Below are positions 1-36,240 of a stretch of DNA of 36,240 bases, piece by piece. Source of the stretch: Lachnospiraceae bacterium (GTDB taxonomy: Bacteria > Bacillota > Clostridia > Lachnospirales > Lachnospiraceae). Location: positions 1 through 36,240 of the forward strand of contig JAEEZH010000029.1 of NCBI GenBank assembly GCA_016288495.1, written 5' to 3'. The notes under the pieces were generated by a model. It saw only the letters and a program-made list of their open reading frames with translations. It did no database searches and had not been told where the DNA came from. How positions within the stretch are numbered: position 1 is the first letter of the stretch; the number at the start of each line of letters is the position of its first letter. The position numbers and the translations under genes are program-made.

Positions 1-2
1 CC

Positions 3-3000
3 CTGGCGGCCGATACGGTCCTTGAAGCGTCAAAGACCTATGTGATCCATCACAATGTGGTCCTGGCTTCCGGCATGGAAAAGAAATGGTCCATCGACAA
101 GATCGAGCAGACACATAATCTCATCTTCAGGAGTCCCATGGATACCGAGGTGGAGGTCAAGTATGCAGAGACTTCCTTCTCCAAGAAGTATGACGGAACA
201 CCCTTTACCCTGACTCCCACCGCAAAGGTATACGCTGTGAGCGAGGACGATGAGAAGAAGGATATTACTCCTTCCGCAGATTCAGGCCTTCTGGTATCCA
301 AGTGGTACCGTCAGGTGGGTCCTGTGGAAGATGAATTGCTGCTTAAGGGCGTTTACGGTTTTGCCCCCGAAGAATATGCCGATCTTTATGCAGGTTTCCT
401 GCGCTATGATCTGGGAGAACTCGCTACCGTATATGAGGAGATCCCGGACGATAAGGTGACCGAGGCAGGCGTATATTATCATGTGACCTGGTTCCTGGAT
501 GTCAGCGGTTCGTATAATCAGAGCTATTCTGCACAGCGCGTTGTCATCGAGTCGACCCAGGCTGTTGTTATGCCTGTTTATGATAACGGCGATACCGAAG
601 CACCCAAGGTGATCGACGAGACAGTCACTGCTTCCGAGAACAGAGTGCTGACAGTCTACAGCGGGCAGACAGTACAGAGCGTGCTGGACCTTATCACCTA
701 CAAGGCATTCGAGACCACTGAGGGCTCTGCCATCGATACATCAAAGCTTCTTCCCGAGGATGCCTTCGGCACGGCCTATGATGTAGATGCAGAATATGCG
801 ACCACCCAGGTTTATCAGCCTGTTTTTGCTATCCAGAAGAGAGTGAGCGTGACCGGTGACGGCAAGGGCCGCTCGGGTTATTACCGCTGGATAGACGCCG
901 ATGAAAACGGCAACGGTTACTACTATGACGAGTTCATCGAGAGCGATGAGATCTACAGAGTGGTATTCACCGGAGATAAGGCTGTATTCCAGTGGCGTGA
1001 TGAAGTTGAGATAAACGGTGAGGAATACTATGGCTGGTTTGAAGTCGGGCGCATCGGCATAAACGGTGCAGGCCCCCGTTATCATGTCCTTACCACCGAG
1101 GAAGTGCGTGATGCCTGGGCTATCACACTGATCCCTGCTGACAGACAGGCCGGTGAGATAGACGTGAGCGCCATCGTGGCAGGTGCGGCCGAGGCAGGCT
1201 TTGCATCAGCTGAGGGTTCATTTGCGGCACCTCTGACCAAGACCTTCAAGTGGAATGGTGGCGCCGATGGTTCAGCTCCCACCGGAGCAGAGCCCATCTA
1301 CGCAAAGCGCGAGGATTATAAGAAGGCAAAGCTCTTCTATTATGATGTGAACACTACCCTGTCTCCCGCGGAGTCAAAGGTTACGGATAAAAAGAATGAA
1401 GTGACCGACATAGAGAGTACCGACGAGCGCTTCGAGTACAACTGGTACAAGATGGATGACGAGGATCGTGTGCTGACACTCCTTCTGGATAAGGCAAGAG
1501 AGCTGAATCCCGATGCCCAGACCCTGGCACTTACAGCTCCCGCAGCTGACGCCGATGCCAAGACCAAGCAGGTATATGAGGAGTGGAAGTCCATCGCCGA
1601 TGCAGCCACCTGGACCAAGGTCAATGATGTGCTGAATGATGACGGCGAAGAGCCCATTAACTCAAATGATTATTGGTATAACGGAGAAGAAGTAGACAAG
1701 GATAAGGCTGTCGCTCCCTATGACGCCGGCGTATACAGGCTGGGAGTCAAGTTCAGACCCGAGACCATGGATGACTTCAGGTATGACGCTCCCGAAGCAT
1801 ATGTATACTATGTAGTAGAGCGTGAGTGGGCAGTGGCAGGTATCGATCCCGCCTCCGGAATAAAGGTTTATTCGGACGGCAGCCTCACTGCCAAGGACGT
1901 ACTGGAGGATCTCCAGACTGTGGATCCCACCAGGACCGATTCTTATATCTCCGCAGTACGTTTCTATGCATCCGATGCAAACGGAAACCGCGGTGAAGAG
2001 CTGAAGCAGCCCACCAGGGTAAATGTCCTGAGAGACCTGCTCCTGGCTGATGATAATGCAACCAAAGCCTTTGAGATAGATAAGGTGGCTGCGGACAATT
2101 CACTTAAACCCCTGGCCCTTTCCGATAAGCTTTCCGAGAAGGATCAGGCAGGCAATAAGAACAAATACAACCTGAACTTAAAGCGCATCCCTGATTACAG
2201 AGAGTTTGATGAAGGATCCGTAAGCGATTATGCTTTCTGGACCGAGGAGGAGAAGCTCACTTATCCCAAGCTGTCAAACTACAACTTCGGACGTGCTCTG
2301 GGTAAGCACGGCGAGGATCTGTCACAGGTTAAATACGCCAACGGCGTGGCTGCAGTAAATGTGGCTTATTCGGACATGGTTCCCGTTTCCGTCAAGATCG
2401 ACGATAAGGCAGTAGGCCTTGAGAAGGTTTATGACGGCAAGGCCATCAACCTCGGCGAGTTCATGGACGAATTCGTTCATGTGGTCAGAGATGATAACGG
2501 TGAGGAGCTCAAGGATGCGAAGTCCAGACTTCACGTAACACTTCAGAGGGAGAAGGAATACAATTCCAAGGATCCCTTCATCCTTGCCACCGATCTGGAT
2601 AACTGGGATGATAATGGACATACTGACGAGACCACCTACACAGAGCCTGTATATCTTATGGATAGTGCTACCCGTCTGGTAAACGGTGCGGTTCACGGTG
2701 GTGATTATACGATCAGCATCACCCTGGAGGCTGATGAGACCTATAAGAGGGCTGAGGCGGATCATGAGAATCCTCCGATTTATTCCGTGGAAAGAAGAGA
2801 GCTGGAGCTCATCCCCACCTTCAAAAAGGAAAATGAACTCATCCTTGAGAACAGCTATATGGATACAAAGGCCACCGTGCCCGGTATCCCTGCCGGTATT
2901 GAGGCAGACAATGACAATATAGCCAAATATGTGGTAGACAAGGTTACCCTGGGCAAGGTACAGGCAGGCGGCAGCGCCGATGCCGACACAGGCATCGTGG

Positions 3001-6000
3001 ACGCCGATCTGGCTAATTCTTCAAAGATCATCAAGGCTTATGAATTCGCAGCCCAGAAGATGGATGAAGTGACAAAGGATGAGAAGAGCTGGAAGAATAT
3101 TAAATTCGGTGCAGCTCCTTATCTGGAGAGCAAGGAATCATATCTGGTAAGGATCGATGTACAGGGTGCCAACAAGGACGGCATTGGCGGACAGTGGTAT
3201 GCAAGAGAGGATGAATTCCTGACAGCATACAACGGCGGCACCACGGCTGACAAGGGCGTGCCCACATATGTATCCTTCGGTACCGACTATTGCATCACCG
3301 ATAAGGTTGATCCTTCTCGTCAGACCTTTGTACCCGTGAACTCTCCTGCGGTAGTGAACCCTTACACCTTTGCAGGTGATGCTGAAGTTATGATCAGCGA
3401 TACTATCGTGGGCGTAAAGGACGAGACCACAGGTATGGTGGCTTATACTCATACCATCAAGCCTCTGGAAGGCATCCCCGTTGATTACAGGGGAACCAAG
3501 AGTCCTCTCGGCGATTCCAAGGGCAAGAATGTATTCCGTTTCAGACTTCATGCTCCCGAGGAGCTGAGCTTTGCCGGCGATAAGATCCTGTCCGGTCTTG
3601 ATTTTGAAGCCAGATATGCATATCGCGGCGGCATCGAGGCTGTGGGCGGATGGTTAGGCTCAGGGCGATTCGGCGACTTTATTATCGCCAAGTCTTACGC
3701 AGCGAAGAAGGCACCTATCATGATAGGCGGCTGGAATTCCGGCGCCGTTGACGGACATTATGATGACAGGACACCTAATATCGCAGTATCCTTCCTGTCC
3801 AGCGGTCTTCCTGCAGATGTGGTTCCCAACTACACCTTCCAGGTAGACTGGGGCAAGTATAAAGAGGATTATGTGGTGGATCTGACCCAGGCAAGCAATG
3901 AAGATGACCTGACAAAGGCAGTGGCACCCAAGTCCCTTAAGTTCAACAAGCTCAACAAGAAGATGGCTGTAGGCGATACCCAGCAGCTGGATGTCACCAT
4001 CAAGAAAAAGCAGAAGGCCGATATCATCCTTCTTGGTTACAGGATCGTGAAGGGTGACCAGTACATCTCCATTACCGATAAGGATGCCCAGCGTCTTGTG
4101 TCTATTGTGAACGGAACTAATGCGAATGTTAAAAAGACTACCCTTCCTGCCGGTATCATCACTGCCCTTGCCACCGACGGCGGCAAGAATGCAAAGGTGG
4201 ATATCGAAGTCTTTGCGGCCTATTATGATGAATACGGCGTGAAGAAGCCCATCGTGGATGCAAAGGGTAAGGAAGCCTGCGTGGCAAAGGCATCCATCAC
4301 CGTGAGCGAGGTGGCCAAGCCCACCATCAGCAAGGTGATCACATCACCCACTGCCACAGTGATCCAGTATAAGAGACCTGAAAACGGTATGCGCCGTGAG
4401 ATTTATCTCCTTAAGGGTGACAAGATCAACGAAGCTGCATTTGAAGAGAAGATAGCAGCTGTAAAGAACGGTGATTATTACGGTACCTTTGAGGAAGTGG
4501 GATTCTTCATGGCTGACGAGGGAGATACGGCCGATGCTCCTAGGGCAAAGGCTTCCGATCCCAAGGTAAGGTCGTGCACCCTGTGGGGACTGGATCCCTG
4601 CGAGACCTATTCCGTATATGTCCGCAACGTATCCGGTATGAGGACTGTAAACGGCGGCGATGTGGTAACCGATTCCCATGCCGGTTCCGTGAAGAGCTTC
4701 AAGACAGGCAAGGCTGTCATCGGCGGGATCAAGATATCCATGAATGCTCCTGCTATCAAGTATGACTGGACAAATAAGGAAACCTATGTTCCTTATGCAG
4801 ATGACAACGGTAAGCTGGGTGATCATCCTTTCTATGACTATTCAGTGAAGCTTTCCGATAAGACCGTGATGGTAACCTCAGTCGGCAAGTATTATGACTT
4901 CCTGCAGAACAAGGCTGCAGATCAGGGTGATTATTTCTATGGTCCCCTTAAGCTCACTGCAGAGCTCAAGAAGATCTATGAGGCCCCGAAGGTTGTCTAT
5001 GTGGTTACGGATGCTCCTTGGTTTAATAGCAGCAAAGGCGGCGGAAGCTATTTCTATGAAGCCGGAAAGAACACCTTTAAGAAGGATGTACCTGAGGGAA
5101 CAAAGAATTATACCATGGTCAAGTTCAAGGATGGCAGCGTGGCTTATTATCACAAGACCAATATAGCCACCATAGCCAAGAACGGCAAGCTTTCCCTGAA
5201 GGGTAAGGGCCATGCATGGGTACTCGCCATCGATACGGTTTCCGGAGCTACCGATGGCACACAGCTGTTCATCGACGCTACTCCTACAGCCATGAAGGCA
5301 AAGGCCGGCAAGGTCAATGCAGGAAGCAGCATAATGGTATCAGAGCTGCTGCAGTATACGGAAGGCAGGACGAAGATCGCGGATTATGAGAAGAAGTATA
5401 CTCACTTTAATCCCATCGAGGAGAGCGCCGAGACCGGCCAGTTCTACGATCTGTCCTTCGAGCCCGTGGAGACCTCCGATTTCGTCATCGAGCAGGTACC
5501 TGCGGTTGTAGAGGGCGTGAACTGTCCTGTATATAATGACAAGAGACATGACATAAAGATCACGGCAGTGAATCCCAAGGCGAAGCTTAAGCTGACGATA
5601 TCCGATAACTCAGCGCCCACGCCCATATCCCAGGATATCACCATAACCAGCGGCCCCGCTCCCAAGGCAGAGCCTGTCAAGGGCGTAAAGGTGCTGGCTG
5701 TGGCAGACGACAGGGCGACCTTCGGCTTCTCCTATTCGGGAGATCTGAAAGCACCGGATTCCGATACTACCCTGCGTATGATCGTAAAGGATTCAAGTGG
5801 CAAGGTATATACCGATGAGATAGTACCGGCTGATTCCTTTGAGCGTCATACCCCTTATTCCTGGGTGGGTGACATCTGTCTCAACGATAAGAAGTATGAC
5901 GGCTTTGACGAGGATACCGAAGAGTGGTTTGCCAATACCGTCAGAGCGGATAAGAAGGGCTACTATTATGCGGTCAGCTATGTACCCAACTCCTTTGTGA

Positions 6001-9000
6001 TAGGAGAGGATGATATATACATCCCCGGTGAGAGAGATCATCTCACCAGGCTGTCCCAGTATACGGTATCCTTTATCGTACAGCATGGCAGTGAAGCTTC
6101 CAAGCCTGTTACCAAGAAGTTTAAGACCACTGATATACCCGCTGCATACTACGGACTTCTCGCAGGAACGGACAAGATGCGTCCTTACGGTGTGAACGGA
6201 CACGGAGCCGAGATCAGGCTTACCACCGGAGTGGGTCAGGAGAATGATGCTACTGATTATCCTGTTCTTGGCGCCAGGACCCTGCGCACAGGTAATGATT
6301 ACACCCTTTGCCTGCCTCTTGACGAAGAGGAGGATCTGGAAAATGTCTCCGCAAGACTTCGCAAGACAGAGAAGCTTAAGTGGGTGAGCACAAACAAGCA
6401 GGTGGCTACGGTCAAGACCAAGCCCGGTACCTTTGAGGCCCTGCTTTCCACAAAGAGCCGCGGTACCACCCAGGTTTATGTGGTATCCTCCGTTACCAAG
6501 AGGGTAATAGCTGCCTGGGATGTGAATGTGGCAGCAGTTGGAGATGCGGGAGCATACTTCGGCGATAACGAGCCTTATGAGAGAACGGCTGATTTCTTTG
6601 TATCTGTTCTGGATGAGGATCCTTCAAAGGATGACAGAGTCAGCGCTTCCGAGATCCTGGGTGTAGGCCTTGACAGTCCGTTTACCGAGCCTGATAACGG
6701 TGAGACCCGCTGGTACAGCTTCACTGCACCTGCTTTTGGCTGGTATACTCTCTGGTATAGCGGCGGCGAAAGCGGCGTAGTTAAGAACTTTACGAATATC
6801 GTTATGGAGGCAGGAGAGATCAGATACTTCTCCATTACAGGCCAGGGTGGTTATGGATTATTTAGTGTAACCGGCGGTATGGCCACCGAGATCAAGGTGG
6901 GAACCGAAGCCGGCGGCTCATTTACCGCTGTAGGCCAAGGAGATCTGGTATACTTCATAGCTCCCGACGACGGCCTGTATGAGATCACTTATCAGTACAA
7001 GGACGGCAGGATCGTCAAGGAGTACAGAAGTGATGCCACATCGGATATCGGTGAAGGCAGCAAGAATATCGGTTATGTGAATCTGGCAAAGGATCAGAGG
7101 ATGGTGATCTACATTCCTGAGGGAGTAAAGGCTGTTAAGGTAGCACCTTTCCGCTGGACCAACCTTGAGGATCAGGGCACCTTCACCCTGAAGGAGTCCA
7201 AGGAGATGCAGTGGCTCAGACTTACTGCCAATGAAGATAACCGTTACAAGCTGAGATTCGATGTGACCAGCGAGGATGAGGCAGCTAATGTTCAGATCGT
7301 AGCCTTCTGTGAATCCGATAAGACGGCACTTGACAAGGTGGCAGGTCTGCTCAACGGAATGGCAGGAGATGAGGAAGCTGTCATAGGTGGCAAACCGTTT
7401 GGCAATGAGACCAGTGCGATGATAACAGGTGGCCTTGGTGAGGTAGAGATCGCTCTTCCTGATGAGATAGAGCCCAGCCCGTCCTTCCCTCTGGTTAAGG
7501 ATGCCAAATATGATGATGAAGATCTGACCTCACATATTTATGTGGGTATCCAGTATACATCACCCGATGAGGTTAAAAAGCCCATCAACCTTAAGGCTTC
7601 CGTCATTAAGGATAAGCTGGATACAGAGACTCTCAAGGCTAAGACTACAGGGGAGGCTTCAGGCACTCTGAAGGCCACCAGGTATACGCCTTCCGTATAT
7701 GCATTCACACCTGCAGCCACAGGCGTTTATGTGCTTGATTTTGCTACGGGTGACAATGATGAGAACGCACCTGAAGGCGTAGCTCTGGGTCTGTTCAGCG
7801 CGATAGGTCATGATTATCCCGGGCTGACTGATGAACTGCTTGATTATGAATGGATCAAGGTGGCCGGAAAGAAGGATTATCAGATCGATGGTCTGGAGCT
7901 CACCGGCGGAGAGACATATTACTTCTTCTTCTGTTCAGCTATGATCGCGGCGGACGGTGCTCTGGATGAGGACAAGACCAAGGAGATAACGGCTACTCTT
8001 TCCATTAAGGAAAGACAGATCCCTGAGATCGGTATCACTCCTCTTCCCGGCAATACAGTTGCCATGGCAGTTGCAGGAAAGAGCGAGTACAGATACTTCA
8101 GAGCTCCCGAGACCAATGTATATACCTTCAGCATGGTAAGGAGCGAGAAGGAGGATGCCAAGAATCTGGGACAGGGCGAAGTAAACTTCAGACGCAACTC
8201 AGTGGAAGGCACGCCTATTGACGCAGAAATTGAGGATTATATAGCCGCACCTCGTGATCCTGCGGAGGAGATAGTTACTTCTTCTGCTCCTATCAGCCTG
8301 AGAGAGGGCGAGACTGTATACCTTAAGATCGATTCTCTTGAAAGAGCTGATTCGACCAATGAAGAGACCAATGATACCTACAACAGGACCATCCGTGTGG
8401 AGAAGAGAGCTCTTACGGAGCTGCCCGCTACCATCACTCTGAATGCTAAAGAGAAGAAGTTCTTTGTCTTCAACTCCACGGGCAAGGATAAGTACTTATT
8501 CCTCTTTACCAGGACCGACGGCGTGGAAGAGGGTACTAACGTCAGATGCTCGAATGATGGAAAGGATAATCCTCTCTCGAATAAAGGGGATCTTCCCAAC
8601 GGTGTGAGTCTGACCATCGAGCCTAAGAGTGCGAATGAGCATGGTCTTGAGATTGGCAGCCTTGACCTTGACGCAGAAGACAGACTTTTGTTCTCCTTCG
8701 AGAATCCGAGTGATAAGGAAGCCGAGACCATTAAGGTTACGGTGATCAAGGCAGAGCCTACAGACTTTACGACAGCCAAGCAGACCAAGAATCTGAATAC
8801 CACAAATGAGACTATGGGAGCATGGTTCAGGTTTAGACCTACCACCGCAGGCTTATACAAGATCACCTTTACTTCCAATTCCGATAAGGCGTTTACCGTA
8901 GACAGGTATCATGAGGATTCCGTAAACGGTTATCCCAAGGATCTGGAAGACGGTGTATGGGAAGGAACCTATGATGCAGAGACAAAGTCTTCATTTGACA

Positions 9001-11657
9001 GGATCATCTATACCATGGCAGAGCCGGATCAGGCAGATTACTTCTTGGTAAAGACCGATCTGGAGGGCGAAGAGACTGCAGCCATTACGGCTACCGCAGA
9101 GTTGATCCCTGCCGAGGCACTGAAGGTGGGCGGCGTATATACCGCTTCAAAGGATAAGCCTTTCCTGCTGCTTTCATGGACCGGTGAGGAAGATAATACC
9201 TACACCTTCAGATTCACCAATGATCCTGATACGGCTGCTCTTGGGGCTGTGGGATCCTATGATGGCAAGTATGAGAATGCGAAACATATAGCTGTTAATG
9301 GACCTTCAGGCGAGAAGAAGATCTATGAATTCAGCGTTACCACTCCCAGCGCAAAGGTCAACAGGATATTCTATGTACCTGTAAACGGCTATACCGATGA
9401 TACTCCTGTCAAGGTGAAGTGTGAGGAGATCTACAAGCCTCAGAAGACCATCATGAAGGTGCCCGGAACCACCGAGGTGAAGATCGCCCAGGGTGCAAGC
9501 GCTACCCTGACCTATGAGCTCAGTGCGGAGGAAGAGGATTACTACTCAGTAATGATCACTCCCAGTGACGCCAAGGAGACACATACGGTCACAGCGGCTC
9601 CCAATTCAATCCTGAACGGAGGCTGGAACGGAGAAGGCGTATACCGCACCGGCTTCAGCAAGTGGAACGCAGGCAAGAAGTCCATCAACATCGTAAACGG
9701 TGAAGAGGGCGAAGTGACCTACTCCGTAGTTGTAACAAAGCGTGTGATCACACCTTTGACAGACGGCGCTAAGGTGACTGTGGCAAAGAACACCCAGCAG
9801 TGGTTCAGCTATCAGACAACCGCAACCAATATTTATACTCTTGAACTTAAGGATTCTACGGATACCGATGTCTTCAGAGTAAAGGATTACGACAGCAAGG
9901 AAACGGCATCGGCTTATGGTGTCGGCAATGCAGTTACCGGTGGTCTTTATGACGTTTTCGCTGGCTTTGAAAAGGGCCGGGTGAAGTATTTCGTCGTAGA
10001 TTCCGGCGTGAACGATGAGGGCAAAGTGATCGATCTGTCACTGACCTTTACCGTAAAGAGTTATCCTACCGAGGCTCTGGCTGACGGAAAAGAGTATACC
10101 GTGACAAAGGGAGAGAACAAGATGCTGACCTGGACCGTTGACAAGGATGATGTATATGTACTCACCTTTACTGATACGGTAAACAATGCATATGTTAATG
10201 GCTGGTATAACAAGGTGCCTTCCGGCGGTGGTGATCTGAATATCAGTGGACCTGTTGCGGATGACGGCAAGTATGTTTATGAAGCAGCTCCTGTAGCCCT
10301 TAAGGCAGGAGATCAGGTCTATGTGGTTCTGGCTGGCATTGAGGATGACGATCATAAGGTGACTGCCGGCATCAGGTCCTACTGGAAGGATGCATCTGAG
10401 ATCAAAGCAGGCGTACAGTTTGCTGTCAAGAAGATGACTGATGAGGAGAGCGGATCGGTATTCCGCCTGTTCAAGTATCAGGCAACCGCAGCAGGCGTAT
10501 ATGACCTTAAGTTCTCAGGTGAAAAGGGTGCGGCAGTTCTGGCAGATGACGGCTTCAAGGCTGAGCTCGAGCCTACAGAGCAGTCTAAGTTTGAAAAGCC
10601 TTCCGCATATGCTCTTGAGCCTGATGATGACGAAGTGGCCGCAGAGGATAAATATAATGTATACACCTTTGAAGATGTATATCTTAACGCAGGGGATGTG
10701 ATCTACTTCCGTGCAACGGCACCGGATGCATCAGCTGAGGATCTCAAGTTTACCCTGACCTCTGAAGCTCCCGAATATACGGCTACCCTTGATTCTCTCA
10801 TCGGCAAGCCTCTGGCAGAAGTGACTGTAGATGATATTGACATGGTATACAGCTGGACCAATACCACCGGCAATGATGTGGTTGTCAGAATAGACGCCGA
10901 GGAACCTGAGGAATCTGAGGAATCTGCCATAACGGTAGTTGATTCATTTGGAAAGCCTCTGGGTGATGGTATTGCCTGGGCAGAGGGTGAGACCTCTTAT
11001 TCCTTCCCTCTCAAGGCCGGACAGACCGCATTCCTGGCTCCTACTGAGGATGGTATCGTGGTAAACAATATCCATGTGGAGGCACCTCTTGCCGTAGGCA
11101 GGAATCCGGTGACCATACCTTACGGATTCGGATCCAAGGTATATTACATCAGAAATTCCGAGGGCAAGGCAGGAGCAGGCTTCTTTGCTGCTACTACCGC
11201 TGCGGATGCTATCTATGGAATATCCTTGATCAATGATGAAAACTGGGTATGGGATGAGGGAAGAGATGATGAAGTATTTGTAGGTTCTGACACTGAGTTC
11301 ATCCGTATGGAGGTTCATAAGGATGATGAGCTTCGCGTATCAGATTATGTGAACGTGGAGAAGCAGACCGGATCCCTTATCTCCGACACAGCTGAGAACA
11401 AGGCTAAGTATCTGTACGGACATGGAGATAATTACATCCGTGTAGACAATACCCAGTATGCAAATGCCCAGTATCAGCTGCAGTACATCGCTGCTGACGG
11501 ATCCCGCAAATCTCTGGACAAGGGAATCGTGATCCATGTTGATGGAACTGCTACACCGGATAGTAATGGCGTGAGACTGGGTGAATCCATCATCTTCACC
11601 ATACCTAACGGTGGCAAAGCATATCAGACCAGCCTGACTGTAAAGAAGGTTAACTGA
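3..11657 (+). CDS. Giant secreted/surface multi-domain protein, 5'-truncated by window edge (MBG-like, FN3-like, Big2-like domains and many beta-sandwich repeats)
   Basis: Frame stays open from base 3 through the listed GTG at 42 to TGA at 11655-11657. MBG-like segments (KKYDGTPFTLTP; LEKVYDGKAINLGEF), FN3-like segment (KPTISKVITSPTATVIQYKRPENG...YSVYVRNVSG), Big2-like segment (KLKWVSTNKQVATVKTKPGTFEALLSTKSRGTTQVYVVS). No LPxTG or SLH motif seen in the visible part. Confidence 0.9.
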   Translation: MAADTVLEASKTYVIHHNVVLASGMEKKWSIDKIEQTHNLIFRSPMDTEVEVKYAETSFSKKYDGTPFTLTPTAKVYAVSEDDEKKDITPSADSGLLVSKWYRQVGPVEDELLLKGVYGFAPEEYADLYAGFLRYDLGELATVYEEIPDDKVTEAGVYYHVTWFLDVSGSYNQSYSAQRVVIESTQAVVMPVYDNGDTEAPKVIDETVTASENRVLTVYSGQTVQSVLDLITYKAFETTEGSAIDTSKLLPEDAFGTAYDVDAEYATTQVYQPVFAIQKRVSVTGDGKGRSGYYRWIDADENGNGYYYDEFIESDEIYRVVFTGDKAVFQWRDEVEINGEEYYGWFEVGRIGINGAGPRYHVLTTEEVRDAWAITLIPADRQAGEIDVSAIVAGAAEAGFASAEGSFAAPLTKTFKWNGGADGSAPTGAEPIYAKREDYKKAKLFYYDVNTTLSPAESKVTDKKNEVTDIESTDERFEYNWYKMDDEDRVLTLLLDKARELNPDAQTLALTAPAADADAKTKQVYEEWKSIADAATWTKVNDVLNDDGEEPINSNDYWYNGEEVDKDKAVAPYDAGVYRLGVKFRPETMDDFRYDAPEAYVYYVVEREWAVAGIDPASGIKVYSDGSLTAKDVLEDLQTVDPTRTDSYISAVRFYASDANGNRGEELKQPTRVNVLRDLLLADDNATKAFEIDKVAADNSLKPLALSDKLSEKDQAGNKNKYNLNLKRIPDYREFDEGSVSDYAFWTEEEKLTYPKLSNYNFGRALGKHGEDLSQVKYANGVAAVNVAYSDMVPVSVKIDDKAVGLEKVYDGKAINLGEFMDEFVHVVRDDNGEELKDAKSRLHVTLQREKEYNSKDPFILATDLDNWDDNGHTDETTYTEPVYLMDSATRLVNGAVHGGDYTISITLEADETYKRAEADHENPPIYSVERRELELIPTFKKENELILENSYMDTKATVPGIPAGIEADNDNIAKYVVDKVTLGKVQAGGSADADTGIVDADLANSSKIIKAYEFAAQKMDEVTKDEKSWKNIKFGAAPYLESKESYLVRIDVQGANKDGIGGQWYAREDEFLTAYNGGTTADKGVPTYVSFGTDYCITDKVDPSRQTFVPVNSPAVVNPYTFAGDAEVMISDTIVGVKDETTGMVAYTHTIKPLEGIPVDYRGTKSPLGDSKGKNVFRFRLHAPEELSFAGDKILSGLDFEARYAYRGGIEAVGGWLGSGRFGDFIIAKSYAAKKAPIMIGGWNSGAVDGHYDDRTPNIAVSFLSSGLPADVVPNYTFQVDWGKYKEDYVVDLTQASNEDDLTKAVAPKSLKFNKLNKKMAVGDTQQLDVTIKKKQKADIILLGYRIVKGDQYISITDKDAQRLVSIVNGTNANVKKTTLPAGIITALATDGGKNAKVDIEVFAAYYDEYGVKKPIVDAKGKEACVAKASITVSEVAKPTISKVITSPTATVIQYKRPENGMRREIYLLKGDKINEAAFEEKIAAVKNGDYYGTFEEVGFFMADEGDTADAPRAKASDPKVRSCTLWGLDPCETYSVYVRNVSGMRTVNGGDVVTDSHAGSVKSFKTGKAVIGGIKISMNAPAIKYDWTNKETYVPYADDNGKLGDHPFYDYSVKLSDKTVMVTSVGKYYDFLQNKAADQGDYFYGPLKLTAELKKIYEAPKVVYVVTDAPWFNSSKGGGSYFYEAGKNTFKKDVPEGTKNYTMVKFKDGSVAYYHKTNIATIAKNGKLSLKGKGHAWVLAIDTVSGATDGTQLFIDATPTAMKAKAGKVNAGSSIMVSELLQYTEGRTKIADYEKKYTHFNPIEESAETGQFYDLSFEPVETSDFVIEQVPAVVEGVNCPVYNDKRHDIKITAVNPKAKLKLTISDNSAPTPISQDITITSGPAPKAEPVKGVKVLAVADDRATFGFSYSGDLKAPDSDTTLRMIVKDSSGKVYTDEIVPADSFERHTPYSWVGDICLNDKKYDGFDEDTEEWFANTVRADKKGYYYAVSYVPNSFVIGEDDIYIPGERDHLTRLSQYTVSFIVQHGSEASKPVTKKFKTTDIPAAYYGLLAGTDKMRPYGVNGHGAEIRLTTGVGQENDATDYPVLGARTLRTGNDYTLCLPLDEEEDLENVSARLRKTEKLKWVSTNKQVATVKTKPGTFEALLSTKSRGTTQVYVVSSVTKRVIAAWDVNVAAVGDAGAYFGDNEPYERTADFFVSVLDEDPSKDDRVSASEILGVGLDSPFTEPDNGETRWYSFTAPAFGWYTLWYSGGESGVVKNFTNIVMEAGEIRYFSITGQGGYGLFSVTGGMATEIKVGTEAGGSFTAVGQGDLVYFIAPDDGLYEITYQYKDGRIVKEYRSDATSDIGEGSKNIGYVNLAKDQRMVIYIPEGVKAVKVAPFRWTNLEDQGTFTLKESKEMQWLRLTANEDNRYKLRFDVTSEDEAANVQIVAFCESDKTALDKVAGLLNGMAGDEEAVIGGKPFGNETSAMITGGLGEVEIALPDEIEPSPSFPLVKDAKYDDEDLTSHIYVGIQYTSPDEVKKPINLKASVIKDKLDTETLKAKTTGEASGTLKATRYTPSVYAFTPAATGVYVLDFATGDNDENAPEGVALGLFSAIGHDYPGLTDELLDYEWIKVAGKKDYQIDGLELTGGETYYFFFCSAMIAADGALDEDKTKEITATLSIKERQIPEIGITPLPGNTVAMAVAGKSEYRYFRAPETNVYTFSMVRSEKEDAKNLGQGEVNFRRNSVEGTPIDAEIEDYIAAPRDPAEEIVTSSAPISLREGETVYLKIDSLERADSTNEETNDTYNRTIRVEKRALTELPATITLNAKEKKFFVFNSTGKDKYLFLFTRTDGVEEGTNVRCSNDGKDNPLSNKGDLPNGVSLTIEPKSANEHGLEIGSLDLDAEDRLLFSFENPSDKEAETIKVTVIKAEPTDFTTAKQTKNLNTTNETMGAWFRFRPTTAGLYKITFTSNSDKAFTVDRYHEDSVNGYPKDLEDGVWEGTYDAETKSSFDRIIYTMAEPDQADYFLVKTDLEGEETAAITATAELIPAEALKVGGVYTASKDKPFLLLSWTGEEDNTYTFRFTNDPDTAALGAVGSYDGKYENAKHIAVNGPSGEKKIYEFSVTTPSAKVNRIFYVPVNGYTDDTPVKVKCEEIYKPQKTIMKVPGTTEVKIAQGASATLTYELSAEEEDYYSVMITPSDAKETHTVTAAPNSILNGGWNGEGVYRTGFSKWNAGKKSINIVNGEEGEVTYSVVVTKRVITPLTDGAKVTVAKNTQQWFSYQTTATNIYTLELKDSTDTDVFRVKDYDSKETASAYGVGNAVTGGLYDVFAGFEKGRVKYFVVDSGVNDEGKVIDLSLTFTVKSYPTEALADGKEYTVTKGENKMLTWTVDKDDVYVLTFTDTVNNAYVNGWYNKVPSGGGDLNISGPVADDGKYVYEAAPVALKAGDQVYVVLAGIEDDDHKVTAGIRSYWKDASEIKAGVQFAVKKMTDEESGSVFRLFKYQATAAGVYDLKFSGEKGAAVLADDGFKAELEPTEQSKFEKPSAYALEPDDDEVAAEDKYNVYTFEDVYLNAGDVIYFRATAPDASAEDLKFTLTSEAPEYTATLDSLIGKPLAEVTVDDIDMVYSWTNTTGNDVVVRIDAEEPEESEESAITVVDSFGKPLGDGIAWAEGETSYSFPLKAGQTAFLAPTEDGIVVNNIHVEAPLAVGRNPVTIPYGFGSKVYYIRNSEGKAGAGFFAATTAADAIYGISLINDENWVWDEGRDDEVFVGSDTEFIRMEVHKDDELRVSDYVNVEKQTGSLISDTAENKAKYLYGHGDNYIRVDNTQYANAQYQLQYIAADGSRKSLDKGIVIHVDGTATPDSNGVRLGESIIFTIPNGGKAYQTSLTVKKVN
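6690..11360 (+). repeat. Tandem diverged protein modules inside the giant ORF (PPC-like/beta-sandwich-like, about 12-14 copies)
   Basis: Recurring pattern W/Y-x-x-F-x(4-6)-G-x-Y-x-L-x-F ... L-x-A-G-D-x-x-Y-F: RWYSFTAPAFGWYTLWYSGG, SVYAFTPAATGVYVLDFATG, YRYFRAPETNVYTFSMVRS, AWFRFRPTTAGLYKITFTSN, QWFSYQTTATNIYTLELKDS, MLTWTVDKDDVYVLTFTDT, RLFKYQATAAGVYDLKFSGE. Confidence 0.7.
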
Positions 11658-11697
11658 TAAAAGCAAAAGCCGGTTTATATGACCGCGTGATGAAAGC

Positions 11698-11731
11698 GCC
11701 CGGCCCCCTTTTGGGGGCCGGGCCTTTTTTT
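11698..11731 (+). terminator. Rho-independent terminator after the giant ORF
   Basis: GCCCGGCCCCC-TTTT-GGGGGCCGGGC perfect 11-bp stem followed by C and T7. Confidence 0.95.
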
Positions 11732-11830
11732 GAAAATAAGGCTTTTCAACCGTCTTAAGTTTTGGTAAAATAATATCAAGTGGGCTGTTTTGACGGCCGG
11801 GATATAAAAGTGTGTAAGGAGGATGTAGTT

Positions 11831-12235
11831 ATGTTTTTAAGTAGATTATCTGAAACGGGTAAGAAGCATTTCCTTGATCTGTGTGTACATGCTTCATGGG
11901 CAGACGGTGAGTTCGCAGAGTCCGAGATATCCCTGCTCAGCGCTTTCTGTCGTGAGATGGGTATTCCCGAGGAGATCCCGGATCCCGATCAGGAGCTGGA
12001 TGCGCTCATGGCCCAGGTCGCACCTGATGTGACCGAGGTAGAGAAAAATATCATGCTCTTCGAGCTTTACGGCCTGCTTAAGATAGACGGAAGCTTTGAC
12101 GATGCCGAGAGGCGCATACTTGAAAAGATAGCCGACGGCATAGGCGCTAAGCCCGGCGCCCTGGACCGTATCATCAGCGTGGACAGGATATATTCGGTTG
12201 CTGTTTCGGAATTATATAAGGCCGTGGTAGGCTGA
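11831..12235 (+). CDS. TerB-like / tellurite-resistance-TerB-fold small helical protein
   Basis: ATG at 11831 preceded by AAGGAGG; HASWADGEFAESEISLLSAFCREMGI...LYGLLKIDGSFDDAERRILEKIADGIG, the paired acidic-loop pattern of TerB-like proteins. The ORF-track start at 11780 is upstream of the best RBS. Confidence 0.65.
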   Translation: MFLSRLSETGKKHFLDLCVHASWADGEFAESEISLLSAFCREMGIPEEIPDPDQELDALMAQVAPDVTEVEKNIMLFELYGLLKIDGSFDDAERRILEKIADGIGAKPGALDRIISVDRIYSVAVSELYKAVVG

Positions 12236-12348
12236 GCTGTTCCGGTATCATATTTATAATGTACCGGTGAGGCGCGGATCCGTATCCGGGGGGCGCGGCA
12301 GTATGCACTCAAGAGCTTTGACCGGTAGATATTTGGGGGATTCGCGAT

Positions 12349-15300
12349 ATGATCACATACAACAACACCAAGACACTGCCCGATCTGATCGAAAGGATCA
12401 GAAAAGAGTTCGAAAACCGGGTCTTTTACAGATTCGAAAGAGACGATACGATCTTTGAAAAGGGCTACGGCACATACGCCGGAGACGTATTTGCCGTAGC
12501 CGGTTATATAAGGGAACAGAATACCAAATACGGACATGATACCCATGCTGCACTTCTGGGCAGGACCAGTTATGAATATCTGACCGTCCTCATGGGGGTT
12601 CCCTGTGCCGGCGGCGTCGCCATTCCCATGGATATACAGATGGGGATAGACGCGCTGGTGGATTCTCTTAAAAGGGCCGACACCGATATACTTTTCATCG
12701 ATATCGAGTTCGGTTCATATCTGGATATTCTCAAGGAAAGATGTCCCTTCATCAAACGATATATAGCCATGCAGTCTGTCAAGAATATGCGCTGTGTTCC
12801 CATGATACACAGGGTATACAGAGGCACGCAGATAGACTGGAGGATAAAGAGCGACAAGTGCGCTCTCATCATCTATACCTCCGGTACCACAGGGGTGAGC
12901 AAGGGGGTCATGCTTTCCCACGGTAATCTCATAGATAACCTGTTCAGTTCCGACGATCAGAGGGAGGTATGTCTCAATGTGCTTCCCATTCATCATATAT
13001 TCTGTATTTCGGGTGACCTTTTGATGGTGCTCCGTTATGGTTCCACCCTGTGCCAGTGTGAGGATACCTCAAAGCTCATATATTATCTGCAGCTTTTTGA
13101 GCCCACGGTGATGAGGGCGGTGCCCATGATGGCAAAGGTACTGATCAACCGCCTCAAGATCATGCAGCAGCAGGAGCCGGATGAGGATTTCTCGGTCATC
13201 AAGGCGAAGGTGTTCGGCGGCAGGCTTAACCGCATAGTCAGCGGAGGAGGCTATCTGTCTCCGGATCTGTCCGAGCAGCTTCTCAAGGCCGGTATCAACG
13301 TGGCCCAGGGCTACGGTATGTCCGAGTGCTCCCCCAAGATCACTTCCCCTGACTATGAGCGCAGGGATAAGCTGTCCTCCGTGGGACATCCTGTCACCGG
13401 AGCCATCATCCGTATCGTGGACGGCGAGATCCAGATAAAGAGTCCCTCCGTCATGCTGGGCTATTATAATGAGCCGGAGCTGACTGCCGAGGCCATCACT
13501 GAGGATGGTTTTTTGCGGACCGGAGATACCGGTTATCTGGACGACGAGGACTTCCTTTTCCTGAACGGACGTATCAAGAACCTTATCATTTTGAGCAACG
13601 GTGAAAATGTTTCCCCGGAGTATATAGAGAATAAATTCGACCCCGAGAGGCTCATAGCCGATATCATGGTTTACGGGGACGGGGATAAGCTGGTGGCCCA
13701 GGTGTATCCGAATTACGAATACGCCCAGCTCAGCGGCATAGTGGATATACAGGCAGAGCTGGACCGCATCATGGCCGAGCACAATGAAGAGCTGACCACC
13801 TACCAGAAGATCACCAAGATGATCATCAGGAACAAGCCTTTTGCAAAGACCGCTTCCAAAAAGATCATAAGGTCAAAGGTGGAAGAAGAGCTCATGGCTC
13901 AGGAGCAGCTTAAGAAGACCCTGAAGGCACCTTCCACCGATCTGCAGAAGCTTCTCTTTAACCTGCTGGCAAGGCAGCTGGGTACCATGGAATTCTCCGT
14001 GGACGATGATTTTTACGAGATAGGTCTGGATTCCATGGGTTCCACCATGTTCCTGTCCGACATAGCCGAGAATATAAATAAAAAGATCTCACTGTCAGAG
14101 CTCATGGATCATCCTTCCATCATAGCCCTGGAGGAGTTCTTTGAAAAGCAGGATGAGAAGCCTTCGGTGGATCTGTCTGTCAGGGAGGTATATCCTCTCA
14201 CTTCCATGCAGATGTACTTTGCCTATGTCATCCCCGGCAATACCACCGGCAATCTGCCCTTCTCCTTCAGGATGAGCAAGGATATAGATTTTGACAGGCT
14301 TAAAAAGGCAGTATATAAGGTGCTGGATGCCCATCCCACCCTTAAGGCCCTGGTAAAGCCCACGGAGACAGGGTACTTCGGGGTGTACAGGATGGACGAC
14401 AGGGTGGTGGACATACCTTTGCAGCAGATAAAGGAAGAGAATGCCCAGGAAGAGATCCAGAACAGCATAGTGGGCTTTAATTTCAGGAATGACCCTTCTC
14501 TGGTACATATCAAGTTCCTGGAAAGCGAGTCCCATAAATATATCTTCTTTGATGTGGCGCATTTCATGGGGGATGGCATGACCATGAACATCATCATGGA
14601 GGATCTCAAAAAGGCCTACGACGATGAGCCTTTTGAGGGTGAAAAGGATTATACAGGTTTCGAATACATGCTGGAGACCTGTGCCGGCATGCAGGACGGC
14701 ACCAGGGCAAAGGATGTGGCCTATGTGGATTCCCTGATGAAGGGCTTGAGGATGAACCGGAGCATCCTGAATACCGAGGCTCCCGGCGCCGACCTTACAA
14801 AGGGAGACAATGCGGTGATCAAGCGCCGCTTAGAGTCCCTGGGAAGAAAGGACGTCATAAACTACGGCAGGGAGCACGGCGTATCCGAAAATGCATATTT
14901 TATCACTGCATTTAATTATATGGTGAGCCTGTTTTCCGGTGAGAACGATGTGTTCAGCACCTCCATTCACAGCGGCAGGACGGACAGCCGTTACAGCCGG
15001 ATAGCCTGTGCCCTTTTCCTGACATATTTTTCCAGATATACGGTGACGCCCCATGAGACCATGGAACAGCTCATACGAAAGACGGGTAAGCAGATACTGC
15101 AGACCATGAAGACGAAGACTCCCATGTCCAGGGCGTCAGAGATGTTCTTCCAGTTCCAGGGTGACATCCTGGACGTGCAGATGCCGGGAGAGGGCACCGA
15201 GAGGGTACATGTGCAGCTGGATTCCCTGCCCTTCCATCTGATGGTCATGTATGATGACAGGGGATATTATGTGGAACTGCGTTACTGGAAGAACCGTTTC

Positions 15301-15942
15301 GCTCCCGAGGTAATGGAGATCTTCCTTCTCTGCTTTGAGTCCATTCTTAAGGCCATGACCGAGGAGACCTCCGTCAGGATGCTGAAATATCATCTGCCCA
15401 AGGAGGTATATCCCAGAGGCCTGTATGTGAATGCGGCAGATCTGCACGAGGCTGCAGGGCGTACCATCATCTCAGGGGTGGAGCCCGATGAGCCCATACG
15501 CCTTTATGTGCTGGATGAAAGCTATCACAAAAAGCCTTACGGAGCCTGGGGATCTTTGTATATCATGAACTATGAGCCGGATGAATTCGTGGAGTCACAG
15601 CAGTATCCCTACGGACCCGGCATGGTATACAATACGGGACTCATAGCCAGAGTCCTTCCGGATAATACGGTGGACTTTCTGCACATGCATGGCAGAAGGG
15701 TTCTGTTTGAAGGTCACAAGGGAAGGAAATATACGGACCTGGCCGCTGTGGAGGAAGCGCTTTTATCCTTCGATCAGATAAACAGCGCAAAGGCCTTTAT
15801 GGCATACGATCCTGAAAACAGCATATTTGTGTTACGGGCAGAGGTGGACGCAGAAGAGGGCTTTGACGCAGAGGCTCTTAAAGAAGAGATGAAGGAGAAG
15901 TATGGGGAGGATCTGACTCCCGCGTACATAGACGTTTTATGA
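12349..15942 (+). CDS. NRPS-like protein: acyl/aminoacyl adenylation domain - PCP - condensation domain - vestigial adenylation C-terminal segment
   Basis: A-domain motifs IIYTSGTTGVSKGVMLSHGNL, QGYGMSECSP, GYYNEPELTAEAITEDGFLRTGDTGYLD, GRIKNLIILSNGENVSPEYIE; carrier motif DDDFYEIGLDSMGSTMFLSDI; C-domain motif AHFMGDGMT (HHxxxDG variant). Confidence 0.9.
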   Translation: MITYNNTKTLPDLIERIRKEFENRVFYRFERDDTIFEKGYGTYAGDVFAVAGYIREQNTKYGHDTHAALLGRTSYEYLTVLMGVPCAGGVAIPMDIQMGIDALVDSLKRADTDILFIDIEFGSYLDILKERCPFIKRYIAMQSVKNMRCVPMIHRVYRGTQIDWRIKSDKCALIIYTSGTTGVSKGVMLSHGNLIDNLFSSDDQREVCLNVLPIHHIFCISGDLLMVLRYGSTLCQCEDTSKLIYYLQLFEPTVMRAVPMMAKVLINRLKIMQQQEPDEDFSVIKAKVFGGRLNRIVSGGGYLSPDLSEQLLKAGINVAQGYGMSECSPKITSPDYERRDKLSSVGHPVTGAIIRIVDGEIQIKSPSVMLGYYNEPELTAEAITEDGFLRTGDTGYLDDEDFLFLNGRIKNLIILSNGENVSPEYIENKFDPERLIADIMVYGDGDKLVAQVYPNYEYAQLSGIVDIQAELDRIMAEHNEELTTYQKITKMIIRNKPFAKTASKKIIRSKVEEELMAQEQLKKTLKAPSTDLQKLLFNLLARQLGTMEFSVDDDFYEIGLDSMGSTMFLSDIAENINKKISLSELMDHPSIIALEEFFEKQDEKPSVDLSVREVYPLTSMQMYFAYVIPGNTTGNLPFSFRMSKDIDFDRLKKAVYKVLDAHPTLKALVKPTETGYFGVYRMDDRVVDIPLQQIKEENAQEEIQNSIVGFNFRNDPSLVHIKFLESESHKYIFFDVAHFMGDGMTMNIIMEDLKKAYDDEPFEGEKDYTGFEYMLETCAGMQDGTRAKDVAYVDSLMKGLRMNRSILNTEAPGADLTKGDNAVIKRRLESLGRKDVINYGREHGVSENAYFITAFNYMVSLFSGENDVFSTSIHSGRTDSRYSRIACALFLTYFSRYTVTPHETMEQLIRKTGKQILQTMKTKTPMSRASEMFFQFQGDILDVQMPGEGTERVHVQLDSLPFHLMVMYDDRGYYVELRYWKNRFAPEVMEIFLLCFESILKAMTEETSVRMLKYHLPKEVYPRGLYVNAADLHEAAGRTIISGVEPDEPIRLYVLDESYHKKPYGAWGSLYIMNYEPDEFVESQQYPYGPGMVYNTGLIARVLPDNTVDFLHMHGRRVLFEGHKGRKYTDLAAVEEALLSFDQINSAKAFMAYDPENSIFVLRAEVDAEEGFDAEALKEEMKEKYGEDLTPAYIDVL

Positions 15943-17441
15943 AGCTTAACATAGAGACCACATCCGGTGTAGTCAGCGGTGTGGCAGGTGACAGCGAAGG
16001 CAGATATTTAAAGTGGCTCGGCATTCCCTATGCCGAGCCTCCCATCGGGGAGCTGCGCTTTAAAAGAGCCAGACCCTTTGAAAAAAGGGAAGGTATCATA
16101 AGGTGTGATTCCCATAAGGCATCTCCCGTGCAGATGTCGGGAGGCAGGTTCGGGGCATTGATGAACGTCGGACCCAATCAGAGCGAGGACTGCCTGACGC
16201 TCAATGTCTGGTCTTTTAAGGGTGCCATAAAGGCACCTGTCTTTGTATATATTTTCGGTGGCTCGCACCATGCGGGAGACAGCGCTTCAAAGGATCTTCA
16301 GCTGGATGCTTTCTCCCATGAGGGGATAGTGGCCGTATCGTTTAATTATCGTCTGGGAGTTCTGGGCTTTTATGACTTTTCCATGCTGGATCCTTCTTTT
16401 GAATCCAACTGTGGTATTTCGGACATGATCATGGCCCTTAAGTGGGTGCATGAGAATATAGCGGTTTTCGGCGGAGATCCGGAGCGGGTGACCCTCTGCG
16501 GTGAGTCCGCGGGAGGCACGGCAGTGGCAGCCCTTATGGCTTCTCCCCGGGCAAGGGGGTATTTTCACAGAGCCATACTGATGAGTGCCGTTCTGTCCAA
16601 TATCACCACGGACAGGCTGCAGGCCATATACAGGGAAAAGTATTTTGCCACCCTGGGACTTGATCAGGGCGAAGTGAAAAAGCTTAGGGAGATGGATGTA
16701 TCGGAGCTCAAAAAGGGCTGCGAGGTCATTTTTACCGGCAATGACACCGAATATCCGGGGATAGTCACCCCGGGGCCTGTCATAGATGATCTCATACCCC
16801 ATAAGCCCCTTACCGCTTTTGAGAAGGGGGAGATGGGGGATATAGCATGCATCTTCGGCACCTGCGGGGATGAGGGAGCGCTGTTCTGGTTTTTGAGGCT
16901 GTGCTGCATGAGTTGGGAGGATGTGGAAGGCATGCTCCGGGTCACGGGATATGCCCACAAGAGAAGGGATTTTCACAGGATCTACGATGCTTTGGGAGAA
17001 AAAAAGGCTGTCAGGGCCGTAAACCGGGACAGGCTGTTCTGGGCGGATACCATGAAGATGGCCATAGCCCAGAGCAAGCACAATGATCACACTTATGTGT
17101 ACCGTTTTGAATATGAGACTCCCCTGTCCCGGATCCTCAGGTGGGGCAGCACCCATACCATGGATATATGTCCGGCCCTGGGTACAAAGGAGGGACCCTA
17201 TTCCATCATGTACCGCCGGGATATGAAAAGCAGGCGCTATAAGAAGATGTCCTCAGCCTTCCATGGAGCTTTCCTTGATTTCATCAGGACGGGACGTCCT
17301 TCGGCGGGGGAGGAGAAGTGGGAGAATTTCAGGCCAGCCATACAGAGCGTCATGCACTTCGGGAACAGGATATACCAGACGTTTGAACGGCCGGAGCCCG
17401 AGATATTTGAGCTGTTTTCGGATATGGAGCTGTATGTATAG
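15939..17441 (+). CDS. Carboxylesterase type B (alpha/beta hydrolase)
   Basis: GIPYAEPPIGELRFKRA, SEDCLTLNVW, nucleophile elbow LCGESAGGTAV, oxyanion region YIFGGSHHAGDS. Start codon overlaps upstream stop (ATGA 15939-15942). Confidence 0.92.
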   Translation: MKLNIETTSGVVSGVAGDSEGRYLKWLGIPYAEPPIGELRFKRARPFEKREGIIRCDSHKASPVQMSGGRFGALMNVGPNQSEDCLTLNVWSFKGAIKAPVFVYIFGGSHHAGDSASKDLQLDAFSHEGIVAVSFNYRLGVLGFYDFSMLDPSFESNCGISDMIMALKWVHENIAVFGGDPERVTLCGESAGGTAVAALMASPRARGYFHRAILMSAVLSNITTDRLQAIYREKYFATLGLDQGEVKKLREMDVSELKKGCEVIFTGNDTEYPGIVTPGPVIDDLIPHKPLTAFEKGEMGDIACIFGTCGDEGALFWFLRLCCMSWEDVEGMLRVTGYAHKRRDFHRIYDALGEKKAVRAVNRDRLFWADTMKMAIAQSKHNDHTYVYRFEYETPLSRILRWGSTHTMDICPALGTKEGPYSIMYRRDMKSRRYKKMSSAFHGAFLDFIRTGRPSAGEEKWENFRPAIQSVMHFGNRIYQTFERPEPEIFELFSDMELYV

Positions 17442-17460
17442 CCGGGGACGGGGATTTGAT

Positions 17461-17489
17461 TTGAGATTTACATCAAAAGATGGTATAAT
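17461..17489 (+). promoter_or_regulatory. Candidate sigma70-type promoter
   Basis: TTGAGA - 17 nt - TATAAT. Confidence 0.5.
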
Positions 17490-17541
17490 AATCTGTCGTG
17501 CATTGCCATAGGAATCTACAGGCAGTACGGGGTGAGTTATG

Positions 17542-17678
17542 AAAAAGATCCTTCGGCTAAAGCCTCAGGATGACCCCGGACATTGTCATTCTGAGGAACG
17601 CAGTGACGACGCATATCGCACCATGAAATGGTGTGATGCCGCCCCGGCGAGGGGTTGCGTAGCAACAGGTAGAATCTT
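17542..17678 (+). repeat. Modular intergenic repeat, cluster R1 (right arm followed by long form)
   Basis: AAAAAGATCCTTCGGCTAAAGCCTCAGGATGAC, then TGTCATTCTGAGGAACGCAGTGACGACGCATATCGCACCATGAAATGGTGTGATGCCGCCCCGGCGAGGGGTTGCGTAGCAACAGGTAGAATCTT; closely matches R4. Confidence 0.9.
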
Positions 17679-17692
17679 AACAGGAGACTGAT

Positions 17693-17884
17693 ATGATAAA
17701 AAAGAAGCAGCAGAGGTTTTTCTGCGTACAGACAAAGGATCTTTTCATGGGGCATGTGGAAAAGGATGTTTACTACAATGCCGTCAGGGAGAGCGAGGAT
17801 GAATACACCATAACCGACCAGGAGGGCAAGGGCGAGTTCAAGGCAGGCAGGGAGGAGCTCCTGTCTTGCGGGTACCTGTGCTGA
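17693..17884 (+). CDS. Small hypothetical protein (63 aa)
   Basis: ATG preceded by AACAGGAGACTG RBS; product MIKKKQQRFFCVQTKDLFMGHVEKDVYYNAVRESEDEYTITDQEGKGEFKAGREELLSCGYLC is not repeat-derived. Confidence 0.55.
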   Translation: MIKKKQQRFFCVQTKDLFMGHVEKDVYYNAVRESEDEYTITDQEGKGEFKAGREELLSCGYLC

Positions 17885-17894
17885 CCCTCTCCTT

Positions 17895-17996
17895 TGTCAT
17901 TCTTCGCTCCCCTTTGTCATTCTGAGCGAAGCGAAGAATCTTGACAGATGAGGCATCGCAATAAAAAGATCCTTCGGCTAAAGCCTCAGGATGACA
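17895..17996 (+). repeat. Modular intergenic repeat, cluster R2 (partial unit plus 82-bp short form 17915-17996)
   Basis: TGTCATTCTGAGCGAAGCGAAGAATCTTGACAGATGAGGCATCGCAATAAAAAGATCCTTCGGCTAAAGCCTCAGGATGACA, imperfect terminal inverted repeats. Confidence 0.92.
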
Positions 17997-18110
17997 ACAT
18001 TGTAGTTATTGCTCAGGATGACAACATTGTAGTTATTGCTCAGGATGACAACATTGTAGTTATTGCTCAGGATGACAACAGTGTATGTGTAAACAGGATG
18101 ACAGTTGTGC
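17989..18110 (+). repeat. 27-bp tandem repeat, three identical copies plus diverged remnants
   Basis: GGATGACAACATTGTAGTTATTGCTCA at 17989, 18016 and 18043, then diverged GGATGACAACAGTGTATGTGTAAACA and GGATGACAGTTGTG. Confidence 0.95.
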
Positions 18111-18142
18111 AGATGTAAATATATGATTTAGGAGAATACAAT

Positions 18143-20014
18143 ATGTGTGGAATAGTAGGATTTACAGGAAAAAGACAGGCTGCCCCGATCCTTCTGGAGG
18201 GGCTGTCGAAACTGGAATACAGAGGCTATGACTCGGCCGGCCTGGCAGTAAGGAACGGGGAAGAACTGGCTGAGGTGGTAAAGGCCACCGGCAAGCTCAA
18301 GGCTCTGATAGAGAAAACGGACAACGGTAACGCCCTGCCCGGCACCTGCGGCATAGGGCATACCAGATGGGCTACCCACGGCGGGGTCAACCAGGCCAAC
18401 GCCCATCCCCATGTGAGCGGCAACTGCACAGGAAGTGCTTCCGGCGAGGTGGAGTCCGATGTGGTTGGCGTTCACAACGGCATAATCGAAAACTATACGG
18501 AGCTTCGTTCCAAGCTTTCCCGTCATGATTATAAATTTTACAGCCAGACGGATACGGAAGTGGTGATAAAGCTTGTGGATTATTATTACAAGAAATACAA
18601 GCTGGGTCCCATCGACGCCATCGCAAAGACCATGGTGCGTGTCCGCGGCAGTTACGCCCTGGAGCTCATGTTCAAGGATTATCCCGGTGAGATCTGGGTG
18701 GCCAGGAAGGACAGCCCCATGATCATAGGCATCGCGGACGGCGAGACCTATGTGGCATCCGACGTTCCCGCTATCCTGAAGTATACCAGGACGGTTTACT
18801 ACATCGATAATCTGGAATTTGCCAAGCTTGTACCCGGCGAGGCTCATTTTTACAACCTGGACGGTGACGAAGTGCAGAAGGAACCGGTGGAGATCACCTG
18901 GGATGCGGAGTCCGCGGAAAAGGGCGGTTTTGAGCACTTCATGATGAAGGAGATCCATGAGCAGCCCCAGGCTGTTTCGGATACCCTGGGTTCCATCCTT
19001 GGTGAGGACGGCAGGGTAGACCTTAATTCTCTTGGCATGACAAAGGATGAGATCAAGGATATCAGCCGGATCTACATGGTGGCCTGCGGCAGCGCCTGGC
19101 ATGTGGGTATGGCAGCCCAATATGTGATAGAAGATCTGGCGGGGATACCTGTCAGGGTGGAGCTGGCATCGGAATTCAGATACAGAAAGACTCCTTTGGA
19201 TCCCGGTGCACTGGTGGTGCTCATCAGTCAGTCCGGGGAGACCGCGGATACCCTGGCGGCTCTTCGCGAGGCGAAAAATAAAGGCATAAAGACCCTGGCC
19301 ATAGTGAATGTCAGGGGCAGCAGCATAGCCCGGGAGGCGGACAGCGTGTTCTATACCATGGCCGGTCCCGAGATATCCGTGGCCACCACAAAGGCGTACA
19401 GCACACAGCTCATCGCAGCCTACTGTATGGCCCTGGAATTCGGCCGGGCCAGGGGACTTATAGATGAGGAAAAATACGACTATTACGTGAATGAGCTTCG
19501 GGCCATTCCGGACAAGATCAGGAAGATACTGGATGACAAGGAGAGGATCCAGTGGTTTGCTTCCAAATATGCCAACGCCCACGATGTCTTCTTCATCGGA
19601 AGGGGAATAGACTATGCCATCTGCCTGGAGGGCTCCCTCAAGCTCAAGGAGATCAGCTATATTCATTCCGAAGCCTATGCGGCAGGTGAATTAAAGCACG
19701 GCACCATCAGCCTTATCGAAAACGGCACCCTGGTGATAGGCGTGCTGACCCAGCCCGAGCTTTTTGAAAAGACCGTGAGCAACATGGCGGAGTGTAAATC
19801 AAGAGGGGCTTACCTTATGGGCGTGGCTCCCTACGGAAAATATGAGGCGGAGGATACGGCGGATTTTGTCACTTATGTGCCCAAGGCGGACGAGCATTTC
19901 ATCGGTTCCCTTGCGGTGATCCCCCTTCAGCTTCTGGGATATTATGTTTCGGTGGCAAAGGGCCTGGATGTGGATAAGCCCAGGAACCTGGCAAAATCTG
20001 TGACTGTGGAGTGA
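18143..20014 (+). CDS. glmS: Glutamine--fructose-6-phosphate aminotransferase (isomerizing)
   Basis: MCGIVGFTGKRQAAPILLEGLSKLEYRGYDSAG N-terminal Ntn glutaminase; SIS domains (SQSGETADTLAALREAK; GRGIDYAICLEGSLKLKEISYIHSEAYAAGELKHG); C-terminus DVDKPRNLAKSVTVE. Confidence 0.98.
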   Translation: MCGIVGFTGKRQAAPILLEGLSKLEYRGYDSAGLAVRNGEELAEVVKATGKLKALIEKTDNGNALPGTCGIGHTRWATHGGVNQANAHPHVSGNCTGSASGEVESDVVGVHNGIIENYTELRSKLSRHDYKFYSQTDTEVVIKLVDYYYKKYKLGPIDAIAKTMVRVRGSYALELMFKDYPGEIWVARKDSPMIIGIADGETYVASDVPAILKYTRTVYYIDNLEFAKLVPGEAHFYNLDGDEVQKEPVEITWDAESAEKGGFEHFMMKEIHEQPQAVSDTLGSILGEDGRVDLNSLGMTKDEIKDISRIYMVACGSAWHVGMAAQYVIEDLAGIPVRVELASEFRYRKTPLDPGALVVLISQSGETADTLAALREAKNKGIKTLAIVNVRGSSIAREADSVFYTMAGPEISVATTKAYSTQLIAAYCMALEFGRARGLIDEEKYDYYVNELRAIPDKIRKILDDKERIQWFASKYANAHDVFFIGRGIDYAICLEGSLKLKEISYIHSEAYAAGELKHGTISLIENGTLVIGVLTQPELFEKTVSNMAECKSRGAYLMGVAPYGKYEAEDTADFVTYVPKADEHFIGSLAVIPLQLLGYYVSVAKGLDVDKPRNLAKSVTVE

Positions 20015-20020
20015 TGTGAG

Positions 20021-20935
20021 ATGAAATTTTTTGTGACAGGCGTGAACGGCCAGCTGGGCCATGATGTGATGAACGAGCTGCACAGACGGGGCCACGAGGC
20101 AGTGGGCTCCGATCTGGCTTTTGAGTACAGCGGGGTGATGGATGGTTCGCCGGTGGTGACCATGCCTTATATCAGTATGGATATTACGGACAGGGAAAAA
20201 GTGCTGTCCGTTATCGGCAGTGAAAAACCCGATGCAGTGATCCACTGCGCGGCCTGGACTGCGGTGGATGCGGCCGAGGATGAGGATAAAAAGGATAAGG
20301 TAAGAGCCATAAACGCAGGGGGCACACAGAATATTGCCGATGCGGTCAAGGCTCTTGATGCAAAGATGACCTATATCAGCACCGATTATGTCTTCGACGG
20401 CCAGGGTGAGAAGCCCTGGGAGCCGGACTGCAAGGCTTATGCGCCCCTTAATGTGTACGGGCAGACAAAGCTGGAGGGCGAGCTGGCGGTGGCAGATACC
20501 CTGAGTAAGTATTTCATAGTCAGGATCGCCTGGGTCTTCGGGCTGTCCGGCAATAATTTCATAAAGACCATGATAGGCGTGGGCAAGACCCATGACGAAG
20601 TGAGGGTGGTCAACGATCAGGTGGGTACGCCTACCTATACTCCCGACCTGGCTGTTCTGCTGGCTGATATGAACGAGACCGAAAAATACGGTTATTATCA
20701 CGCCACGAACGAGGGGGGCTATATCAGCTGGTATGATTTCTGCGTGGAGTTTTACAGGCAGTACGGTCTGTCCACAAAGGTTACTCCGGTAACCACGGCT
20801 GAGTATGGCCTGTCCAAGGCTGCCAGACCTTTTAACAGCCGCCTGGACAAGTCAAAGCTTAAGGCGGCCGGTTTTACACCTCTGCCCCCCTGGCAGGATG
20901 CGGTGGCCCGTTATTTAAAAGAAGCGGATCTGTAG
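20021..20935 (+). CDS. rfbD: dTDP-4-dehydrorhamnose reductase (RmlD family)
   Basis: MKFFVTGVNGQLGHDVMNEL (NAD-binding), DITDREKVLSVIGSEKPDAVIHCAAWTAVDAAE, YISTDYVFDGQGEKPW, YGQTKLEGE, RIAWVFGLSGNNFIKTM. Confidence 0.95.
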   Translation: MKFFVTGVNGQLGHDVMNELHRRGHEAVGSDLAFEYSGVMDGSPVVTMPYISMDITDREKVLSVIGSEKPDAVIHCAAWTAVDAAEDEDKKDKVRAINAGGTQNIADAVKALDAKMTYISTDYVFDGQGEKPWEPDCKAYAPLNVYGQTKLEGELAVADTLSKYFIVRIAWVFGLSGNNFIKTMIGVGKTHDEVRVVNDQVGTPTYTPDLAVLLADMNETEKYGYYHATNEGGYISWYDFCVEFYRQYGLSTKVTPVTTAEYGLSKAARPFNSRLDKSKLKAAGFTPLPPWQDAVARYLKEADL

Positions 20936-20939
20936 GCGG

Positions 20940-21716
20940 ATGAGATTCAGACTTAGTGAAAACAGATTTTTATCCCGGCTGGACCGGATGGTATATAAAA
21001 GGCTGGGCGAAAACATATATTTGATAATCAGCATCATGTCCGTTCTGTTTGTATTCTCAGGACTGGTTGTGGGGCTTTTGGGAAGAGGCTGGGCTGTCGC
21101 CTGGTTTCTGGTGTTCCTGGGACTGACCCTGGGCTTCCTTCCCATTCTTCATTTTCTCATAGAGCGGGAGCTTAGGCTGGGAGAGGATGAGCCGCTTTAT
21201 GACGGGCAGGATGACGGGATGCGGCCTGATGACCGGGAAGAGGTTATAGATGACGATACCCTGAAGGCGCTGGAGCGTGAGGCCATACTGGCAAAGGAAG
21301 AGATAAAGCGCAGGAATGAAGCCAAAAAGAAGGAAGAGGAGCTAAGGCGCAGGGAAGAGAGGATATTAAGGCAGGCCAGGGAAAAGGAATATGAGCGCCG
21401 GCGCCAGGAGGAAGAGCGGAAAAGAGAAAAGGAAAGACAAAGCCGCAAGGAGTCGGAGGAGAGAAGAGACAAGTGGAATAAGACCCAGAGCAGTCATGGC
21501 AGGAATGTTTATAAGGGCAATACCGGTAAGATGGCTCCTGCCGGATATTTTGACGGGGTGAAGAGCATGGATGAGCTGAAGAAAAGGTACAAGGAACTGG
21601 TAAAGGCCCACCATCCCGACAACGGTGGAAGCGCCGAGAAAATGACGAATATACAGAAGCAGTACAAGGAGCTGGAGATGTTTTTCAAATCCTATGAGAA
21701 ACATTCCGCGAGGTAA
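20940..21716 (+). CDS. Membrane-anchored J-domain (DnaJ-like) protein
   Basis: Two N-terminal hydrophobic segments, highly charged KEEELRRREERILRQAREKEYERRRQEEERKRE linker, C-terminal J-domain with HPD (MDELKKRYKELVKAHHPDNGGSAEKMTNIQKQYKELEMFF). Confidence 0.85.
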   Translation: MRFRLSENRFLSRLDRMVYKRLGENIYLIISIMSVLFVFSGLVVGLLGRGWAVAWFLVFLGLTLGFLPILHFLIERELRLGEDEPLYDGQDDGMRPDDREEVIDDDTLKALEREAILAKEEIKRRNEAKKKEEELRRREERILRQAREKEYERRRQEEERKREKERQSRKESEERRDKWNKTQSSHGRNVYKGNTGKMAPAGYFDGVKSMDELKKRYKELVKAHHPDNGGSAEKMTNIQKQYKELEMFFKSYEKHSAR

Positions 21717-21729
21717 GATCCTTCCCATT

Positions 21730-21857
21730 TGTCACTCTGAGCGTTTACCCTCTGTCATTCTGAGCGTTTACCCTCTGTCATTCTGAGCGAAGCGAAGAAT
21801 CTTGATAGATGTGGCATCGTAATAAAAAGATACTTCCGCTAAAGCCTCAGGATGACA
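21730..21857 (+). repeat. Modular intergenic repeat, cluster R3 (two 23-bp tandem leaders plus 82-bp short form 21776-21857)
   Basis: TGTCACTCTGAGCGTTTACCCTC / TGTCATTCTGAGCGTTTACCCTC, then 82-bp TGTCATTCTGAGCGAAGCG...CCTCAGGATGACA. Confidence 0.92.
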
Positions 21858-21912
21858 ACAACAAGAGTATGACTATATACATAAATAATATCACCCAGGA
21901 GGAAGATAAAAC

Positions 21913-23613
21913 ATGGAAAATACACAGGTGCAGGACATGGAGGAAAAAGGCGGGGAGGTCATATCCCGTCATTTCATCCAGAGAGAGATAGATAAGGACC
22001 TGAAGGAGGGAGTGTACGATCACGTGTGCACCAGATTCCCTCCCGAGCCCAACGGCTATCTGCATATAGGACATGCAAAGTCAATTATCCTTAACAGTTC
22101 ACTGGCAAAGGAGTACGGCGGTAAATTCAATCTGCGTTTCGACGATACGAACCCCACCAAGGAAAAGCAGGAATTCGTGGAGTCCATAAAGCGTGACGTG
22201 GAGTGGCTGGGCGCTGATTTCGGCGATCGGATCTATTTTGCCTCCGATTATTTTGACCGGATGTATGAAGGCGCGATAAAGCTCATAAAAAAGGGCAAGG
22301 CCTATGTGTCCAGCTTGAGTGCAGAGCAGATAAGCGCCACCAGGGGTTCTTTTTCCGAGCCCGGAACCGACGATCCCGACAGGGACAGGAGCATAGAGGA
22401 CAACCTGCGGCTGTTTGAATCCATGAAGAACGGTGAGGTGGAGGACGGAGCCATGGTGCTCAGGGCAAAGATAGACATGGCGTCCCCGAACATCAACATG
22501 AGGGATCCCGTCATCTACAGAGTGGCCCATATGAGCCATCATAATACCGGCGACAAGTGGTGCATCTATCCCATGTATGATTACGCCCATCCCGTGGAGG
22601 ACGCCATAGAGGGGATCACACATTCCATATGTACACTGGAGTTTGAGGATCACAGGCCCTTGTACGACTGGGTGGTAAGGGAACTGGAATTTGAGAATCC
22701 CCCCAGGCAGATAGAATTTGCGAAGCTTTATCTCACCAATGTGGTGACAGGAAAGAGATATATCAAAAAACTGGTGGAGGACGGTACTGTGGACGGCTGG
22801 GATGATCCCAGGCTGGTGTCCATAGCCGCCCTGAAAAGAAGGGGCTTTACTCCGGAGGCCATACGCATGTTCATAGAGCTTTCGGGTATTTCCAAATCTC
22901 AGGCCTCTTCCGATTACGCCATGCTGGAGTATTGCGTGAGGGAGGACCTGAAGCTGAAAAAGCCCAGGCTCATGGCGGCCATCGATCCCATTAAGCTGGT
23001 GATAGACAACTATCCCGAGGATCAGACAGAGATGCTCACCATCCCCAACAATCTGGAGAATGAAGCTCTGGGAGACAGGCAGGTTCCCTTCGAAAGAGAG
23101 CTTTATATCGACAGGGATGACTTTATGGAGGAGCCGCCTAAAAAGTATTACAGGCTGTTTGTGGGCAATGAGGTCAGATTGATGAACGCTTATTTTGTCA
23201 CCTGTACCGGCTTCGAGAAAGATGAGGACGGCAGGGTCGGCGTAGTGCACTGCACCTATGACCCCGAGACCAAACAGGGCACCGGAAAGGAAATGCCCAG
23301 AAAGGTAAAGGGGACTATACACTGGGTGCCTGCAAAGGAAGCCGTGAAAGCCACAGTGAGGCTGTATGAGAATCTGGTGGATGAGGAAAAGGGCGTTTAC
23401 AATGAAGACGGTACCATGAATATAAATCCCGATTCGGTAAAGGTGATGGATAACTGTATGATAGAGCCCGCCATAGCCGGCGCAAAGCCCTATGATGCGT
23501 TCCAGTTTGTCCGTCAGGGCTTCTTCAATGTGGACTGTCATGATTCATCGGATGATAACCTGGTATTTAACCGGATCGTGTCTTTGAAGAGCTCGTTCAA
23601 GCTCCCTAAGTGA
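21913..23613 (+). CDS. glnS: Glutaminyl-tRNA synthetase
   Basis: [22 protein letters not shown] (HIGH region), [28 protein letters not shown], class Ib catalytic core, anticodon-binding domain at C-terminus. Confidence 0.97.
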
Positions 23614-23635
23614 TCCGTTATGAGAGGTATTTGAC

Positions 23636-24496
23636 ATGGGTATTTTATCGGGCCTTGAAGGCTTTGGTCTGGGCGGATTGTCTAACATAGATATATTCGG
23701 CACGGATAAAAAGGAAGAGAAGAAAGAAGATAAAAAAGAAAAGGTAGAAACCGCTCCGGTGATGACGGAGTCCGATTTCATTTTTGCCAAGGGATATAAA
23801 TGTCCCTGCTGTGATCAGGAGTTCAAGACAAAGACCGTCAAGATAGGCAAGGCAAAACTCATAGATACGGATCTGGACTTAAGACCCAAATATGAGATCA
23901 TCGATTCGCTGAAATATGATGTGATCCTCTGCCCTGTCTGCGGTTATGCTGCTCTGTCCAGATTTTTCCCTTATCTGACGGGGCCTCAGGCAAAGCTGAT
24001 CAAGGCGAACATTTCACAGAATTTCAAGAACGCCGAGATGGAGGCGGATACCTACTCCTACGATGTGGCCATAGAGCATTACAAGCTGGCTCTGGCAAAT
24101 GCCATAGTCAAGAGAGCCAGGGCTTCGGAAAAGGCTTATATCTGTCTTAAGCTGGGCTGGGTCATCAGGGGAAAGGGAGAGAACCTGCCCGGGGATGATC
24201 CCGATCATGAGGCTAAGCTCAAGGAATGCAATGATGAGGAGAATGAGCTTTTGAGAAATGCCCTGGACGGTTTTCTGGCAGCCCGTCAGGCGGAGACCTT
24301 CCCCATGTGCGGCATGGATGAATCCACGGTGGATTATCTGATCGCTGTCCTCTCTGCCAGATTCGGACAGCTGGATGTGGCCGCAAAGCTGGTCCAGGCC
24401 ATCATCACTTCACCTGTGGCAAACAAGAGGATGAAGGATAAGGCCAGGAACCTTAAGGATCATATAGTAGCCCAGATAAAAGGAAGCAAGAAATAA
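23636..24496 (+). CDS. DUF2225 family protein with zinc-binding CxxC motifs
   Basis: YKCPCCDQEFKTKTVKIGKAKLIDTDLDLRPKYEIIDSLKYDVILCPVCGYAALSRFF. Confidence 0.85.
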   Translation: MGILSGLEGFGLGGLSNIDIFGTDKKEEKKEDKKEKVETAPVMTESDFIFAKGYKCPCCDQEFKTKTVKIGKAKLIDTDLDLRPKYEIIDSLKYDVILCPVCGYAALSRFFPYLTGPQAKLIKANISQNFKNAEMEADTYSYDVAIEHYKLALANAIVKRARASEKAYICLKLGWVIRGKGENLPGDDPDHEAKLKECNDEENELLRNALDGFLAARQAETFPMCGMDESTVDYLIAVLSARFGQLDVAAKLVQAIITSPVANKRMKDKARNLKDHIVAQIKGSKK

Positions 24497-24506
24497 CATC
24501 CAGCTT

Positions 24507-24595
24507 TGTCATTCTGAGCGAAGCGACGCATATCACATTACGAAGTGATGTGATGCCGCCCCGGCGAGGGGTTGCGAAGCAACAGGAAGAATCTT
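24507..24595 (+). repeat. Modular intergenic repeat, cluster R4 (long form with three internal hairpins)
   Basis: TGTCATTCTGAGCGAAGCGACGCATATCACATTACGAAGTGATGTGATGCCGCCCCGGCGAGGGGTTGCGAAGCAACAGGAAGAATCTT. Confidence 0.92.
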
Positions 24596-24614
24596 AAAAA
24601 AGGAGAACGAAATC

Positions 24615-27461
24615 ATGAGAAACAAAAAGATCAAATCGGTATTTTCGATCATATTAAGCGCAGCCATGGTCTTTTCCGCTTTCTGTCCCGTATCGGCGAA
24701 GGAATACTCCGCAGTGTCGGTGCGTCAGTGTGCGACAGGGGCTGTGAATACGGAAGTCTTTGATGCGTCGGATTTTGCCTCGGTAGATCCCTCCGATCTG
24801 TCGGAGGAGCTCTTAGGATGCGCCTCATCCGAAGAGGAGACCAACGGCGACGGAGCGGTGGTCTATGCGACTCCCACCGCATCGGAAAATGCAGCGGGCA
24901 CCAAGGCCGATCCCATTAACCTGGGGACCGCTCTTAAGAATGCAAAGCCCGGAGATGAGATCCGCATCCCTGCAGGTTCTTATGTGAGTGCGGTCACCTT
25001 TACGGCTTCCGCTTTGGGAACCGATGTTGACCATATAAAGCTTAAGGGTGACGGCGGAAAGGCCGTGCTTGATTTTTCGACCCATCCCAATCATGCTTCG
25101 CTTGATGCGGATAATGATGGATATGATAAGGATAATGGAGGAATAAAGCTTACCGGAAGTTACTGGGAACTGTCCGATATAGAGATATGCCATGTACCCG
25201 GCGTGGGTCTGCAGGTGAGCGGATCCAATAACAAGATCGAAAACTGCCTCTTCCATCATAACCGTGATTCGGGACTGCAGATAAGCGGCGGCGGTGACAG
25301 AAGGGCAGACTGGGCTCATGACAATCTGGTCCTTAACTGTACTTCCCATGATAACTATGATGATTTCCGCCCGAAATACGGAGAGGATGCGGACGGTTTT
25401 GCCGCAAAGATACAGTTGGGAAGTGGAAATGTTTTTTCGGGCTGTATAGCTTACTGCAACAGCGACGACGGCTGGGATCTTTTTGCAAAGGATGATAATT
25501 TCCCCAATGAGGCCTGTACCATTATAAACTGTATCGCCTTCGGCAACGGTTATATGTCTGACGGTACTACCTCAAAGGAAGGTGACGGAAACGGCTTCAA
25601 GCTGGGAAGTAAAGACTGGGCAGTACCTAACCGGGTGATGAACTGCCTTGCCTTTGATAATGTGGGTCATGGTTTTACGGACAACAATAATACAGCTCCC
25701 ATAGAGATCAGAAAATGTACATCTTATAACAACGGAAAAGGAAATGGATTCGTAAGAGGGCAAAGAAATTACGGGTTTGAACAGGAAGTGGGAGGCCAGT
25801 CGTCAGATCTGCTGTCGGTATATTCATCATCCGCTGCCCCCAATGGTCTGGATAAATTCAACGCTACCATAGACCATTGCGTTCTGCAGGGTAACGACGG
25901 AAGCTATCATATTGGTGATACGACGGCTATTGTTTCCTCCTCCATGGCCGGGGAAAAGCTGGAAAAGGTCCTTGATGAGCATACCTTTGTATCTGTGGAT
26001 GTGCCTGCTTATGCAACCACGGATTTTGATAAGGTCTGGAGAAATTCCGACGGCAACCTGGCTCTGGGCGGTCTGTTTGAGGTGAGCGAACAAAGTCCCG
26101 CATACAGCTGGTCCAGAGTGAATAAGGCTCTGGGAGCAGATCTGTCCCAGGGTAAATATCAGGAATTTGATGAGGCACCTCTTACAAGCGCGCAGTTTAA
26201 CCAGGCTAAGCTGGAGGGTAAGGCGATAACCATTCCCACCGACGGAAAGATCCTGAATCTTTCCCTGTATCAGGTAGACGGCGGAAAATTCCCCAATCCT
26301 TCCAAGACCCCTGCCATTCCCGCTACTTTTGGAAACGAGTATTTTACCGTGAAGGCGGGTACAGGAAAGCAGATGACTCTCGGGGATGCAAAGTCCGAGG
26401 CCGATTTCGCTTACTTTGAAGACGGACAGAATGCCGGCCTGAAGAAGAGGCTGGTGCTGAACGGCGATCCTGAGTTATGCGATGAGGGTTATCTGGCCAG
26501 ATGTGTGGAATTCACCGTTCCGGAAAAAGCCTATACCACGGTCACTACATACGCATATGCTGATGAGGCCGGGGCCAGGCTGGCGGTGTATAAGGCGGAC
26601 GGCTCTCTTTTTGACGAGGGTATGACTCTTCAGCTTAAGAAGAAAGCCTTTTCAGGGGTCAGCTTCACTTTGAACACCCCCGGAAAATATTATATCGGTA
26701 CCAAAAATTATCAGAAAGACACATATATTTATTACATTCAGCAGACAGACACCCTGATCCCCGATCCTGTGCCGGAGGTGGAGCCTACCGAAGAGGAAAA
26801 GGCGAAGGACGCCATGGAAAAAGGTATGGGCTCGGCTGAGGATACCGCCGTGGTCACTCCTTCGGCCGACGGCAAGACCTTTACCCTGGATATACAGACC
26901 ACAGAGACCAGCCTGGACAGAGTGCTCACCGTAAATAAGGGAGATAAGATCACACTTGCAGGCTATGAGAAAAAGAGCCTTCAGGTGGATGCAGTCGGGA
27001 AGAAGCTGATCGGAGTGAATTCCAAGGGCGTTTTGAAGGCCAAGAAGGCTACGACTTCAAGCGGCGTGAAGTTCTCGTATAAGATAAACGGAGGCAACAC
27101 CACCGTGAACCTCACCCTGATCATCAAGGATCCTACCGTGAACGTATCCGGAAACGGACTGGCAAAGCCTATGAAGAAGCTCAGCGCACAGGTATATGAG
27201 GACAGTGAATTTGACATATCCATGGATATGACCTTCACGGGAAAGGTCCTTACCGATAAGGCAAAGAACAAGGCCGGCGTAGTATTTTATGATGCTGCGG
27301 GAAATGCGGTTCCCGACATTACCGGACTTAAGTTCATACTGGGTGATGATAAGAAGCTCCATGTAAGGGGCAAGACGGCCTATAAGGGAAGCTGCAGCAT
27401 ACCCTTTGCCGCATATGGAAAGAAATATACCCTTAAGATAAAGGTGGTAACCAGAAAGTGA
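24615..27461 (+). CDS. Secreted right-handed beta-helix protein, pectate lyase PL9-like (PelL/Pel9A-like), with C-terminal beta-rich domains
   Basis: Signal peptide MRNKKIKSVFSIILSAAMVFSAFCPVSA; DPINLGTALKNAKPGDEIRIPAGSY; ELSDIEICHVPGVGLQVSGSNNKIENCLFHHNRDSGLQISG; DADGFAAKIQLGSGNVFSGCIAYCNSDDGWDLFAKDD; DGNGFKLG. Confidence 0.88.
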   Translation: MRNKKIKSVFSIILSAAMVFSAFCPVSAKEYSAVSVRQCATGAVNTEVFDASDFASVDPSDLSEELLGCASSEEETNGDGAVVYATPTASENAAGTKADPINLGTALKNAKPGDEIRIPAGSYVSAVTFTASALGTDVDHIKLKGDGGKAVLDFSTHPNHASLDADNDGYDKDNGGIKLTGSYWELSDIEICHVPGVGLQVSGSNNKIENCLFHHNRDSGLQISGGGDRRADWAHDNLVLNCTSHDNYDDFRPKYGEDADGFAAKIQLGSGNVFSGCIAYCNSDDGWDLFAKDDNFPNEACTIINCIAFGNGYMSDGTTSKEGDGNGFKLGSKDWAVPNRVMNCLAFDNVGHGFTDNNNTAPIEIRKCTSYNNGKGNGFVRGQRNYGFEQEVGGQSSDLLSVYSSSAAPNGLDKFNATIDHCVLQGNDGSYHIGDTTAIVSSSMAGEKLEKVLDEHTFVSVDVPAYATTDFDKVWRNSDGNLALGGLFEVSEQSPAYSWSRVNKALGADLSQGKYQEFDEAPLTSAQFNQAKLEGKAITIPTDGKILNLSLYQVDGGKFPNPSKTPAIPATFGNEYFTVKAGTGKQMTLGDAKSEADFAYFEDGQNAGLKKRLVLNGDPELCDEGYLARCVEFTVPEKAYTTVTTYAYADEAGARLAVYKADGSLFDEGMTLQLKKKAFSGVSFTLNTPGKYYIGTKNYQKDTYIYYIQQTDTLIPDPVPEVEPTEEEKAKDAMEKGMGSAEDTAVVTPSADGKTFTLDIQTTETSLDRVLTVNKGDKITLAGYEKKSLQVDAVGKKLIGVNSKGVLKAKKATTSSGVKFSYKINGGNTTVNLTLIIKDPTVNVSGNGLAKPMKKLSAQVYEDSEFDISMDMTFTGKVLTDKAKNKAGVVFYDAAGNAVPDITGLKFILGDDKKLHVRGKTAYKGSCSIPFAAYGKKYTLKIKVVTRK

Positions 27462-27462
27462 G

Positions 27463-27486
27463 GGTAAAGCTCCGGAGAGCTTTACC
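27463..27486. terminator. Inverted repeat between convergent genes, putative bidirectional terminator
   Basis: GGTAAAGCTC-CGGA-GAGCTTTACC perfect 10-bp stem just after the stop at 27461 and overlapping the convergent stop at 27482; no clear T-run. Confidence 0.6.
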
Positions 27487-28528
27487 TGACCATGTCGTTG
27501 TATACGTCAAAGAAGCCGGATACATTTTCCTCCTCCCCGGGAGAGAAGGAAAGTGAATCCCAAAGCTCTGAGTTCAGGTTGGAATAGAGTGTCTGGACGA
27601 AATCGGTATAGATGTCGTTGAATACTTCGTTCTTCTGTTCTCTGACTATTTTTTCCTTGTTCAGATCAGTCTCTTCCCTGTTGAAGGTACTGATGCATTT
27701 GATGATGTGATATCCGTACCTGGTCTCCACCAGGTCGGATATCTCGTCCGTGTCTAAATTAAAGGCGGCCTCTTCAAAGGCCTGAGGCATATCCCCTTTC
27801 ATAAATGAATAGGTTATCTGATCGTCCTCGCTGTATTTTTGCGCCAGGGAATCAAAGTCTGCGCCTTCCTTGAGCTGTTTTAAAAGGTCTGCGGCCTTCA
27901 GCCTGGCTTTTTCCTTTGCCGTGGCGTTGTTGGAGGTGCTGTTGGAAGAGGGGATCTTTATCAGTATGTGCTTGGCGGTGATGGTCCTGGCCTCGTCGTC
28001 GGAGATCTCGGGATTCACATCCCTGGTCAGTTCGTTATACACCTTGTTGGCCAGGGCGTATTCGTGGTACATGCCGGCGATCCGCTCTTCGTTTATGTCA
28101 AGCTTCTGCCTTATACTGTCATTCAGCATGGCGTTATAGGTGGCAGCGGCTTTGTTTACCGTCTCTTCCTCCCCTTCGTCCAGGGTGATGCCGTGATCCT
28201 CGGCCAGCAGGTTCATGACCTTTATCTGGGCCAGACGCGCCAGGATGGTGTCCTTCAGCTGGTCCCCCAGGGTGATGCCTCCCAGGTCCTTCTGCCAGAT
28301 CTCGTCTCCGAACAGGCTTTCAAACTGGTTCTGGGCGGTGCTCATATATACGTTCACCTCATAGAGATGGCAGGCGCTTTCGTCTATCCTGAACACCTCA
28401 TCGTCCTCGAAGGGGGTGGTGAGGACTATTTCGGTGTTCTTTTCAGCCTTCTTACAGCCGGTAACGGCGGCAGCACCGGCGAGGGTCATGAGGAATATGG
28501 CTAAAACAGTCTTGTTTCCGATCTTCAT
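27482..28528 (-). CDS. PrsA-like foldase lipoprotein, parvulin-type PPIase (PpiC)
   Basis: Lipobox-like MKIGNKTVLAIFLMTLAGAAAVTGCKK; parvulin core ARTITAKHILIKIPSSNS...KAADLLKQLKEGADFDSLAQKYSED...FMKGDMPQAFEEAAFNLDTDEISDLVETRYGYHIIKCI. Confidence 0.92.
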   Translation of the reverse strand: MKIGNKTVLAIFLMTLAGAAAVTGCKKAEKNTEIVLTTPFEDDEVFRIDESACHLYEVNVYMSTAQNQFESLFGDEIWQKDLGGITLGDQLKDTILARLAQIKVMNLLAEDHGITLDEGEEETVNKAAATYNAMLNDSIRQKLDINEERIAGMYHEYALANKVYNELTRDVNPEISDDEARTITAKHILIKIPSSNSTSNNATAKEKARLKAADLLKQLKEGADFDSLAQKYSEDDQITYSFMKGDMPQAFEEAAFNLDTDEISDLVETRYGYHIIKCISTFNREETDLNKEKIVREQKNEVFNDIYTDFVQTLYSNLNSELWDSLSFSPGEEENVSGFFDVYNDMVR

Positions 28529-28627
28529 TCGAATCTCCTTTAAAAATAAAAAAACTTCTTTATTTTTAACACATTTTAGATTAAAATAGAAGAGGTATTT
28601 TAATACAAGGTCAAGGAGGGTTACCTG

Positions 28628-29236
28628 ATGTCCAGAAAGAGTAATAAGACACTGATGTTTGCAGCACTGGCTGCAGTGGCGGCAGCCGGAGCTTATTTTT
28701 ATTACATGAAAAAGGTCAAGGATGCGGATTTTGACGACTTCGATGATTTCGAGGATGACGATACGGAGCTGGAGGATTATCTGAGCGAGAGCGCTTACCA
28801 GTCAGAGCAGAAGGAGCGTTCCATAAAGGATGTATTCCCCATCAATCTTTCTTCCGAGGGCGTGTCCGAGGCTAAGGAATCCCTTAAGAAGGTGGTGCTG
28901 GATATAGGAGAGAAGGTTTCGGGCGTTATTTCCGACCAGCCTTCCGGCGTGGTAAAGTCAGACAGCGGTGCGGCCGTAAAGGATTTCAGTTTCTATGATC
29001 TGTCGGCTGACGAGGACGATTTCGTAAAAGAGGACAAGCCCCTGGATATCATAGACAGCGGCCGTTCCTCAGCCCAGAGTGAGGCCCCTTCATATCTCGA
29101 TCAGGTGGCTGCCTCGGATGAGGATAGTATTTCTGAGGATGAGAGCGCATCAGATACCGACTCTTCTGAGACTGAGACAGAGGATGAGGATAGCGAAGAG
29201 GTTTCCGGGACGGATGAGGATAAGGATGAGGCTTAA
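28628..29236 (+). CDS. Hypothetical acidic protein with N-terminal membrane anchor
   Basis: MSRKSNKTLMFAALAAVAAAGAYFYYMKKVKDADFDDFDDFEDDDTELEDY; highly acidic Asp/Glu/Ser tail; RBS AAGGAGGG upstream. Confidence 0.75.
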   Translation: MSRKSNKTLMFAALAAVAAAGAYFYYMKKVKDADFDDFDDFEDDDTELEDYLSESAYQSEQKERSIKDVFPINLSSEGVSEAKESLKKVVLDIGEKVSGVISDQPSGVVKSDSGAAVKDFSFYDLSADEDDFVKEDKPLDIIDSGRSSAQSEAPSYLDQVAASDEDSISEDESASDTDSSETETEDEDSEEVSGTDEDKDEA

Positions 29237-29289
29237 GAACCGGTTTTATCCGTGAGGACCGAAAAAATAAAGAAAAAAGAAAAAATCGC

Positions 29290-29318
29290 TTGACGAAGGG
29301 TCCGAATGATAGTATAAT
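29290..29318 (+). promoter_or_regulatory. Sigma70-type promoter for the tRNA pair
   Basis: TTGACG - 17 nt - TATAAT, about 40 bp upstream of the first tRNA. Confidence 0.8.
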
Positions 29319-29356
29319 CACGTTTGTGGTTTTTCGGATCACACATATATATAAAT

Positions 29357-29429
29357 GGGATCTTAGCTCAGCTGGGAGAGCATCTGCCTTACAAGCAGAG
29401 GGTCATAGGTTCGAGCCCTATAGGTCCCA
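29357..29429 (+). tRNA. tRNA-Val (TAC anticodon)
   Basis: Complete cloverleaf by eye: acceptor GGGATCT/AGGTCCC, D-arm GCTCAGCTGGGAGAGC, anticodon stem TCTGC-CTTACAA-GCAGA, T-loop GGTTCGAGCC. Confidence 0.95.
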
Positions 29430-29455
29430 TTTGTCTTGTGTTTAACACAGGATGT

Positions 29456-29529
29456 GGCGAGGTAGCTCAGCTGGCTAGAGCACACGGTTCATACCCGTGG
29501 TGTCGGGGGTTCAAGTCCCCCCCTCGCTA
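29456..29529 (+). tRNA. tRNA-Met (CAT anticodon; elongator-like)
   Basis: Acceptor GGCGAGG/CCTCGCT, D-arm GCTCAGCTGGCTAGAGC, anticodon stem CACGG-TTCATAC-CCGTG, T-arm GGGGGTTCAAGTCCCCC. Elongator assignment by similarity; CAT could in principle be tRNA-Ile2. Confidence 0.92.
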
Positions 29530-29530
29530 T

Positions 29531-29569
29531 TAAGGAAAAGGGAATCCCGACGGGATTCCCTTTTCCTTA
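29531..29569 (+). terminator. Long perfect hairpin terminator after the tRNAs
   Basis: TAAGGAAAAGGGAATCCC-GAC-GGGATTCCCTTTTCCTTA, 18-bp perfect stem. Confidence 0.85.
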
Positions 29570-29625
29570 ATTACAGAACGTGGATCAACCCGACACCACG
29601 GAGTCCTTCCCCTCGCCTTACTGAG

Positions 29626-30747
29626 ATGATTATCAAAGAAATTTCTTACTACAAAAACTTTAAATGCCTCGAGGGCTCCTGCCCCCACACCTGCTGCCAC
29701 GGCTGGATCATCCCTATCTCGGAGGATGAGTTCGAGCGCTTCATGCAGGAGAAGGGCCTTCTTAAACTGCGGCTTGTCCTGGCCATGTTCTTTCGAAACG
29801 GCACGGGTTTTAACACCGGCTGCAGGACCTGTACCTTCCATACGAAGCTTGGACTGTGCGAATTGCAGCTTATAAAGGGGCATGATTTCCTTCCTTCCGC
29901 CTGCCGTGAATTCCCCAGGTTTTACAGGAATTACGGCCCTTTTGAGGAGCGCTATCTGGATCTGTCCTGTATAAAAGCCGTGCAGATGTTTTTTGACAAT
30001 ATGGATGATCTCCGGCTTGTTGAATATGAGGGCGAAAAGGGAAGCGATATCTGCACCACAAATGATGATCATGGCTTTTTGAATGCGCTTATGGCAAAGA
30101 GAGACGAGATGCTGGGGCTTTTGAAAGGCTGTGACGATGCGGACAGGCTTGACAGGGTGCTGGCAGCGATCGCGGATCATGCAAAGAAGGCTCAGGATGC
30201 CTTTGTTCTGGGGGATACGGGTTATCTCGACCGGGAGAAGACAGAGGTTTTGCCTCTCGATGAAAAATGCCCCCGTATTTTCCCCGCAGCTTCCGGTATA
30301 CTTATGGAGATCCTGGATACGGGACTTTATTCATCAAGGCTCAGGATGACCAATCCCGCCCTTTATATGCTCTTTTCTCTTCCCTTAAAAGAATACCGTC
30401 ATCTGATGGCTTCCCAGAAGGTTTGGGATAATCAGTGGAAGGAGTTCGTAAAAAGACATCCCCGAGTCGTAAAGATCTGCAGTGCATATTATTCCTATTA
30501 TCTGATGCAGTATTATTTTGCCGCCTACGAGGACTACAGCTTTCTGAGACATGTCATGATGGGCATCATCCACACGAATATGGTATTCCTGCTCATGTGC
30601 CTTCATGAGAAATATGCAGGCGATCTTTTGGACGACCACGCCATGACCATCATCGCCTGCTATAACAGAAGGGCCTATTTTAACGATAACGTGAAGGATG
30701 AGATGTACGACGTCTTCATGAGGCATTTTCAAAATAACCGGCCCTGA
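29626..30747 (+). CDS. FliB-like (flagellin lysine-N-methylase family) Cys-cluster protein
   Basis: MIIKEISYYKNFKCLEGSCPHTCCHGWIIPISEDEFERF...GCRTCTFHTKLGLCELQLIKGHDFLPSACREFPRF...ERYLDLSCIKAVQMFF. Start set to ATG 29626; the ORF-track start at 29497 lies inside the tRNA. Confidence 0.8.
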   Translation: MIIKEISYYKNFKCLEGSCPHTCCHGWIIPISEDEFERFMQEKGLLKLRLVLAMFFRNGTGFNTGCRTCTFHTKLGLCELQLIKGHDFLPSACREFPRFYRNYGPFEERYLDLSCIKAVQMFFDNMDDLRLVEYEGEKGSDICTTNDDHGFLNALMAKRDEMLGLLKGCDDADRLDRVLAAIADHAKKAQDAFVLGDTGYLDREKTEVLPLDEKCPRIFPAASGILMEILDTGLYSSRLRMTNPALYMLFSLPLKEYRHLMASQKVWDNQWKEFVKRHPRVVKICSAYYSYYLMQYYFAAYEDYSFLRHVMMGIIHTNMVFLLMCLHEKYAGDLLDDHAMTIIACYNRRAYFNDNVKDEMYDVFMRHFQNNRP

Positions 30748-30757
30748 AACAAATGTG

Positions 30758-30786
30758 TTGTAAATCGGACGCTTTTCGGATATAAT
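30758..30786 (+). promoter_or_regulatory. Candidate sigma70-type promoter for the L,D-transpeptidase gene
   Basis: TTGTAA - 17 nt - TATAAT. Confidence 0.65.
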
Positions 30787-30834
30787 TACAGTTTGTTGAT
30801 ATTTGTATACATTCATTGACTTTACAAAACGATT

Positions 30835-32082
30835 ATGAAAAAGGCTATCCTGATAACCTTAGGCGTATTGATGCTTCTTATCCTCGGATGTTTTATCACC
30901 GGGTTTAAGTTTTATACCGCCGGATACAGGTATGATCCCATAAACAGGGATATGATCAATATAGATATGACTCCCGAGGTGCGCACCATGCAGCTGACCC
31001 TTAATGAGGGAGATATCAAAAGGCAGTATCCGGTGGATGTGACATACACTCCCTTTGTGGATGGAGATGTCAGCAATCTCTTCATATCCGAAGCAGACAT
31101 ATCTTATCTGACCACCCCGGACGAAAAACAGATAGATGACAGTGTGGATACTTTTTTGTCCCTCACCACCCGCAGGGGAATGGAAAGTGCAAAGCTGGAT
31201 AAAAATCTTCACTATACCGACACGATCCAGGGCAACCAGGTATCGGCAAATACCCTGAAAAGGGATATCGTATCCGAATTTCCCGCTGTCGGTAATTTCA
31301 GCGTTGAGGATTATTATGTGGTGGAGCCGGACAACAGGGGAGAAAAGCTCTCCGAGCTTTATAACCGGGTAAAAGATCTGACCATCACCTATGAAAACGG
31401 CCAGTCCATATCGGCCATGAGGATGGATCCCGTCTTCGATGAGCTGAAACGCACGGTCACCTTTGACGAGGATAAGATAAAAGAAGAGGTGAGGAAGCTG
31501 ATGCTCACCATGGATGATGCGGGGCAGAAGTCCATCAGCTTTAATTCCACGAATATGGGGGTCATCAGGGTCAAGGGCGGCACCTGGGGACATATCACGG
31601 ATACAAAGGCGGAGACCGAATATGTGCTGGAAAAATTCAGGTCACTGGGCGAGCCCGAGGAAAACAGAAAACCCATAATGATCCAGGACCTTGACTGGAA
31701 TCTGCCCAGGGATTACATAGAGGTGGATAAAAAGAACCAGCATGTGTATGTGTATGAAAACGGCAGGCTGATAATGGATGACGACTGCGTGACCGGGCTT
31801 TATCCCAAGCGCAAGACACCCTCCGGGATATTCTTCATTTCCGAGAAGATGAAGAATAAGACCCTGAGAGGACCGGGTTACGCTTCTTTTGTAAACAGAT
31901 GGATGAGGATCACCAATTCCGGAGTGGGACTTCATGACGCCAGCTGGAGAGGCAGGTTCGGAGGTGAGATCTACCTTCGCGACGGATCCCACGGCTGTAT
32001 CAATCTGCCCCGGCAGTTTGCCTATGATCTGTATGACTATGTATATGACAAAGAAAACTATTGCGTTGTGGTCCATGACTGA
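30835..32082 (+). CDS. L,D-transpeptidase (YkuD catalytic domain, N-terminal membrane anchor)
   Basis: N-terminal hydrophobic helix; C-terminal YIEVDKKNQHVYVYENGRLIMDDDCVTG...TPSGIFFISEKMKNKTLRG...GVGLHDASWRGRFGGEIYLRDGSHGCINLP (HGC catalytic motif). Confidence 0.95.
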   Translation: MKKAILITLGVLMLLILGCFITGFKFYTAGYRYDPINRDMINIDMTPEVRTMQLTLNEGDIKRQYPVDVTYTPFVDGDVSNLFISEADISYLTTPDEKQIDDSVDTFLSLTTRRGMESAKLDKNLHYTDTIQGNQVSANTLKRDIVSEFPAVGNFSVEDYYVVEPDNRGEKLSELYNRVKDLTITYENGQSISAMRMDPVFDELKRTVTFDEDKIKEEVRKLMLTMDDAGQKSISFNSTNMGVIRVKGGTWGHITDTKAETEYVLEKFRSLGEPEENRKPIMIQDLDWNLPRDYIEVDKKNQHVYVYENGRLIMDDDCVTGLYPKRKTPSGIFFISEKMKNKTLRGPGYASFVNRWMRITNSGVGLHDASWRGRFGGEIYLRDGSHGCINLPRQFAYDLYDYVYDKENYCVVVHD

Positions 32083-32150
32083 TGGGGACGTGTGATATGG
32101 GCGGCCCGGCGGTGACCTGAGACGGATGGTGAGAAGGAGCCCGGTTTGTA

Positions 32151-32179
32151 TTGACAATTTTTCGCTGCAGTAATACAAT
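32151..32179 (+). promoter_or_regulatory. Promoter for TPP riboswitch-thiT transcript
   Basis: TTGACA - 17 nt - TACAAT. Confidence 0.75.
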
Positions 32180-32201
32180 GTTCTCCGATACTATAATAAT
32201 T

Positions 32202-32282
32202 ACAGCTGGGGGAGCATATTGCTGAGAGGCCGCGGCCGACCCTTATTACCTGATACGGATAATGCCGTCGTAGGGAAGCTGT
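32202..32282 (+). ncRNA. TPP (THI-box) riboswitch
   Basis: GGGGGAGC...GCTGAGA...GACCCTT...ACCTGATACGGATAATGCCGTCGTAGGGAA; P1 ACAGCT/AGCTGT. Confidence 0.96.
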
Positions 32283-32308
32283 CATCCTGTTTTCGATGAC
32301 TTTTGTTT

Positions 32309-32336
32309 ACCTCCTGCTGTATTGATCGCAGGAGGT
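32309..32336 (+). promoter_or_regulatory. Expression-platform hairpin containing the thiT Shine-Dalgarno
   Basis: ACCTCCTGC-TGTATTGATC-GCAGGAGGT perfect 9-bp stem; GGAGG in the 3' strand lies 7 nt before ATG 32343. Confidence 0.8.
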
Positions 32337-32342
32337 TTTATT

Positions 32343-33062
32343 ATGCAGTTATTTCTGGAAGCAAACGACGGATATTATTCCCTTACGAAGGCCGGTACCA
32401 TACTGTGTCTGGTGATCGCGCTTATTCTGTTTGCAGCGGCAGCCCTGGCAAACGAAAAATTCGACAAGGCTCTGTCCAAGGGCAAGGAGAATTCAAAGAA
32501 GGAGTCTTTGTTTTCCGTAAGGCAGCTCGCCTTTGCGGGAGTGGCGTTGGCACTGGCCTACGCTCTGTCCTATGTGAAGCTCATCCATATGCCCTGGGGC
32601 GGTTCGGTGACGCTTTGTTCCATGCTTTTTGTCTGCCTGATCGGCTACTGGTACGGCCCCAGGATCGGACTGGTCTGTGCTTTTGCATACAGCATTCTTC
32701 AGTTCGTCCAGGGGGGAGGCAGCTATATCGTTTCCCCTTTACAGGTCCTCTTTGATTATCTGCTGGCCTTCACCGCTCTGGGATTTTCGGGTTTCTTCAC
32801 CAAATTAAAAAAAGGTCTTCTGATCGGTTATATAGTGGCTGTTGCCGGCAGGTTCCTGTTTACCTGCATAGCCAGCTATCTTTTCTGGATGGATTACATG
32901 CCGGAAGAATTTCCAAAGGCACTTTCGGTTGTTTATCCTTTATGTTATAATTTTGCCTATATGGGGGTCGAAGCGATCATCACCGTTGCGATCCTTTGTG
33001 TGAAGCCCGTAGGCGTCGCCATGGAAAAGGTGAGGGCGATGGCGCTGGGAAACGGAAAATAG
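32343..33062 (+). CDS. thiT: Energy-coupled thiamine transporter S component ThiT
   Basis: Membrane protein with PWGGSVTLCSMLFVCLIGYWYGPRIGLVCAFAYSILQFVQGGGSYIVSPLQVLFDYLLAFTALGFSGFF; directly after a TPP riboswitch. Start set to ATG 32343. Confidence 0.93.
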   Translation: MQLFLEANDGYYSLTKAGTILCLVIALILFAAAALANEKFDKALSKGKENSKKESLFSVRQLAFAGVALALAYALSYVKLIHMPWGGSVTLCSMLFVCLIGYWYGPRIGLVCAFAYSILQFVQGGGSYIVSPLQVLFDYLLAFTALGFSGFFTKLKKGLLIGYIVAVAGRFLFTCIASYLFWMDYMPEEFPKALSVVYPLCYNFAYMGVEAIITVAILCVKPVGVAMEKVRAMALGNGK

Positions 33063-33086
33063 ATCCTTTCGGATGGGTGGAAGTGT

Positions 33087-33686
33087 TTGAAAAGGCAGTA
33101 TCATAAGTTTTTTGCGGTGGTGGCACTGGCTGTATCATCGGCGGTTTTGTTAAACCAGCTGGTGTTCCTGACCGGACTTTCGGAAAGCTCCGCGGGTTAT
33201 CAGGATGCTCTTAAGGTCATGCAGTCCATGGATCCGTCGGTCCTTGTGCTGATGGCTGTTTTTATCGCACCGATATATGAGGAGATGATATTCAGGGGAC
33301 TGTTTTATGCCATTCCCCTTCGTCTGATAAAAAGATTCAGGGGCCGGGACGCCGGAAAAAAGAGCGTGCCCCTGTTCGTCTTTATCTCTTCCCTGGCTTT
33401 TGCCCTGTATCACGGCAATCTGGTGCAGTTCATCTATGCCTTTTTTATGGCTCTTCTCATGTGTTTTACATATGAATGCTGCGGGGGACTTTTATGGACG
33501 ATACTGTTTCACATGAATGCCAATCTTTCCGCCCTGATAAGCGGTTTTTTCAGGGAGTATCCCGACAGATGGTTCACCTTTGTTGCTTTGGCCGTTTTGC
33601 TATTCACGGCTGTTGTGTGTGTCAGATATATGATCGGTCTGAAAAGGGAGAGTGAAGCCGGAGGGGATGCGGAGTTGCTGACTTAA
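33087..33686 (+). CDS. CPBP-family (CAAX protease/bacteriocin-processing) intramembrane metalloprotease
   Basis: APIYEEMIFRGLFYAIPLRL, SSLAFALYHGNLVQFIYAFFMALLMCFTYE, ILFHMNANL; TTG start. Confidence 0.88.
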   Translation: MKRQYHKFFAVVALAVSSAVLLNQLVFLTGLSESSAGYQDALKVMQSMDPSVLVLMAVFIAPIYEEMIFRGLFYAIPLRLIKRFRGRDAGKKSVPLFVFISSLAFALYHGNLVQFIYAFFMALLMCFTYECCGGLLWTILFHMNANLSALISGFFREYPDRWFTFVALAVLLFTAVVCVRYMIGLKRESEAGGDAELLT

Positions 33687-33696
33687 GGAGATCGGA

Positions 33697-36081
33697 ATGA
33701 GTCAAAATATCAAAGATAAAGTAAAATGGGAATTCAAAAGCTTTGGCACCAATTCCTCCACGGACGACAGGCTTTGCGGCTTCAGGAAAAGTGCCGACGG
33801 GCGCGTCGTGAGAGTGTATTCCCTTAAGAATTCCGGTAAGATAATACCTCTGTCCCATGACGGGCTTTCTTTTTATTATACGCCTGTAAAAAGCGATAAA
33901 AATTTTACGCTGAGAGCGAAGATGCATATAAATGACTGGTCCTTTACCAACGGCCAGGAGGGCTTCGGAATGATGGCCTGCGACCGGATCGGTGAGACGG
34001 GGGAGCATGATTTCTGGAACAATTCGCTGATGGCGCTGGTCACCAAGGGTATGTATTTTTATGACGCGGCCAGTGATTCCTATAAGGGCAGCGATGATGA
34101 GAACAGGATAGTGATGTTCCAGGGAGTATCCGCCCTGGCAAGATACGGTGTGACAAAGGATAACCTTCAGGAGTTCAAGGATGATCCCTCAAAGGCCATG
34201 GGCAGGTATTTTTATCAGGACCAGACCATGCTGGAACACAGCTGCGCAAAGCTGGGAGCGGGTACTTACAATATCGCGGGGAACTATGTCCTGCCCCATG
34301 AATTCGATGAGACAAAGTCCGGAGAGACAGCCTACGGCAGGGGCAGGCTGATGGCTGAGGCGGAGAATACGCCGGATGAGCTTGTCTATGAAGATTTTAT
34401 CTTTTGCATTACAAAGGATAACTCCGGTTATACCCTGTCCTATGAGAGTCCTGACGGAAAGATAAAGGGTTCAAAGACTTATTTTGATCCCAGGTACTAT
34501 AAGGACGGGGAGATAAGGGCGGATGTGGAAAAGGCAGCAGGCGAGCCCGGCATGCTGGAAAAGCTGGACGAGGGCTATGTCTATGCCGGATTTTTTGCCG
34601 CGAGAAATGCGGATGTGAGTTTTTCCGATATTCACCTGGAGATAAGGGACCGGGAAGAGGATGAGCCTACCCGTGCCCATGACAGGGTGTTTTTTGACAA
34701 TGACTCCCGCTTTATTGCCGCTGATACGGCGAACCGGGAGGATTATACCCTCGCATACAGACCTGCCTGGAACGGGATGTTAAAGGTGACGGGGGAAGAG
34801 GGCGTCATTTTTGAAGGTGAGGTCTTTGCAGATAAGAATACCTATATCCCGTCCCGTCTCAAGGCAGGGTTCAACAGGTTTTCTTCCGAATTTACCCCGG
34901 ATGAGTCCTATCACTACGGATATGACGAAGCGCATCCGGAGAATATCTATAACTGTCTGGATTCCTATGAGACGCTTCATCGGGAATTGTCTGTGGTATA
35001 CAGGAGCTTTCCTTCCGGGCAGATCCATGTGTCTCCCGAGGGGACGGCCGGAGCAGCGGGCAGTGAGGATGATCCCGTGGATATAAGGACGGCGGTGGCC
35101 TTTGCGGCTCCGGGACAGGAGATCCTCCTTAAGAGCGGCGTGTATGGGTTTTCACATCGCCTTTTTATAGAAAGGGGAACGGACGGTACTTCGGATAAGC
35201 CTGTGGTAATGAGGGGCGACGGGGGAAAGGCTGTCTTTGACTTTAAGGATATGGCAGGTGCCGGGTCTTTGGGCGGAGGCTTTTTCATATCCGGCTGTTA
35301 CTGGCATATTTCCGACATAGAGATAAGGAACACGCCGGATCGGAATACGGGTATCTGGCTGGCGGGACATCATAACCTGCTGGAGAGGATAGAGGCTCAT
35401 CACAACGGAAACGTGGGGATCTGTATCCTGGCCGCCAATACTTCCATCAGACGGGATGAGACGGACCGGGATAACGAGCTCCTCTGGCCTCATCATAACC
35501 TTATAAAAGACTGTATCTCGTATGAAAACTGCGATGCCGGCGGTGATCTGGCGGACGGTTTTGCCTGCAAGCTGATGGCGGGTGAGGGGAATGCTTTTGT
35601 CAACTGCGTCTCCCACAATAACGCCGACGATGGTTTCGACCTGTACACCAAGTCGGAGACCGGCAGGATAGGATCTGTCAGGATCGAGAACTGTGTGGCC
35701 TATGAAAACGGTTATGTGCATCGGGACGGCGGGAGAAAAAGCGCAGGCAACGGAAACGGCTTCAAACTGGGCGGGGAGTCCATCCCCGGCGCTCATGTGG
35801 TCAGGGGCAGCGTGGCCTACAGGAATAAGGCGGACGGCTTTGACTCAAACAGATGTCCCGATCCGAAGCTTTACGACTGCCTGGCCTATGACAACGAAAA
35901 GTCCAATTTTGACCTGTACTCTGCCAAGGGAAAGGCGACGGACTTTTTTATGGAGCGCTGTGTGTCCTTTAGGACGGATAAGACCCTGGGAAAGGGAGAT
36001 ATCGTAAAATGCGGGGACAATCAGAAGCCGGAAGAGGCTATGGGCGAGGATGTCATTCTTTGGAAGCTTAACGAAGAGTGA
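33697..36081 (+). CDS. PL9-like right-handed beta-helix protein with a large N-terminal domain, no obvious signal peptide
   Basis: C-terminal DDPVDIRTAVAFAAPGQEILLKSGVYGF, MRGDGGKAVFDF, CYWHISDIEIRNTPDRNTGIWLAGHHNLLERIEAHHNGNVGI, LADGFACKLMAGEGNAFVNCVSHNNADDGFDLYTKSE, GNGNGFKLGG, parallel to CDS 24615-27461. Confidence 0.87.
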   Translation: MSQNIKDKVKWEFKSFGTNSSTDDRLCGFRKSADGRVVRVYSLKNSGKIIPLSHDGLSFYYTPVKSDKNFTLRAKMHINDWSFTNGQEGFGMMACDRIGETGEHDFWNNSLMALVTKGMYFYDAASDSYKGSDDENRIVMFQGVSALARYGVTKDNLQEFKDDPSKAMGRYFYQDQTMLEHSCAKLGAGTYNIAGNYVLPHEFDETKSGETAYGRGRLMAEAENTPDELVYEDFIFCITKDNSGYTLSYESPDGKIKGSKTYFDPRYYKDGEIRADVEKAAGEPGMLEKLDEGYVYAGFFAARNADVSFSDIHLEIRDREEDEPTRAHDRVFFDNDSRFIAADTANREDYTLAYRPAWNGMLKVTGEEGVIFEGEVFADKNTYIPSRLKAGFNRFSSEFTPDESYHYGYDEAHPENIYNCLDSYETLHRELSVVYRSFPSGQIHVSPEGTAGAAGSEDDPVDIRTAVAFAAPGQEILLKSGVYGFSHRLFIERGTDGTSDKPVVMRGDGGKAVFDFKDMAGAGSLGGGFFISGCYWHISDIEIRNTPDRNTGIWLAGHHNLLERIEAHHNGNVGICILAANTSIRRDETDRDNELLWPHHNLIKDCISYENCDAGGDLADGFACKLMAGEGNAFVNCVSHNNADDGFDLYTKSETGRIGSVRIENCVAYENGYVHRDGGRKSAGNGNGFKLGGESIPGAHVVRGSVAYRNKADGFDSNRCPDPKLYDCLAYDNEKSNFDLYSAKGKATDFFMERCVSFRTDKTLGKGDIVKCGDNQKPEEAMGEDVILWKLNEE

Positions 36082-36240
36082 CACAGCATTGCACTTTTGT
36101 CATCCTGAACGAAGGGTGACACAGCATTGCACTTCTGTCATCCTGAACGAAGGGTGACACAGCATCGCACTTCTGTCATCCTGAACGAAGGGTGACACAG
36201 CATCGCACTTCTGTCATCCTGAACGAAGGGTGACACAGCA
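36070..36240 (+). repeat. 38-bp tandem repeat running off the window edge (about 4.5 units visible)
   Basis: AACGAAGGGTGACACAGCATCGCACTTCTGTCATCCTG at 36070, 36108, 36146, 36184 and 36222. Confidence 0.96.

Follow-up and report, generated by a model that had tools for sequence, protein, structure and literature searches.

A gene of a Lachnospiraceae bacterium, read within a window of 36,240 nucleotides (the whole stretch of DNA analyzed), encodes a 1,197-aa protein that is probably a one-polypeptide synthetase of fatty-acyl amides, or possibly esters, with an adenylation (A), a carrier (PCP) and a condensation (C) domain in the order A-PCP-C-dA, where dA denotes a remnant of an amino-acid A domain. 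The enzyme would use a soluble acceptor, and the esterase encoded directly downstream would serve as an accessory. A broader and more tentative proposal, to which we give somewhat less than even weight, is that it represents a family of single-chain fatty-acyl amide synthetases of rumen and gut Clostridia that combine a loading module of fatty-acid-amide (FAA) type with an ordinary NRPS C-A unit whose A domain has decayed to a non-catalytic platform at the acceptor site. Host receptors respond to the lipids that gut Clostridia produce from their FAA clusters; if this proposal holds, the family would have evolved, independently, a second way of making lipid amides (or esters), which may be active in the host.

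Domain architecture and distribution of the synthetase

The features of the locus to which we refer below are as follows.

11698..11723, + strand: strong terminator-like hairpin, 11 G-C pairs and then a run of T
11743..11771, + strand: promoter-like site, TTTTCA-17-TAAAAT with TG before the -10 (consensus scan, weak)
11780..12235, + strand: TerB-like small gene, first in the probable transcription unit (Pfam TerB, weak, 27 bits)
12349..13908, + strand: A domain of fatty-acyl/FAA type, aa 1-520 (Pfam, conserved motifs, sister to FAA A proteins)
13939..14148, + strand: carrier (PCP) domain, aa ~531-600 (Pfam PP-binding; invariant G559, D561 and S562)
14182..15405, + strand: Condensation (C) domain, aa 612-1019 (Pfam; own clade apart from FAA C domains)
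15493..15939, + strand: dA, amino-acid A-domain remnant comprising the core end and lid, aa ~1049-1197 (phmmer, profile and fold)
15939..17441, + strand: type-B carboxylesterase, 500 aa (COesterase, 289 bits; triad S190, E312, H406)

The synthetase ORF (12349..15942, + strand, among the ORFs of the window) matched the Pfam models AMP-binding (residues 39-373, 171 bits), AMP-binding_C_3 (411-514), PP-binding (536-597) and Condensation (612-1019, 101 bits). Its A domain carries intact YTSGTTGVSKG, QGYGMSE, TGD and GRIKNLIILSNGEN motifs together with the catalytic lysine, K505, and these motif columns vary little or not at all across the synthetase family, which also holds for the catalytic residues of the PCP and C domains. 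The phosphopantetheine serine of GLDSMGS, Ser562, is encoded by codon 14032-14034. The C-domain motif, AHFMGDG, lies at 14557-14577 and contains the catalytic histidine H738, which is invariant in the family along with D742 and G743; the first, non-catalytic His of HHxxxDG is replaced by Ala or Ser in the family. A sequence-only reading of this DNA had singled out the A-domain sequence LPIHHIFCISGDLLMVLRYGSTL, the intact carrier serine and the second His and DG of the C-domain motif, all of which we recovered, but the A-PCP-C architecture that it proposed was incomplete in that it missed the C-terminal ~150 aa of dA. As judged from its sequence, the protein has the architecture A-PCP-C-dA. The A, PCP and C domains, with their catalytic motifs intact, are canonical NRPS features, whereas a complete C-A-PCP extension module is absent from the protein, with dA lacking a P-loop and lysine and no second PCP being present. 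A structural model of the full-length protein (pLDDT 81) found its best fold match in dimodular LgrA, over A-PCP-C-A.

Relatives were collected by scanning named genomes and, separately, 397 genomes from the bacterial family of the window, with duplicates removed. These scans yielded 27 distinct Clostridia sequences that span the A domain to dA (counting the window; some are cut by contig ends) and one further member, L016, that is partial and fused, carrying a second acyl-ligase domain at its C-terminus. In another member, L063, the synthetase has an extra C-terminal SCP2 lipid-binding domain and a GH3 gene adjoins it. Hosts comprise Lachnospiraceae and Clostridium isolates (L006 and L008). 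The full-length synthetase was present in 15 of the 397 genomes (~4%, its own genome included), and order- and class-level sampling added few further members. Most of the genomes sampled are metagenome assemblies, in which contig ends hide some neighbours, and the genome of the window is itself 82% complete with 6% contamination. Since there are 27 distinct family sequences and dN/dS is low in every domain (0.06-0.13, window versus L015), the synthetase is not a chance ORF. A search of the openly licensed literature found no product or pathway name for an A-PCP-C-dA protein, and the family is apparently undescribed and widespread in Clostridia.

The A and C domains have different relatives

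The best NCBIfam model for the A domain was long-chain-fatty-acid-CoA ligase, with other matches to NCBIfam MenE and, in the PDB, to 4-coumarate-CoA ligase. In the A tree, the A domains of the family formed one clade that lay away from FadD, Aas, EntE, CaiC and amino-acid A domains and was sister to, rather than inside, the stand-alone FAA A proteins (SH-aLRT 96 in a quick tree and 93/94, a moderate value, in a careful one). Stand-alone FAA A proteins were also the next-best scorers, at an identity to the family A domain of only 35-41%. All 20 of the stand-alone-A loci examined were clusters that also encode a free-standing C protein (~465 aa) and an ACP (~75 aa), and the C protein of L073, the only one tested, matched PDB 12KH (E = 3.5e-98), the structure of the FAA enzyme OaaC (PMC13142362). 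At locus L014, a 62% relative directly adjoins a complete FAA set of C, A, ACP and, further along, hydrolase. Sequence and tree favour a fatty acyl group over an amino acid as the A-domain substrate, and the fatty-acyl/aryl-ligase-like domain of the sequence-only reading can be narrowed to a sister of the FAA fatty-acid A proteins.

The same reading had called for a C-domain phylogeny. In a C tree of family, FAA and NRPS C domains, those of the family formed one clade that grouped with the NRPS C domains (SH-aLRT 99), apart from the FAA C proteins, and a tree in which family and FAA C domains were constrained together was rejected (AU p = 0.001). The motifs differ as well, being (A/S)HxxGDG in the family (with Ala or Val for the first Gly in three members), (D/N/H)HxxxD(A/S) in FAA C proteins and HHxxxDG in ordinary C domains. 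A simple fusion of an FAA cluster was rejected, the C domain falling outside the FAA clade, and because of this placement the acceptor chemistry of FAA enzymes is not transferable to the synthetase. Taken together, the A tree, the C tree and the motifs therefore indicate that the synthetase is a mosaic, in which an FAA-like part for loading is joined to a C-A extension part of the ordinary kind with a decayed A domain. In its mode of action it plausibly resembles an FAA synthetase, yet it stands outside that family.

The C-terminal region derives from an amino-acid A domain

With phmmer, the dA region (~1049-1191) matched the amino-acid A domains of TycB (E = 5.5e-6) and ObiF1 over their C-terminal part, and outside the family a profile built from 23 relatives matched almost only amino-acid NRPS A domains. 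The AlphaFold model of dA (pLDDT 93) had the PheA domain of GrsA (1amu) as its top fold match, with an E-value of 5e-11 and a TM-score of only 0.44, a low value that we read in the model as two sub-parts rotated relative to each other. These phmmer, profile and fold matches led us to reject a thioesterase or an unrelated domain as the identity of dA. The P-loop, core motifs A1-A5 and the A10 lysine are absent from dA, and a carrier domain after dA was found in no family member. dA is under purifying selection, with a dN/dS of 0.126 (window versus L015) compared to 0.06-0.08 in the other synthetase domains. By these criteria dA is a truncated amino-acid A domain that is conserved without its catalytic residues; it probably stabilises the C domain or shapes its acceptor side.

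The carboxylesterase and other hydrolases in the neighbourhood

The start of the carboxylesterase overlaps the synthetase stop (ATGA at 15939-15942), as the sequence-only reading had noted, and the same 4-base overlap occurs in L015, with a 7-bp gap in L017. Its triad is intact and aligns with that of pNB esterase (1qe3/1c7j), and its dN/dS is 0.12. A TerB-like gene lies upstream of the synthetase both in the window and in L015. Since the terminator-like hairpin at 11698-11723 and the promoter-like site at 11743-11771 (both consensus matches only) lie ahead of this region, the TerB-like gene, the synthetase and the esterase are suggested to form one three-gene unit, which the hairpin separates from a giant upstream ORF. 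That ORF (window 3-11657) has an open 5' end, encodes at least 3,884 aa and had no Pfam match.

The pairing with the esterase is limited to one part of the family: a carboxylesterase adjoins the synthetase in only four loci (the window, L015, L017 and L004), and no close homologue was detected in most family genomes. The sequence-only reading had asked for a check of the pair across genomes; an obligate synthetase-esterase pair was rejected on these grounds, and a looser association with several alpha/beta hydrolase families was supported. Other hydrolases that adjoin family genes belong to Abhydrolase_3 (L060, L061 and L063), Abhydrolase_6 (L002) and PF00756 (L058). Counting neighbour ORFs picked by length rather than by a gene caller, alpha/beta hydrolases made up 9 of the 49 immediate neighbours of family genes, as did MarR regulators, and no alpha/beta hydrolase family was listed with at least two members among 119 more distant genes. 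Fisher's test for hydrolase adjacency gave p = 0.00007-0.0009 for an assumed distal count of 1-3, a count only bounded from the listed families, and the test ignores shared ancestry, concerns a category picked after the loci were seen and includes neighbours that are not phylogenetically independent.

In Lachnospiraceae, an alpha/beta-hydrolase gene also adjoins FAA-type clusters in 19 of 20 loci (L071-L090), and in L066; the main text of PMC13142362 makes no mention of a hydrolase or esterase, and the link is apparently undiscussed there. Because the carboxylesterase pair is confined to four loci and other hydrolases lie beside family members and 19 of 20 FAA clusters, the hydrolase probably acts as an interchangeable accessory for fatty-acid supply or product turnover rather than a release domain.

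Proposed mechanism and alternatives

In the mechanism that we favour, the A domain would use ATP to convert a fatty acid to acyl-AMP and then place the acyl chain on the phosphopantetheine of Ser562, from which the C domain (His738) would pass it to a small molecule free in solution, with an amine or amino acid as the likeliest acceptor. Condensation itself would free the product, so a thioesterase or second carrier would be dispensable; none of the members has a carrier domain after dA, so an acceptor carrier in cis is absent. dA would be what is left of a former C-A extension module, its catalysis lost, retained to support the C domain structurally or on its acceptor side, and the coupled esterase might release fatty acids for loading or cleave the product or acyl esters. 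The lipid-related fusions and neighbours in relatives (SCP2 and GH3 in L063, the acyl-ligase domain in L016) count for this reading. Carrier activation is plausible because an Sfp-like PPTase is encoded on contig C218 of the same genome. The sequence-only reading had correctly found no PPTase near the synthetase, but its partner is not wholly obscure given the C218 gene; the minimal NRPS-like pathway it proposed is supported by the domain content and the kinship of the A domain to FAA A proteins.

The synthetase could instead serve only to load a lipopeptide synthetase that is split between proteins, its acyl chain passing to an aminoacyl group on another NRPS or carrier protein in trans, given that its C domain belongs with ordinary NRPS C domains, which take acceptors bound to a carrier, and that other NRPS fragments occur in the genome (A-PCP-C-A on C225, and fragments on C175 and C148). 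However, most family loci contain no NRPS or carrier gene, with MarR regulators and hydrolases recurring there, and a C domain normally precedes A-PCP, whereas here the A domain is degraded and a PCP follows in no member; we regard this arrangement as unlikely. The NCBIfam MenE and 4-coumarate-CoA ligase matches would be expected if the A domain activated an aryl or short-chain acid (coumarate- or succinylbenzoate-like) and the product were an aromatic amide, but this is improbable given that the best NCBIfam model is a long-chain-fatty-acid-CoA ligase and that the A tree places the family with FAA A proteins and away from EntE.

Two further alternatives concern the esterase. Some C-domain relatives make esters, and with an alcohol acceptor the product could be an ester or thioester-derived lipid that the coupled carboxylesterase hydrolyses or transesterifies. 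The gene overlap in the window and L015, the intact esterase triad and the further hydrolase families linked in relatives are consistent with such a product. Nevertheless, most family members have no adjacent carboxylesterase, and the closest relatives of the A domain to have been characterised work in the synthesis of amides (PMC13142362), which leaves little probability for this alternative. The esterase might also be an ordinary detoxifying or catabolic enzyme outside the pathway, its place in the operon being a coincidence within a single lineage, as its restriction to four loci and the presence of 6-9 unlinked homologues in some family genomes (G373, G067 and G135) would allow. The 4-base overlap kept in L015, the 7-bp gap in L017, the low dN/dS of the esterase and the recurrence of other alpha/beta hydrolases beside family genes and FAA clusters argue against chance, and we consider this somewhat unlikely.

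Comparison with known systems

An FAA NRPS-like pathway of gut Clostridia (OaaA/OaaACP/OaaC) was reportedly described by Chang et al. in 2021. Like that pathway (PMC13142362), the proposed single-chain amide synthetase has an A domain of fatty-acyl type, which falls in a sister clade, a carrier and a C domain, lacks a thioesterase, occurs in gut Clostridia and often has an adjacent alpha/beta-hydrolase gene; in L014 both systems are encoded next to each other. It differs in joining in one chain the A, ACP and C components that are free-standing there, in drawing its C domain, with its distinct motif, from a separate lineage, and in its extra degenerate A domain. Because the published survey of C_FAA proteins kept only those of 300-520 aa (PMC13142362), it left out fused proteins by their length, and the fused synthetase in ~4% of the sampled genomes of the window's bacterial family, and in Clostridium, would add producers invisible to a length-filtered C survey.

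LgrA (A-PCP-C-A-PCP) shares the domain order, with dA collinear with its second A domain and a C domain that is kin to those of NRPSs, but in the synthetase the second A domain is ~150 aa without an active site, there is no second carrier and the first A domain is of fatty-acyl type. C-starter domains of lipopeptide NRPSs likewise use a fatty acyl donor, as the synthetase is predicted to do; the donor here, however, would sit on an upstream carrier in cis rather than being acyl-CoA, and there is no downstream aminoacyl-carrier acceptor. The window esterase resembles pNB esterase (PDB 1QE3) in fold, length and Ser-Glu-His triad and differs in being encoded in the synthetase operon. The synthetase would offer a one-protein system for studying a C domain with a soluble acceptor, and dA an example of an A domain that has lost catalysis but is retained as a scaffold.

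Several other features of the genome were observed. The intergenic repeat TGTCATTCTGAGGAACGCAGTGACGA at window 17584-17609 has 49 genome copies at up to 2 mismatches, compared to none for a reversed control. Contig C63 carries a stand-alone acyl-AMP-ligase-like gene and a carrier protein (L067, 6750-8650) adjoining ORFs that, judged by eye, resemble an oligopeptide ABC transporter; these A and ACP genes were rejected as FAA members, falling outside the FAA clade in the A tree. On contig C175, a 532-aa protein (L068, 2528-4123) fuses a STAS domain to a condensation domain and is followed by an A/C-containing protein, a gene pair that is also present in a genome of the same genus (G052, locus L100).
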